From: a virus
Strand: one strand, 5' to 3'
DNA: 43,826 nt
IMG/VR virus record: IMGVR_UViG_3300042981_000018
Location: 1 to 43,826 of that record
The stretch's first letter is position 1. Every line of letters starts with the position of its first letter. Positions 1 to 43,826 of this stretch are shown here, one piece after another. The notes below the pieces were generated by a model. The model was not told the DNA's origin and searched no databases. It worked only from the letters and a program-made list of their open reading frames with translations. A program made the position numbers and the translations under genes.

Positions 1-83
1 GCTCGATATGCGGTACACGCCGGGAACGGAAGTCGGAACCGGGCTTGCGCGCGTAAAGCGGCACTCAGGGCGGCGCCGCCTAG

Positions 84-170
84 CTAGTCTGGCGCAAACA
101 TCGGGGCATACCCGCGCGCACGAATGCCGCGCAGTTGCCAATCGCCCACCGCCTGCGGGATCGCGCTCAT
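84..170 (-). CDS. Small ORF, 28 aa, function unknown
   Basis: A 28-residue ORF whose ATG overlaps the TGA of the metallophosphoesterase gene as ATGA, the coupling used by most genes in this operon. The product starts MSAIPQAVG, contains two Arg-Gly pairs and ends MFAPD. I see no domain, signal peptide or membrane segment. It is the last gene on the minus strand before the window edge. The only support is the coupling, so it could be a chance ORF. Confidence 0.4.
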   Translation of the reverse strand: MSAIPQAVGDWQLRGIRARGYAPMFAPD

Positions 171-1297
171 GACAGCACCGCCTTGGGCGATAGCACCACG
201 CGCCCCACTTGTCCATATTGCTTGCTGTAGGTAATCACCGGCGCATCGCGGCCCGATAACCAGCCGCCACGGCTCGCGTAAGCATCGGCAGCCGCGAGTG
301 TGCGATGTTGCTCCACGACCATCAGCGGGGACTCTTTCAGCGCGGCGTGATGCAAGTGCCCCATGTGCGCATAGCTGTACTTCGTGCGCCCGAACACGTC
401 GCGAAACTTTGCCGCGAACACGTCATCGATTTCCTGGGGCCTGCGCTTGTGACCGTGGTGAAAGAACAAGCTCGTCAGTCCGTGTTCAACGCAGTAGTAC
501 GGGTCAGGCGATGTATCGACCGTCACGCGTGGGTTGTTTTCCCATAGTGCGGCCGTCGCCTCGCGCAGCCACACCGACCCCGATGGGTCGTGATTGCCTT
601 CGGCCATGATCACATGCACCCGCTTGTGCTTGGCCAGCAATTGCGTGATGGCATCACGCACCGCGCGCTGCGCAATCCGCACCACCTTGGCGTAACGCGT
701 ATCGGCATCCAGCAGGTTGCGATGCTCGGGCGTCACCGCTTCAAGGCCATCGAAATGCAGAAAATCACCGAGTTGTGCGAACACGGCCGTTTCAGCCGCC
801 GGCGCACGCGCAATCGCTTCTCGGAACCAAGCACTCAGCAACCGTTCGGCAATGCTGGTATCCCAGTTGTCACCGCGCGTTTCCTCGCCCCATGCCAGCA
901 TTCCGATGTGGTAGTCGGTGACGATGAATAGATTCAGCAAGTCGCTTGCCACGCGGCGCGGCGCCGCAACCCTTGGGACGCGCGTCACCGCATCGCACAT
1001 GCCTGCGATAGCGGCGTCCATCAACTCCTTTTGCCGTTGCAAATCCTCCCGTGACTTGACCCACTGCGCCGCGACACTGCCATCCTCACGGTAAAGCGTG
1101 GACGTACCTTTGACAGCGAACCCTTCGGCAACCGGGTGCCGCATGTCAAACTCAGGCGCCCACCCGCGCTTGACCCACCGCTCCTTGCGCCGTTGCAGCG
1201 TGCGCCGGTTAACACCCAGCGCGCGCGCGGCACCTTCGATAGAACCGCATTGCTTCAGCGCGGCCAAACATTCATCGTCGGTGTGCAGGGTGGTCAT
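167..1297 (-). CDS. Phage metallophosphoesterase with N-terminal HTH
   Basis: A calcineurin-type metallophosphoesterase of 376 aa. Residues about 5-40 form a helix-turn-helix of the Fis/Hin type (GSIEGAARALGVNRRTLQRR). The catalytic part begins near residue 120 with the D-x-H motif VTDYHIGM, then QLGDFLHFDG (metal-bridging Asp), GNHD, and C-terminal GHKRR and MGHLHH. All metal-ligand motifs of the superfamily are present. Phage homologues of this HTH-phosphoesterase layout are common in nin-type regions; the substrate is unknown, with phosphodiesterase action on nucleic acid or nucleotides as the usual guess. I chose the ATG at 1297 because it overlaps the upstream stop as ATGA; an upstream ATG at 1309 would add four residues. 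It is the largest gene at the promoter-distal end of the early operon. Confidence 0.9.
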   Translation of the reverse strand: MTTLHTDDECLAALKQCGSIEGAARALGVNRRTLQRRKERWVKRGWAPEFDMRHPVAEGFAVKGTSTLYREDGSVAAQWVKSREDLQRQKELMDAAIAGMCDAVTRVPRVAAPRRVASDLLNLFIVTDYHIGMLAWGEETRGDNWDTSIAERLLSAWFREAIARAPAAETAVFAQLGDFLHFDGLEAVTPEHRNLLDADTRYAKVVRIAQRAVRDAITQLLAKHKRVHVIMAEGNHDPSGSVWLREATAALWENNPRVTVDTSPDPYYCVEHGLTSLFFHHGHKRRPQEIDDVFAAKFRDVFGRTKYSYAHMGHLHHAALKESPLMVVEQHRTLAAADAYASRGGWLSGRDAPVITYSKQYGQVGRVVLSPKAVLS

Positions 1298-1542
1298 ACC
1301 GCACCCCACTTGTGCGCGCGACGTTCACGCTTGGCCTTGTTCCGCCCCATGTTGTAAGTTGACGTGCGCCCGATAACCCATCGGGGGCCCTGAAACGGCT
1401 CGTGTGCAAGCTCAGCCTTCACCGCTAGCGGGTTGCGAATAATAGGCGCGGAAATGTGCAGGTAATGCCCGCGTGACGGATGCAACGATTTCAGATAGGC
1501 CCAGCGCCCGTACGGCAATGGCGTTGCGATGTGGCGGCTCAC
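1294..1542 (-). CDS. Hypothetical early protein, 82 aa
   Basis: An 82-residue basic protein starting MSRHIATPLPYG, with a C-terminal cluster of Lys/Arg (MGRNKAKRERRAHK) that could contact nucleic acid. It overlaps both neighbours by ATGA (DUF3310 gene upstream, phosphoesterase downstream), so it is translated as part of the early minus-strand operon. I do not recognise the family. Function unknown. Confidence 0.65.
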   Translation of the reverse strand: MSRHIATPLPYGRWAYLKSLHPSRGHYLHISAPIIRNPLAVKAELAHEPFQGPRWVIGRTSTYNMGRNKAKRERRAHKWGAV

Positions 1543-2018
1543 AACTGCACCCCCGGCGTTACGGGGTTGCCGTACTCAATGGTGCCGTCGGCGTGCGCAA
1601 GCTCTGCCGCGCTCACCGGGTACAGGTGCGACGAGCCGTCCGGAAAGCGCGTGTACGCCCATCGCGATTCGGGTGCCTTCGTGCCCCTAGCGGGTACGTC
1701 ACCAATGCCGTGTGAGCGCAAGCGAGCAACGTCCAGTCGCGCATCCACGCTGTCGCCGTGACGGAATGCAACATTTGCGGGGCCGTAGTCGGGCGATGAC
1801 GTGACATGTCGTGCAGTCTCGCGTTTCAGATGCGCGGATGCCTTGGCAATGTCGGTGTCGCCGCCCTTGCGCGAGGCCCGCAGCAGGTACTTGAGCGCGC
1901 TGGCGACGTGATACGCCGTCACCGGGTCTGCAATGCCCTCGATGGCAAGCTCGATGATGTCCCATGCTTCCATCTGCCCGAATTGATAATGGGCTGGGCT
2001 TTCAATCTCGTCGTGCAT
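1539..2018 (-). CDS. DUF3310 domain protein
   Basis: 159 aa. The N-terminal third carries the DUF3310 signature: SPAHYQFGQMEAWDIIELA, then a central AYHVASALKYLLRASRK and a GGDTDIAKA segment. DUF3310 proteins are small phage proteins sometimes annotated as nucleotide-kinase-like; their activity is unproven. The C-terminal half (from about residue 75) is not part of that domain and contains SRWAYTRFPDGSSHLYPVSA, which looks like a separate small fold. It sits in the nin-like block between a small HTH gene and an 82-aa gene that it overlaps by ATGA. Confidence 0.8.
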   Translation of the reverse strand: MHDEIESPAHYQFGQMEAWDIIELAIEGIADPVTAYHVASALKYLLRASRKGGDTDIAKASAHLKRETARHVTSSPDYGPANVAFRHGDSVDARLDVARLRSHGIGDVPARGTKAPESRWAYTRFPDGSSHLYPVSAAELAHADGTIEYGNPVTPGVQL

Positions 2019-2085
2019 GTCGCTTACCCAATGTGGGCATCATCGTGCCCGGTATGGGTAGCTATTCAACCGCACAGCGCGGACA

Positions 2086-2343
2086 TCAGGCGGACATTTT
2101 CTGTCCGATCTTTGCGCACATCGACTCGCGCCAGCGGCGTACCGTGCGGGTCGACACGCCGTACCTCTCCGCCACCCCGTTTACACCCACAACGCGAATA
2201 ATTTCTCGTATAGCTGCCAAGCGATCAATCTCCGCCTCCACCATGTGCCGTTCAAGTTCAAACAGCTCGCGCGAACGGTCAGCGTGACGGCGACTCATAA
2301 AGTCGATGCGTGCGGCGATTCTATCGAACCGTGCATCACTCAT
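2086..2343 (-). CDS. Small HTH DNA-binding protein
   Basis: 85 aa. The first 50 residues are charged and helical (RFDRIAARIDFMSRRHADRS). The C-terminal part is a helix-turn-helix: VGVNGVAERYGVSTRTVRRW, similar to Trp-repressor- or transposase-like HTH units. It starts 3 nt after the stop of the 56-aa gene upstream. About 67 nt of apparently non-coding sequence separate it from the DUF3310 gene downstream. Probable role: a regulator or DNA-binding accessory protein of the early operon. The target is unknown. Confidence 0.7.
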   Translation of the reverse strand: MSDARFDRIAARIDFMSRRHADRSRELFELERHMVEAEIDRLAAIREIIRVVGVNGVAERYGVSTRTVRRWRESMCAKIGQKMSA

Positions 2344-2346
2344 TAC

Positions 2347-2517
2347 TCACCCCCGTTCGTGCTCCGCTAATTCGATACGCAACTCAAACCCTGCCGCTTT
2401 CGCAAGCAGCAACACGGTGCCCAGACGCGTACGCGGATTGCGCATAGCCTTGCCGAGCCGCTCAAGCGCCGCACCCAACCTTGCGACGTCAGATTTATCG
2501 AAATGGTTTTGGTTCAT
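2347..2517 (-). CDS. Hypothetical 56-aa protein, partial HTH-like
   Basis: 56 aa from the ATG at 2517, preceded by GGGA at a suitable distance; an in-frame ATG at 2553 lies deeper inside the upstream nuclease gene and is less likely. The C-terminal stretch NPRTRLGTVLLLAKAAGFEL resembles the last helices of HigA/XRE-type antitoxin HTH domains, but the first helices are missing, so I do not call it an antitoxin. It overlaps the nuclease gene by 23 nt and is followed after 3 nt by another HTH gene. Confidence 0.55.
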   Translation of the reverse strand: MNQNHFDKSDVARLGAALERLGKAMRNPRTRLGTVLLLAKAAGFELRIELAEHERG

Positions 2518-2899
2518 CGAGACGTCCCATGGTTTCGCGGCACGCGAACGCAAACGCTGGCACTGTCAAAATGGCGCACGAATCCCATTCGAGTTGCTTG
2601 CCGCCCGCGTACCAATCCACCGGCACGATAACCAGCCACGGCTGGTAACTGCGCCGGAATGCGACCGCTGGCATCAACCCCAAAGCCTTGGCGCTGATAC
2701 ACGCCTGCGCCCACCACGCCCGCAGCGGATTCGACTCGTGCCGTTTGCACTCCACCGCAAACCCGGACATGACAAGATCGCATCCACCATCACGCGACTG
2801 CGATAGCTGGCGATCAAATTTCATGCCAAGCTCGGCGCCCATGATGTGCGCAAATTCCCGTTCCGCTGCGGCACCTTTACGCCTCTGCATAGAGCTCAC
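2495..2899 (-). CDS. PD-(D/E)XK endonuclease-like protein
   Basis: 134 aa with a compact PD-(D/E)XK nuclease core: an N-terminal helix with GAAAEREFAH, then GGCDLVMSGFAVECKR, where D and E-x-K form the metal site, and WWAQACISAKALGLMPAVAF as the following helix and strand. This resembles VRR-NUC or Holliday-junction-resolvase-type small phage nucleases found in nin regions. The start is read as GTG at 2899 because it overlaps the preceding stop as GTGA; an ATG three codons later (2890) is the alternative. Next to NinB and a Ref-like nuclease, a job in processing recombination or replication intermediates is plausible but inferred. Confidence 0.75.
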   Translation of the reverse strand: MSSMQRRKGAAAEREFAHIMGAELGMKFDRQLSQSRDGGCDLVMSGFAVECKRHESNPLRAWWAQACISAKALGLMPAVAFRRSYQPWLVIVPVDWYAGGKQLEWDSCAILTVPAFAFACRETMGRLDEPKPFR

Positions 2900-2991
2900 G
2901 GCCAGCGATCCGGGTTATTCAACAACGCACCAACCAGATAACCTGCGCCAAACAGGGCCACGGCTGCAATAATCGACAATGGAACAATCAT
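2896..2991 (-). CDS. 31-aa predicted membrane microprotein
   Basis: A 31-residue ORF: MIVPLSIIAAVALFGAGYL, then VGALLNNPDRWP. Residues 2-24 form a clear single hydrophobic segment. Its ATG overlaps the Ref-gene stop (ATGA) and its stop overlaps the GTG of the nuclease gene (GTGA), so it fills exactly the space between two real genes. The overlaps and the membrane profile support it being coding. Function unknown; small membrane proteins in this position are often involved in lysis timing or exclusion, but nothing here shows that. Confidence 0.5.
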   Translation of the reverse strand: MIVPLSIIAAVALFGAGYLVGALLNNPDRWP

Positions 2992-3269
2992 TTCATTGCC
3001 TCCAGTTTGAGAATCGTGTCCGCAAGCACGTCGTACTCGTCGATGTTCCGTAGCCGCCACGCCGACTTGTCACCATGGATGCCCGTCTTGCCGACGTGGT
3101 GCTCGAGGCACAGTGGCATCGTCAACGCATTAGGCGCGCGCTGGGCACCACCGAAGCCTGCACGCATGTGATGCACAATGGATGGCCCAGGCCGGCCGCA
3201 TACGGCGCACGGCAGTTGCGCCACGCGTGCCATGTGGCGTTTCTCGGCAGCGGTTGCGGCGCGCTTCAC
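2988..3269 (-). CDS. Ref-like HNH nuclease (RecA-dependent nuclease family)
   Basis: 93 aa from a GTG at 3269 that overlaps the NinB stop (GTGA) and has a strong upstream AGGGAGG; an in-frame ATG at 3296 would add nine residues and overlap ninB more. Zinc/HNH features: PCAVCGRPGP (CxxC), then IVHHMRAGFGGAQRAPN, and LCLEHHVGKTGIHG. This order matches phage recombination-enhancement (Ref) nucleases, which cut DNA in RecA-formed D-loops, and lambda nin-region HNH proteins. Located directly after NinB, consistent with a recombination block. Confidence 0.8.
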   Translation of the reverse strand: MKRAATAAEKRHMARVAQLPCAVCGRPGPSIVHHMRAGFGGAQRAPNALTMPLCLEHHVGKTGIHGDKSAWRLRNIDEYDVLADTILKLEAMK

Positions 3270-3721
3270 GCCGCCTCCCTTGCTTTCTCGCGCCACATCG
3301 GGTCAGGATCGGGCACATAGCAACCGATACGCTCCGCTGCGAACCGCTGGATGAACGCGTACATGTCAAGCGCATCAGCAACGCTGATTTCGTCGCGCTT
3401 GCCGCGTTCGTCTTTCGTCGTGGTGCGCACCGGCACGCGACCCAGCATCGGATCATCGCGCCATCCGAAATACTCACCGCACATGTTGCGGTGCAGTTCG
3501 TCTTTCTCGCGCGCGCCCTGATAGCCGCAAAATTCCATGATGGCCTTGTAGGCGACACCGAATAGCGAATTACGCTGAAGGTCGCTGCGCGCCTCGACGT
3601 GCGGTCGAATGATCACGTCGAACGACTTGTCCGCCGGCAGCCGGTCAAGGAACGCCTGCGCGTTGCCCTTCACTACGTCGCGGCTGATATGGTTTTTCCA
3701 CAAAACGAAAGTGTTTTTCAT
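3266..3721 (-). CDS. ninB: NinB/Orf-type recombination mediator
   Basis: 151 aa from the ATG at 3721, which overlaps the preceding stop as ATGA. Matches the NinB family throughout: an N-terminal strand-helix (FVLWKNHISRDVVKGNAQAF), then VIIRPHVEARSDLQRNSLFG and AIMEFCGYQGAREKDELHRN, and a C-terminal helix with ISVADALDMYAFIQRFAAER. Lambda Orf/NinB binds single-stranded DNA and SSB and can replace RecFOR in phage recombination. Here it would work with the RecT and SSB encoded on the opposite strand. Length is normal for the family. Confidence 0.9.
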   Translation of the reverse strand: MKNTFVLWKNHISRDVVKGNAQAFLDRLPADKSFDVIIRPHVEARSDLQRNSLFGVAYKAIMEFCGYQGAREKDELHRNMCGEYFGWRDDPMLGRVPVRTTTKDERGKRDEISVADALDMYAFIQRFAAERIGCYVPDPDPMWREKAREAA

Positions 3722-3909
3722 ATTTGCCACCCGCACGCGCGATACAGCATCCGCAAGATCGGTTGCGCATTCACGCGCTTTCTCATATCCATCGCCAGCT
3801 TGCGCCAGTGCGCGCGCTTACAATACTTGCGGTCGTAGGCACCCTTGCCGCGACGGTCTTCGCATACCTGGCGAGCCAAGGACTTGAGTTCGGCGTGGGG
3901 CAAGGTCAT
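3718..3909 (-). CDS. Small basic early protein, 63 aa
   Basis: 63 aa from the ATG at 3909, whose ATGA overlap with the microprotein stop upstream fixes the start; a longer reading from 3948 is less likely. Rich in Lys/Arg with CEDRRGKGAYDRKYCKRAHW and a Cys near the C-terminus, giving three Cys in all. It resembles lambda NinE-like small proteins in position and character, but I cannot assign it. It overlaps ninB by ATGA. Confidence 0.6.
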   Translation of the reverse strand: MTLPHAELKSLARQVCEDRRGKGAYDRKYCKRAHWRKLAMDMRKRVNAQPILRMLYRACGWQI

Positions 3910-3998
3910 GGCAAAGTCGCAAGGCAGATAAGCACAATCGCCGCCCATACGATTGCGAACAGAACCAGATATAGAGTCATCTTTTTGTCGTTGTTCAT
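3906..3998 (-). CDS. 30-aa predicted membrane microprotein
   Basis: 30 residues: MNNDKKMTLYLVLFAIVWAA then IVLICLATLP. A short charged N-terminus is followed by one hydrophobic helix of about 22 residues. Its stop overlaps the next ATG as ATGA. It is the second single-helix microprotein in this operon fitted between coupled genes (the other is at 2896-2991). Function unknown; a chance ORF cannot be excluded. Confidence 0.5.
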   Translation of the reverse strand: MNNDKKMTLYLVLFAIVWAAIVLICLATLP

Positions 3999-4040
3999 GC
4001 CGTCATAGCCTCGATCTTCGCGAACGGAACGGTCATGCGT

Positions 4041-4289
4041 TCACTTCTCCTTGATCGCGCGCAGCCGAGGGCCAGCAAGCTCAGGCTTCGCCACCGCGTC
4101 AGGAATCCTGTTCGTATCGTCAAACAACCTTATCGCGTCAATCTCAACCCTCACGCCAGCAAGATAAGCGCCAGCCACTTGCGACATTACCTTTGCGCGC
4201 TCAACCACCATCGCATCCGCGTCTTTATCCCCCAACGCTTCCATCATTGCGACCAGATGATTGCGTACATCCTCGACTTTATTTTTCAT
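4041..4289 (-). CDS. Hypothetical early protein, 82 aa
   Basis: 82 aa, mainly helical and charged: KVEDVRNHLVAMMEALGDK, then VVERAKVMSQVAGAYLAG. This pattern is seen in short phage proteins of the replication/nin region (possible small coiled helix bundle). The ATG overlaps the HNH gene stop (ATGA). I do not recognise a named domain. A short stretch of 42 nt follows before the 30-aa microprotein. Confidence 0.65.
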   Translation of the reverse strand: MKNKVEDVRNHLVAMMEALGDKDADAMVVERAKVMSQVAGAYLAGVRVEIDAIRLFDDTNRIPDAVAKPELAGPRLRAIKEK

Positions 4290-4948
4290 ACTCGTTTACT
4301 CCGATTGTTGATTTTGCGATTCAATGCGCCGCGAAGCTGCATCAATTGATTCACTTCAGGCGGGTAGTTTGTGTGGCGACTATTGCGATGCATGTTCTCC
4401 GCACGCGTGATGCACTCCAGCCGATCAAGCGTGATGTCCTGCGCGTTCGTCGTATGCCTGCCGCGCTTGAACACAACAATGCATCCCGGCGGCACATCAC
4501 CATGCACAGCCTCCCACACCATGCGATGCACAGGCTTCCAGCGCAGCCAGCGATTCGTGCCCGTTGCGACCTTGCGCAGCAGAACGCCGTCTTGCACGCG
4601 TTCGCTGCCCAGCGGAAGTTCCTTTATGGCGGCCGCGCCGTTCAAAACGCCGCTCTTGAACCAGTATTTTTCCGAGCCTAGCGGTCTGTGCGGCTTGCCC
4701 TTATTCCATGGCACGGCGCCATGTTTGAAGCGGTGCGCAAGCATGTTTGGCGTCAATGCACGACAACGCATAGCTTGCGACTCACGAGCCTTGAACGCGG
4801 CCGACTTCGACAGATGTAATTTTCTAGCCATGTTGTATACGGCTAAAACCGACCGGCCAAGCATCACGGCAACCTCTGCGGCCGTCGCGTCCGGATAAAG
4901 ACAGCGCAGTTCCTCGACCTCGTAATCCGCCCACACGCAACCACTCAT
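4286..4948 (-). CDS. HNH-type endonuclease with N-terminal HTH
   Basis: 220 aa from the ATG at 4948, which overlaps the upstream stop (ATGA); an open frame back to 5047 lies inside the preceding gene. Residues 1-50 are a Myb/GcrA-like HTH (DATAAEVAVMLGRSVLAVYN). The middle contains HGAVPWNKGKPH and GSEKYWFKSG. The C-terminal half is an HNH homing-nuclease-type module: KPVHRMVWEAVHGDVPPG, then VVFKRGRHTTN, then LECITRAENMHRNS. The usual His-His of the second strand (VVHH) is replaced by VVFKRG, a variant I associate with a phage HNH subfamily; whether it still cuts is uncertain. It sits between replication and nin-like genes. Confidence 0.8.
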   Translation of the reverse strand: MSGCVWADYEVEELRCLYPDATAAEVAVMLGRSVLAVYNMARKLHLSKSAAFKARESQAMRCRALTPNMLAHRFKHGAVPWNKGKPHRPLGSEKYWFKSGVLNGAAAIKELPLGSERVQDGVLLRKVATGTNRWLRWKPVHRMVWEAVHGDVPPGCIVVFKRGRHTTNAQDITLDRLECITRAENMHRNSRHTNYPPEVNQLMQLRGALNRKINNRSKRV

Positions 4949-5220
4949 ACTGCCCTCGCCTTGCGCACGCGCGACTGGGTTGCGTCCCATCGGCCGTCCG
5001 GCCTGTACTCGCACCATGGGCCAGGATCGCGCTTGCCGATCGACCACCCATTACCATCGTCAATGTACGCGATTGACGCGTGACTAAAGCCACCGGCACG
5101 CAGAGCGTCCAGCCACGCCGCCACACACCCCATGCCATGTGCAGCAGCATCGGCGCGGTTGCGCTCACGCTCAGCCGCAAGCCGTGAAACCTGTTGCGAT
5201 GCAAGCTCGGAAAGCTTCAT
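4945..5220 (-). CDS. Hypothetical early protein, 91 aa
   Basis: 91 aa starting MKLSELASQQVSRLAAERE; the N-terminal 35 residues look like a helix. The rest contains GFSHASIAYIDDGNGWSIG and a basic C-terminus. It begins 2 nt after the helicase gene stop and overlaps the HNH gene by ATGA, so it is firmly within the replication operon. No recognisable family. Confidence 0.65.
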   Translation of the reverse strand: MKLSELASQQVSRLAAERERNRADAAAHGMGCVAAWLDALRAGGFSHASIAYIDDGNGWSIGKRDPGPWCEYRPDGRWDATQSRVRKARAV

Positions 5221-5222
5221 GC

Positions 5223-6524
5223 TTACGCACTCCGATCCAAGTAACTAACGGTTGGCATACCACGGGCGGGCCTCGGCTTTGATTGGTTGACACCGACAGG
5301 CGCTTCGGTTTCCGTAAATGTCTGCGTACCGCCGTCAAAGTGTATAAAGCATTTACCAATCGGCCCATTGCGTTGCTTCGCAACTGTGCATGTGATCAAG
5401 TCTTTCCTTGATTCATCCGGCCGGTGTAGAAAAATCACCACGTCTGCGTCCTGCTCGATGGCACCGGAATCGCGCAGGCTGACTAGTGTAGGTTCGCGGT
5501 CACCCGCACCGCGATTCAATTGCGACAACAGAATCACCGGAATACACACATCTTTCGCCAGCGCTTTAATCTGGCGCGTAATCAACTGCACGCCGTCATT
5601 CGTGTTCTGCGCACGCGGCGGCGTTATTTGAGTCAGGTAATCAATAACGACCAATCCAAGCCGCTTGGCTGCATCAGCCTGCCGCACACGCGCGCAGATC
5701 GCATCCACGGTCAACGCGCTGGTGTCGTCGATCAGCAACGGCATCCCCGCAATAACCTCGCCGGCACGACCAATGCGCGGCCATTGTTCCTCGGTCACCT
5801 TCTTGGGTTGCCGAATGGCCTGCATGTCCACGCGTGCAATGTGCGCAATCATGCGATCCGTAAGCTGGTGGCCCGCCATTTCGAGCGACACAAACAGCGT
5901 CGGGGTGCCCGCCTTCGCGGCGTGGATCGCCGCCTGCACGGCTAGTGCTGTCTTGCCGACTGATGGGCGCGCCGCAACGATAATCAAGTCACCACGCTGC
6001 CATCCGGACAGTGATTCATCCAACCAGCCAATGGACGTTGGAACGCCGGTAAGTACCTCGGTCGCCGCGATGCGCTGCTGCATCAAGTCAACAGACGTGG
6101 TGAGGTACTCCTTGGCGTGCTTGATTGCGCTCGCAGCACGGGGTGCGCAAGTCGCCAAGATGCGTTGCGCCTCACCAAGCGCATCCTCGCCCGCCAGCTT
6201 CGCAATCCTGCCGCCCGAAGCCCGAACGCGGCGCGTGACCGCGTTGCGCTGCACGATCTCCGCGTACGCGCGAATATTGGCCGCGCCAGGCGTAGCGTTC
6301 GCGCACTCCACCGCTAACATCGCATGTTTCGGGCAGCGCTCGCCGAATGTCACCGCATCAACCGGACGCCCTGCGTGAATCGTGTCTGTGATCGCCTGCC
6401 ATATTTCCGCGTACGCATCGCGACTAAAGTCATCCGCGCCAATCAGGTCGGCAATCTGCCAGTAGGCATCCGGCGCAAGCAGGCACGCGCCGATTACCGC
6501 TGACTCCGCGTCGAACGTGTTCAT
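5223..6524 (-). CDS. dnaB: Replicative DNA helicase, DnaB family
   Basis: 433 aa, a normal length for a phage DnaB. The N-terminal domain (residues about 1-95; ESAVIGACLLAP) is the primase/loader-interaction domain. The RecA-like ATPase follows: GVPTSIGWLDESLSGWQRGD, Walker A ARPSVGKTAL, FVSLEMAGHQL, Walker B LVVIDYLTQI, then VILLSQLNRG and the DSGAIEQDADVVIFLHR arginine-finger region. It unwinds DNA at the phage fork as a hexamer on the lagging-strand template. It overlaps the initiator gene by ATGA, the usual O-P type pairing; here the phage brings its own helicase rather than a loader. Confidence 0.95.
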   Translation of the reverse strand: MNTFDAESAVIGACLLAPDAYWQIADLIGADDFSRDAYAEIWQAITDTIHAGRPVDAVTFGERCPKHAMLAVECANATPGAANIRAYAEIVQRNAVTRRVRASGGRIAKLAGEDALGEAQRILATCAPRAASAIKHAKEYLTTSVDLMQQRIAATEVLTGVPTSIGWLDESLSGWQRGDLIIVAARPSVGKTALAVQAAIHAAKAGTPTLFVSLEMAGHQLTDRMIAHIARVDMQAIRQPKKVTEEQWPRIGRAGEVIAGMPLLIDDTSALTVDAICARVRQADAAKRLGLVVIDYLTQITPPRAQNTNDGVQLITRQIKALAKDVCIPVILLSQLNRGAGDREPTLVSLRDSGAIEQDADVVIFLHRPDESRKDLITCTVAKQRNGPIGKCFIHFDGGTQTFTETEAPVGVNQSKPRPARGMPTVSYLDRSA

Positions 6525-7210
6525 GCCGCCTCCTTGTTTTCGTAATTCCCCTCAACGACCTTGCGCATGTTTTTCGGCTCAAGCAGCCAGTCGAAATTGC
6601 ACGCGTGCCACTTGCCATCGCGCCCGGTCAGGAAATCGGATTTCGCGACGTAGGCCCAAAAGTTTCGCCACCATTCGAGTGATTGCCGCTCGCGGTCTTC
6701 CCGCCACCGGGCGATGATCTTTTTCTTGCGATCGGGATCGAGCTTGCGCGGTTGTGGCATGTCGGGCAGGAGTTCCCGGTAGCCAGCGAGGATCGCTTCC
6801 GCAGGCACGTCGTCGGGCTTCGGCGCAGCCGAAACCGACAAGGCTTCTTCTTTCTCTGTAGCTTTATATGCCTCTGGTCTAGCATTTGCTAGCACTTGCA
6901 AGCATTCGCCAGCATTCGCTAGCACGCCTTCAATTGGCTCCAAAAAACCACATTCGATCAAAGGCTTAAGGTCTGGGGCCTTCGCGAGGTAGGCGACACG
7001 TTGCAGGTACGCCAGGCCAGTGGGTGACCCGTCAATTTCACCCTCATTTCGGCTTCCAACGAGCATGCAAGCGATCGCTACAACCCTGCTAGCATCCGCT
7101 AGCATCACCCAATCGGCACTCGACAACAGCTCAAAATGCAGCTTGATCCACGGCGGGTTACGGTCCTTGTAATGCTGGAAATGACTCCAATTCCGAATCC
7201 GATATTTCAT
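6521..7210 (-). CDS. Replication initiation protein, lambda O-like
   Basis: 229 aa. The N-terminus (YRIRNWSHFQHYKDRNPPW, then a winged-helix-like stretch to about residue 90) is the DNA-binding type found in phage replisome organisers. The C-terminal part (YRELLPDMPQPRKLDPDRKK, WREDRERQSLEWWRNFWAYV, NFDWLLEPKNMRKVVEGNYE) is the domain shared by many phage O-like and DnaT-like proteins that contact the helicase. The middle carries repeated LANA units encoded by 10-bp DNA iterons, as expected if the origin lies inside this gene, as in lambda O. Start and stop overlap both neighbours by ATGA. Confidence 0.8.
   Translation of the reverse strand: MKYRIRNWSHFQHYKDRNPPWIKLHFELLSSADWVMLADASRVVAIACMLVGSRNEGEIDGSPTGLAYLQRVAYLAKAPDLKPLIECGFLEPIEGVLANAGECLQVLANARPEAYKATEKEEALSVSAAPKPDDVPAEAILAGYRELLPDMPQPRKLDPDRKKKIIARWREDRERQSLEWWRNFWAYVAKSDFLTGRDGKWHACNFDWLLEPKNMRKVVEGNYENKEAA
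6879..6928. repeat. Five 10-bp iterons, candidate origin of replication
   Basis: Five contiguous 10-bp units of consensus CTAGCATTCG (unit 3 has CA and unit 4 CC in place of the leading CT). The period is exactly 10, about one helical turn, and they lie inside the O-like gene. Lambda-type origins are iterons within O, so this is the best origin candidate here. Two more units lie at 7089-7108, exactly 210 bp away and in the same 10-bp phase. Confidence 0.6.
7089..7108. repeat. Two further 10-bp iterons
   Basis: Two tandem copies of the same CTAGCATC-type unit near the 5' end of the O-like gene, in 10-bp register with the five-unit block at 6879-6928. They probably form part of the same initiator-binding region. 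Confidence 0.5.
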
Positions 7211-7395
7211 GCCGCGCCCCCGTCCTGCATCGGATCATTGAACTGCTCAGCCAGGCTTGTTTTGCTTCGCGCGAGAATCACCTTTAGCTCGGCGTTCTCG
7301 CGGCGTAGCGCATCGCGTTCCGCGCACGCATCACGCCATGCTTGCGTGATCGCCATGATCTCTGCCTGCGCCATGGTTATCTCGTGCTCGCTCAT
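7207..7395 (-). CDS. Small coiled-coil early protein, 62 aa
   Basis: 62 aa; residues 8-50 are predicted coiled coil (MAQAEIMAITQAWRDACAER, then DALRRENAELKVILARSK) with a leucine-zipper-like spacing. It overlaps the O-like gene by ATGA and is itself coupled to a tiny ORF upstream. Similar short coiled-coil ORFs occur next to phage initiators; function unknown. Confidence 0.65.
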   Translation of the reverse strand: MSEHEITMAQAEIMAITQAWRDACAERDALRRENAELKVILARSKTSLAEQFNDPMQDGGAA

Positions 7396-7472
7396 AGCTG
7401 AAACCTTGGATCGCGCACAAGCAGCGCGTTGTTCATGCGCCGGATTCGATCAAGTGCTTCCATCGTGCCCAT
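7392..7472 (-). CDS. Putative 26-aa ORF
   Basis: Starts MGTMEALDRIRRMNNALLV and ends RDPRFQL; preceded by AGGG about 8 nt upstream and overlapping the next gene by ATGA. This is the only coding candidate in the gap between the CII-like gene and the coiled-coil gene. Evidence is limited to coupling and a weak ribosome-binding site. Confidence 0.35.
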   Translation of the reverse strand: MGTMEALDRIRRMNNALLVRDPRFQL

Positions 7473-7508
7473 CGCGTGCCCTGCGTGATGGCCGTCCCTG
7501 ACCCCTGA

Positions 7509-7525
7509 CCGCGCTTCCTGCGCGG
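7509..7525 (-). terminator. GC hairpin after the CII-like gene
   Basis: A perfect CCGCGC / GCGCGG inverted repeat with a 5-nt loop, 7 nt beyond the stop of the CII-like gene. There is no U-tract, so it is not a classical intrinsic terminator; it may be a pause or nut-like/tR1-like element, by position only. Confidence 0.35.
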
Positions 7526-7531
7526 GGTGAC

Positions 7532-7942
7532 TCAGGCTGCGTTGCGCAAGATCGCAGCGAGCCGTTCGATTTCGTTGATGCCATCCATGGCGTGATGCAA
7601 GTCCATCCACTGCCGCAGCAGGTTCGTGCCGGTCGCGGCGCAAAGTGGGTCAATCAGGTGTTCGGGTATTGCGCGTTTGCCGTTTTGCATCCGGGAAACG
7701 TGTCCTCGCGACTTGCCGATGCAGGCCGCGATGTAGTCGAGTTTGTGATGCCCGGCCAAGATGGCCACGGCCAGCGCTTGTGATGCGGTTTCGCACTGAC
7801 CAACAAGCGACTGCGGCGCATTCGTTGCGGCGTGATGTACGCCGAAAGCCAAGCGCAGCGCGGCTTGTGGCCCAATTGGTTCCATTGGTTGCCTTGCGTT
7901 GCCAACCGCGTTGGAACAAAAATTTTTGGCGTCAGCGGTCAT
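7532..7942 (-). CDS. CII-like early regulator (HTH)
   Basis: 136 aa. A helix-turn-helix occupies about residues 66-93: KLDYIAACIGKSRGHVSRMQ, then NGKRAIPEHLIDPLCAATGT. The last part (NLLRQWMDLHHAMDGINEIE, RLAAILRNAA) is helical. Position directly after the Cro-like gene (ATGA overlap) and before the replication genes is that of lambda cII, and such proteins are usually annotated as CII-like or phage regulatory proteins. The N-terminal 60 residues (MEPIGPQAALRLAFG) are not typical of lambda CII, so the assignment rests on position and the HTH. Confidence 0.65.
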   Translation of the reverse strand: MTADAKNFCSNAVGNARQPMEPIGPQAALRLAFGVHHAATNAPQSLVGQCETASQALAVAILAGHHKLDYIAACIGKSRGHVSRMQNGKRAIPEHLIDPLCAATGTNLLRQWMDLHHAMDGINEIERLAAILRNAA

Positions 7943-8148
7943 GCGTCACGCTCCTGCGAATCAGGCCACAGAATCTTTTCCTTGCGAAAAACCCCGCGCG
8001 AAATGACCTCGCACTTTTCTGCAACATCGGGCGTGATGGGCTGAGAGCCCGATTTCATGCGGCTCACAGTCGCCTCTGATACGCCGAGCGCTTCAGCAAC
8101 CCGCCGTTGTGGTTTCAACCATTCGCAAAAGTCGGAGAAGGTCTGCAT
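7939..8148 (-). CDS. Cro-like repressor (YdaS/Cro type HTH)
   Basis: 69 aa from the ATG at 8148; the reading frame is open further upstream but crosses the operator region. It is a single HTH: MQTFSDFCEWLKPQRRVAEA, LGVSEATVSRMKSGSQPITP, then EKCEVISRGVFRKEKILWP. The layout fits YdaS/Cro-type phage repressors, which use a short recognition helix (SEATVSRMK). First gene of the minus-strand early operon and divergent from the CI-like gene, so it would be the lytic-switch repressor. A 17-bp palindrome lies 11 nt upstream of its start. Confidence 0.8.
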   Translation of the reverse strand: MQTFSDFCEWLKPQRRVAEALGVSEATVSRMKSGSQPITPDVAEKCEVISRGVFRKEKILWPDSQERDA

Positions 8149-8158
8149 GGCGCATAGT

Positions 8159-8175
8159 CTTTCACCACATGAAAG
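8159..8175. promoter_or_regulatory. Operator palindrome between cro- and cI-like genes
   Basis: CTTTCA CCACA TGAAAG: a perfect 6-bp inverted repeat with a 5-bp spacer (17 bp), the size of a lambdoid operator. It is 11 nt from the Cro-like start, where repressor binding would block minus-strand early transcription. Closely related sites recur at 8656-8695 past the cI-like gene. Confidence 0.65.
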
Positions 8176-8275
8176 GAATTGCAAGCCCCGTCTTTTGCAA
8201 GGCGAAAGTAGGGTTGCGCACGAAAGCGCGAGATGTGACACAAGGAAGGCGTCACGTCACAAAGGTTCACGCTAC

Positions 8276-8593
8276 ATGGAACTCAATCCAGTCAAGGTAC
8301 GCGAAGCATTGGCGCGCGCGGGGAAAAGCCAAGCTGACCTGTCTCGTCTTACGGGATGGTCAGAGGCGAAAGTGTCGCGCTATGTAACCGGCAAAAATCT
8401 GGGGGAAGTGACCTTGACGAACCTTAAGGAACTTGCGGCGGCGCTTGATGTGAGTGCGGCCGCGCTGGTGGAGCTGGAAGACGTTGCGCAAACGGATGCC
8501 GAAAAACGGCTGCTTAGGAACTTTCGAGCCGCGACAGACCGCGATAAAGGCCTCGCGCAAGCCCAGGTCGAGCCGCGCGAACCACTCCGATAG
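8276..8593 (+). CDS. CI-like repressor, HTH_XRE, no peptidase domain
   Basis: 105 aa from the ATG at 8276; AAAGG lies upstream. The XRE-type HTH covers residues 5-60: VKVREALARAGKSQADLSRL, TGWSEAKVSRYVTGKNLGEV, and TLTNLKELAAALDVSAAALV. A short charged helix follows. There is no S24/LexA-like autocleavage domain, so induction cannot work by classical RecA-stimulated CI cleavage; an antirepressor or host signal would be needed. Divergent from the Cro-like gene, and first gene of the plus-strand (pL-like) arm. It is likely the lysogeny repressor, although it could be a regulator working with an unseen repressor. Confidence 0.75.
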   Translation: MELNPVKVREALARAGKSQADLSRLTGWSEAKVSRYVTGKNLGEVTLTNLKELAAALDVSAAALVELEDVAQTDAEKRLLRNFRAATDRDKGLAQAQVEPREPLR

Positions 8594-8598
8594 TGGTT
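8580..8598 (+). terminator. Hairpin at the end of the cI-like gene
   Basis: AACCAC and GTGGTT arms around a 7-nt loop that spans the stop codon; followed by GAATTAGG rather than a T-run. Weak terminator at best. Confidence 0.3.
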
Positions 8599-8655
8599 GA
8601 ATTAGGCTGTTAACCTGAACGCTGTATAAACGGCGTTCCATGTCACGAAATATTC

Positions 8656-8695
8656 CTTGCATCCCATGAAAGGACATGCTTTCATGTGACGAAAG
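8656..8695. promoter_or_regulatory. Two operator-like sites upstream of the plus-strand early genes
   Basis: Read as 17-mers, 8656-8672 (CTTGCATCCCATGAAAG) matches the 8159-8175 operator at 14 of 17 positions. Positions 8679-8695 read on the minus strand (CTTTCGTCACATGAAAG) match at 15 of 17. The two sites also create a 22-bp inverted repeat CATGAAAG-N6-CTTTCATG (8665-8686). They sit just ahead of the ribosome-binding site at 8694-8702, so the same repressor probably controls the plus-strand operon here, like lambda OL. I could not place a convincing -35/-10. Confidence 0.6.
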
Positions 8696-8704
8696 GAGGG
8701 TGAC

Positions 8705-8980
8705 ATGATCAATCGACGTTTCTCCCGCACGCCATGGCGCGAAGCACTGGTTTCGATTCGCGGGCAAAAAACGTGGGCGGTGCGCAACGGCCACCGCGAT
8801 CCCATCGCCATCATCTACACCGGCGAAGCCGACGCGCGGCTAATGGCCGCATCGCCGCGCTTGCTCGGATCCCTGAAACACATGATCGCAATCGTGCGAA
8901 TGCACGAGGGCGAACTGCGCGCGTCGGAGAAAGCTAAGTACGCGGCGGCGCAAACCTTGGTCAAGGAGATCGAAGGATGA
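8705..8980 (+). CDS. Hypothetical early protein, 91 aa
   Basis: 91 aa preceded by a strong AGGAGGGTGAC ribosome-binding site. Features GHRDPIAIIYTGEADARLMA, ASPRLLGSL and a helical C-terminus. The ADARLMAASPRLLxSL motif is common in small phage early proteins of unknown function. First gene after the operator-like repeats, so expected to be expressed immediately on induction. It overlaps the next gene by ATGA. Confidence 0.7.
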   Translation: MINRRFSRTPWREALVSIRGQKTWAVRNGHRDPIAIIYTGEADARLMAASPRLLGSLKHMIAIVRMHEGELRASEKAKYAAAQTLVKEIEG

Positions 8981-9243
8981 ACACCAACGCAGCCATGGTT
9001 CACTTTCGGCCATCGCGTCATCGCGAGCCGATTCGCGAGTGCATGGACGGGCCGGACAACGCATTTCGCGAAGTCGTGAAACCGCTGCCGAGCACGCGAC
9101 CGACTATGCGCTTCGTCGACATGAATGCGGACGAGCAGGAACTGGCGCGTGGTATGTGGGCGTCGGCTGGGCCGAATGACGGTTGCGGGTACTTTTGGTT
9201 CGGCGGGATGCTGATCAAGAATCGCGTTGGAGGTGCAGCGTGA
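8977..9243 (+). CDS. Hypothetical early protein, 88 aa
   Basis: 88 aa; contains [37 protein letters not shown]. No signal peptide or membrane helix. Overlaps the upstream gene by ATGA and the repeat protein downstream by GTGA. Family not recognised. Confidence 0.65.
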
Positions 9244-10193
9244 ACACATCCAGGGCAGCCACGAAGCGCAAGCCTAAAGCAGCAAAGGCCGGAGCGATTG
9301 TTGTTGCATACAAGGGTTTCAACGAAGACTGGACGTGTCGCGGTTACCAATACGCAGCCGGCGAGACCTATGTGCATCCCGGCGCTGTCGTGGCCTGCCC
9401 GAACTTGGCTCAGGTCGCTAGCGGCTGCGGTGGCTTCCACGCTTGCGAGTACCCGCTCGACGTGTTCGGATACTACGCTCCGGCGCGGTCGCGCTACGCA
9501 ATCGTCGAGCAATCAGGCACGCTTGCGCGACACGGCGAAGACAGCAAGATCGCCAGCAGCAAGATCACGATCAAGGGCGAGATCGGTATCCCTGGTCTCG
9601 TGAAGGCGGCCGTTGAGTACATTGTTTCTCGTTGCGACCCACCCGGCAAGGATTCGGCCGCGACGAACACGGGTAACCAGTCGGCCGCGACGAACACGGG
9701 TAACTGGTCGGCCGCGACGAACACGGGTAACCAGTCGGCCGCGACGAACACGGGTGACCGGTCGGCCGCGACGAACACGGGTGACCAGTCGGCCGCGACG
9801 AACACGGGTAACTGGTCGGCCGCGACGAACACGGGTAACTGGTCGGCCGCGACGAACACGGGTGACCGGTCGGCCGCGACGAACACGGGTAACTGGTCGG
9901 CCGCGACGAACACGGGTAACTGGTCGGCCGCGACGAACACGGGTAACCAGTCGGCCGCGACGAACACGGGTAACTGGTCGGCCGCGAGTGTCGAAGGGCA
10001 ATCTTCCATTGCAATTGCTTCGGGCAAAGGCGGCCGCAGCATGGGTGCAAAAGGATGCGCACTGTTCCTCGTCGAGCGCGACGATAACTACAAAATCGTC
10101 GCGGTGTGGGCAGGCATCGTCGGCCACGGCGGCATCAAGCCGAACGTTTGGTACACGCTCAAGGACGGCAAGCCGGTCGAGGTGGCGTCATGA
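9240..10193 (+). CDS. Repeat protein with N-terminal phage domain (DUF7666-like)
   Basis: 317 aa from a GTG overlapping the previous stop (GTGA). Residues about 20-135 form a domain found in many phage proteins ([57 protein letters not shown]); I believe this is Pfam DUF7666, function unknown. Residues 139-246 are twelve 9-residue repeats SAATNTGxx, where xx is NQ, NW, DR or DQ. The C-terminus ([37 protein letters not shown]) resembles a beta-solenoid cap. The repeat could form a beta-helix presenting the variable pair on one face. The role is not known. Confidence 0.8.
9654..9977 (+). repeat. Twelve 27-bp in-frame tandem repeats
   Basis: Twelve perfect-length 27-bp units (TCGGCCGCGACGAACACG plus GGTRACYRG). 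Units differ only in the last two codons, as AACCAG, AACTGG, GACCGG or GACCAG. The order is NQ, NW, NQ, DR, DQ, NW, NW, DR, NW, NW, NQ, NW. The near identity points to recent expansion by slippage or recombination; copy number is likely to vary and to be hard to assemble. Confidence 0.95.
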
Positions 10194-10345
10194 GCGCGCG
10201 CAAGCCGCCGTTTCGTGGCGCGAGCGACATTCAGCGCCAGCAGCATCGAAAACGTCCAGTGTGGATCGGAAACACCCTGCTGACACTCGGGTGGTGCGCA
10301 GTATTGGTTCTTTTGTGGGCGCGCTCGCAAGGGTGGCTGTCATGA
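10190..10345 (+). CDS. Small membrane protein, 51 aa
   Basis: 51 aa with a basic N-terminus ([20 protein letters not shown]) and one hydrophobic segment, [20 protein letters not shown], near the C-terminus: N-in topology expected. ATGA overlaps at both ends. Function unknown. Confidence 0.65.
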
Positions 10346-10620
10346 GCGCCGCAGCGTTTGCCAGGCCGCAAGACTTAGCGCAGTCACAAGCCGCGCTATG
10401 TGACCGGATCGCGGTGTGGTCGCGCGCGGGCCACCCGGTCGGCGGTGCGTTGTGGACGGATGCGGTCGCGGCCAGCTTTGCACTCGAAACCAAAATTGCA
10501 GCCGAACGCCGGGAAGTGGCTGACAACCTGCTGTACATACAGGCACTTGACAATCTTGCGGACGTCATCGATGCGGAAGTCGAACGTTTGCGCGAAGCGG
10601 AGGACGACGACGATGTGTGA
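10342..10620 (+). CDS. Hypothetical early protein, 92 aa
   Basis: 92 aa, largely helical with an acidic tail (LREAEDDDDV). SFALETKIAAERREVADNLL suggests a coiled or helical-bundle protein. ATGA overlap with the membrane protein upstream, 8-nt overlap with the next gene. No family recognised. Confidence 0.65.
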   Translation: MSAAAFARPQDLAQSQAALCDRIAVWSRAGHPVGGALWTDAVAASFALETKIAAERREVADNLLYIQALDNLADVIDAEVERLREAEDDDDV

Positions 10621-10792
10621 ACTCGATGACGAAAAGATGGACGCGGCGACAAACGCCATGCTGCGCAGTACGAACGCGTTGTTTGACGCAATCCTTGGCC
10701 CTGCAATCAAGCGTGCGGAAGCCAACGCCGACAAGTATCACAAGGCATTTCTTGCAGCGAACGAAGATGACGATCCACCGGAGGCCGCATGA
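10613..10792 (+). CDS. Hypothetical early protein, 59 aa
   Basis: 59 aa, acidic and helical (MCELDDEKMDAATNAMLRST, then ADKYHKAFLAANEDDDPPE). Coupled to both neighbours. Unknown function. Confidence 0.6.
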   Translation: MCELDDEKMDAATNAMLRSTNALFDAILGPAIKRAEANADKYHKAFLAANEDDDPPEAA

Positions 10793-11001
10793 ACGGTTAC
10801 GGCTTCGCGGGCGGTCATAAGGTCACGCAATTGGCGCACATGCCACTGGCGCACGAAGCAACCATCATTGCCCGCGTGCAATCTATGCGCACTCGCGGCG
10901 GTGTGGTTGCTGAGCCGCTTGATTTCGAAACAAGCGCGCGCTGGCTGCATCACTTCACACACAAGGCGCGCGTGACGGTTCCGCCGCCGCGTGCAGCCTG
11001 A
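10789..11001 (+). CDS. Hypothetical early protein, 70 aa
   Basis: 70 aa starting MNGYGFAGGHKVTQLAHMPL; no recognisable domain. ATGA overlap upstream; followed by a 144-nt intergenic stretch before recT that contains a long inverted repeat. Confidence 0.6.
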   Translation: MNGYGFAGGHKVTQLAHMPLAHEATIIARVQSMRTRGGVVAEPLDFETSARWLHHFTHKARVTVPPPRAA

Positions 11002-11070
11002 CCTTTATGTCGGCCCCGCCGCATTCCCTCGCGTCCCCCCTGCGCGCGCGGCGGCGGTCGGCTCCTTTTC

Positions 11071-11120
11071 AACCGGCGCGGTTTTTGTGATCACGAGCGT
11101 TTTCACGGCCCGCGCCGGTT
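11071..11120 (+). promoter_or_regulatory. Long inverted repeat in the recT leader
   Basis: Perfect 11-bp arms AACCGGCGCGG (11071-11081) and CCGCGCCGGTT (11110-11120) around 28 nt. That loop itself starts with TTTTT and contains the palindrome GTGATCAC. The structure ends 25 nt before the recT start. It may act as an attenuator or RNA-protection stem, or as a protein-binding site. Only the symmetry is seen. Confidence 0.55.
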
Positions 11121-11145
11121 GATCCAAACGTTATGGAGAATAGCA

Positions 11146-12111
11146 ATGAGCCATGAGCTAAGGCCGTACGAGAATGCGATCCAAACAGCCAAGAAGCGGT
11201 TTCAGGATATAGCTTCCAAGGCGGTAAATTACGACAACGAATGCATTTTCGCCATGCAGGCGCTTATGCGCACAGACTTTGCGATGAAGATCGCGAACGA
11301 AAACCCGCAGTCTCTTCATCTGGCGATGATCAACGTTGCCAGTACGGGTCTCACATTGAACCCAGCAAACGCGTATGCCTACCTTGTGCCGCGCGATGGC
11401 GCAATTGTGCTGGATATTTCGTACAAGGGGCTGATCAAGATCGCGACAGATTCGGGTGCAGTCATGTGGGCGCGAGCCGACGTAGTGTACTCGGCTGACA
11501 CATTTACTTATCACGGCCCTGCGTCCATCCCCGATCACCAAGCCGATCCATTCAAGACTGATCGCGGCGAAGTTGTTGGCGCGTATTGCATCGCAAAGAC
11601 CAAGGACGGCGACATTCTAACCGAAGTCATGTCGATGACTGAGCTTGCCAAGATTCGTGATAAGTCGATGGCCTACGTAAAGACAAAGAAAGGGCCGTGG
11701 GTTGAGTGGTTCGAGCAAATGGCCAAGAAAGCCATTATCAAACGCGCAAGCAAAACGTGGCCGTACACGAACGACAAGCTCGCGCAAGTCATTGAAGTCG
11801 CCAACAATGCAGAAGGCGGCTACGAGTTTGGCAGCGAGGAGGAACGCGAAGCCAAGCACCAGCTTCAACACGAGGCTGCCGTGGGGAGGAACTGGCCATC
11901 TGTGGCCGCGCTCAAGGAACATCTTGAACCAGCTCCGGACGATCGGGATGCTTACGCAATCTCGGAAGTCTGGAACGAGATTTCCAAGGATGACCAGATT
12001 CTTTTATGGCGCGCGCCAACGAAAGGTGGCTTGGTGTTCACAACCGAACAGCGCGCATGGATGCGCGAGTTGTCGTCGCGGGTCAGCACGCAACAGGAGA
12101 AAGCCGCATGA
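11146..12111 (+). CDS. recT: RecT single-strand annealing protein
   Basis: 321 aa from the ATG at 11146, preceded by GGAGAA; an upstream in-frame TTG at 11119 is less likely. RecT family signature: [59 protein letters not shown], then [14 protein letters not shown] and [20 protein letters not shown]. It anneals complementary single strands in phage recombination. No RecE-type exonuclease gene is adjacent, so the partner may be NinB, the SSB encoded next door (ATGA-coupled), or a host nuclease. The C-terminal 90 residues are divergent. Confidence 0.93.
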
Positions 12112-12539
12112 GTCGCGGAATTAACAAGGTCATCCTGATCGGCAACCTGGGCGCCGATCCCGAAACGCGCTACAGCGCGTCCGGCTCGGCGATCTGCTCG
12201 GTCAGCGTGGCCACGTCGGAAAGTTGGAAGGACAAGCAGACAGGCGAGAAGCAGGATCGCACCGAGTGGCATCGCGTGAAGTTTTTCGGCAAGCTCGCCG
12301 AGATCGCCGGCAAGTACCTGAAGAAGGGCCGGCAGGTGTATATCGAAGGCTCGATCCGTTCGAGCAAGTACACCGACAAGGAAGGCATTGAGCGCTGGAG
12401 CACCGACATCATCGCCAACAACATGCAGATGCTGGGCGGCCCGGGTGACGGCGAACCGCGTCAACCATCACGCGTTCCAGCCACGCCCGAACCGCAGCCG
12501 GATCAAGACGGGTTCGTGGACGACGAGATTCCGTTCTAG
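12108..12539 (+). CDS. ssb: Single-stranded DNA-binding protein
   Basis: 143 aa. OB fold with [61 protein letters not shown] proline-rich linker follows, then the acidic tip DDEIPF, the tail that recruits partners such as PriA and RecO. Likely coats phage replication forks and recombination intermediates with RecT and NinB. ATGA-coupled to recT. The stop is followed after 7 nt by the first attC-like site, so ssb forms the upstream edge of the cassette region. Confidence 0.95.
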
Positions 12540-12546
12540 ACGCGCG

Positions 12547-12604
12547 ACCCAACGATTGAGTGCAGCGGCGCCGGTACGGCGTCCGCTGGAATGCAGAGTT
12601 GGAC
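12547..12604 (+). other. attC site 1 (after ssb)
   Basis: R'' ACCCAAC, 9 nt, CAGCGG stem with CCGCTG, 9 nt, R' GTTGGAC. 58 bp. R'' fits RYYYAAC and R' fits GTTRRRY exactly. The stretch 12557-12614 is identical to 13156-13213 in attC 3. Confidence 0.85.
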
Positions 12605-12626
12605 GGCGCACCACCAATCGAACAAC

Positions 12627-12890
12627 ATGAAAGCATGGACTGACTACCCGATTATTGAGCTTGGCGATGTACCGCATGAAAGAGCACCCGTGCGCGAATG
12701 CAGCGTTTTGAGCTACGACGGCGACAAGCGCTGTCTTGTTCTTGTTGACGGCGTGACCAAGGAAATCAAGGCTGGATACTTGTATACAAAGCCTGGGCGC
12801 AGTGGCGAAGTGCCGATACTAACGTGGCGGCAACTGCGCTTGTTGGAAGCGCCCTCTAACACCCGAAATCAGCCGGACGGGCAGCGGTAG
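12627..12890 (+). CDS. Cassette 1 protein, 87 aa, phage-type hypothetical
   Basis: 87 aa: MKAWTDYPIIELGDVPHERA, CSVLSYDGDKRCLVLVDGV, EIKAGYLYTKPGRSGEVPIL. A small domain I associate with short phage and cassette proteins; function unknown. It begins 23 nt after the R' of attC 1 and its last residues, SNTRNQPDGQR, are read through the R'' of attC 2. Such NTRNQ tails are typical of cassette ORFs that end inside attC. Confidence 0.75.
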   Translation: MKAWTDYPIIELGDVPHERAPVRECSVLSYDGDKRCLVLVDGVTKEIKAGYLYTKPGRSGEVPILTWRQLRLLEAPSNTRNQPDGQR

Positions 12891-12922
12891 CTGACCGGCT
12901 CGGCTGGATTGAGCAGTTATGT
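12854..12922 (+). other. attC site 2
   Basis: R'' CTCTAAC, 9 nt, CAGCC...GGCTG and AGCCGG...CCGGCT stems, 9 nt (GATTGAGCA), R' GTTATGT. 69 bp. The core boxes deviate from consensus at the first base of R'' and the fifth base of R'. Confidence 0.7.
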
Positions 12923-12944
12923 GGCATAAGAACTGGAGAAAGCA

Positions 12945-13151
12945 ATGAACAAAGTAAAGGTGAGAATCGCTGTGGCGGTAGCCCCGGATGGGTCATGGAA
13001 CGCATGCGGTTTCAGCAACGCACGCAACGACGCGGACAAGATGGAACTTGCTGTAGAGCCGATCCCGGACGGCGAGGCCAGGTATTGGCTGGAGGCGGAG
13101 TTACCAATGCCGACTACCGAAACCGTGCAAGCAACAGTTGCTGCCGCATAA
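12945..13151 (+). CDS. Cassette 2 protein, 68 aa
   Basis: 68 aa starting MNKVKVRIAVAVAPDGSWNA; a beta-rich small protein with acidic composition (MELAVEPIPDGEARYWLEAE). GGAGAAAGCA precedes the start. The stop codon TAA lies within the R'' of attC 3. Homologues with the AVAVxxDGxWNAxG pattern occur in phages and cassettes, to my recollection; function unknown. Confidence 0.75.
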   Translation: MNKVKVRIAVAVAPDGSWNACGFSNARNDADKMELAVEPIPDGEARYWLEAELPMPTTETVQATVAAA

Positions 13152-13203
13152 CAACTGAGTGCAGCGGCGCCGGTACGGCGTCCGCTGGAATGCAGAGTTG
13201 GAC
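13146..13203 (+). other. attC site 3
   Basis: R'' GCATAAC (one mismatch), 9 nt, CAGCGG/CCGCTG stem, 9 nt, R' GTTGGAC. 58 bp. The stem, spacer and R' are identical to those of attC 1. Confidence 0.85.
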
Positions 13204-13224
13204 GGCGCACCACGAGGACGAACA

Positions 13225-13566
13225 ATGCCACTGACAACGATGTTGCACCAATGTGAGCTTGACCAGCCGACCGGAAATCCGGAACTGGATGAATTGCTTG
13301 TCGAGGCCAAGGCCGCTACGGGGCGCAACTACCAAATTGTGATGCACCCGCGATACGAGCGGAAGCGCACAGGAATTTGGTATCGGATGGTGCAAACTGG
13401 CATGCAGCCGAGATTGTACCTCGAAGTGCCAGGCTGTTTTCCATGGCAGGTGATGCGATGCGCGCAAGACGAAGCGACCGTATTTGCCTACCTCTATGGA
13501 CTCGTGAATGGCGCGAACGAACATGTGCCGCCCAACACCCGAAATCAGGCGGACAAGCCAGCGTAG
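13225..13566 (+). CDS. Cassette 3 protein, 113 aa
   Basis: 113 aa: MPLTTMLHQCELDQPTGNPE, LDELLVEAKAATGRNYQIVM, GCFPWQVMRCAQDEATVFAY. No domain recognised. The C-terminus HVPPNTRNQADKPA is translated from attC 4. Located 22 nt after the R' of attC 3, with a weak GAGGACGAACA leader. Confidence 0.7.
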   Translation: MPLTTMLHQCELDQPTGNPELDELLVEAKAATGRNYQIVMHPRYERKRTGIWYRMVQTGMQPRLYLEVPGCFPWQVMRCAQDEATVFAYLYGLVNGANEHVPPNTRNQADKPA

Positions 13567-13599
13567 CTGGATTGGCTCGCCTGGATTGAGTAGTTAGGC
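13530..13599 (+). other. attC site 4
   Basis: R'' GCCCAAC, 9 nt (ACCCGAAAT), nested stems CAGGCG/CGCCTG, AGCCA/TGGCT and CCAGC/GCTGG, 9 nt (GATTGAGTA), R' GTTAGGC. 70 bp; a textbook example of this site type. Confidence 0.88.
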
Positions 13600-13617
13600 G
13601 GCACAGCGGAGAAAGAC

Positions 13618-13872
13618 ATGAGCGACCTATTACGGATGGACCACATAAACAGCCTGCCACAGCCTTTCGTTGCGCACTTTTGCGGGGGTAGCGAATGGCC
13701 GGTGTTCGATATTGACGTTGAGACAGGACTGCTTCGCATCGATGTTTGTGGGCTGCTGGAAGTGACGAACATCGGCAACGTGATGTTCTTCCGCGACATG
13801 GATGGAGTGGAGCACGACGCGGACAGTTTTTACAACGAGGACGAGCTGCCTAACGACCGAAATCAGCGGTGA
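13618..13872 (+). CDS. Cassette 4 protein, 84 aa
   Basis: 84 aa: MSDLLRMDHINSLPQPFVAH, EWPVFDIDVETGLLRIDVCG, VMFFRDMDGVEHDADSFYNE; compact and acidic. The end LPNDRNQR is read through attC 5. GGAGAAAGAC is the ribosome-binding site, 18 nt after the R' box. Unknown function. Confidence 0.75.
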   Translation: MSDLLRMDHINSLPQPFVAHFCGGSEWPVFDIDVETGLLRIDVCGLLEVTNIGNVMFFRDMDGVEHDADSFYNEDELPNDRNQR

Positions 13873-13905
13873 GCGAAGCGAATCCGCTGAATTGACTTGT
13901 TGGAC
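13848..13905 (+). other. attC site 5
   Basis: R'' GCCTAAC, 9 nt (GACCGAAAT), CAGCGG/CCGCTG stem with a 14-nt loop region, 9 nt, R' GTTGGAC. 58 bp, exact consensus boxes. Confidence 0.88.
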
Positions 13906-13935
13906 GGCACGCCACCACCACGCAAGGAACTTACG

Positions 13936-14169
13936 ATGACAAATTGGAAACACATCAGCAGCGCCCCAAGAGATGGCCGGGCAATCATTGCGCTGTGGGC
14001 TGGAGAAGGCATGTCCGGTCATGCGGAAAGCGTGCGGTGGTTGAACGGAGTGTGGGTTTGGGAGCAGGACGGCGATACGCCACAGACTGACCCGACTCAC
14101 TGGATTCCGAAGCCGCCCGTGCCGCCCAACACCCGAATTAAGCCGACGAGCGAAGCGAGTTCGGCTTGA
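13936..14169 (+). CDS. Cassette 5 protein, 77 aa, DUF551-like
   Basis: 77 aa: MTNWKHISSAPRDGRAIIAL, ESVRWLNGVWVWEQDG, DPTHWIPKPPVPP. This is the short W-xI-SAPxDG ... THWxPxPxPP layout of DUF551-like proteins, common in phages and of unknown role. The tail PPNTRIKPTSEASSA comes from attC 6. AAGGAACTTACG precedes the start. Confidence 0.75.
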   Translation: MTNWKHISSAPRDGRAIIALWAGEGMSGHAESVRWLNGVWVWEQDGDTPQTDPTHWIPKPPVPPNTRIKPTSEASSA

Positions 14170-14183
14170 ATAAGTTGTCAGGG
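14124..14183 (+). other. attC site 6
   Basis: R'' GCCCAAC, 9 nt, AAGCCGA/TTCGGCTT stem, 9 nt (GAATAAGTT), R' GTCAGGG (diverges from GTTRRRY at two positions). 60 bp. Spacing supports the call; the R' box is weak. Confidence 0.7.
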
Positions 14184-14203
14184 CGGAACCTCACGGAGGC
14201 GAT

Positions 14204-14659
14204 ATGGACTACTTGAAATTGCTTGAACACAGCTATGCGATGGCGGCAGGAGACGAATGCCCGCCGGATAGCCGACTAGAGTTTCTTGGCGAGCAAATCT
14301 TCAACTTCACAACCTACGACGGCGCAATGAGCGCGCTGTTCGCAGAGAAGGCAATCGAGGTATGCGACGCCATCACCAGGCGCGAGACATTCGATTACAT
14401 CGGTTCCGCCGATGGCTACAAGTGGTTCCTCTTGATGTGCAACATGCCTTTCTTTGCGGATCGGCTTGAATGGGGGACTTCTATTCGCGGCGCATGGTGG
14501 AGCTCAAAGAGTCTGGCGTCTTGCGGCTTGTGGGACGGAGATAAGCAGCTTCTTGAGCTGAACTTCGCGCCGGGCGAATGGGACGAGTTTGCGAGGGCGC
14601 TTGTGGAGTTCGCGCGTAGCGATGTACGCCCTAACAACCAAGTTCAGCGGGCGCCGTAG
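14204..14659 (+). CDS. Cassette 6 protein, 151 aa
   Basis: 151 aa: MDYLKLLEHSYAMAAGDECP, EFLGEQIFNFTTYDGAMSAL, DGYKWFLLMCNMPFFADRLE, and C-terminal FARALVEFARSDVRP. Aromatic-rich and probably globular; resembles cassette proteins of unknown function. CGGAGG is the ribosome-binding site. The last residues, NNQVQRAP, run into attC 7. Confidence 0.75.
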   Translation: MDYLKLLEHSYAMAAGDECPPDSRLEFLGEQIFNFTTYDGAMSALFAEKAIEVCDAITRRETFDYIGSADGYKWFLLMCNMPFFADRLEWGTSIRGAWWSSKSLASCGLWDGDKQLLELNFAPGEWDEFARALVEFARSDVRPNNQVQRAP

Positions 14660-14686
14660 GCGATCCGCTGCAACGCGTGGTTAGGG
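14629..14686 (+). other. attC site 7
   Basis: R'' CCCTAAC and R' GTTAGGG (perfectly complementary), 9-nt spacers, GTTCAGCGG/CCGCTGcAAC stem with one unpaired C like the extrahelical bases of attC. 58 bp. Confidence 0.85.
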
Positions 14687-14699
14687 TGCAAACGGAGGA

Positions 14700-15282
14700 A
14701 TGGAAGTGCGGGTACTAGTGGCGTGCGAATACAGCGGCGTGGTGCGTGATGCCTTTACACGGGGGGGGGGCTGACGCGATGAGTTGCGACCTGCTGCCGA
14801 GCGAAACCGAAGGCCAGCACTACCAGGGTGACGTGCGCGACGTGCTGGATTACCCGTGGGATTTGATGGTGGCGCACCCGCCCTGCACTCACTTGAGCGT
14901 GAGCGGTGCGCGGCATTTTGAGGCGAAGCGCATGGATGGCAGACAACAGGCAGCCGTGAGCTTTTTCATGCTGTTGGCACGCGCGCCGATACCGCGCATT
15001 GCGATTGAAAACCCGGTGTGCGTGATGTCGAGCTTGTGGCGCAAACCTGACCAAGTAATACAGCCGTGGCAATTCGGCCACGGCGAGACTAAGGCCACAT
15101 GCTTGTGGCTGAAAGGACTGCCGAGGCTGACGCCGACGCAGATCGTTGAAGGCCGGGAAGCGCGCGTGCATCGGATGCCGCCGAGTGCGGAGCGCTGGAA
15201 AGAACGGAGCCGGACGTTCGCGGGGATCGCGGATGCGATGGCTCAGCAATGGGGCCGCAGCGACGAATTGTTTGCGGCATAA
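14700..15282 (+). pseudogene. Cassette 7: DNA cytosine methyltransferase-like gene split by a G10 run
   Basis: Reading from the ATG at 14700 gives MEVRVLVACEYSGVVRDAFT, then a run of ten Gs (14761-14770) shifts the frame and hits a TGA. The +1 frame continues to 15282: DAMSCDLLPSETEGQHYQGD, VAHPPCTHLSVSGARHFEAK, IAIENPVCVMSSLWRKPDQV, ending ELFAA. With nine Gs the whole would be one 193-aa protein. The PPC (motif IV catalytic Cys) and IENP (motif VI) fit the C5-cytosine methyltransferase fold of short phage enzymes. Strong GGAGGA leader. Either a phase-variable gene switched OFF, or a sequencing error in the homopolymer. Confidence 0.8.
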
Positions 15283-15348
15283 CACTGGAGGTAACCCGCG
15301 TGAACGAAGCGCAGCGAAGTGAACGTCGGGTTGACCGACTTGTTGGGC
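15277..15348 (+). other. attC site 8
   Basis: R'' GCATAAC, 9 nt, AACCCG/CGGGTT stem with an internal GCGCAGCGAAG loop region, 9 nt, R' GTTGGGC. 72 bp. R' exact, R'' one mismatch. Confidence 0.8.
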
Positions 15349-15368
15349 GGCACACACTGGGAACGACA

Positions 15369-15578
15369 ATGACACAAGAACAGAAAGCCAAGATTGAGGA
15401 ACTTACCAAGCGCATGAGAGCCGTCGCCGCCCCTGTAGGCCCGATGCATAGCTGGTGGGACGTGATCTTCGACATGGAAGCATTTGTAAAAGGCGAGAAG
15501 ACAATTGTCATCATGACAGCCGATAAATGGATAGAGTACGCGGAGCATCTACTTTCACTCGTGCCGCCCAACGATTAA
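15369..15578 (+). CDS. Cassette 8 protein, 69 aa
   Basis: 69 aa: MTQEQKAKIEELTKRMRAVA, MHSWWDVIFDMEAFVKGEKT, TADKWIEYAEHLLSLV. A helix-rich small protein with no recognised domain. It ends PPND inside attC 9. No obvious ribosome-binding site beyond GGGAACGACA. Confidence 0.7.
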   Translation: MTQEQKAKIEELTKRMRAVAAPVGPMHSWWDVIFDMEAFVKGEKTIVIMTADKWIEYAEHLLSLVPPND

Positions 15579-15629
15579 GTTGAGCTGCGGCGGGCTCTAT
15601 CCGCCGTTAGCTCGGACGCAGTGTTAGGC
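15566..15629 (+). other. attC site 9
   Basis: R'' GCCCAAC, 9 nt (GATTAAGTT), GAGCT/AGCTC and CGGCGG/CCGCCG stems with extra unpaired bases, 9 nt (GGACGCAGT), R' GTTAGGC. 64 bp. Confidence 0.88.
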
Positions 15630-15654
15630 GGCACCCTACCTGAAGGAGAAGGAC

Positions 15655-15963
15655 ATGCTTGGCGAATTGATCGAATGGCTCGGGCAACAGGACGGAACGA
15701 AGGTTGTTCCGTATGGGTTTGGCAAACCGAGAAGCTATCGGGGCTATTACGAAGATGTTGCGTTTGAGCCGGCGCAGAACGTGACGTTTGCATTCATGCT
15801 TGAGAATGCCAAGGCCGCGCTTGGGGCTACGTTCCAAGGTTACAAGGGTGGCGATTACACAATGCACGAATACACCGACTGCTGGATTGCAGAGTACGGC
15901 ACCAGCGAGGGCGACAAGATCGGGCCAACGATCAAGGCGCTATGGCTGGCGACTGCCGCCTAA
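15655..15963 (+). CDS. Cassette 9 protein, 102 aa, conserved phage hypothetical
   Basis: 102 aa: MLGELIEWLGQQDGTKVVPY, GFGKPRSYRGYYEDVAFEPA, GATFQGYKGGDYTMHEYTDC, WIAEYGTSEGDKIGPTIKAL. This is a well-conserved phage protein family of unknown function, to my recollection also seen in bacterial chromosomes. GAAGGAGAAGGAC is a strong ribosome-binding site. Its stop overlaps the R'' of attC 10. Confidence 0.8.
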   Translation: MLGELIEWLGQQDGTKVVPYGFGKPRSYRGYYEDVAFEPAQNVTFAFMLENAKAALGATFQGYKGGDYTMHEYTDCWIAEYGTSEGDKIGPTIKALWLATAA

Positions 15964-16049
15964 CGATTGAGTTAACTGGTGCCGGGCGTGGCACCGCATG
16001 AAACCCGAGGATGCCACGACCCGGCATCCAGTTGAACGAATTGCTAGGT
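15958..16049 (+). other. attC site 10
   Basis: R'' GCCTAAC, 9 nt (GATTGAGTT), AACTGG...CCAGTT outer stem and GCCGGG...CCCGGC inner stem, 9 nt (GAACGAATT), R' GCTAGGT (T to C at position 2). 92 bp, the longest site of the array. The AGGT of R' lies 5 nt before the next ATG and may serve as its ribosome-binding site. Confidence 0.8.
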
Positions 16050-16054
16050 GACGT

Positions 16055-16384
16055 ATGACCGATGTATTCCGCCCGCGATCGCAGCCCGCACTGACACTGT
16101 ACGAGGCATTTCAGGCTGAGGCCGCCCATAGAAAAGGGCGCGAGTGGCCGGAGTGGAACCATGCCGAGGTGAATGCGGTTTGGCGTGCGGCACGCGACTA
16201 CGCGCAGCAGCGCGGGTTGCGTGTTCCCTTACTGGAAGATGTTGCGCGAGCAGAGAGGTATGCGTCCGGCAGCATCGACTATGGGGCGACGTGGGCATAT
16301 CGGGTTGCCGAGATGATGCGGGCGGCACCTAACAAGAGTTGGGCCCCACTTTGCCGCATAACCCCGTCGGATAACTCGGGGTGA
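16055..16384 (+). CDS. Cassette 10 protein, 109 aa
   Basis: 109 aa: MTDVFRPRSQPALTLYEAFQ, EAAHRKGREWPEWNHAEVNA, VWRAARDYAQQRG, YASGSIDYGATWAYRVAEMM. Helical; not recognised. The coding region runs through a degenerate attC-like remnant at its 3' end, so the last 20 residues (NKSWAPLCRITPSDNSG) are probably attC-derived. Confidence 0.7.
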   Translation: MTDVFRPRSQPALTLYEAFQAEAAHRKGREWPEWNHAEVNAVWRAARDYAQQRGLRVPLLEDVARAERYASGSIDYGATWAYRVAEMMRAAPNKSWAPLCRITPSDNSG

Positions 16385-16396
16385 AAACGGCTAAGC
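16327..16396 (+). other. Degenerate attC-like end of the array
   Basis: ACCTAAC fits R''; GCTAAGC 57 nt later resembles the GCTAGGT R' of attC 10. Inside lies a CCCCG/CGGGG hairpin (16362-16380) but the regular 9-nt spacing is lost and GTTGGGC also occurs at 16338. It is probably a decayed or rearranged last attC. Confidence 0.4.
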
Positions 16397-16460
16397 GACG
16401 CCGAATTTGTACGCGATCCGGTGCTATCCGACAGGCATTTATCCTGAACAGGAACGAGCA

Positions 16461-16874
16461 ATGGACAAACCACTTTTTGCCGGGCATAACCCGGTTCATT
16501 ATGCCGACGCGGAGAGGCTGGCGGAGGCATTGCGACCGTTTACGACTTTGCTTCAAGCCCATCATGCCAACCTGCCAGATGATCGTCTCGTCTTTGGGAT
16601 CAATGGCGCGGAAATTACCGCAGGCGACCTTCGGCGCGCGGTTGAGGCCATCGCCGCCCACTCCGCCCAAGCACAACCGCCAGCCGCGAGCGTGCCGGAT
16701 GCCGAGGCCGAGCTTGCGGCGCTGCGGAAACGAGTTGACGACGCGCCGACCGGTACGCTGCTTGTCAACTACAGCCATGGTCAGCCGATAAGCGCAAGCG
16801 TTGCGGCCGACGATGGAGAGGCGCTCGCGGCGATTGATCAATGCAGCGTGCGGCTCGTGGTGGACGATGATTGA
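16461..16874 (+). CDS. Hypothetical protein, 137 aa
   Basis: 137 aa from the ATG at 16461 (AGGAACGAGCA upstream). Contains RPFTTLLQAHHANLPDDRLV, FGINGAEITAGDLRRAVEAI, then a heptad-like EAELAALRKRVDD. Looks like a helical phage protein; no function. First gene after the cassette array; overlaps the next gene by 8 nt. Confidence 0.7.
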   Translation: MDKPLFAGHNPVHYADAERLAEALRPFTTLLQAHHANLPDDRLVFGINGAEITAGDLRRAVEAIAAHSAQAQPPAASVPDAEAELAALRKRVDDAPTGTLLVNYSHGQPISASVAADDGEALAAIDQCSVRLVVDDD

Positions 16875-17028
16875 CGACCGCGCCATGGCTATTTTCACGG
16901 CTCGCGTGTATCTGGCGGAGTCGAGGCGGCGCGGGAAGCAGCCGTTCGCGTTCTTGCTGCTGGAATGGGCTGCGAATGCACGGAAACGGGCAGCCGTGGC
17001 GCCGATGCAATGGAGGATGTTCGGGTGA
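16867..17028 (+). CDS. Small basic protein, 53 aa
   Basis: 53 aa: MAIFTARVYLAESRRRGKQP, FAFLLLEWAANARKRAAVAP. The pattern VYLAExRRR ... LLxWAANARRRAA recurs in short phage ORFs beside int/xis. ATG at 16867, with an alternative at 16885. Overlaps both neighbours (GTGA downstream). Confidence 0.65.
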   Translation: MIDDRAMAIFTARVYLAESRRRGKQPFAFLLLEWAANARKRAAVAPMQWRMFG

Positions 17029-17237
17029 GCGCAAACCCGCACATTCTCGACGCTGACCAGCTCCGGGCGCTGTCCGGCAAGCGGTCGGCGGCGGCGGTGC
17101 GGCGGTGGGCGAACAATCAAGGCATCCGCACGCTCGAAGGCGCGGACGGCCCTTGGACAACCGAGGAGGCCGTCAACCGCGCACTGGGTGTAGGATCGGC
17201 GAACGACCCCGTGTACACCCCGGATCAAATCGCGTGA
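17025..17237 (+). CDS. DUF4224 excisionase-like protein
   Basis: 70 aa from a GTG overlapping the previous stop. ILDADQLRALSGKRSAAAVR, RWANNQGIRTLEGADGPWTT, EEAVNRALGV matches DUF4224 proteins, small winged-helix-like factors encoded just before phage integrases and thought to act as excisionases. GTGA overlap with int fits that role. Confidence 0.8.
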   Translation: MSANPHILDADQLRALSGKRSAAAVRRWANNQGIRTLEGADGPWTTEEAVNRALGVGSANDPVYTPDQIA

Positions 17238-18370
17238 GCCGACACCGCAAAGCCGACCCGTCTATTCCGGCGTTCATTGATCAACGCAAGCTGCCGCGCG
17301 GGTGCTACTGGAATCGGCGCGACCGCTACTGGTACGCGCTGCCTGGCGGAAAGCGGATGCGCGTAGCTGGTGCAGACGCGATGCTGTCCGACCTGCACGC
17401 AGCCATGGAAACGCTATCCGGCGTGGATCGTGGGTCGCTGGACTACATGCTTGGCCGGTTCGAGACCAGCGCGCAGTTTACCGAGCTTGCGGCCGGCACG
17501 CAGGACGACTACCGGTACTGCCGCCGCGTGTTACAAGGGTTCGAGACAAAGGTCGGTGTACCATTTGCTGAACTTCGACGTTCAGGAATTACACCGCCGG
17601 TGGTGCAACGGTTGATTGATCGGATTGCCACCGATCATCCAACCAAGGCCAACCACATCAAGCGGTATCTGTCAGCGGCGTACGGATGGGCACGGTTACG
17701 CATGGGCGTCGCTGAGAATCCCGCCAAGGGCGTCGCGCAGGCCAAGGAACGCGCAGCGAGCCGCACCCCGGACAAGGATGTCATGCGCGGCGTGGTGGCG
17801 TTCCTGCGCGCGCGCGGGCGGCGACAGCCCCATTCAAGAGGATCGGTAGCGCCGTATCTGTGGGCGGTGGCCGAAATTGCCTACCGTTGCCGGATGCGTT
17901 CAATTGAAGTGCGGGAATTGACCGACGCGGATGCGACGGCTGAGGGGGTGGTTGTGCGGCGGCGCAAAGGCAGCCTCGACAACATCACGGCATGGTGCCC
18001 GGAGTTGCGGGAAGCGTGGGACGCGCTTGCGGGGCGGCGCGATGCACTGTGGCGCGCGCACGCGGTGGTGCCGCTGGCGCCCAAGGATCGACCGCTGGTG
18101 GTCACACAATCGGGACGGCCATTGGGTCGCTACACGTTGAATACTGCATGGCGACGCGCGATGGCGCAGGCGCTCAAGGCCGGAGTGATTACGGCTGATA
18201 CGCGCTTTGGGCTGCACGGGTTGAAGCATCGCGGCGTTACCGATACGCCAGGCGGTCGCAAGGTTCGGCAAGACGCGGCGGGACACAAAACGGCGGCGAT
18301 GACTGACCGCTACAGCCACGACCTAGACGTGTATCCAGCGGCCGGCCAAAGCACGCAAAAAGCGGGTTGA
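17234..18370 (+). CDS. int: Tyrosine integrase
   Basis: 378 aa from GTG. The N-terminal arm-binding region has KLPRGCYWNRRDRYWYALPG; the SAM-like core-binding domain spans about residues 60-170 (YCRRVLQGFETKVGVPFAEL). The catalytic domain carries all conserved residues: Arg in AYRCRMRSIEVREL, Lys in RRRKGSL, H-x-x-R in GLHGLKHRGVT, His in DAAGHKTAAMT and Tyr in DRYSHDLD. It lacks the extra helix of integron IntI enzymes, so it is a phage integrase. Located next to attP with the DUF4224 gene upstream; it would integrate the phage into tRNA-Asn. Confidence 0.95.
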   Translation: MSRHRKADPSIPAFIDQRKLPRGCYWNRRDRYWYALPGGKRMRVAGADAMLSDLHAAMETLSGVDRGSLDYMLGRFETSAQFTELAAGTQDDYRYCRRVLQGFETKVGVPFAELRRSGITPPVVQRLIDRIATDHPTKANHIKRYLSAAYGWARLRMGVAENPAKGVAQAKERAASRTPDKDVMRGVVAFLRARGRRQPHSRGSVAPYLWAVAEIAYRCRMRSIEVRELTDADATAEGVVVRRRKGSLDNITAWCPELREAWDALAGRRDALWRAHAVVPLAPKDRPLVVTQSGRPLGRYTLNTAWRRAMAQALKAGVITADTRFGLHGLKHRGVTDTPGGRKVRQDAAGHKTAAMTDRYSHDLDVYPAAGQSTQKAG

Positions 18371-18551
18371 TTTACACGTCCATTTACACACGAAGCTGAA
18401 AAGTGGCGCCCGAAGTAGGACTTGAACCTACGACCCCCAGATTAACAGTCATGGGCCGGTTCCATGTGGAACAATGGGTTAGCGCGAGTTCATTTACACA
18501 AAACGCGGAATCGTGCCCAACAGGATCAAGGGCTTGCGTTTTCATTTACAC
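18371..18551. other. attP: tRNA-Asn 3' core with four integrase arm sites
   Basis: Positions 18404-18450 are, on the minus strand, the 3' half of a tRNA-Asn(GUU) from the anticodon stem to CCA (anticodon at 18444-18446, T-arm GGTTCAAGTCC). The bases beyond 18450 do not continue a tRNA. Four direct TTTACAC repeats flank the core: 18371-18377, 18383-18389, 18493-18499 and 18545-18551, three of them as CATTTACAC. Such arm-type sites are what integrase's N-terminal domain binds. The site also marks the convergence of int and late transcription. Confidence 0.8.
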
Positions 18552-18825
18552 GCGTTTTTGGCTGCACCACGCGAATAGCCTGTACCTGCGCAGCGCACTC
18601 AGTCAACGCCGTGGAGTCGTGTAGATAGGCCGCGAGCAGTGACCCATTCGTTTGCAATGCCTGCGCGCGTGGCGTCGCCGGTGCGCACGGTTGCGTGAAC
18701 CGCGCATCCAGCGCGACGTACTGCGTACGGGTCACGACAACGGGCTTTGCGGCCTCAACGCGAACCGGGGGCGCGCACGCCGTCAGGCACGCGAGTATCA
18801 AGCCAAGTAGCAGTAACCGGATCAT
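18526..18825 (-). CDS. Rz1-like outer-membrane spanin lipoprotein
   Basis: 99 aa with a lipoprotein signal peptide MIRLLLLGLILACLTACAPP: lipobox LTAC, so Cys17 would be acylated. The mature part is short and periplasmic (VVVTRTQYVALDARFTQPCA). It overlaps the Rz-like gene by 71 nt in another frame, the Rz/Rz1 arrangement. With the inner-membrane spanin it would fuse inner and outer membranes at lysis. Confidence 0.8.
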   Translation of the reverse strand: MIRLLLLGLILACLTACAPPVRVEAAKPVVVTRTQYVALDARFTQPCAPATPRAQALQTNGSLLAAYLHDSTALTECAAQVQAIRVVQPKTRVNENASP

Positions 18826-19177
18826 GCTTGCGTTCCTCTTTTAGCGCCGCCGCGTACTTCGCTGCCGACGTTTCAGCGATTGTCTTGGCAGTGGTCAGCG
18901 CAGCAACCTGTTGTGCGCTCGCCTGCGCGCGTGCCTGAGCCTCGGCAAGCGCCTGCGCGTCATACATCTGTTGCATCGCGCGCGCGGCGTCTGCCGCGTC
19001 CTGCGAAGCCTGCGCGTACTTGGCAGTGAGTGCCGCGACTTGCGCCTTGTAGTCGGCCGCGCCCTTGGCGTATTCGGTGTGCCCGTGCCACCAGTAGGCC
19101 ACCGCGAACGCCACAAGCAGCGCAAGCAGGACGTACAGCTTGGCAGCGGAAAACCAGAGTTTGAGCGTGGCCATCAT
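18755..19177 (-). CDS. Rz-like inner-membrane spanin
   Basis: 140 aa. An N-terminal TM segment (LYVLLALLVAFAVAYWW) is followed by a long alanine-rich coiled coil (KAQVAALTAKYAQASQDAAD, AEAQARAQASAQQVAALTTA), the classic i-spanin layout. Starts at ATG 19177 (19174 also possible). Last genes of the late operon, separated by about 24 kb from the endolysin. Confidence 0.8.
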   Translation of the reverse strand: MMATLKLWFSAAKLYVLLALLVAFAVAYWWHGHTEYAKGAADYKAQVAALTAKYAQASQDAADAARAMQQMYDAQALAEAQARAQASAQQVAALTTAKTIAETSAAKYAAALKEERKHDPVTATWLDTRVPDGVRAPGSR

Positions 19178-19217
19178 TGGTTTAATTCCGCATTTAGGAT
19201 CGCACACACGCTGGCGC

Positions 19218-19242
19218 ATGTGTAGCGGCGCGCGCTACACAT
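19218..19242 (-). terminator. Perfect 10-bp hairpin between fibre and spanin genes
   Basis: ATGTGTAGCG, 5-nt loop, CGCTACACAT. No U-tract on either strand. Placed between the fibre-tip ORF and Rz; might stabilise mRNA or pause RNA polymerase. Palindrome is certain, role is not. Confidence 0.45.
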
Positions 19243-19263
19243 CACCGCGGCTGGCGGCGCACA

Positions 19264-19653
19264 TCAATTGCCGTTGTCGTAGTAGTGCGTGGTGGTTACT
19301 GTGCAGTTCGGGCCGTAGGCCACCGCGCCCTTTGAGTCGGTGACTTTCAAGCGGTACACGCCGGAGACCGTGTTGCCAACTGACGTTCCGGCGGCGGTGC
19401 GCGTGAAGTTCGTGGATGTGCTACCGGGGCTATTGACCGTCGCCGCAGTGCCGCTGATGTATTGCCATGCGCAGGTGAACGGCGCTTGGCCGCCACTGAT
19501 CGTGCAAACGGCTGTGCCAGTCGTCGCGGCCACCGGTTGACCGGCGCCGACGGTCTGCGTTCCTTCGCCTAACACCGACGTCGACCCTGATACCGCAAGC
19601 GGCCCGGCGGCGCCGTGGCGATCACGGCAGGTTAAACGTTCGAGTTTCCGCAT
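19264..19653 (-). CDS. Ig/PKD-like fibre accessory protein, 129 aa
   Basis: 129 aa from the ATG at 19653, overlapping the 3' end of the fibre gene by 32 nt. A single Ig/PKD-like beta-sandwich: ISGGQAPFTCAWQYISGTAA, TRTAAGTSVGNTVSGVYRLK, VTDSKGAVAYGPNC. It resembles the putative Ig domain inside the fibre itself. Could be a separate tail-decoration protein or a frameshifted C-terminal extension of the fibre; the start codon context is poor. Confidence 0.6.
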   Translation of the reverse strand: MRKLERLTCRDRHGAAGPLAVSGSTSVLGEGTQTVGAGQPVAATTGTAVCTISGGQAPFTCAWQYISGTAATVNSPGSTSTNFTRTAAGTSVGNTVSGVYRLKVTDSKGAVAYGPNCTVTTTHYYDNGN

Positions 19654-21169
19654 CAGCCCAACCCGTGCTAGTGAAAGAGCCCGCGACCGTCCAGGTTGCT
19701 TTGTCGTTGCTGGTCTCGACTGTGAACGCCGACGGTGATTCGTTCCTCGACGATCCCGTGGCAGCTCCGCCGCCGCCGGTAATCGTGACGGTCTTGACCG
19801 CGGCACCGATAACGCCGAAATCCCATCCGATTGCTGCATGTTGGCCGACGCCTTCGCCGCTCGACGCAGGTTGGCTCATCCAGTACGTTGTCGTATCCGA
19901 ATCAAAGGCCTTCGACGCTGCGGTTTCCGCGCTGTTGATGCTCGTCGCAAAAGCTTTGCTAGCAGCGTTCGACGGTGATGTCAAAAGTGCTCCGGATGCA
20001 TCCTTGAACACCAGTTCAGTGATGGAGACTTCATTCCATGCACCGCTGGTCGTGCTTGCGTGTACGCGCCAGTAGCGCGGGCCGATCGCCGCGGAGACAG
20101 CAAGATCGATCGACTTCGTAGTCTGCAGGCTAATCGAATCAGTCACTGTGAAGCTGCAGGTCGCCGTTCCTGCCGTCTGCGTGCCGTCGTAGCTCAAAGT
20201 GCCGTCGGCGGCGAGCGAGATACCGGCTGGCAGGGGGACGGACGTCCAAGTAAACGGCGGTTGGCCGCCGGTGGCTTGCAATTGCACGGAGCCTGTGCCG
20301 GTGTCTGGGATGGTCATGCTAGTGCCTGCGATCTGCACATCACCAGCAACCGCAAGCCGGATGATGTTGGTGAGCACGTTAAGCACGAGACCGGGGCCTG
20401 CAAGATGCGCGCTTGCGTCCGAGACCGCCTTTACCTGCGCATCGACGTAGGACTTGTTGGCCGCATCGGATGCATCACTCGGTGCCGACAGGTTCGTGAC
20501 CCGCTGGCTGTTTAGGTCCACCTCGGCGGTCGGTGCCGCGAACTGATCCAACCGCGTGGCCTGCACAGTAGCGACAAACCCCGACACATCGCTAGCCGCG
20601 ATGGACAGCAACGCCTTGGCTTGGGTCGCCGTCAGCGCAATCGGTGCGCTACTTGCTCCTGTGTTGTTGCCAAGCAGGGTGCCGGGCGGAATGACGGTTG
20701 GTGCTTGCGTGCCACCACTACCACCACCCATAGCCGCCCAATTAGAGTTGCTCAATGACGGTTCCGAGCCCACGTTTACATTTAGCGCGTACCACAAAGT
20801 GCCCGCGTCTTGCACGGTGTCGCCGGGAACGTAGACCGCAGACGGCGACCAGTCGACGGCGACGGTGGCCGCCGGCGCGACATTCAAAACCAGCTTGTCG
20901 CCTGCGCTGAAGTTGACCGGCTGCGTGCCGTTGCTGCCATCGATAACGTGGGTGCGAGCAATCTGCGCGGGCGCGGCACTGTAGGTACCAATGCCTTTTT
21001 CCCACTCGGCTGACTGCGCCAAGTTCAGCACGACGTAACTCACCAGGTCGCCGTCGGCAAACGCTGATTCGAACGCGCGCAAGTCTTGACTGACGGCGCC
21101 ATCGAGCACGATCGGGCCAAGGCCCGTCGTGACCGACCGTTCCTGCACGCGATCTGCTGAGAGCATCAT
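19622..21169 (-). CDS. Tail fibre with Ig-like and discoidin-like C-terminus
   Basis: 515 aa. The N-terminal 90 residues (DLVSYVVLNLAQSAEWEKGI) attach to the tail. Middle: fibre repeats ending with LTATQAKALLSIAASDVSGF and LNSQRVTNLSAPSDASDAAN. A putative Ig domain follows (QATGGQPPFTWTSVPLPAGI). The C-terminal 150 residues look like an F5/8 type C (discoidin) domain (YWRVHASTTSGAWNEVSITE, IGWDFGVIGAAVKTVTI), which often binds carbohydrate. Probably the receptor-binding fibre or a side fibre. ATGA-coupled upstream. Confidence 0.8.
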   Translation of the reverse strand: MMLSADRVQERSVTTGLGPIVLDGAVSQDLRAFESAFADGDLVSYVVLNLAQSAEWEKGIGTYSAAPAQIARTHVIDGSNGTQPVNFSAGDKLVLNVAPAATVAVDWSPSAVYVPGDTVQDAGTLWYALNVNVGSEPSLSNSNWAAMGGGSGGTQAPTVIPPGTLLGNNTGASSAPIALTATQAKALLSIAASDVSGFVATVQATRLDQFAAPTAEVDLNSQRVTNLSAPSDASDAANKSYVDAQVKAVSDASAHLAGPGLVLNVLTNIIRLAVAGDVQIAGTSMTIPDTGTGSVQLQATGGQPPFTWTSVPLPAGISLAADGTLSYDGTQTAGTATCSFTVTDSISLQTTKSIDLAVSAAIGPRYWRVHASTTSGAWNEVSITELVFKDASGALLTSPSNAASKAFATSINSAETAASKAFDSDTTTYWMSQPASSGEGVGQHAAIGWDFGVIGAAVKTVTITGGGGAATGSSRNESPSAFTVETSNDKATWTVAGSFTSTGWADAETRTFNLP

Positions 21170-21825
21170 GCGGAGATGTCCGCCACGGCGTCGACGGTAA
21201 AGGTTCCATTCATGACCGCAGATTGTGTTGCGCCGAAATACAAAGTGACATTTCCTTGCATTTCGGAGGTACCCGTGTTGCCGGATTGTGAGGCGCTGGC
21301 CGTTAAATACGTCGACAGCGTTGATGTAATGCTTGTCCAGCCGGCGGCCGTGTTGGATATGGCGCCATTACCCGATTGATGAGTTTGCCCAAACGCGATG
21401 TAAAAGTAGTTCATTCCTGCTGGAATAGAAAACGTGTAGTTGTTAACAACCGCAGCGCCGCCGTTGTTGACTACTTGTGTCTGTACGTTGTACTGACCAT
21501 TGCCCACCTGAACATAAATGATACCCGACGCGGGCTTGATTGGCGCGATGCCGGAGGATCGACCCGTGGCGCTGTAACTATTGCCATCGATCGGAAGCTT
21601 GTACTGTGCAGTGCCCTTCGCGGCGTACAGCGTGTTAATGTCTGCGCTTTTAGACCCTATGCCTGTAGCGGGTGCGGCGCTGCCGTAAATGATATTCGCG
21701 TACAGGTCGCTGGTGTCGGTTCCAGCGTCATCGATCCCGGATGCTCTGGCCTTCGTTGTGCCCGGCATGTACGGGTCGAATATATTGGGTAGCGGCACTC
21801 CTCTCGATGCAATGGCGTTGCTCAC
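21166..21825 (-). CDS. Putative tail appendage protein, 219 aa
   Basis: 219 aa. Gly/Ser/Ala-rich beta-strand pattern (PASGIIYVQVGNGQYNVQTQ, YTFSIPAGMNYFYIAFGQTH, MQGNVTLYFGATQSAVMNGT). No enzyme motif. Lies between two fibre genes with ATGA overlaps at both ends, so a structural or adhesin-tip role is likely. Family not recognised. Confidence 0.65.
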   Translation of the reverse strand: MSNAIASRGVPLPNIFDPYMPGTTKARASGIDDAGTDTSDLYANIIYGSAAPATGIGSKSADINTLYAAKGTAQYKLPIDGNSYSATGRSSGIAPIKPASGIIYVQVGNGQYNVQTQVVNNGGAAVVNNYTFSIPAGMNYFYIAFGQTHQSGNGAISNTAAGWTSITSTLSTYLTASASQSGNTGTSEMQGNVTLYFGATQSAVMNGTFTVDAVADISA

Positions 21826-23309
21826 CAGATTGTCTCCAGCAAGCGTTGACAGAATCCGCGCTTGCGCGGTTCGATCTTGGCTTTGGCCAGCGCGCGTTCA
21901 AGCTTCGATACGCGCAACGTTAGCCGGTCAACTTCGAGACCAGCCCAGAATGCTTCTTCGTATGCTGCTCCGGCATAATTGAGGTTCAACCGCTTCTTGC
22001 CATGCCAGTCGAATTCACCAACGTGCTCAGGCGCGGTTTTTTGCATGTTCTGCGCCACGGAACCCAAGCCATGCCAACCGCTCTCACGCAATACATAGCT
22101 TACGAACGCAACCGTGCGATGTAGCGCACGCGGTTTCTGCCGCTTGATGTCTCTCTTGAGCCGACGGTCAGACCCCGTGGCATTGGAGGTTACGCAGGTA
22201 ACCCCGCTCAAGAACGTAGCGTTGTAGGACGTATCGAACGTCAAGGCCCACTTGTTGTTTGTGCCGTCATAAATGCCTGCCGTGCTTGCACCCGAGCCAG
22301 AATTGAGGCGCCATCCGCTTGAAAGATTGAATCCAGTAGTTGTCGTCGCTGTAAATTGGTTTCCCGTAACCAACTGACTGAACGTCTTCGCGCCCGTAAT
22401 TGTTTCGGCCCCAGCAATGTGCACGACAAGCGCATCATTGGACGGCGTGTAGCCAAGCGCGCCTGCGACGTTCAGCGCGGTCACGTTAAAAACAACGTTG
22501 CCGGTTCCATCGAAGCTTGCGGCAGCGGCCGTGGCAAAGCCCGAAATGCTGAACGTGCGCGCCGTAGCGAGCTTGGTCGCTGCAACGGCAGTCCCATCGA
22601 TGGGCAGATACGCGCCAGAAAGGTTCGCGCTCGCAGCGAAGTACGCCGCGCCATCGGTGAACACGGTCAGCGCAGACCCTTGCGTAATCGATACGCCGGC
22701 ACCCGAGGCGCCCTGAACGGTAAGCGTGAAACTTCCAGTCGTGTTGTTGGCGATGATCCAGCGTGAACCGGCAGCAAGTGGCAGGACGATGGTGGCGTTC
22801 GCGGTCAGCGCCCCGGTGACAATTAATGTCGTGACCCCTAGCACCGAAGGATCGGGCGTCGTGGTTCCGCCCGCGGTGTTGATCGTGTAAGCACCCACGG
22901 CCGGAAGGCCGATCCATCCAGACGATCCTGTCGCGTCTGGATTCGTGGAGTTGTTGTCGGTCTGGTTGAGCCAAAACCCCTTGCCGCTTCCCATCATCAA
23001 AACGGAGTTGGCCGGGTATCCGTTGATGTTCGCGTTCGACGCGAAGCCGGAATCGTACGGGTACATGTAGCCGCACTGTTGCCAGATTTGCGCCGTGGTC
23101 GAATTCTTGATGACGCCGTTGAAATCGGCACCGAATGGCGGTACGCCGCCGGAAGCAATCGGCTCCATGTTCACCAACGTGAAACCAGTCTGATAGCTAG
23201 CCGTTCCCGGTGTTGCGCCAGGCGTCAGCGGCACGTTGTTGACCGGCCCTGCTCCGGTACCGGATGCGAACGCAACAGTAAGCTTGGTAGGGGCGTTGGA
23301 CTTCTGCAT
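21822..23309 (-). CDS. Tail fibre with S74-type intramolecular chaperone
   Basis: 495 aa. The N-terminus (VAFASGTGAGPVNNVPLTPG, GVPPFGADFNGVIKNSTTAQ) is the tail-attachment domain typical of myovirus fibres. A beta-rich shaft follows. The C-terminus has the peptidase S74 signature SDRRLKRDIKRQ and GLGSVAQNMQKTAPEHVGEF, then a helical SKLERALAKAKIE. Such chaperone domains trimerise the fibre and then self-cleave before the Ser. Begins just after an intrinsic terminator, so may be a separate transcription unit. Confidence 0.88.
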   Translation of the reverse strand: MQKSNAPTKLTVAFASGTGAGPVNNVPLTPGATPGTASYQTGFTLVNMEPIASGGVPPFGADFNGVIKNSTTAQIWQQCGYMYPYDSGFASNANINGYPANSVLMMGSGKGFWLNQTDNNSTNPDATGSSGWIGLPAVGAYTINTAGGTTTPDPSVLGVTTLIVTGALTANATIVLPLAAGSRWIIANNTTGSFTLTVQGASGAGVSITQGSALTVFTDGAAYFAASANLSGAYLPIDGTAVAATKLATARTFSISGFATAAAASFDGTGNVVFNVTALNVAGALGYTPSNDALVVHIAGAETITGAKTFSQLVTGNQFTATTTTGFNLSSGWRLNSGSGASTAGIYDGTNNKWALTFDTSYNATFLSGVTCVTSNATGSDRRLKRDIKRQKPRALHRTVAFVSYVLRESGWHGLGSVAQNMQKTAPEHVGEFDWHGKKRLNLNYAGAAYEEAFWAGLEVDRLTLRVSKLERALAKAKIEPRKRGFCQRLLETIW

Positions 23310-23325
23310 GATCTAACCCTTGGGC

Positions 23326-23352
23326 AATAAAAAGGCTGCACAAGGCGGCCTT
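23326..23352 (-). terminator. Intrinsic terminator upstream of the fibre gene
   Basis: On the minus strand AAGGCCGC, 5-nt loop, GCAGCCTT (one C-A mismatch), then TTTTTATT. Located between the DUF2612 baseplate gene and the fibre gene. Confidence 0.75.
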
Positions 23353-23376
23353 CCGGAAGTGTGGAGCGTGTTGTGG

Positions 23377-23979
23377 CTACGGGTTTACGACAATGGTGAC
23401 GCCGACGCCGGCCGGCCTTGGCATGAGAGCCGCCTGTTCCAGCACAGCCGCTTCCCACGATTGCAGCGCGAAATTGAACACGTACTGGATTTGCATCGGC
23501 GTCGTGGTTTCTAGCACATAGCAACTGCCGCGCGTCGCGCCCTGCCCGTTGAACATGAAATTCAGCAGCGCATTCATCGATTTAGCGGTGAAGCTCGAAA
23601 TGTTCGCGAGCGCCTTGGTCAGGATCAGCACGCGATAGGCATCATCCGAAAGCGTGTAGAGCGTTCCCGCTTGCGGGCCGCTGTAGAACGGTGCTTGGTT
23701 GAAAGGTTCGGCGTCAGGGAGCGCTTCGTCAAAACCGAAATAGTCATTCGAGGCAGGAATGTTGATCGTGCGCGGGACGTTGACGATGCGGCCCCAGATG
23801 TCGAGGCCAAAACCCTGCGCGGTGTAAACGTCCCACACGTTCGCCATGAAGGCATCGAAGTCCGCATGCGGATCGATCGCCGCGTTGGCGGTCTGGATCA
23901 GGCTCGTGATGATCGGCGACGTGGCGTACTGCGAAAGGAACGTTGCCGACGCGTCCAGTTGTCCCGCAGCATTGATCAC
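23377..23979 (-). CDS. DUF2612 baseplate protein
   Basis: 200 aa: FLSQYATSPIITSLIQTANA, VYTAQGFGLDIWGRIVNVPR, FYSGPQAGTLYTLSDDAYRV and KSMNALLNFMFNGQGATRGS match DUF2612, the protein after the gp47/J-like wedge in myophages with this gene order (gpI-like position). It probably connects the baseplate wedge to the fibres. ATGA overlap with the J-like gene. Confidence 0.85.
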   Translation of the reverse strand: MINAAGQLDASATFLSQYATSPIITSLIQTANAAIDPHADFDAFMANVWDVYTAQGFGLDIWGRIVNVPRTINIPASNDYFGFDEALPDAEPFNQAPFYSGPQAGTLYTLSDDAYRVLILTKALANISSFTAKSMNALLNFMFNGQGATRGSCYVLETTTPMQIQYVFNFALQSWEAAVLEQAALMPRPAGVGVTIVVNP

Positions 23980-25193
23980 GACAGCGTGACCGTGATGTCC
24001 GCCGCGCTCAGCGTGGGAAGCTGGTCAATGCCCATAGCAAGCGAAGTGGCCGTAGGGCCTGCCGATGTACCGATGCCGATCGAGAGTAACTCCACGCCAT
24101 TGCCGATGGCGGAGATACCGGCGAAGTAGCGCCCCGCGTACAGCGTAGACGCGATGCGGGCGCGCGTGCCGCCGTCCTGCCCGTTGAACGCCGCAAGAAT
24201 GGCGTCCTGAACCAGCTCGGTAATGTTGGACGGCACGCTGGTGTTATTGACGATGTCCACAGCAAAGAACACCGGCACTGACGTGGGTGTTTCCCATTTC
24301 ACGGTGTAGGTGGGGCACGGCAGGATGCCGGCCGATGAATCGGTGTAGGTGAACGTGGTGTTGCCGTTGTAGGCGCAGCCTAGTGACTTCTTGCTCCAGA
24401 TAGCTGCGGCCACGTCCGCAGCGGCGCCGCCGGCCACGGCCACATAAATGGAATTCCCGATGATCGGATAATTGGTGGCGCCCGTGTTGACCGTGGCATT
24501 GGTTGAGTTGTCGGTGACATAGGCATCCAGCACGTTCGGTACAGCCAGCACCGCAGCCAGCACCGACTGGATCGAGTTGAGCGCATTGACGCCCACCGAG
24601 TTCTGTCTGCGCAGTTCGAAGTCGGCGCGCGATTCCTCATTGACGCCGGGGACGCCCGCCGTGGCATTCGTGACCGATTCCCACCCAGAAATGGCCTTGT
24701 AGATCGTGGTCATGGTGCCGATGGGACAGCCAACCGGCCCCGTGGTCAGGCACTGGAACTGCCCGACCACGCTTCCCGACGAAGCGATGGTGACCGCGGA
24801 AAGCAGCGCATACTGGTTTCCCGCGGTGTCCTGGGCGATCGCGCCCGCTGGGATGATGGTGCCAGCCAAGCCACCGCAGGTACCTGCCACGAGAGTTCCA
24901 GATGCAGCAATGCGCTTCATGAAGTAGATGGCGCCGATGGCATCCTGCATGACCCCTGCCGCGTTGGCCGGATCGATCTGGTTGACTATCTCGGCGATCT
25001 GGGCGTTCTTGTCACTCACGATGGCGGCCAGCGCTTGCGCAAGCTGGCCCTGCGGAGACGAAAGGGTGAGAGACAGGTTGCCGCCGAAGGCCTTTTGCTG
25101 ATCGGATTGAACGCCGGTCAGGATCGCCGTATCGGTGGGCAGAATCAGGCCGTTGGGCGTGAACTGGATTTCAGGGACAGCCGTTCCGGTCAT
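23976..25193 (-). CDS. Baseplate wedge protein J (gp47/JayE family)
   Basis: 405 aa. The N-terminal FTPNGLILPTDTAILTGVQS, GNLSLTLSSPQGQLAQALAA, and central GCPIGTMTTIYKAISGWESV, TNATAGVPGVNEESRADFEL, RRQNSV are the gp47/JayE signature. The C-terminus is beta-rich. Forms the baseplate wedge with the gp25-like protein upstream; 1-nt gap between them. Confidence 0.92.
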   Translation of the reverse strand: MTGTAVPEIQFTPNGLILPTDTAILTGVQSDQQKAFGGNLSLTLSSPQGQLAQALAAIVSDKNAQIAEIVNQIDPANAAGVMQDAIGAIYFMKRIAASGTLVAGTCGGLAGTIIPAGAIAQDTAGNQYALLSAVTIASSGSVVGQFQCLTTGPVGCPIGTMTTIYKAISGWESVTNATAGVPGVNEESRADFELRRQNSVGVNALNSIQSVLAAVLAVPNVLDAYVTDNSTNATVNTGATNYPIIGNSIYVAVAGGAAADVAAAIWSKKSLGCAYNGNTTFTYTDSSAGILPCPTYTVKWETPTSVPVFFAVDIVNNTSVPSNITELVQDAILAAFNGQDGGTRARIASTLYAGRYFAGISAIGNGVELLSIGIGTSAGPTATSLAMGIDQLPTLSAADITVTLS

Positions 25194-25194
25194 G

Positions 25195-25551
25195 TCAGAA
25201 GCTCGCTACGATTGGGGTATTGGTGTCCGTGCTGACCACAATCACGGAGCCGGTGAGCTGGCGGTTCTTGTTCAGCCCAAGGCTGACCGTCGTCACCGAC
25301 AGCACGCCTGGCACAGAAAATGCAGCCTGCTCAAGCAGGTTGGTGATGTAGGATGCGGGCGGGAGTTTGCCGAGTAGGTTCTGGAAGTACGGCAGGCCCA
25401 GCGTCACGTCGTACCAGCATTCGCCCAGAAATGTGCGAATCGCAGACGCCACGTCCTGCGCGATGCTGTAGTCAGGATCGGCTAGGGCTAGGTTCCCAAG
25501 GTGATCCAGTTCCAGATCCCAGCTTGTGGTGTTGAGTGGTAGAGTCTGCAT
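25195..25551 (-). CDS. Baseplate gp25/GPW-like protein
   Basis: 118 aa: LALADPDYSIAQDVASAIRT, FLGECWYDVTLGLPYFQNLL, IVVSTDTNTPIVASF. Fits the gp25/GPW family that starts sheath polymerisation in contractile tails. Its neighbour on the start side is the opposite-strand TonB-like moron, 22 nt away, which separates it from the spike gene. Confidence 0.88.
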   Translation of the reverse strand: MQTLPLNTTSWDLELDHLGNLALADPDYSIAQDVASAIRTFLGECWYDVTLGLPYFQNLLGKLPPASYITNLLEQAAFSVPGVLSVTTVSLGLNKNRQLTGSVIVVSTDTNTPIVASF

Positions 25552-25573
25552 GTCTTAGCTACAGGGAAAGGTT

Positions 25574-26299
25574 ATGAAACGGCTCATTGTCTGTTTTGCG
25601 ATGTTTTTGTTATCGGTATCCAGCGTTGCAGGCGCAGGCGAATCGATAAGTGGCGTCGCAAAGTGGACGCCACCCATGTATGCAAACGCCGTTTCGTCTC
25701 AAGGCTGGAAGGAATTGTCCGACACCGGTCAATATCGAATCTGGACTACTTCCGTACAGGTAAAAAAACCTCGGTTCGGAATGATGGTTTCGCTGAAAAC
25801 GGCAGAGAAAGGTGTTGATGGAAGCGTTACAAACGTCAGCATCGTGAGCGTCGAAGCAGTTTGCGGAGCAAACGGGACACCGCCCAACTATGTACAAATG
25901 GGTATGTCTGAATCATTCGACGAGCATGGCCCTATTTCTGGTGATGCTGGCGGCCCAACGGTAAGGCTTGTCCCGGACACGAATCTGGCTGTTGCTGTAC
26001 AGCGAGCATGCAAGACGGTTCGAGCGCCCATCGCCGAAGCTGAGCCACCCTCCCCATCAAAGCCTTGTTCCACTCCAAATGCCGATTACCCCATTCAAGC
26101 TATTCGCCAAGGTCATCAGGGCATCGTCTATATGATGCTGACTATGGGAGCCAATGAGCGCCCTACCGATGTTCGCGTTTATAAGTCGTCAGGCTTTCCG
26201 GAGCTTGATGCGTCTGCCGTGCAAGCCATGACAAACGTTGTTTGCAATGACGCTCCCGGAACGCACGTCGGCATGCCGGTAACGTTCAGTCTTCACTAA
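25574..26299 (+). CDS. Secreted TonB C-terminal-domain protein (moron)
   Basis: 241 aa on the plus strand inside a minus-strand late operon. Signal peptide MKRLIVCFAMFLLSVSSVAG with cleavage near AGA. Residues about 155-241 match TonB C-terminal domains: NADYPIQAIRQGHQGIVYMM, TMGANERPTDVRVYKSSGFP, ELDASAVQAMTNV. There is no TM anchor beyond the signal peptide. The strand and the interruption of baseplate genes mark it as a moron likely expressed in the lysogen. A periplasmic TonB-like protein might interfere with TonB-dependent receptors and thus exclude other phages; this is inference. Confidence 0.8.
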   Translation: MKRLIVCFAMFLLSVSSVAGAGESISGVAKWTPPMYANAVSSQGWKELSDTGQYRIWTTSVQVKKPRFGMMVSLKTAEKGVDGSVTNVSIVSVEAVCGANGTPPNYVQMGMSESFDEHGPISGDAGGPTVRLVPDTNLAVAVQRACKTVRAPIAEAEPPSPSKPCSTPNADYPIQAIRQGHQGIVYMMLTMGANERPTDVRVYKSSGFPELDASAVQAMTNVVCNDAPGTHVGMPVTFSLH

Positions 26300-27030
26300 C
26301 CTGTAGGTGTTGCGGTGTTGCTACTACCCGACTGCACGCCCGGATGCGTGTGCGCGCTGACCGTGTGGCCACCGTTGAAAATGCCTTCACCAGCGAAGGT
26401 CGCAGTATTGTCGCCCGTCACCGCGCCGCTGACCGCGATTCCTGAACCGTTGATCGTGATCGAATGACCACCGAAGCTCAGCACGATGCCGGAACTGTTC
26501 ATGACCACGCGCGCGGCGTTGCTGTCGGTGCCGATCTGTTCCGTGATCGTTTCCGGCGAGTTGAGCGTGATGCCGTTGTCAGGATCGAATTGAAGGTACT
26601 GTGTGGGCTCGGCGTTCAGCGTCGCGCCCATGTAAAACCCGTCGGCCAGACTGAACCGGCGGTTCGACCCCGGTGCCGATTGTTGCAGGCTGGCAACCAC
26701 TGCGGACACGTCGCGATCCGCGAAACACACAAGACCAATGTCGCCGACGGCCGGGTCAAGGATTACCGCGCTCGTGCCTCCCTGCCAGCGCAGGTAAGGC
26801 AGTCCGTACAGCACCGGAAGCGCCGTGACGTTGCCAGCGCTGTCCGTCTGTTGCACCAACGGCTGCACGTCCACGCGCCCAACGGGCGCCAGGCCGCCGC
26901 CATGCACAGCAACTACCTGCACCGGCATCGTGGTACGCACGGATGCCATAGCTGCACGGAACGCAAAGGACCATGCGGTAAACGGAGTTCCACCAGCTGT
27001 GTCGCTGGTAATCGAACTATTGCTGGCCAT
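26296..27030 (-). CDS. Baseplate spike protein (Gp138/gpV-type OB fold)
   Basis: 244 aa from the ATG at 27030 (TGATG overlap with the hub gene). N-terminal OB-fold: MPVQVVAVHGGGLAPVGRVD, VQPLVQQTDSAGNVTALPVL, GDIGLVCFADRDVSAVVASL. C-terminal beta-helix-like strands (ARVVMNSSGIVLSFGGHSIT) and HTVSAHTHPGVQSGSSNTAT, an HxH metal-binding tip. This is the membrane-piercing spike. Next to the moron, which it overlaps tail-to-tail by 4 nt. Confidence 0.88.
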   Translation of the reverse strand: MASNSSITSDTAGGTPFTAWSFAFRAAMASVRTTMPVQVVAVHGGGLAPVGRVDVQPLVQQTDSAGNVTALPVLYGLPYLRWQGGTSAVILDPAVGDIGLVCFADRDVSAVVASLQQSAPGSNRRFSLADGFYMGATLNAEPTQYLQFDPDNGITLNSPETITEQIGTDSNAARVVMNSSGIVLSFGGHSITINGSGIAVSGAVTGDNTATFAGEGIFNGGHTVSAHTHPGVQSGSSNTATPTG

Positions 27031-27971
27031 CAGCCACGCGCCGAAACGCCCTTGGCTACCACATGCGCGTGAGTGAACCACGGGCCGCCCGGCATTTCGG
27101 ACGAAAGCTCGTGTTCCACCATCCGAATAAAGAGGTTGCTCGACGGGATACCTGGAACGGGTACGGCGTTCGGTGCACTCGATGCCTTCAGGTTCATAAA
27201 TCTCCCAACCTGAACTTCAGGATTAAATTCCATCGTCACGTCGAACCCCATCATGCTGTACTCAGGGTATCCGACCATCCCCAGGCTAGGGCCCGTATCA
27301 ATTGTCACGCCATCGATGTTCGAGTTACCGTCCCACACGGTCAGCGTGCCGCCCTGAAGTGTGTAAGACGTGCCGGAATCCATGCAGATGGATCGAATTT
27401 GCTGCTCCGGCGATCCCGCGTAGGCAGGGTTTGATAGCTGCGCGGAGATGCCTTTGTTTACGAAAGTCACCGGCGGATCGCAAGCGGCGCAGATGCCTTG
27501 CAACATCGTGGCTACATCGCCTGAACCTTGTACGCTTGTGCCTGGAATCGCTTGCGTCTGTTGATCCGCAGCACCGTAGCAGTCCAATTCCAGCAGCACG
27601 TCTGGCATGGCATTGTAGTTCAGGCGCGCTTGTTGGATGGTTCCCGCGAATACTTGAGCGGCATTCGCAAAGCCGCCGTCATCGTAAGCGAACACCGAAA
27701 CCTTGTTTTTGTTGATGCGCGTAATGTCCATGCCAAGTGTTGAGAGCTTCGCCATGTCCGCCGGCTTCATTCCGAACAGTTGAAACAGGCCGCGTCCCAC
27801 AAATGGAGATAACCCGCCTTGCGCCGTTTGGATGGATGCTACGCTCCGAATGTCATGGATGTTGAGCGTGTTGCTCCCGTTGTCGAATGCTTCTTGGGCG
27901 TTCCCAGGAAGACTGAAGCTCCCCTGATTTAATTCGATAATGTATTGAAGGTGGCGCTTCGTGAAGCTCAT
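27030..27971 (-). CDS. Baseplate hub protein
   Basis: 313 aa: KRHLQYIIELNQGSFSLPGN, RSVASIQTAQGGLSPFVGRG, LTVWDGNSNIDGVTIDTGPS, GMVGYPEYSMMGFDVTMEFN. The beta-barrel pattern and position between plug and spike match gp44/gpD-type hubs of this myophage group. ATGA-coupled upstream. Confidence 0.8.
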   Translation of the reverse strand: MSFTKRHLQYIIELNQGSFSLPGNAQEAFDNGSNTLNIHDIRSVASIQTAQGGLSPFVGRGLFQLFGMKPADMAKLSTLGMDITRINKNKVSVFAYDDGGFANAAQVFAGTIQQARLNYNAMPDVLLELDCYGAADQQTQAIPGTSVQGSGDVATMLQGICAACDPPVTFVNKGISAQLSNPAYAGSPEQQIRSICMDSGTSYTLQGGTLTVWDGNSNIDGVTIDTGPSLGMVGYPEYSMMGFDVTMEFNPEVQVGRFMNLKASSAPNAVPVPGIPSSNLFIRMVEHELSSEMPGGPWFTHAHVVAKGVSARG

Positions 27972-28285
27972 GTACCAATGCTCGCTATTTCATCCGGGGT
28001 CAGGTAACAGAGCTGGTAGCGCGAACCCAAACCATCGTACGTCGGGCTATCCGCGGTGCCCGTCGTATCGAGCATGACCAGATCGCCGATCAATCCAAGA
28101 TAGGCGTAGCGCACGATCCAGACGTTGTTCAGCACCATGCGACCTTGCACCACGACGTTATTGACCGCGGTCAGGTCCATGTAGAACGCGCTGCCCTTCT
28201 GATACAGCACGACGCGACATGGCTGATCGCCTAATGTGACGTTGAAGGCCTGCGCCGGAATGGGTTGCAGCGGGACAACGATCAT
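27968..28285 (-). CDS. Baseplate plug protein, 105 aa
   Basis: 105 aa: VVPLQPIPAQAFNVTLGDQP, CRVVLYQKGSAFYMDLTAVN, then LGSRYQLCYLTPDE. Matches the small beta-barrel phage baseplate-plug family (I believe DUF6983), found between the Dit-like and hub genes. ATGA overlaps at both ends. Confidence 0.8.
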   Translation of the reverse strand: MIVVPLQPIPAQAFNVTLGDQPCRVVLYQKGSAFYMDLTAVNNVVVQGRMVLNNVWIVRYAYLGLIGDLVMLDTTGTADSPTYDGLGSRYQLCYLTPDEIASIGT

Positions 28286-29028
28286 GTGGACGGCGAATTA
28301 CTGTTGAGCGCGGATGTTTGGGCTTGCAAAGCCTGTTGACCTGAAACCGTACCCACGTCCACCGGCGTCGCCGCAGTTTCCGAGTTTGAAGCTATCGGGC
28401 TTCCGTTGGTGACGGTTGGTGATGCATACGAAGCCTTTCCCGACTCTCGCACTTCCTTGAACATCAGCTCTGCGATGATCAGCGTACCGCCCTCGTCACT
28501 TTTTTTCGCGTGGTTGTAGGAAACCAGATTGACGTTCTGGTACACCTTGTCGGGCGTCACTACATCGTACAAATCGGTGCTGGCCAGCATCGTATCCAGT
28601 TGTTTTAGGAATGCATCGCGGCTCATGGGCTGTCCGAAGGCAAGCCCAACCTGTCCCAATGCTTGATCCAGCGATTGCGTGACCGAATTTAGCGCGCTTT
28701 GCACATAGTTGAGGCCTTGGCAGGTCATCACCATGCGCAAGTCGAATGGCACCGCGACTTTGTTATAGGACGCGAACTGGCCGTTCTGCACCGGGTAATC
28801 GCTGATGCGTTCCTCGCCATGCCATTCCAGCGACACCACGCTGTCAGGTGTCAGTACAGGTTTGCCGCCAGCGGTGCCGCCAATCTGCCCCACGGCGGAC
28901 GCGATGAATCCGCCGGCGCTAGCCGATGATCCCGCGGTGACGATGACGTAGGCCGGCGCGCCCGTGTTCAGCAGGTCAACACCCAGCGCTTGTGTCGCGC
29001 CAAGGAAAAAGGTGGCAGGAACCGACAT
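28282..29028 (-). CDS. Dit-like tail/baseplate protein
   Basis: 248 aa: LEWHGEERISDYPVQNGQFA, SYNKVAVPFDLRMVMTCQGL fits the N-terminal Dit-like domain of myophage baseplate proteins that sit directly after the tape measure gene. It continues with DAFLKQLDTMLASTDLYDVV and VNLVSYNHAKKSDEGGTLII. The C-terminus is Ser/Thr/Ala rich and probably flexible. Confidence 0.8.
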   Translation of the reverse strand: MSVPATFFLGATQALGVDLLNTGAPAYVIVTAGSSASAGGFIASAVGQIGGTAGGKPVLTPDSVVSLEWHGEERISDYPVQNGQFASYNKVAVPFDLRMVMTCQGLNYVQSALNSVTQSLDQALGQVGLAFGQPMSRDAFLKQLDTMLASTDLYDVVTPDKVYQNVNLVSYNHAKKSDEGGTLIIAELMFKEVRESGKASYASPTVTNGSPIASNSETAATPVDVGTVSGQQALQAQTSALNSNSPST

Positions 29029-29029
29029 G

Positions 29030-30883
29030 TCAGGCCAGCGCCGTCACGGAACCGGCAATCAGCGGGTTGTCGCGGAAGGCCTCGCGCAACCCGTTCCCCA
29101 AGCCCATGGCAATGCCGTTGGCGTCCGTGGCTTTGGTCTGTACGTTGATCGGCCCGTTGATCGTCACGCTGTTCGTGGACGCGGAGTTGCCAGACTTCGG
29201 CGACTCGGTCCGGGCCCCCACGTATCCACTCATGCTGCCCAATACCTTCGAGATGTAATCGCTGGTCTCCTGTGGCAGCGCGCCCATACCCTTGCGCTGC
29301 ACGTTGCCAGGGCCCCAGTTGTAGGCGGCTATGGCCTCTGGAACGTTCCCGTTGAATTGCGCGATCAGGTTGTGCAGATAGCGCGCGGCCGCATCTGCCG
29401 CTTTGCCGGTATCGTTTACGTCAGAGCCTTTCAACCCGTATTGCGCTGCCGTAGCGGGCATGAACTGGAACGGGCCTAGCGCGCCTTTGGGTGACACCAG
29501 ATGCTTGCCGCGTGAGGATTCCGCGCTGTAAACCGAATCGAGCAACCCGGACGGCAGATCGTACTTGGATTCGAGACTGGAAAACGTTTGCGCGACAGCC
29601 TTGTCCTGCGCGGCCTTCTGGCGAGCGATACCGGCTTGCTGCTCCGGGCTGTTCCAGTCCACTTCATCCTCGTAGGTGCCGTCCGCGCGCCGCTTACCAC
29701 CTGTGCTTTCGCTGTGAAATAGCGCCCATATGGGAAGGGCCCAAGGGATCGCCCTGGCGAGAAGTCCCGCGCTACCACCAGTCGCCGCGGCCTCACCTGC
29801 GCCAGCCGCCGCTGCGCCAGTACCGCCGGCTGCCGCACCTGCGGCACCTGCAGCGGCCGCGGCGCGAGCCGCAAAAAGTGCACCGGTCAGGGACTTCAGC
29901 TTGATCACCCATCCCGCAATGCTCACGGCCCACCCGAACACCTTGATCGCAGCGATCTCGAGCAGGACGCCTTTGACGCCTCCGAGCGCGTTGATGAGCT
30001 TGTTGAGCTGGCCAAGGAATTTGCCGATCTGATCGATGACCTTGTCCCAATCGACGCTGTTCACCCAATCTGCAAACTGGGTGCCGAGCTTGATAAGGAT
30101 GGGCTCGAGCTTGTCGAAGACTTTGTTCCTTATGGCCTCCATCTTCAGCTGGAATAGGCCCCACTGCTTCTGCATCTCCTGCGCTTTCGCGGAGGTTTCG
30201 CCAGTTACTCCTCCGATTTCACGCATTGCGTCCGCGTAGTCCCGAGCGAGCGCATCCGGGCTTTTGGTCATCTCGGTTTGCAGGTTGAAATCGCTGATCC
30301 CAAGCTGTCCGAGGATGCTGATGGCTTGCTGCTCGCCGTATTTCTGGCGTATCTTGAACGCCATCACGTTGAGCTTGTGCATCGCCGACTCAACATTATC
30401 GTTGAGCCCAAGTATGTTGCCGTGTTCATCTGCCGCGCCGTACTTATTGGCCGTGGTCAAGAACGTGGTATCGCCCCTGCGCGCCGCGGCCAGCCCATCC
30501 GAAACCTTCTGCAATGCCTGCGCGGCTACGTCGCCCGAGCTTCCAACCTGCATCGCGACGCCACGCCATGCCTGCAGCGACTTGATGGAAATGCCCAAGG
30601 CCCCCGACATGCGGCCAAGTTGTGCCTGCCCGTTGATGCTGGATTCGATGAAGCTCTTGAATCCCGCGCCCATACCGAACGCTGCCAACGCGCCAAGGAT
30701 CTCGATCTTGAGTGCAGAGAACGCGCTGGCAGCTTTCTTCCCATGCTCCGCAATAAGCTTGGTCTGCTTGGCCGATGCATCGCCGAACTTCTTCAGCGAT
30801 GCGTTGACCTCCTTGCGCTTTTTCTCGTACTCACGATCGTCAAGGCCAAGCGTGATGAAGAAGGCGTCAATGATGTTTGACAC
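29030..30883 (-). CDS. Tape measure protein with lytic transglycosylase domain
   Basis: 617 aa. Begins MSNIIDAFFITLGLDDREYE, KKRKEVNASLKKFGDASAKQ, then long helices and Ala/Gly-rich hydrophobic segments (AAAAAGAAGAAAGGTGAAAA). Residues about 455-575 are an SLT/lysozyme-like domain: SKYDLPSGLLDSVYSAESSR, GALGPFQFMPATAAQYGLKG, ARYLHNLIAQFNGNVPEAIA, AYNWGPGNVQR. The catalytic Glu is in YSAESSRG. Sets tail length and opens peptidoglycan during injection. Starts 1 nt beyond the chaperone frameshift product. Confidence 0.92.
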   Translation of the reverse strand: MSNIIDAFFITLGLDDREYEKKRKEVNASLKKFGDASAKQTKLIAEHGKKAASAFSALKIEILGALAAFGMGAGFKSFIESSINGQAQLGRMSGALGISIKSLQAWRGVAMQVGSSGDVAAQALQKVSDGLAAARRGDTTFLTTANKYGAADEHGNILGLNDNVESAMHKLNVMAFKIRQKYGEQQAISILGQLGISDFNLQTEMTKSPDALARDYADAMREIGGVTGETSAKAQEMQKQWGLFQLKMEAIRNKVFDKLEPILIKLGTQFADWVNSVDWDKVIDQIGKFLGQLNKLINALGGVKGVLLEIAAIKVFGWAVSIAGWVIKLKSLTGALFAARAAAAAGAAGAAAGGTGAAAAGAGEAAATGGSAGLLARAIPWALPIWALFHSESTGGKRRADGTYEDEVDWNSPEQQAGIARQKAAQDKAVAQTFSSLESKYDLPSGLLDSVYSAESSRGKHLVSPKGALGPFQFMPATAAQYGLKGSDVNDTGKAADAAARYLHNLIAQFNGNVPEAIAAYNWGPGNVQRKGMGALPQETSDYISKVLGSMSGYVGARTESPKSGNSASTNSVTINGPINVQTKATDANGIAMGLGNGLREAFRDNPLIAGSVTALA

Positions 30884-30884
30884 G

Positions 30885-31477
30885 TCAGTGATCCTTCGCT
30901 GCGATGGCTTCGTTGTGATGGTTCACGGCGTTGATCTCCAACACGTCCCACAGGTCTTGCAGGGAAAGCACGGTCGCAAGCTCCGCGAACGTCACCAACT
31001 CGGACGACACTGCGCTGGCGATGGTGGGCGGTACGTTCAGGACGCGGGCGTACTTGCGTTGATCGACGTCAGGCGGCCCCAGATCAACCGACCGCCTTGT
31101 TTGAAAAAACCAGCGTGCAGCTCCACCCACGCCATGCGAATTGATAGCAGGGTGGTAGCTTCCTCAATGTCGCCGTCGACAAGTTCACGGCTGATCTTGC
31201 CTTCGTCGATTTTGAGCCCTTCCAGCATCGTCGCCAGCAGGTTTTCGGCCTCCTCCGGCGTGATCTGCGCGATCAACGCCCACAAGACACCGGCAATGCC
31301 CGCGAAGCCGGAATCGGCCTGTACGTCGGGCAGCGTGACGCCGTTCTTCCCCAGCGCCAATACCAGACGAACCGTCCAGCGCTCAATATCGAGCGCCGAA
31401 AGTTCAGTAAGAACGAACGTCTTGCCCTTGTCACGACCTTCCGAATCGACGGTCAGGCGGTAGGTTTTGCGCGCCAT
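30885..31477 (-). CDS. Tail assembly chaperone, -1 frameshift product (GT type)
   Basis: The -1 product extends the 146-aa chaperone. Translation starts at ATG 31477, slips at TTTTTTC (31109-31103) and continues in the -1 frame to 30885, giving about 197 aa. The -1 extension reads QTRRSVDLGPPDVDQRKYAR, VLNVPPTIASAVSSELVTFA. Matches lambda G/GT design: the fusion binds the tape measure while the short form is in excess. Position just before the tape measure gene is standard. Confidence 0.78.
31037..31477 (-). CDS. Tail assembly chaperone, 0-frame product
   Basis: 146 aa from the ATG at 31477, which overlaps the tail tube stop (ATG at 31477-31475). MARKTYRLTVDSEGRDKGKT, FVLTELSALDIERWTVRLVL, EEAENLLATMLEGLKI, TLLSIRMAWVELHAGFFKQG. 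Helical in the C-terminus, and typical for gpG-like chaperones of myophages. The slippery site lies after GFF. Confidence 0.85.
   Translation of the reverse strand: MARKTYRLTVDSEGRDKGKTFVLTELSALDIERWTVRLVLALGKNGVTLPDVQADSGFAGIAGVLWALIAQITPEEAENLLATMLEGLKIDEGKISRELVDGDIEEATTLLSIRMAWVELHAGFFKQGGRLIWGRLTSINASTPAS
31103..31109 (-). promoter_or_regulatory. Slippery heptamer for -1 frameshift
   Basis: T TTT TTC in the 0 frame (GGT TTT TTC AAA) fits X XXY YYZ exactly. Slippage joins the two overlapping tail-chaperone frames. Confidence 0.8.
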
Positions 31478-31478
31478 G

Positions 31479-31913
31479 TCAACCGACCTTCGCGCCGACG
31501 ATCTTTTCCCACGTGATCTCGAACTTCGTGGGATCAAGGGTCTTCTTGCCTTCCGGCATGGCCTGGAACCGCGTCATGTAGCCATTGGTCATCGCGAACT
31601 TGTAGCCGATCGATGGGATGATGAGCGTAGCCGCAGCAGCGATAACCTCGCGCACGGCATCTTGGGCCAACTGCCAGTTGGTGAATATAGGGAACGATCC
31701 GGAATCGGCCTGTAGCGTGATCGTCATCTTGTACGGCTCGAAAACGTAGCCGCCTGACAACCGACCGTCGATACCCATTTTGGTTTCGACTTTCTGCACC
31801 GGTTCGGCGGTGAATGCATCGTCGGTGGCGTAGCCCTGAATCGATTGCGGCGCCGAGTACACGCCGGGGATGATGATGGCCAGTGACGAGTTTGCAGAAG
31901 TGATTGTGCTCAT
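31479..31913 (-). CDS. Tail tube protein (DUF3277 type)
   Basis: 144 aa from the ATG at 31913: MSTITSANSSLAIIIPGVYS, TKMGIDGRLSGGYVFEPYKM, TITLQADSGSFPIFTNWQLA, and FEITWEKIVGAKVG at the end. Matches the tube family (I believe DUF3277) that follows DUF3383-type sheaths. Immediately downstream of the sheath gene. Confidence 0.8.
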   Translation of the reverse strand: MSTITSANSSLAIIIPGVYSAPQSIQGYATDDAFTAEPVQKVETKMGIDGRLSGGYVFEPYKMTITLQADSGSFPIFTNWQLAQDAVREVIAAAATLIIPSIGYKFAMTNGYMTRFQAMPEGKKTLDPTKFEITWEKIVGAKVG

Positions 31914-31914
31914 G

Positions 31915-33408
31915 TCACGCGACCTCGATCGAAGCAAGGGAAAGAGCCTGGACGCTACCGCCATCGGTGTAGTACAGGGTCATGGGCGGCGACTGGCGTG
32001 CGACACGCGTGGATGCCGGCGCATCCTTGATGTCGAGGTAGTAGCCGGCCGCGTTGATCGGCTGCGAGACGTCGAAGCCGACGGCGTTGAACAACTCCTG
32101 CACCTGCGAGGCAGACAGGGTGATATCGGTACGGATCGTGCCGAAGTTGGCCGCAGCGTTGATCGGATCAGCCAACGCGGAATGGATCAGGGCATAGCCG
32201 TTCGAGTTGTACGGGATCGAGCCCACCGAGGTCAGCAGGTTCATCATGGCGTCCTGCAGATCGGCGTTGAGCTTGATCTGGCAGACGTAGGAATCAGCCC
32301 ACTTGTACTGCCCCGTGATCGAACCGGGATAGAAGAACTGCCACTGGGTCGAGCTGGTTGCGAAATCGCCGTAGTAGTTGTAGCCGTTGGCCTGGAGTGC
32401 CGATGCCTGCGCATCCGATGTAACGGTCGGCGTCAGGCCCGAGAATGAACGCTCTGCCAGCGTGGTGCGGCCATTGGTCTGCGTGAAGTTGAGCGACGCG
32501 GCCCAACCCAACACTGCGGCCGCTTCCAACGCGCCCTCGGCATCGTTGGCGGCCCAGATCGGGATGGTGCCGTCTTCATTGGCGGCGAGCACTGCGGCAA
32601 CCCAGGTATTGGTGCTGCCTTGGGTCAATGCGTTCACGTCGGTGTCGTAGCCGGCGTAGAAATAGCGCTTGCCTTGCACGGCCGTCCACGCGCTGAAGGC
32701 TTCCTTGTCCGCCAGCTCCGGCTCGAACGTAGTAGAGAACCCCGCCCAGTCGCCGGCCGCAGCGGCGAACACCGGCATCGCGGTAGCGGGCGTGGATGCG
32801 ACCGCGCCTTGCGATACCACAGCGCCCGTGGCTTGCGTCAGGTTCAAGCCCGCGGCGATCGTACCGGTGGCGTAGGTGGCCGTCGAGGTCGCGCCCGTGG
32901 TGGAGCTGGTGAACACGAACGCATTGAGTTGAGCGTTATAGGTCACCGCGAAGTCAGGCGACGTGAACGCCGCCTCGATCGTTGCTGCGGCGGCAGTAAA
33001 ACTGGTGGCGCCGGTGAGCGTGATCGATGCTGACGTATTGGGCGTGCCGTCGATTGTCACCGTCAGCGTTCCGGTCAGCGCCTGCAATTGTGTCAGCGTC
33101 ATTCCGGCCAGCGAACCAGAGCGCAGAAACGCGCTCGACGCGGTTTCGCTGTAGGCTCCGAAATACAGCTTTCCGGGCGTGGTGGTGGCTCCCACCTGGC
33201 CTTCAAAGTAAATCTGCGACATCAGGTATTCGGTCGAGGTCAATCCGAAGAATGCGCCGACATCAGCAGCCTTCGAGAACGGCATCAGGGTGCCGGACGG
33301 GAGAGACGCGTTTTGCGACAGAATCAGGCCGTTGAGGTCGAGCGCCGAGCCGGCCGCGGACAGCACGCTCGGAATGACACTTGCGATGCGACTGGCGGGG
33401 ATTGCCAT
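31915..33408 (-). CDS. Tail sheath protein (DUF3383)
   Basis: 497 aa: MAIPASRIASVIPSVLSAAG, SALDLNGLILSQNASLPSGT, AADVGAFFGLTSTEYLMSQI, then LRSGSLAGMTLTQLQALTGT. C-terminal half: GRTTLAERSFSGLTPTVTSD, FYPGSITGQYKWADSYVCQI and SQVQELFNAVGFDVSQPINA. DUF3383 proteins are the contractile sheath of this myophage group. This is the strongest evidence for a contractile tail. An intrinsic terminator precedes it. Confidence 0.88.
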   Translation of the reverse strand: MAIPASRIASVIPSVLSAAGSALDLNGLILSQNASLPSGTLMPFSKAADVGAFFGLTSTEYLMSQIYFEGQVGATTTPGKLYFGAYSETASSAFLRSGSLAGMTLTQLQALTGTLTVTIDGTPNTSASITLTGATSFTAAAATIEAAFTSPDFAVTYNAQLNAFVFTSSTTGATSTATYATGTIAAGLNLTQATGAVVSQGAVASTPATAMPVFAAAAGDWAGFSTTFEPELADKEAFSAWTAVQGKRYFYAGYDTDVNALTQGSTNTWVAAVLAANEDGTIPIWAANDAEGALEAAAVLGWAASLNFTQTNGRTTLAERSFSGLTPTVTSDAQASALQANGYNYYGDFATSSTQWQFFYPGSITGQYKWADSYVCQIKLNADLQDAMMNLLTSVGSIPYNSNGYALIHSALADPINAAANFGTIRTDITLSASQVQELFNAVGFDVSQPINAAGYYLDIKDAPASTRVARQSPPMTLYYTDGGSVQALSLASIEVA

Positions 33409-33426
33409 GGTTGTGCTCCAAAGATG

Positions 33427-33448
33427 AAAAAACCGCCATGTAGGCGGT
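33427..33448 (-). terminator. Intrinsic terminator between neck and sheath genes
   Basis: On the minus strand ACCGCC, 5-nt loop, GGCGGT, then TTTTTTCATC. Perfect arms with a U-tract. Confidence 0.8.
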
Positions 33449-33474
33449 GGATGGTGGGAATGAAAATGCTGCGA

Positions 33475-34005
33475 TCAGGGCGGAAAAACGGCGTCCACTT
33501 CGGCAGGAACGACGGTCAACCCGGCGGCGAAGTCCTGCGGCAACGTCACGACGGGGTTGTATTGCAAGGCAAGTTCAACGATCCAACGCGGCTCGTATTG
33601 GCCTTCCGCGTTGACGATGGTCATCTGGTGGGGGTCATTCGCGTACAGCGGTTGCAGCTCGATGGCGGCCAGCGCGAGCTGCGCAGCCGCGTAGTCGGAC
33701 TTGAACGTGGTGGCAATTAGCACCGCCATATCCGCGGCGCTGGGCCCGTAGCAATCAAGTTGCACGTTCCACTGCGTCGAGCGTGAGTGGGTTTCGCTGC
33801 CCGGATTGGCCTGGCCGGGAATGAATGTGGTCTTGTCGGTGGACAGGCCTGGCGCGTTCAATCCGGTCATCAGGATGAAGTCGCCTTTCGACATTGCGCT
33901 GCGGTTCTGCTGCGATTGCTTGACCGGGCACGAAACAAAGCCCAGCAGGAACGTACGCAGAGCCGTATACAACATCGACTCCGTGACACTGATCGCCGCG
34001 CTCAC
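33475..34005 (-). CDS. Neck/tail terminator protein (LIC_12616 / gp12-like)
   Basis: 176 aa from a GTG that overlaps the upstream stop (GTGA): SVTESMLYTALRTFLLGFV, SQQNRSAMSKGDFILMTGLN, STQWNVQLDCYGPSAADMAV, EPRWIVELALQYNPVVTLPQ. Fits the phage neck-terminator (gp12-like) family placed between the completion proteins and the sheath. Closes the tail tube. Confidence 0.8.
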   Translation of the reverse strand: MSAAISVTESMLYTALRTFLLGFVSCPVKQSQQNRSAMSKGDFILMTGLNAPGLSTDKTTFIPGQANPGSETHSRSTQWNVQLDCYGPSAADMAVLIATTFKSDYAAAQLALAAIELQPLYANDPHQMTIVNAEGQYEPRWIVELALQYNPVVTLPQDFAAGLTVVPAEVDAVFPP

Positions 34006-34373
34006 GGGTTCACCTGCAACTGCCCGATCACGCGCACCCAGTCGGGCCACTGTTCGGCGATCGCGACGGCGAGATAGGTGTCGCCACCGATCACGATCTT
34101 GTCTCCGCCGGTACCGGCGAGCCGGTTGACTGCCTGCACGGTGCCGGGGCAGTAGATCGATTTCAGGATGCCCTGCAGGTTGAGGTTGTTCGCGTGCTGC
34201 AGGTCTTTGAAGCTAAGCTCCTGCGCCTGAACTTGGATGCTCACTGGGTCCGCGTAATCGGGCGTCACCGACCCGTCTGGATTGGTGGTGTCGCCGGTAC
34301 TGGCGAACAGCTGCGCCGCCACGAACGGGTTCACCATCCCGACCATCGGGGCCGCGATCCCGTGCAGATTCAT
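34002..34373 (-). CDS. Head-tail joining protein, 123 aa
   Basis: 123 aa from the ATG at 34373 (ATGA overlap): MNLHGIAAPMVGMVNPFVAA, PVSIQVQAQELSFKDLQHAN, GDKIVIGGDTYLAVAIAEQW. Common in this gene order; probably a head-completion or stopper protein. Name not certain. Confidence 0.7.
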   Translation of the reverse strand: MNLHGIAAPMVGMVNPFVAAQLFASTGDTTNPDGSVTPDYADPVSIQVQAQELSFKDLQHANNLNLQGILKSIYCPGTVQAVNRLAGTGGDKIVIGGDTYLAVAIAEQWPDWVRVIGQLQVNP

Positions 34374-34921
34374 GCCCTGAAGTCTCCATCGTCCTTGCCC
34401 ACCCCATGCGCAACGCTGGCGATCAGGTAGCCGGTGTCGTTCAACGGTTTGTTGTCGGTGCCAGGAGACTCGCCCGCGGCGATCGCCGCGGCGGCTTCCC
34501 CGACCGTCTTTCCGGTGATCGCGCGGCCTTCCTTGCGCCACTTCCGCAACAGCACGGTGATGGGTGACAGCGCGGGCTCGTTGATCTGCGCGATCGTGGC
34601 CTGCAGGTCCATCGCCGCAACGCGCCCCACGTTGTCCAGCGCATCGACCGCGTCCATTTCGCCGTTCGCGACCTGCCGCGTCAGTTGTTTCATGACCCCG
34701 GCCCAGCGGGCCTGGTTGTCGGCTACGGTCGGTTTCAGCATCGGCCGCGGCGGGATGCCTTTCTCGGGCACGCCGAAGTTCTGGATCGCGGCGACGTAGG
34801 CCACCGACGTACCATCCGGGTATTCCTTCCCGCTCGGCCATCCGATCTTGGCCTGCATGCCTTCGAATTGTTTTGGCAGCCTGCTCAGCGCGGCGTTCAC
34901 CTTGGACGTGTCGAAACCCAT
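34370..34921 (-). CDS. Virion morphogenesis / tail completion protein (GIPPRP family)
   Basis: 183 aa from the ATG at 34921 (TGATG overlap): MGFDTSKVNAALSRLPKQFE, SVAYVAAIQNFGVPEKGIPP, RPMLKPTVADNQARWAGVMK. The FGVPEKGIPPRPMLKP motif is the hallmark of phage HK97-gp10/gpS-like morphogenesis proteins. Ends with LNDTGYLIASVAHGVGK, as do its relatives. Confidence 0.8.
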   Translation of the reverse strand: MGFDTSKVNAALSRLPKQFEGMQAKIGWPSGKEYPDGTSVAYVAAIQNFGVPEKGIPPRPMLKPTVADNQARWAGVMKQLTRQVANGEMDAVDALDNVGRVAAMDLQATIAQINEPALSPITVLLRKWRKEGRAITGKTVGEAAAAIAAGESPGTDNKPLNDTGYLIASVAHGVGKDDGDFRA

Positions 34922-35367
34922 CAGAAAACGCCGCCAGCCTTGCGGAAGCCCCGGCGCTCGCACGAGCCGCCCACGTAGAACCCGACGCCGCCAACGATGT
35001 CCAGCAGCATGCGAAGCTCGTTGCCGTAAGGCGTTGTGGACAGCCAGTAGCCGAATGCAGACTTCACCGGCGGCGGTTGCAGCGTGATGGACACCGACCC
35101 CTCGGAGGCTGCCGACATGACGCCCATGGGCGTGCCGTTGGCGATCTGGACGCCCAACTGCGTCAAGTGCGCGCACAAGAGATCGAGTGCCCGCTGCAAC
35201 TGCGCCGGATTGTCCGTCCAGCCTGGATTGGGGTTCGGGCTGATGTACGCCGTCCCCGTTGTCCATGTCGCCAACAGCGCGGCCTCTGGAAACTTTGTGG
35301 TGTCCGCGAACGCCGGGAACTGCGCCCGGAACGTCGAATCGTTGTAGGTTGGCGGCACCCAAGACAT
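34921..35367 (-). CDS. DUF4054 head-tail adaptor
   Basis: 148 aa: STFRAQFPAFADTTKFPEAA, LLATWTTGTAYISPNPNPGW, LLCAHLTQLGVQIANGTPMG and SAFGYWLSTTPYGNELRMLL are DUF4054. Adaptor between portal and neck. TGATG overlap downstream. Confidence 0.85.
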   Translation of the reverse strand: MSWVPPTYNDSTFRAQFPAFADTTKFPEAALLATWTTGTAYISPNPNPGWTDNPAQLQRALDLLCAHLTQLGVQIANGTPMGVMSAASEGSVSITLQPPPVKSAFGYWLSTTPYGNELRMLLDIVGGVGFYVGGSCERRGFRKAGGVF

Positions 35368-35370
35368 GGA

Positions 35371-35769
35371 TCAGGCCGCTTCCGACAGCTCGGCGACTTC
35401 CTTGCCACCGGACACCACGGCATCGACCTGCTTGTCGAGGTAGTCCGCCGGCGTGAGCGGCTTGGACTTGTCCTTTGCGTTCATGTCGGTGGCGATCTTG
35501 TCGGCATCCGCCCTGCGGGCCTGCACGGTGATGAATCCGTTCTTCTTGTGCAGGTTGAACACCGGATTCTTTTCCAGCTCGGCCAGGGCTTCCTCGGTCA
35601 CTTCGGTGTGCACACCCTGCGGAGTGATCAGGCGATCGTTCGCAACACCGGCGCCACCCTTGATCAGGATGTCGCTGGTCGGCAGTGGAATGCCATCCGG
35701 GCCGCTGGTGTAGTTGGTGTAGCGCTGGTCACAGGCCAGCGTCGAGAACACATGCATGGACTTGCTCAT
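35371..35769 (-). CDS. Putative head/neck protein, 132 aa
   Basis: 132 aa from the ATG at 35769: MSKSMHVFSTLACDQRYTNY, LPTSDILIKGGAGVANDRLI, TPQGVHTEVTEEALAELEKN. Lies just after the major capsid terminator and before DUF4054. Structural by position; family uncertain. Confidence 0.7.
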   Translation of the reverse strand: MSKSMHVFSTLACDQRYTNYTSGPDGIPLPTSDILIKGGAGVANDRLITPQGVHTEVTEEALAELEKNPVFNLHKKNGFITVQARRADADKIATDMNAKDKSKPLTPADYLDKQVDAVVSGGKEVAELSEAA

Positions 35770-35790
35770 CTGGGTACCTCCGGTTGCGGA

Positions 35791-35822
35791 AATAAAAAGC
35801 CCCGCCCTCACCGGCGGGGCTT
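35791..35822 (-). terminator. Intrinsic terminator after the major capsid gene
   Basis: On the minus strand GCCCCGCC, 6-nt loop, GGCGGGGC, then TTTTTATT. Perfect 8-bp GC stem. Confidence 0.9.
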
Positions 35823-35838
35823 AGGTGGTGGCGGCAGA

Positions 35839-36939
35839 TCAGATGCCGGTGTAGCGCACCACCGCATACGGACGCTTGCACATCGCGCCCGCCGTGGCGT
35901 TGGTGTAGTCCTCGACGTAGGACTTGGAGTTCTTTTCCACGCCCAGCGCCTGGAACTTCGCCGGCACGCACTGCAACCACACGCGCGAGTCGTCCGATGC
36001 GCCGTCGTCCACCCTCTCGGCGTACAGGTAAAACACGTTCGCGCCGCCATTCGCGGCGTTCAGCTGCGGCGCCGACACCACGCGCATACGCGGGTACGTC
36101 TCCTTCATCCACTTGATCACTGAGTAGCCAAGATCGCTCGGGGTGGACAAGAACTGATACACCGACGTGGCAACCGCCAGCGTGGTGTCCGTGTCCTGCG
36201 GGTTGATGGTGTCCTGCGACTGGATCTGCAGCTTCGCCGCCGCGGCCTGGATGTCCGCGATGATCTGCAGCATGGTCTTGGTGGACCAGGTCGTGGTGCT
36301 GCCGGTGCCAGTCGCGGCCACGGTGACGTACGCAGGCAGCCCCGGATCGTTCAGGAAACCGTAGGTGCGGTCGCTGCCGGAGTTGAAACCGTTGAAGCCG
36401 ATCAGGTTGCGCTGGATTTCGAGCGCCAGCGAAGCCGAGCCGCGCTTCTCCGACGCCGTATCGACGCGGATGCGTGCCGCACGAGCCGCTTCCAGCGAGC
36501 CCACCTTCAAGCCCTTCTCGAACCGCACCACGGTACGCCGCACGAAGTTGGTATTCCAGCTCGAAAGCGGAACGTTCGTGTAGTCGCCGTAGGGAACCGC
36601 GTTGCCGATCGGTTCCAGGATGCCCTGGACGATCTCTTCGTCTTCCCACGAACCGACCGTGCTGATGCCCATGAACTCATCGGCCTTGCGGGCCGCAGTC
36701 AGGACACGCACGAAGCCAGGCATCCATTGCTGCAGGAACTGGATCGGAACGGTGATGCTCGGAATGGTGACGGGCGATTGCGCGTCCATACCGTACGAGG
36801 CCATGGTGGCGAGGTTACGCTCGCCGAAGTTGATGCCGAGTTGCGACAGCAGGCTGTAATCTTGTACGTCCTCGGCGGTCATCTGCACCGGCCGCACGTC
36901 GCGCGGCGCGATGTAGGAAAGCTCTTGTGACTTGTCCAT
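35839..36939 (-). CDS. Major capsid protein (DUF2184 type)
   Basis: 366 aa from the ATG at 36939. YSLLSQLGINFGERNLATMA, SITVPIQFLQQWMPGFVRVL, DEFMGISTVGSWEDEEIVQG, GLKVGSLEAARAARIRVDTA, LNDPGLPAYVTV, and a C-terminal MCKRPYAVVRYTGI match the HK97-fold major capsid family DUF2184. Followed directly by a strong terminator. Confidence 0.88.
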   Translation of the reverse strand: MDKSQELSYIAPRDVRPVQMTAEDVQDYSLLSQLGINFGERNLATMASYGMDAQSPVTIPSITVPIQFLQQWMPGFVRVLTAARKADEFMGISTVGSWEDEEIVQGILEPIGNAVPYGDYTNVPLSSWNTNFVRRTVVRFEKGLKVGSLEAARAARIRVDTASEKRGSASLALEIQRNLIGFNGFNSGSDRTYGFLNDPGLPAYVTVAATGTGSTTTWSTKTMLQIIADIQAAAAKLQIQSQDTINPQDTDTTLAVATSVYQFLSTPSDLGYSVIKWMKETYPRMRVVSAPQLNAANGGANVFYLYAERVDDGASDDSRVWLQCVPAKFQALGVEKNSKSYVEDYTNATAGAMCKRPYAVVRYTGI

Positions 36940-36949
36940 TGTGGATTCC

Positions 36950-37459
36950 TTACGCATTCAGGTTAACGTGGATGGCGACGAGGCCGGCCGCGGCGGTCGC
37001 AGTTTTCACCACGGCGCCGTCGATGGCGGCAGTGCCGGCCGACGGCGTACCACCGGGGGCCAATGCAGCCAGTGCACCCGTGGCAATGGTGTAAACGACT
37101 TGGTCGCCGATGTTCGCCGCCCCGGCCAGCGCGACGACGATGTCGCCTTCGACCAGGAATTCACCCTGCGCATTGCCGGGCAAAGCCAGCGTGGGATCGA
37201 GCGAACCCGAGGCCGCGCCAGCAGTGGCATACACCTTGGGATTGACCAGGAACCCGGCCGCGACGACGCCCGAGGCGATGGTGCCGCCTTGCGTCGCAAC
37301 GCCCGTGGTATTGCTCTTGGTGAAGAAGTTGCCGATGGTGCCGCCGTTGGAATCAAGCGTGAGTGAATCGGCCCGGTGCGGCGTGTTGGCGATCAACTCG
37401 CCGACGATGCCGAAACCAAGGGTGATGTTGACGGTGGACTGGAAAGCTGCCGAAGACAT
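36950..37459 (-). CDS. Capsid decoration / structural cement protein (Gp24-like)
   Basis: 169 aa: MSSAAFQSTVNITLGFGIVG, GNFFTKSNTTGVATQGGTIA, GFLVNPKVYATAGAASGSLD, AQGEFLVEGDIVVALAGAAN and VYTIATGALAALAPGG. Fits the Gp24-like structural cement protein of phages with DUF2213/DUF2184 heads. Starts 3 nt beyond the protease/scaffold stop. Confidence 0.82.
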   Translation of the reverse strand: MSSAAFQSTVNITLGFGIVGELIANTPHRADSLTLDSNGGTIGNFFTKSNTTGVATQGGTIASGVVAAGFLVNPKVYATAGAASGSLDPTLALPGNAQGEFLVEGDIVVALAGAANIGDQVVYTIATGALAALAPGGTPSAGTAAIDGAVVKTATAAAGLVAIHVNLNA

Positions 37460-37462
37460 GGC

Positions 37463-38830
37463 TTAGGCCTCCTTGGTGAAGTGGCGGTCGAGGAAGTTGC
37501 CCTTACGACGCGCCGGAGCGGCGTCGGTGGCGGCAACGGTCTTGCTGCCCGCATCCAAGCCCTGCAGATACGCCTGCAGATAGGACACGCGCTGGCCGTG
37601 CGGTGCGGCGATGCCAAGCTTGCGGCAGCCGTACTTGGCCATGCCCGCGAGGGACATATCGGACGAATCGAAAGCGCCGATACGCTTGGACAGCGAGCCG
37701 TACAGTGCGACCTTTGCCGCCATGTTGCGCTCGACTTGCCGCGCAAACGCGGCCGCGTCCATGCCCTTGCTGTCCTTGGCTTCGTCTTTCTTTTCGTCTT
37801 CCTTTTCCTCGTCTTCGTCCTCGCCGTCTTCCTTGTCGTCGTCCTTTTTCTCAGCCTCGGATTCATCCTTGGCCTTGTCCTTGCCTTCCTTCTCTTCCTC
37901 TTCTTCGGATTCGTCCTTGCCCTTCTGCTCTTCCTCTTCCTCGTCGTCGTCTTTGTCAGCGACCTTCGCAGCCGCGTCCATTGCAGCGATCATGGTCAGC
38001 AGAGCCGGGCGCATGCCGAGGTATTGCTTGATGGCTTCCGCTTCGGAAGCCTGGTTTTCAGTAGCCATGGGTGTAAATTCCTTGGAGTCGATGGTGAATG
38101 AAAAATGATCCAGAACCGCAACGTCCGGCCCCATGCGCCCGTTATCGACGAGTGCCAGGTGGTTGCCACGGATGTCCCGCTGAACGTAGTCGTAGGCTTG
38201 ACCCTTGAACGAGCCAGGCGCATATTCGTAACGGCAGCGGTAGCCGCACGAGAGTTCCTTTTTGCCGTTTGCGATGAGGGAAGCCATCGCATCCGAAAAA
38301 ACCTTGATGTTGCCTTTCAGAACGCCGTCGCCATCGGTGGCATCGAAATACACGTCCTGACCAATCACGCCCTGAACGCCCTTGCGTTCTGCGGGCGTCA
38401 AGCCTTCGTCTTCGCTACCAAGCATCGTGTGGTCGTCAACCCACGGCAGCAGCTTGAACGAATCGACGCATTCCGCCGACGCCAGCTCTTCGGCTGGACG
38501 GTACACATTGAACAGCTTGTCGGGATCGGCTTCCGGGTCGATCGAGCGGCCCAAGTACGGAAACACACCGACCAGCGAGAGCGGGTTGTCCTTGACTTCA
38601 AACCAGCCGTTGGTGTCGTATTCCCGCGCGGTGTCGCGCAGATCCATGGCGAATCCATCAGCCACGCCGGAAACCTTCGCGTCGCATTCTTCCTCGGCAT
38701 CCTCTGGTGCACCCCTCCCAGCCCGCTTGTATGCAATCGCCGCAGCTTGGGCAGCGCTATGCCCGGCGCGTACCAATTCCGCGACATTCTCGGAAATGAC
38801 CTTGCGGCTGGAACCTGATTTAAGCGGCAT
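37463..38830 (-). CDS. Prohead protease/scaffold (DUF2213) with acidic linker
   Basis: 455 aa from the ATG at 38830. It begins with a small helical unit [20 protein letters not shown]. The DUF2213 domain follows ([80 protein letters not shown]). Residues about 290-370 are almost pure Glu/Asp/Lys. The end contains [23 protein letters not shown]2213 is probably the head maturation protease and the charged coil the internal scaffold. Overlaps the minor head gene by 11 nt. Confidence 0.85.
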
Positions 38831-39677
38831 CGTCTTTCCCGAAGTTGAACACCGGCTTGGCCACGCAGCGGCAGTTCGGCATCTGCGCCGGAAGCCCACG
38901 CACCTCTTCGCCGTACATGACGCCGATCACCGGCGGATCATCGAAACGAAATTCCTTGCCCGACAGCGCAATGTGATCCTTGCGCGGGTGCATCCCACCA
39001 CCGGAATGAATCCACACGAACGTTTCGCACCCCATCTTCTGCAGCCGGGCCGCGTTGATGTTCATGTTCGCCTTGCGCGTCTGATCCAGCGCCACCATGC
39101 GCGCGTGCTTCAAGCGCCCGTCGTAGAGCCGGTTGAGCGTTGGAACCAGATCCTTCAACCCGTGCCCGCTGGTGATCGACCGCATCACCGCGCCCTGCAC
39201 GTCGCCCAGGTACTGCGATGGGATCAGCCGGATGAGGCTGGCCGCTTCCTGCGTGCTGGCGTTGATGACCTGCTTCAGTCGCGCATCGATGAAGCCGGTG
39301 TTTACCTCGAAATCCTTGCTGATCTGCCGCAGCGACATCCCGAGCGTGACCGCCGAGTGCCGCAGCGTGCGCCGCACCATTCGATCGGCCAATTTCTGAC
39401 CGAGCTTGCCGAAGATCGATTCCCACTTCTTGGACAGGGCATTGATGCGAACCTTGGCCTGAAACGACCCGTCCGCGGCGTCCTGCCCGTACTTCGGCCC
39501 GTCGTATCCGGTCTTGCGCAGCACCGCGATCATCTCGCGCTTGGTCTGCTTGGCCATCCGCTCGAGCGCGGCGCGCAGCTCGTGGTAGATGTCGGCGCCG
39601 ATCCCGACTGCCGGCCGCAGGTCACCGCCGACGGCCCCCTGCGGGTCAATCGTCTTCCGGAGGTTCTTGGTCGGCAT
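38820..39677 (-). CDS. Minor head protein (SPP1 gp7 / Mu F-like)
   Basis: 285 aa: [60 protein letters not shown], and the C-terminal [56 protein letters not shown]. Residues HPRKDH and NCRC form the gp7/F family signature. Connects portal and capsid. Overlaps the portal gene by 32 nt. Confidence 0.88.
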
Positions 39678-41118
39678 CGATGTCGCTCAAGCCAAGCGAG
39701 TGGTAACCGCTTTCCTTGTCGGTAGCGACGCGCTTGCGCTCGTCCTCGCTGTTCAGCGCGCCGGACTGGATCAACGCCTGGCCGGCCTGAGCCTTCACCA
39801 GGTTGGTGTCGGCAAGCTCCTTGGCCGTCGGCGTGTCCAACGGATTCCACGAAACCGTTGTTGCCACGGCCTTCTCGCCTTTCGGCACCACGAACGAACG
39901 CATCACCAGCGCGTGGTGACGCTCGAGAAATGGAGTCAGCGCGTCCTCCTGAATCGATTCCAGCATCTCGTGGTAGCTCGATTCCTCGTACTCGCCGGAT
40001 GCGCCGAAGCCTTTCGGGCTCGTGCCAAGCAGCTTGGTCGCCGGCACGCCGGAGACTGCGGCCACGAGCTGGTACTGCGTCATGATCAGCGCATCGAAAT
40101 CCGCCAGTGACGTGTCGAACTGATTGAACTCGTCGCCATCCTTGTCGCCAAGCTTCACGCCGTAGTTGTTGCGGAACTGCGTCCAGACGTTCAGCCGTTC
40201 GATGGCTTCCCGGCTGTTGGCCATGACCTTTTCCATGTCCGTCAGCCAGACGTTCGTCCGCTTGGTCATGGCAAGCTCGGGCGCTTCGTTCGCCGTGCGC
40301 TCGGCCGCGTAGATGCGCTCCATGATCTGCTGCGGCAGCGGCACGCCGCCGTACAGGTACTGCGGCTTAAGGATGTCCGGAACCTCGTCGTGGATGTAGA
40401 TGCACAGGTGCGAGCGGTGCACCTTGCGGCCGTTGATCATCCACCAGGTCGGCTCATAGAAGTGCAGCGTGTCTGGCTGCGATGCCGCGGCGCCATCCAG
40501 CATCGGCGCGGTCCAGTACGGATCGACCTGCACGATGCCCTTGTAGCTGTCCTTCGTTACTCCGTCGAGATTGAATGGCTTCTCGTAGTACAGCGGGTCG
40601 GTGGACTCGACCTTGAACATCGCAACCCGGATGCCGAACACGCGGCCCATCCGCACGAACTCGGCCAGTTGCTTCTGGATGCGGAAGCGCCGATCGCACC
40701 GCTTGATCAGCTTGACGGCATCGGGGTCAAGCTCATCGCCATCCTCCGTAACTACGTTGTAGCCCTTGCGCACCGCATCGCGCGCCGGCACCGAGCACGC
40801 CTTGTTGACCAGCCACTGCTGAGCAACAATTGCGGCAAGCTGATGGCTGATGAAGGATTGCGCGCCGTACCAGCCGAGGATTGCGCCCGACAGGATCGTC
40901 TGCTCCTGCCCGAATATCTTACTGAAGCCGTCGCCATCCCACGCATCCATGGCGGCCTTCACGCCCTCCACCTTGGGACGCGGCAGGCGGCGCACCAGAT
41001 CAACGGGGTTAACCGGCCGCGCATCCGAATCGAACGCGTGCGTTGAAAACCAGCTCGATACGCGCCCAACGGGCTTCGGCGCAGACGGTTCGGTTTTGGT
41101 CTTGCGCCAGAAAGCCAT
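39646..41118 (-). CDS. Portal protein (DUF1073)
   Basis: 490 aa: ILSGAILGWYGAQSFISHQL, VNKACSVPARDAVRKGYNVV, FGIRVAMFKVESTDPLYYEK, WWMINGRKVHRSHLCIYIHD, VPDILKPQYLYGGVPLPQQI, YQLVAAVSGVPATKLLGTSP and SYHEMLESIQEDALTPFLER. This is the DUF1073 portal family (Pfam name changed to Acb1-like N-terminal in recent releases). Forms the dodecameric vertex. Immediately downstream of terL. Confidence 0.9.
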   Translation of the reverse strand: MAFWRKTKTEPSAPKPVGRVSSWFSTHAFDSDARPVNPVDLVRRLPRPKVEGVKAAMDAWDGDGFSKIFGQEQTILSGAILGWYGAQSFISHQLAAIVAQQWLVNKACSVPARDAVRKGYNVVTEDGDELDPDAVKLIKRCDRRFRIQKQLAEFVRMGRVFGIRVAMFKVESTDPLYYEKPFNLDGVTKDSYKGIVQVDPYWTAPMLDGAAASQPDTLHFYEPTWWMINGRKVHRSHLCIYIHDEVPDILKPQYLYGGVPLPQQIMERIYAAERTANEAPELAMTKRTNVWLTDMEKVMANSREAIERLNVWTQFRNNYGVKLGDKDGDEFNQFDTSLADFDALIMTQYQLVAAVSGVPATKLLGTSPKGFGASGEYEESSYHEMLESIQEDALTPFLERHHALVMRSFVVPKGEKAVATTVSWNPLDTPTAKELADTNLVKAQAGQALIQSGALNSEDERKRVATDKESGYHSLGLSDIDADQEPPEDD

Positions 41119-41128
41119 GGTTTTCCTG

Positions 41129-42511
41129 TTAGCCGAACCAGCTCGTACGCGGGGCCATGATTTCGGCGAATGCGCGGCTCAGCGCGTCAACCTGGTCATC
41201 GTGCGCGCCGTTTGGGAACATGCGCATCTCATTCACCAGCGCCTCGTTCCACGGCCCCCGAACCATCAGCACGTTCCCAACATTCACCTGCGCGGCGAAC
41301 GGCTCCGCGCGCGTCACCTTGTCGCCCGTTTCCGGGCTGGAAACCGCCTTGAACCCGGCGAGGCGCCGAGTCAGGTAGGCCACCTGTGTTTTGCCGGCCT
41401 GCCCCGGATCCTGCGGGATGCTGACTCGCACGGTTTTCCCATCGAGGCCAGCCGTATTCACGATCGCTGCATCGCGTTCGTCGGGGCCGCGCTGGAAGCG
41501 CGCCATGTCCCCGATCACGAAGCGGCCATCGGCCAGGCGCCCGAGCTTGCCGCCTGCTGTCCAGTCGCCGTCATCCGTGACGCTGGCCAAGTCCCAGCCG
41601 CGCGCCCACTTGATGTCGCTGGCCGGCACGGCGTCGACTACCTGCAGCTGGTCCGGCTTGAATAAACCGCCGTCCAACGGCGCCGGACGCTGCATGTACT
41701 GCCCGGCGAATGTGTACGGACTCGCCCGCTCCATCCGCCGCAACTCTTCAATCGAGTGCTTCTCGGGCCACAGCGCCGAGCCATCGTCCTGAATCGCCGG
41801 TAGGCAGACGTGTTCCCACGTTTCGCCATTGCCGCCGTCAAGCAGCCAACCGGCCAGATCCCGTTCGTGCAGCCGCTGCATGATCAGGATGATCGGCGTG
41901 TTCGGGCCGTTCCTGCGGCTCTCGAGCGTGTTCTGGAACCACTCGATCACGCCGCCGCGAATCACGTCGCTGCGCGCCTCGTCAGCCTTGTGTGGATCAT
42001 CGATCAGGATCGCCCCGCCGAACGTATCGCGGTGCTTGCCTGCGCCATATCCAGTGATCGTGCCGCCGGTGCCAACCGCGTAAACGCAGCCGCCTTCCGT
42101 AGTGCGCCACTCGTGCTTCGCGGAACTGTCGCTGCGTAGCGCCGTCCCCGGAAATATCTCCCGGTACGCGTCCGCCAGCACCAGTTCGCGCGTTTGCCAC
42201 GCATTGCCGGCCGCCAGCAGGCCCGAATAGCTGGTGTGGATGAACTCGGCGTCAGGCACGTGGCCCAACGTCCACCCCATGAAATTGATCACCGCGAGTT
42301 CGGTTTTCGAGTACCGGGGCGGAATATTGATGATCAGCCGCTTGCACTCGCCGCGGTAGACCCGCATCAGCGCATCGCAGATGATCCGGTGTTGCGCAGC
42401 GCGCTGCCAGGTGAACCCCTTGCGCTGCAAGAACATCCAGCGACTGAAGAAATACAGGTCAGCCCGTGCCATCGCGTTGGCCGCGAATCGTTCCTGCGGC
42501 GTGAACTCCAT
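41129..42511 (-). CDS. terL: Terminase large subunit
   Basis: 460 aa. ATPase domain: RLIINIPPRYSKTELAVINF (Walker A-like), FGGAILIDDPHKADEA (Walker B), LIMQRLHERDLAGW. The nuclease domain starts with WARGWDLASVTDDGDWTA and ends HDDQVDALSRAFAEI with its acidic residues. Packages DNA and makes the initiating and terminating cuts. Starts 1 nt from the terS stop. Confidence 0.93.
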   Translation of the reverse strand: MEFTPQERFAANAMARADLYFFSRWMFLQRKGFTWQRAAQHRIICDALMRVYRGECKRLIINIPPRYSKTELAVINFMGWTLGHVPDAEFIHTSYSGLLAAGNAWQTRELVLADAYREIFPGTALRSDSSAKHEWRTTEGGCVYAVGTGGTITGYGAGKHRDTFGGAILIDDPHKADEARSDVIRGGVIEWFQNTLESRRNGPNTPIILIMQRLHERDLAGWLLDGGNGETWEHVCLPAIQDDGSALWPEKHSIEELRRMERASPYTFAGQYMQRPAPLDGGLFKPDQLQVVDAVPASDIKWARGWDLASVTDDGDWTAGGKLGRLADGRFVIGDMARFQRGPDERDAAIVNTAGLDGKTVRVSIPQDPGQAGKTQVAYLTRRLAGFKAVSSPETGDKVTRAEPFAAQVNVGNVLMVRGPWNEALVNEMRMFPNGAHDDQVDALSRAFAEIMAPRTSWFG

Positions 42512-42512
42512 G

Positions 42513-43058
42513 TCAGACCTCGGCTGCGATCTTCGCGGCCGTTTTCTCGAACTCCTTAGGGGTCATGGCTATGGTCTGAATCGGACCACCACCCGGGCCC
42601 GTGTGGGCGATCTTGTCGTTCAGCATGCCGAGGTGCCGCATCGCAAGCGTCAGCGCGGTGCCCTTGTCGAACACCTTGGCCTTTTTCGTGGCCAACAGCG
42701 CGTTTTCGCCGCCGCCCAAGGTCTCCGTGACCTCCACCGAGGACAACACCGCGGCGGCCTCGTCGTCCAACTCATGCGGCTGTTTGAGCGTTCCGTCATC
42801 GTGATACAGGCGCCGGATGTCGAAAAACGCGATGCGCGCCAATTCCTGCAGCACCCGATCTTGCGTGATATGCGTGCGTTCAGCGCGCTTCGCTTGAGCC
42901 TTAGCAATTGCATCGCCGACCTTAGCAACCCTTAGCAGCTTCGATGCGGTAACTTCCGCGCCGTTTTTGCTGTAGCCCGCGCGGATCGCCGCCTGCGTGG
43001 CGTTGAGGTCGATCAGGTATTCATCGACAAACCGCCGCTGGCGTGGGGTCAGTGCCAT
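42513..43058 (-). CDS. terS: Terminase small subunit
   Basis: 181 aa from the ATG at 43058: MALTPRQRRFVDEYLIDLNA, TQAAIRAGYSKNGAEVTASK, RTHITQDRVLQELARIAFFD, IRRLYHDDGTLKQPHELDDE. N-terminal HTH of the Terminase_2 family, then a coiled helix. Binds the packaging site, which may lie within the 67 bp upstream (43059-43125). Confidence 0.9.
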   Translation of the reverse strand: MALTPRQRRFVDEYLIDLNATQAAIRAGYSKNGAEVTASKLLRVAKVGDAIAKAQAKRAERTHITQDRVLQELARIAFFDIRRLYHDDGTLKQPHELDDEAAAVLSSVEVTETLGGGENALLATKKAKVFDKGTALTLAMRHLGMLNDKIAHTGPGGGPIQTIAMTPKEFEKTAAKIAAEV

Positions 43059-43125
43059 AGCACCCACCAAGTGTGCACCCGTGCTGCGCGCGGCAGCGGA
43101 TTATGCGTCGGCGAGTGCTGCGGCA

Positions 43126-43275
43126 TCACTTGTCGCCGAGCTTCGCTTGAAGCCGCTCGTACACGCTTTGCAGCACAAGCAACTCGCTGCGCACGCGCGC
43201 TAGCTCGCTTTCATGCTTATGCAGCCAGTACCAGCCGCCAGCGCCGAGCGCAAGCAACAGGATGGTCGTGATCAT
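43126..43275 (-). CDS. Small membrane protein, possible lysis gene
   Basis: 49 aa from the ATG at 43275 (GAGGTGAACCC upstream). One TM helix (MITTILLLALGAGGWYWLHK) and a coiled-coil tail (HESELARVRSELLVLQSVYE). Placed between endolysin and terminase; could be a small holin-related or Rz-like protein. Separate spanins exist at 18526-19177, so its role is open. Confidence 0.6.
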   Translation of the reverse strand: MITTILLLALGAGGWYWLHKHESELARVRSELLVLQSVYERLQAKLGDK

Positions 43276-43295
43276 GGGTTCACCTCGGTTTACGA

Positions 43296-43763
43296 TTAGC
43301 GCATACCAGCAAGACACAGTTCGCGCTCAGCCGCGCGGCGCTTGACAAGGCCCGGCAGAACCTTGCCGGCAGCCTTGTCGTAGCGCAGCAAGCTATCGCA
43401 TCCTGCGCGGACATTGCCCGCAGCAACGCGATCCAGAATCTTTCGGCAACCCGCACGGCCCAGGTTGTAGCAAGCGTCCGTCAGCGCAGCGATGCGCGTG
43501 TCCGGCTGCTTACCCACAATTGATCGTACATAGCGCTCAGTCGACGCCATTTCGGCAGTCAACCACGCATTGCACTCGGCTTGTGTAGCCGTCATGCCAG
43601 GGTACACGCCTTGAGTGTGGCCGTAGCAGATTGTTGAAGTGCCGGTTACATCCCGGTACGCCGTGTGCCGCACACCTTCAAAATGACCCGCTACCGCAAC
43701 CGCAATGACCGCTGCGCTCGCGCCGCCGACGGCGAGCTTTTGCCACGCTGACACCCGACTCAC
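43296..43763 (-). CDS. Endolysin, GH24 muramidase (SAR-type N-terminus)
   Basis: 155 aa from a GTG at 43763; the frame stays open to the window edge (43826), so the start is not certain. LAVGGASAAVIAVAVAGHFE is a weakly hydrophobic signal-anchor-like helix followed directly by the catalytic region: E in HFEGVRHTAYRDVTGTSTI, with D eight residues after and T five after, the Glu-Asp-Thr triad of GH24. Then YGHTQGVYPGMTATQAECNA. SAR endolysins like phage 21 R cross the membrane slowly and need no classical holin. No holin is seen before the edge. Confidence 0.85.
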   Translation of the reverse strand: MSRVSAWQKLAVGGASAAVIAVAVAGHFEGVRHTAYRDVTGTSTICYGHTQGVYPGMTATQAECNAWLTAEMASTERYVRSIVGKQPDTRIAALTDACYNLGRAGCRKILDRVAAGNVRAGCDSLLRYDKAAGKVLPGLVKRRAAERELCLAGMR

Positions 43764-43826
43764 CGGCCCGGTGGAACCGTTGGAGTGATCCTGCGCGAGG
43801 CAAGTACGTCGCGACGCCACTTCCAC

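Follow-up and report, generated by a model that had tools for sequence, protein, structure and literature searches.

An integrase-less attC array with reversed gene cassettes in a temperate phage and in other viral loci

The window analysed here is the whole 43,826-base IMG/VR virus record IMGVR_UViG_3300042981_000018, which represents a contractile-tailed temperate phage. Tail sheath, terminase and portal are encoded on its minus strand, and the plus strand carries, in this order, a RecT-like protein, ssb, an array of small genes, an excisionase and a tyrosine integrase (Table 1). The terminase is 61% identical to Bordetella phage terminases and the integrase 44% identical to Pseudomonas phage integrases. 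A DNA search with the whole region against phage records matched only recT, ssb and methyltransferase genes among the best rows listed, and an Rfam search of the window returned no matching family. Elsewhere in the window, positions 9240-10193 encode a protein with about 12 short SAATNTG(N/D)(Q/W/R) repeats that matches phrog_4433 (function unknown), and a tRNA-Arg (gcg) was predicted at 32707-32793 within the tail sheath gene (31915-33408), which is probably a false positive.

A sequence-only reading of this DNA had described ten small genes in one direction between ssb and xis/int, forming an integron-type array in the early operon of a temperate phage that lacks intI. All of this is upheld: ten plus-strand ORFs lie between ssb and orfX/xis/int, they alternate with ten attC sites, and neither intI, which a complete integron would include, nor any match to the integron integrase model TIGR02249 was found in the 43.8 kb record. 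Clusters of at least two attC sites with no integron integrase nearby are classed as CALINs, and the window array is one with ten sites. The ssb gene lies outside the array and is not a cassette.

Table 1. Array of the window and neighbouring genes, in order of position
Feature	Position	Strand	Score or match
RecT-like ssDNA annealing protein, upstream of array	11146..12111	+	phrog_148, 4e-60
ssb, final pre-array gene, no cassette	12108..12539	+	phrog_44, 6e-55
attC 1	12547..12604	-	44.0 bits
c1	12630..12890	+	ORF; no family match
attC 2	12854..12922	-	31.2 bits
c2	12945..13151	+	ORF; no family match
attC 3	13146..13203	-	42.5 bits
c3	13225..13566	+	ORF
attC 4	13530..13599	-	50.6 bits
c4	13618..13872	+	ORF
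attC 5	13848..13905	-	46.1 bits
c5	13936..14169	+	ORF; weak phrog_924 match
attC 6, degenerate R'' box	14124..14183	-	47.7 bits; BLAST to plasmid attCs
c6, function-unknown family	14204..14659	+	phrog_18399, 5e-46
attC 7	14629..14686	-	36.9 bits
c7, DNA methyltransferase, frame broken upstream by G run	14746..15282	+	phrog_757, 2e-63
attC 8	15277..15348	-	50.3 bits
c8	15369..15578	+	ORF
attC 9	15566..15629	-	40.7 bits
c9, function-unknown family	15655..15963	+	phrog_12889, 3e-16
attC 10, degenerate R'' box	15958..16049	-	50.5 bits
c10	16055..16384	+	ORF
attI-like core closing array	16327..16344	-	pattern after last cassette, recurs in other loci
Excisionase	17010..17237	+	phrog_1266, 2e-8
Phage tyrosine integrase, no integron integrase	17234..18370	+	phrog_1, 9e-28; no NCBIfam match

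The sites were scored with a covariance model built from 11 attCs of class 1 integron plasmids and one attC of phage TJE1, all in gene orientation. With filters off, every site proposed from the sequence was borne out: 10 of 10 were found on the minus strand, with scores of 31.2-50.6 bits (E values 5e-6 to 3e-11). Apart from a short match of 13.1 bits where the array ends, nothing else in the window scored above 12.3 bits. Plus-strand copies of the same sites scored at most 20 bits. A second detector, which combines position weights with pairing and was trained on the same alignment as the covariance model, returned the same ten sites with scores of 43-69 and none scoring 30 or more across 2.77 Mb of reversed sequence. 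Independently, BLAST matched attC 6 to attCs of plasmid class 1 integrons (82-85% identity, E values to 3e-8). The GTT of the R' box is kept in all ten sites, and the R'' boxes of attC 6 and attC 10 are degenerate. The ten sites are genuine attC sites, but the regular 7-9-stem-9-7 layout ascribed to them is only approximate, and the R'' and R' labels first given to their boxes had been swapped, given the minus-strand orientation of the sites. The repeat units that contain attC 1 and attC 3 (12551-12614 and 13150-13213) share 97% identity over 64 nt, a sign of recent copying or of common descent.

It is highly improbable that these repeats are RNA hairpins whose role is that of terminators or of signals for mRNA processing and whose likeness to attC is accidental or convergent. 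They do sit between genes of one operon, and attCs are considered weak terminators (PMC9892861). However, the sites match class 1 attCs at the level of sequence, both extrahelical bases and the boxes are present, no T run follows them in the sequence read, and an attC of a related phage array is identical to a bacterial one over 51 nt, as described below.

The ten attCs are all on the minus strand and the ten genes all on the plus strand, which makes every gene antisense to the attC of its cassette. Arm-by-arm alignment of the sites placed the extra base in the same arm, which is L'' on the minus strand, and the arm and model alignments both put the extrahelical bases in the L'' arm, as is characteristic of attC. 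Plus-strand coding of c6, c7 and c9 is backed by their matches to phage families (Table 1), and a hexamer coding score, used in place of a longest-ORF test that was ambiguous in GC-rich DNA, preferred the plus strand in 9 of 9 inter-site intervals. In the same covariance model the class 1 plasmid attCs and the TJE1 attC, which are also its training set, fall on the gene strand. None of the ten units is a canonical cassette, with the gene on the attC strand and attC downstream. The claim that each gene is followed by its own attC is not supported: judged by extrahelical bases and covariance score alike, every site lies on the opposite strand and precedes its gene, and a window cassette consists of attC first and then the gene. 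IntI acts on the attC bottom strand only, which sets the orientation of cassette entry (PMC11023631). Top-strand insertion of a canonical cassette was considered as the cause of the reversal and rejected, since gene and attC would turn together and their relative orientation would be unchanged.

Where the array ends on the int side, close to the end of c10, the plus strand reads CCTAAC-AAGA-GTTGGGC. On the minus strand this becomes GCCCAAC-TCTT-G/TTAGGT, at the place expected for attI, and we take this arrangement (box, four bases, GTTAGGT) to resemble the attI1 core. The view that the array has no attI needs qualification, in that an attI-like core closes it. Comparable cores follow the last cassette in six other loci (designated L020, L124, L168, L181, L205 and L220). 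The pattern, which was drawn up after several ends had been seen, occurs in 7 of the 25 inverted loci, where the expectation is 0.5, and 18 of the 25 are without it. Because the window genes read toward the attI-like core, a Pc promoter placed there would read them in antisense.

The DNA methyltransferase gene c7 has a ten-G run at 14764-14774, close to its start, that disrupts the frame and represents either a sequencing error or a true frameshift. Cassettes of other inverted arrays also encode N6/N4 DNA methylases (L132, L020 and L166), as well as Dam (L138), a Lar restriction alleviation protein (L220), a Mom-like DNA modification protein (L174) and RNase H (L161), and many further cassette genes in these arrays are small and without known function. 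Together with c7, these predicted products point to a counter-defence role for cassette genes, several of which are probably directed against host defences. Homologues of c6 were found in a Pseudomonas silesiensis megaplasmid (L008, 5948-6388) and in two genomes (L415 and L416) from the order of L331 (Lysobacter), in each case without an attC array at the detector threshold. Prophage-like loci with a RecT or c6 homologue in genomes of that order likewise had no attC array at this threshold, so c6 occurs outside cassettes too.

To place the window among other arrays, viral contigs were gathered with two DNA patterns from the 3' half of attC, which are blind to gene direction, and bacterial contigs with one of these two patterns. 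The sample is defined by exact 14-base patterns and one attC subtype, and its viral records are mostly metagenomic fragments; one detector and one hexamer coding score were applied to viral and bacterial arrays alike. About 40 viral loci with attC arrays were present among the matches listed, and these, along with a 2023 paper on phage CALINs (PMC9892861), mean that the supposed rarity of attC arrays in phages needs revision. Among the matches listed, and including the window, 32 viral loci were mostly inverted, 11 mostly canonical and one a tie, or 28 inverted versus 10 canonical when only non-redundant loci were counted; the intervals within the inverted non-redundant loci listed were inverted in 91 cases and canonical in 0. 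Bacterial arrays showed the opposite layout, with 74 of 81 loci canonical and 3 mostly inverted, and 355 same-strand versus 59 opposite-strand intervals, again among the matches listed. At the level of loci this difference has a Fisher p of 3e-15 (non-redundant loci among the matches listed).

The coding strand of further inverted cassettes outside the window is likewise backed by homology, and the annotated complete phage MW202573 has four attCs on the minus strand and its annotated genes on the plus strand, which makes it inverted. Genes for ssb, tail fibre, DHH phosphoesterase, PAPS reductase and integrase neighbour the inverted arrays, and a terminase domain was detected in some of these records, partly as a weak match only. 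Searches with short attC queries gave no close match in isolated phages save P1 with class 1 integrons and one Salmonella record. No attC site was found in the first 49 kb of phage PH101, and Shewanella phage M16-3 has weak sites only.

If the repeats mark the boundaries of gene gain and loss, as had been proposed from the window sequence, related phages should differ at them, and two pairs do. Over 6 kb, L124 and L220 share 99% identity as far as GCCTAA/C at the start of the last attC, beyond which they carry a different attC and gene; the break coincides with the predicted crossover. Their right flanks past that cassette also differ, which leaves one exact breakpoint only. L168 has four attCs and L199 one between homologous flanks, with the last cassette common to both, and here the break falls inside an attC, off the crossover point. 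In a third comparison, a PAPS reductase gene (phrog_424) at 834-1685 of L181 and a gene at 3314-4138 (minus strand) of L182 have a common 3' end up to TTCTAAC; the L182 gene follows the last attC, and in L181 the array continues past its counterpart. A phage attC in L179 is the same as a Luteimonas integron attC over 51 nt, on the same attC strand. No gene bodies common to inverted phage arrays and bacterial arrays were found among the matches listed.

These comparisons bear on whether the array could be a fossil, derived from a single past capture of a cassette block out of a host integron, now fixed and no longer recombining, its sites serving as mere spacers. The record's lack of intI, the two degenerate R'' boxes and first cassettes that resist dating would agree with such a history. 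Yet a block copied from a bacterial integron would be expected to have its genes on the attC strand, as in the 74 canonical bacterial loci listed, GTT has been retained in every R' box of the window, and the arrays of relatives differ at their sites, which makes a single capture unlikely.

No match to TIGR02249 over its curated cut-off was found in any inverted-array record, although these sampled records are mostly fragments and IntI could lie elsewhere. In contrast, IntI matches were found in all nine of the array-bearing bacterial genomes tested, with seven of the nine over the cut-off. Given that no IntI match over the cut-off was found in the inverted-array records and that array-bearing bacteria have such matches, the recombining enzyme is likely to be a host IntI acting in trans. 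The same platform might instead be run by a phage tyrosine recombinase, either the phage integrase or a Xer-like enzyme, as integrases adjoin the arrays in the window, L020, L168, L170 and L220. We regard this as improbable, because those integrases are mutually unrelated and far below the integron integrase cut-off, the attCs resemble those used by bacterial IntI, and some array phages show no such enzyme in a record search that covered IntI-like proteins only.

We consider it probable, on comparative sequence evidence, that the window holds a phage-borne cassette platform without its own integrase, with an attI-like end and reversed cassettes, that is worked in trans by host IntI. The platform would be read on the minus strand as the attI-like core followed by cassettes toward ssb. 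Host IntI would act on folded single-stranded attC to insert cassettes at the core and to excise or swap them, so that new cassettes would enter at the promoter-distal end, beside xis/int. With genes antisense to attC, the cassette genes would have the same sense as the phage early operon (ssb toward int) and could be expressed from it even if they lack promoters, and selection may favour small counter-defence genes such as DNA methyltransferases. A possible reason for the reversal is that genes stay in the operon sense while cassettes enter at the far end.

Strand choice could be an added cause of the inversion, with the same anatomy: if the reactive attC strand lay on the lagging-strand template, cassettes would turn over more. 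In bacteria, excision is higher when the lagging-strand template carries the reactive attC strand (PMC11023631, PMC8946536), and the inverted layout would give this placement should the early operon run in the direction of fork movement; we view this contribution as rather doubtful.

The occurrence of the reversed layout across viral loci suggests a pool of exchangeable genes that belongs to phages themselves. A broader version, in which many phage lineages share one such pool, with genes reversed relative to attC, entry at a phage attI-like core and host IntI as the enzyme, is offered tentatively, with slightly less confidence than doubt. If true, the reversal would silence phage cassettes in a bacterial integron and bacterial cassettes in a phage operon, and so keep the two pools apart. 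Bacterial integrons are stores of anti-phage defence genes. If phages run mirror-image integrons that carry genes for products such as DNA methyltransferases and restriction-alleviation proteins, and borrow the host integrase to do so, one enzyme would serve gene exchange on both sides of the arms race. The reversed orientation would also provide a simple sequence mark that separates phage from bacterial cassettes, and a direct test of why bacterial cassettes point as they do.

Integrase-less phage arrays and their recombination by IntI1 are already known: Qi et al. (2023) described CALINs in phage genomes as attC clusters without intI, and phage attCs recombine with attI1 via IntI1 (PMC9892861). 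Like those CALINs, the window has an integrase-less attC cluster with DNA methyltransferase genes among its cassettes; it differs from them in its ten sites and attI-like end. Reversal of the gene relative to attC is not described in that paper, and of the phages concerned, TJE1 is canonical, whereas MW202573, also named there, is inverted by the present model. Class 1 mobile integrons share with the window the attC sequence, both extrahelical bases and the R'' and R' boxes, but the window has no intI1, its genes are antisense to attC and it carries no resistance genes. The sedentary chromosomal integrons of Xanthomonadales resemble a related phage array through the Luteimonas attC identity noted above, and unlike the inverted phage arrays they have IntI and genes on the attC strand. 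No earlier report of inverted phage cassettes was found in the open-access literature (preprints and most subscription journals lay outside this scope), nor any description there of the consistent reversal, of attI-like ends or of arrays that differ between related phages.

The canonical viral arrays form a second class of viral array. Viral contigs with this layout include L107, L126, L137, L152, L184, L189 and L204, partly from related phages. A viral record, L200 and L211 (IMGVR_UViG_2834908352_000001), carries a true integron integrase with a mostly canonical array, and in L200 one cassette is identical over 715 bases to a cassette found on resistance plasmids.

Follow-up and report, generated by a model that had tools for sequence, protein, structure and literature searches.

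A cargo gene between the baseplate genes of a probable temperate phage, encoding an exported protein with protein-E-like and TonB C-terminal domains and a tentative role in superinfection exclusion

What could a tailed phage gain from a gene for an exported protein with a TonB C-terminal domain, placed between two baseplate genes and read from the opposite strand? The question is raised by the window analyzed here, i.e., the whole stretch of 43,826 nucleotides of viral DNA, in which an uninterrupted ATG open reading frame for 241 amino acids lies at 25574-26299 on the plus strand (Table 1). The 43.8-kb window also encodes a DnaB-like helicase, RecT, a portal protein and a terminase, and together with the integrase these make a temperate tailed phage the most likely identity of the virus. 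The gene is antisense to both flanking baseplate genes (gp25-like and spike), and its stop overlaps that of the spike gene. A first-pass annotation had described a 241-residue protein with a signal peptide and a TonB C-terminal domain, encoded against gp25-like and spike genes, and all of this was confirmed by the reading frame, the rule-based signal, the domain match and the assignment of both minus-strand flanks. Its label of a late gene has to be dropped, since the gene runs antisense to the late operon. Neither a sigma-70-like consensus promoter (non-consensus promoters may exist) nor a terminator above chance was found for it.

Table 1. Positions in the window of the cargo gene, its parts and its surroundings.
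Feature	Position	Strand	Basis
Integrase, indicating a temperate phage	17105..18370	+	phrog_1, 9e-28; weak Pfam Phage_integrase match below cut-off
gp25-like baseplate wedge gene, left slot border	25195..25551	-	phrog_120, 3e-29
Cargo slot, gp25 start to spike stop	25552..26295	.	Junction comparison; 3-6 nt in empty relatives
Shine-Dalgarno-like AGGGAAAGG	25563..25571	+	Sequence reading
Cargo (moron) gene, 241-aa exported two-domain protein	25574..26299	+	ORF; same-slot homologues in L002, L003 and L009; purifying selection
Signal peptide, probable cleavage after AGA (residue 21)	25574..25636	+	Rule-based; form conserved in L002, L003 and L009
Domain A, protein-E-like (residues 23-152)	25640..26029	+	AlphaFold2, structure comparison, profile match to L038/L042 cargo
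Short Pro-containing linker (residues 153-164)	26030..26065	+	Alignment, low pLDDT
TonB C-terminal domain (HMM match residues 169-239)	26066..26296	+	Pfam, NCBIfam, fold match
Spike/baseplate gene, right slot border	26296..27081	-	tblastn to annotated phage baseplate spike proteins

The junction was then compared with that of related phage records (labeled L002, L003 and so on), most of which are metagenome contigs. The spike stop lies 3 nt before the gp25 start in L004 and L005, two phages with spike and gp25 proteins that share 82-86% identity with those of the window, and 6 nt before it in L007. The window gene thus interrupts a gene pair that stands side by side in these relatives, and its third-position GC content (GC3) is 0.51, as compared to 0.72-0.73 in gp25 and spike; the term moron, also proposed earlier, is therefore appropriate. 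Among ten distinct close junctions (gp25 at least 65% identical, window included), the slot is filled in seven and empty in three, and it is empty in most of the 73 distant junctions. Four phages, namely the window, L002, L003 and L009, carry a protein-E-like plus TonB_C protein, L008 carries a protein of the Ltp family (PF07553, 7.2e-27) and an AlpA-like regulator, and L029 and L034 carry small secreted proteins without a family; in farther relatives, the slot holds two secreted genes in L037 and one each in L038 and L042. All verified cargo genes run antisense. A simple rule for signal peptides is passed by 10 of the 11 cargo proteins, as compared to 2 of 39 genes of the window (p 7e-8); cleaved signals and membrane anchors are indistinguishable by this rule, and the N-terminal signal of the L008 cargo is more likely an anchor. 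The eleventh protein, encoded by the second L037 gene, appears signal peptide-like by eye. These eleven proteins are not independent, as the four with TonB_C are related. A 215-aa antisense ORF in L043 and L047 was rejected as cargo, having neither an export signal nor a family, and other long gaps in distant relatives corresponded to same-strand genes or a misplaced spike end, so that no antisense cargo was accepted there.

Terminator-like hairpins of textbook form, followed by a T run and read in the late-operon direction, were observed 10-30 nt before the gp25 start in L029 (approximately 4920-4990), L037, L038 and L042, and strong hairpins are also present in the cargo-free junctions of L036, L039 and L054 (gaps of 80-104 nt); none was seen in the window, L002, L003, L009 or L034. 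In the hairpin-bearing phages, the junction may represent an operon boundary.

Homologues of the window protein were identified by scans of viral contigs in L002 (77% identity), L003 (69% by tblastn, 67% across the full alignment) and L009 (37%), in each case in the same position and orientation as the window gene. Cysteines C97, C146, C165 and C224 of the mature protein are kept in all four sequences. Moreover, dN/dS (omega) for the cargo ranges between 0.1 and 0.2, and is 0.18-0.19 for the whole gene among the window, L002 and L003, which indicates purifying selection and, together with the same-position homologues in three other phages, contradicts a chance reading frame. The cargo is AT-richer than its neighbors, with GC3 values of 0.51-0.62 in the four TonB_C phages against 0.71-0.85 in the flanking genes. 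Beyond these relatives, the protein had no match in 50,697 phage records, its N-terminal half had none in plasmids, and pattern scans of bacterial genome contigs, the sole cellular search, gave no match either. PHROGs held no family for it, PADLOC returned none, and our literature search found no description of phage-encoded anchorless TonB_C or protein-E-like proteins. Paraburkholderia replicons that matched the TonB_C half of the L009 protein did so over 48 residues at 33% identity, in unannotated or hypothetical stretches only, and were discarded as too weak for naming a host.

Concerning export, the N-terminus, MKRLIVCFAMFLLSVSSVAGA, has the form of a signal peptide, and the same rule-based reading gave neither a second hydrophobic helix nor a lipobox cysteine. 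No lasting N-terminal membrane anchor is thus predicted by rule, in agreement with the earlier description of a TonB C-terminal domain without a transmembrane anchor; TonB energy transducers do carry one. The likeness to TonB C-terminal proteins (PF03544/TIGR01352) consists of profile matches above cut-off, with Pfam TonB_C at E 2.9e-11 (44.1 bits against a cut-off of 24.6) and NCBIfam tonB_Cterm at 2.2e-11, and of fold matches reaching Z 9.2, the value obtained with the TonB protein of N. meningitidis. In addition to the missing anchor, the window protein differs from these proteins in having no long proline-rich linker, in its fusion to a protein-E-like domain, and in an extra disulfide that likely joins C165 and C224 within the domain. 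Moreover, the residue pair HF of the Neisseria protein aligns with VC here; given this substitution and the likely disulfide, binding to TonB boxes cannot be assumed. C-terminal fragments of TonB in the periplasm interfere with the functions of host TonB, a piece of background to which we give no weight as evidence. TonB_C exceeds the cut-off only in the window, L002, L003 and L009, and other cargo proteins of the slot without it either keep domain A (L037, L038 and L042) or have neither domain (L008, L029 and L034). By sequence comparison, TonB_C thus looks like an optional, exchangeable module rather than the common effector of the slot.

The domain content given by the first-pass annotation stood as far as TonB_C is concerned, while domain A, which makes up residues 23-152, had been overlooked. 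Its profile matches that of the L038/L042 cargo (probability 96, E 4e-9), and it aligns with one L037 cargo protein, in which both of its cysteines are kept; in L037, L038 and L042 it occurs without TonB_C. It was found in 6 of the 50 related phage records, always in slot genes, and on these sequence comparisons we regard domain A as a module of its own and the common core of this type of cargo. AlphaFold2, run on alignments of four and seven sequences, gave a modest pLDDT of 62 for the whole protein and a better one of 80 for domain A. The best-supported solved fold for the latter is protein E of H. influenzae, with Z 8.8 over 104 residues in the first model and Z 7.5-7.7, tied with TdeM of P. 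aeruginosa, in the second; taken alone, such values could reflect a common arrangement. Protein E was not among the best Foldseek matches listed for either model, and the top viral structure matches include a predicted phage protein named 'Surface-adhesin protein E'. The likeness is strengthened by the cysteines: C97, at the end of strand 4, and C146, in the helix, are 49 residues apart and invariant in seven sequences, and according to the model they probably form a disulfide that corresponds in placement and spacing to the strand-4-to-helix Cys81-Cys130 bridge of protein E (PMC6652776). By prediction, a six-stranded sheet with a C-terminal helix may be shared as well. The window protein differs from protein E in being phage-encoded and fused to TonB_C, with 13-18% identity over the structural alignment, and as Pfam scans at E up to 5 gave no match to the protein-E family, we call domain A protein-E-like, and not a member. 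A further Pfam candidate for this domain, Gln-synt_N_2 (E 0.04-0.11), was far below cut-off and was rejected.

Comparison of the window with L003 points to separate recombination of the two domains, as judged from sequence: domain A is 84% identical and the flanks are 82-86% identical, against 46% for TonB_C, and the step in amino-acid identity across the domain boundary is significant (p 1e-6). At four-fold sites, too, the two sequences diverge more beyond the boundary (35/73 vs. 20/27), although the p of 0.024 is marginal; this favors recombination over faster protein evolution. Between the window and L009, gp25 is 81% identical and the cargo 37%. Given these divergent identities of the cargo, its domains and the flanks, the whole cargo as well as its parts appear to have been swapped among phages. 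Another case concerns L034 (4529-4978, minus strand) and L009 (5713-6594, minus strand), in which nearly identical signal-peptide ends (ASYAQQP) precede mature proteins that look unrelated; this suggests exchange directly behind the signal peptide.

Sequence analysis thus establishes that the gene is inserted, that it encodes an export signal and two domains, that modules are exchanged and that selection is purifying. As relatives fill the same spot with other exported proteins, one of the Ltp family, the gene probably represents cargo by which the infected bacterium is protected or altered, and its product is most likely a periplasmic lysogenic-conversion protein. Phage exclusion, already considered in the first-pass annotation, is a reasonable function for it, and superinfection exclusion at the envelope is our leading, if tentative, reading, to which we assign somewhat less than an even chance. 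It would follow by association from a single neighbor, the Ltp-family protein of L008, which by analogy is the strongest functional pointer. Ltp of phage TP-J34 is a demonstrated prototype of superinfection exclusion that acts outside the cytoplasmic membrane, and its repeat domain is functional without the lipid anchor (PMC3952083). The likeness lies in the equivalent slot of L008, in the temperate phages involved and in the site of action, whereas the window protein has no Ltp repeats detectable by Pfam. Moreover, Glo of Vibrio phage K139 is described in PMC3952083 as a soluble periplasmic prophage protein in superinfection exclusion, a precedent for an exclusion protein of this kind; its likeness to the window protein would lie in this description, and its genomic setting differs. 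In the proposed mechanism, the cargo gene, located in a hot spot that a group of temperate tailed phages has at the spike-gp25 junction, would be expressed by the prophage independently of the late genes. The soluble two-domain protein would reside in the periplasm and bind a host receptor, an entry factor located there or a component of the incoming phage, and in this way prevent other phages from entering at the envelope. TonB_C would supply one binding specificity, e.g., for the TonB box of a TonB-dependent receptor.

The lack of a recognized promoter or terminator speaks against the exclusion reading, and protein-E-like adhesins elsewhere fit equally well with an effect on host fitness. 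Lysogenic conversion of the latter type (surface attachment, envelope stability or nutrient uptake), with no anti-phage role, nevertheless seems unlikely to us: it agrees with the protein-E-like fold, known from the H. influenzae adhesin, with the names of solved structures, by which protein-E-like proteins elsewhere are adhesins, and with the fitness morons at Burkholderia prophage hot spots (PMC2920897), but the speed with which cargo and domains are exchanged at this one site, and the presence of an Ltp protein in the slot, fit better with conflict between phages. Slightly less likely still, in our view, is the mechanism put forward in the first-pass annotation, competition of the anchorless TonB C-terminal domain with host TonB for receptor TonB boxes, by which TonB-dependent uptake and the entry of phages or bacteriocins would be lowered. 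The domain is a true one by profile and fold, it is exported without an anchor, and soluble TonB fragments bind TonB-dependent receptors and their TonB boxes in vitro (PMC11658791); however, most other slot cargo, including proteins with domain A, has no TonB_C, and the VC pair and the likely disulfide count against such binding. As the TonB_C half could still bind TonB boxes, this competition would be one mode of exclusion. That the protein serves the phage itself, in baseplate assembly, the spike or lysis, is suggested by the location between two baseplate genes, and is very improbable for a gene that is antisense to the late operon, differs from its neighbors in base composition and is absent from relatives with intact spike and gp25. 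Finally, the antisense position inside an operon and the unrecognized promoter would suit a neutral passenger or a decaying gene without function, a view that is hardly credible when homologues as divergent as 37% identity have retained an open frame, the signal peptide and each of the four cysteines, and that the dN/dS among the three closest sequences contradicts.

Extending the exclusion reading to the junction as a whole, the latter would be a dedicated exclusion locus for modular periplasmic anti-entry proteins, in which a protein-E-like core is combined with interchangeable binding modules, such as TonB_C, of swappable specificity; this is a rather doubtful proposal at present. If it holds, candidates for periplasmic anti-phage proteins could be found by reading one junction, and phage protein-E-like and anchorless TonB_C proteins would gain a testable role. 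If the benefit is host fitness instead, the slot would still offer a compact example of how phages reshuffle exported domains at one defined place. Burkholderia prophages likewise have hot spots for morons, some of which are expressed in lysogens (PMC2920897), and the slot resembles these hot spots in its varied accessory genes of different GC content between two conserved genes; it differs from them in that the cargo is always antisense, carries an export or membrane signal, and has its domains shuffled among cargo proteins.

Some additional observations were made in the course of this work. In L008, the Ltp-family gene (5786-6493, minus strand) has the AlpA-like regulator just upstream (6497-6778, minus strand), and this phage is apparently one of Gram-negative bacteria, while the literature consulted places the Ltp family in Gram-positive bacteria and their phages. 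L029 (4477-4947, minus strand) and L037 (2792-3271, minus strand) encode a second family of small secreted cargo proteins (29% identity, E 1e-24), which has no Pfam match. Moreover, a tape-measure-like protein of the window (29030-30883, minus strand) has a C-terminal region that is lytic transglycosylase-like (phrog_2013, 5e-74), and the C-terminal part of its L003 counterpart is different by eye, which suggests that a cell-wall-cutting domain has been exchanged.
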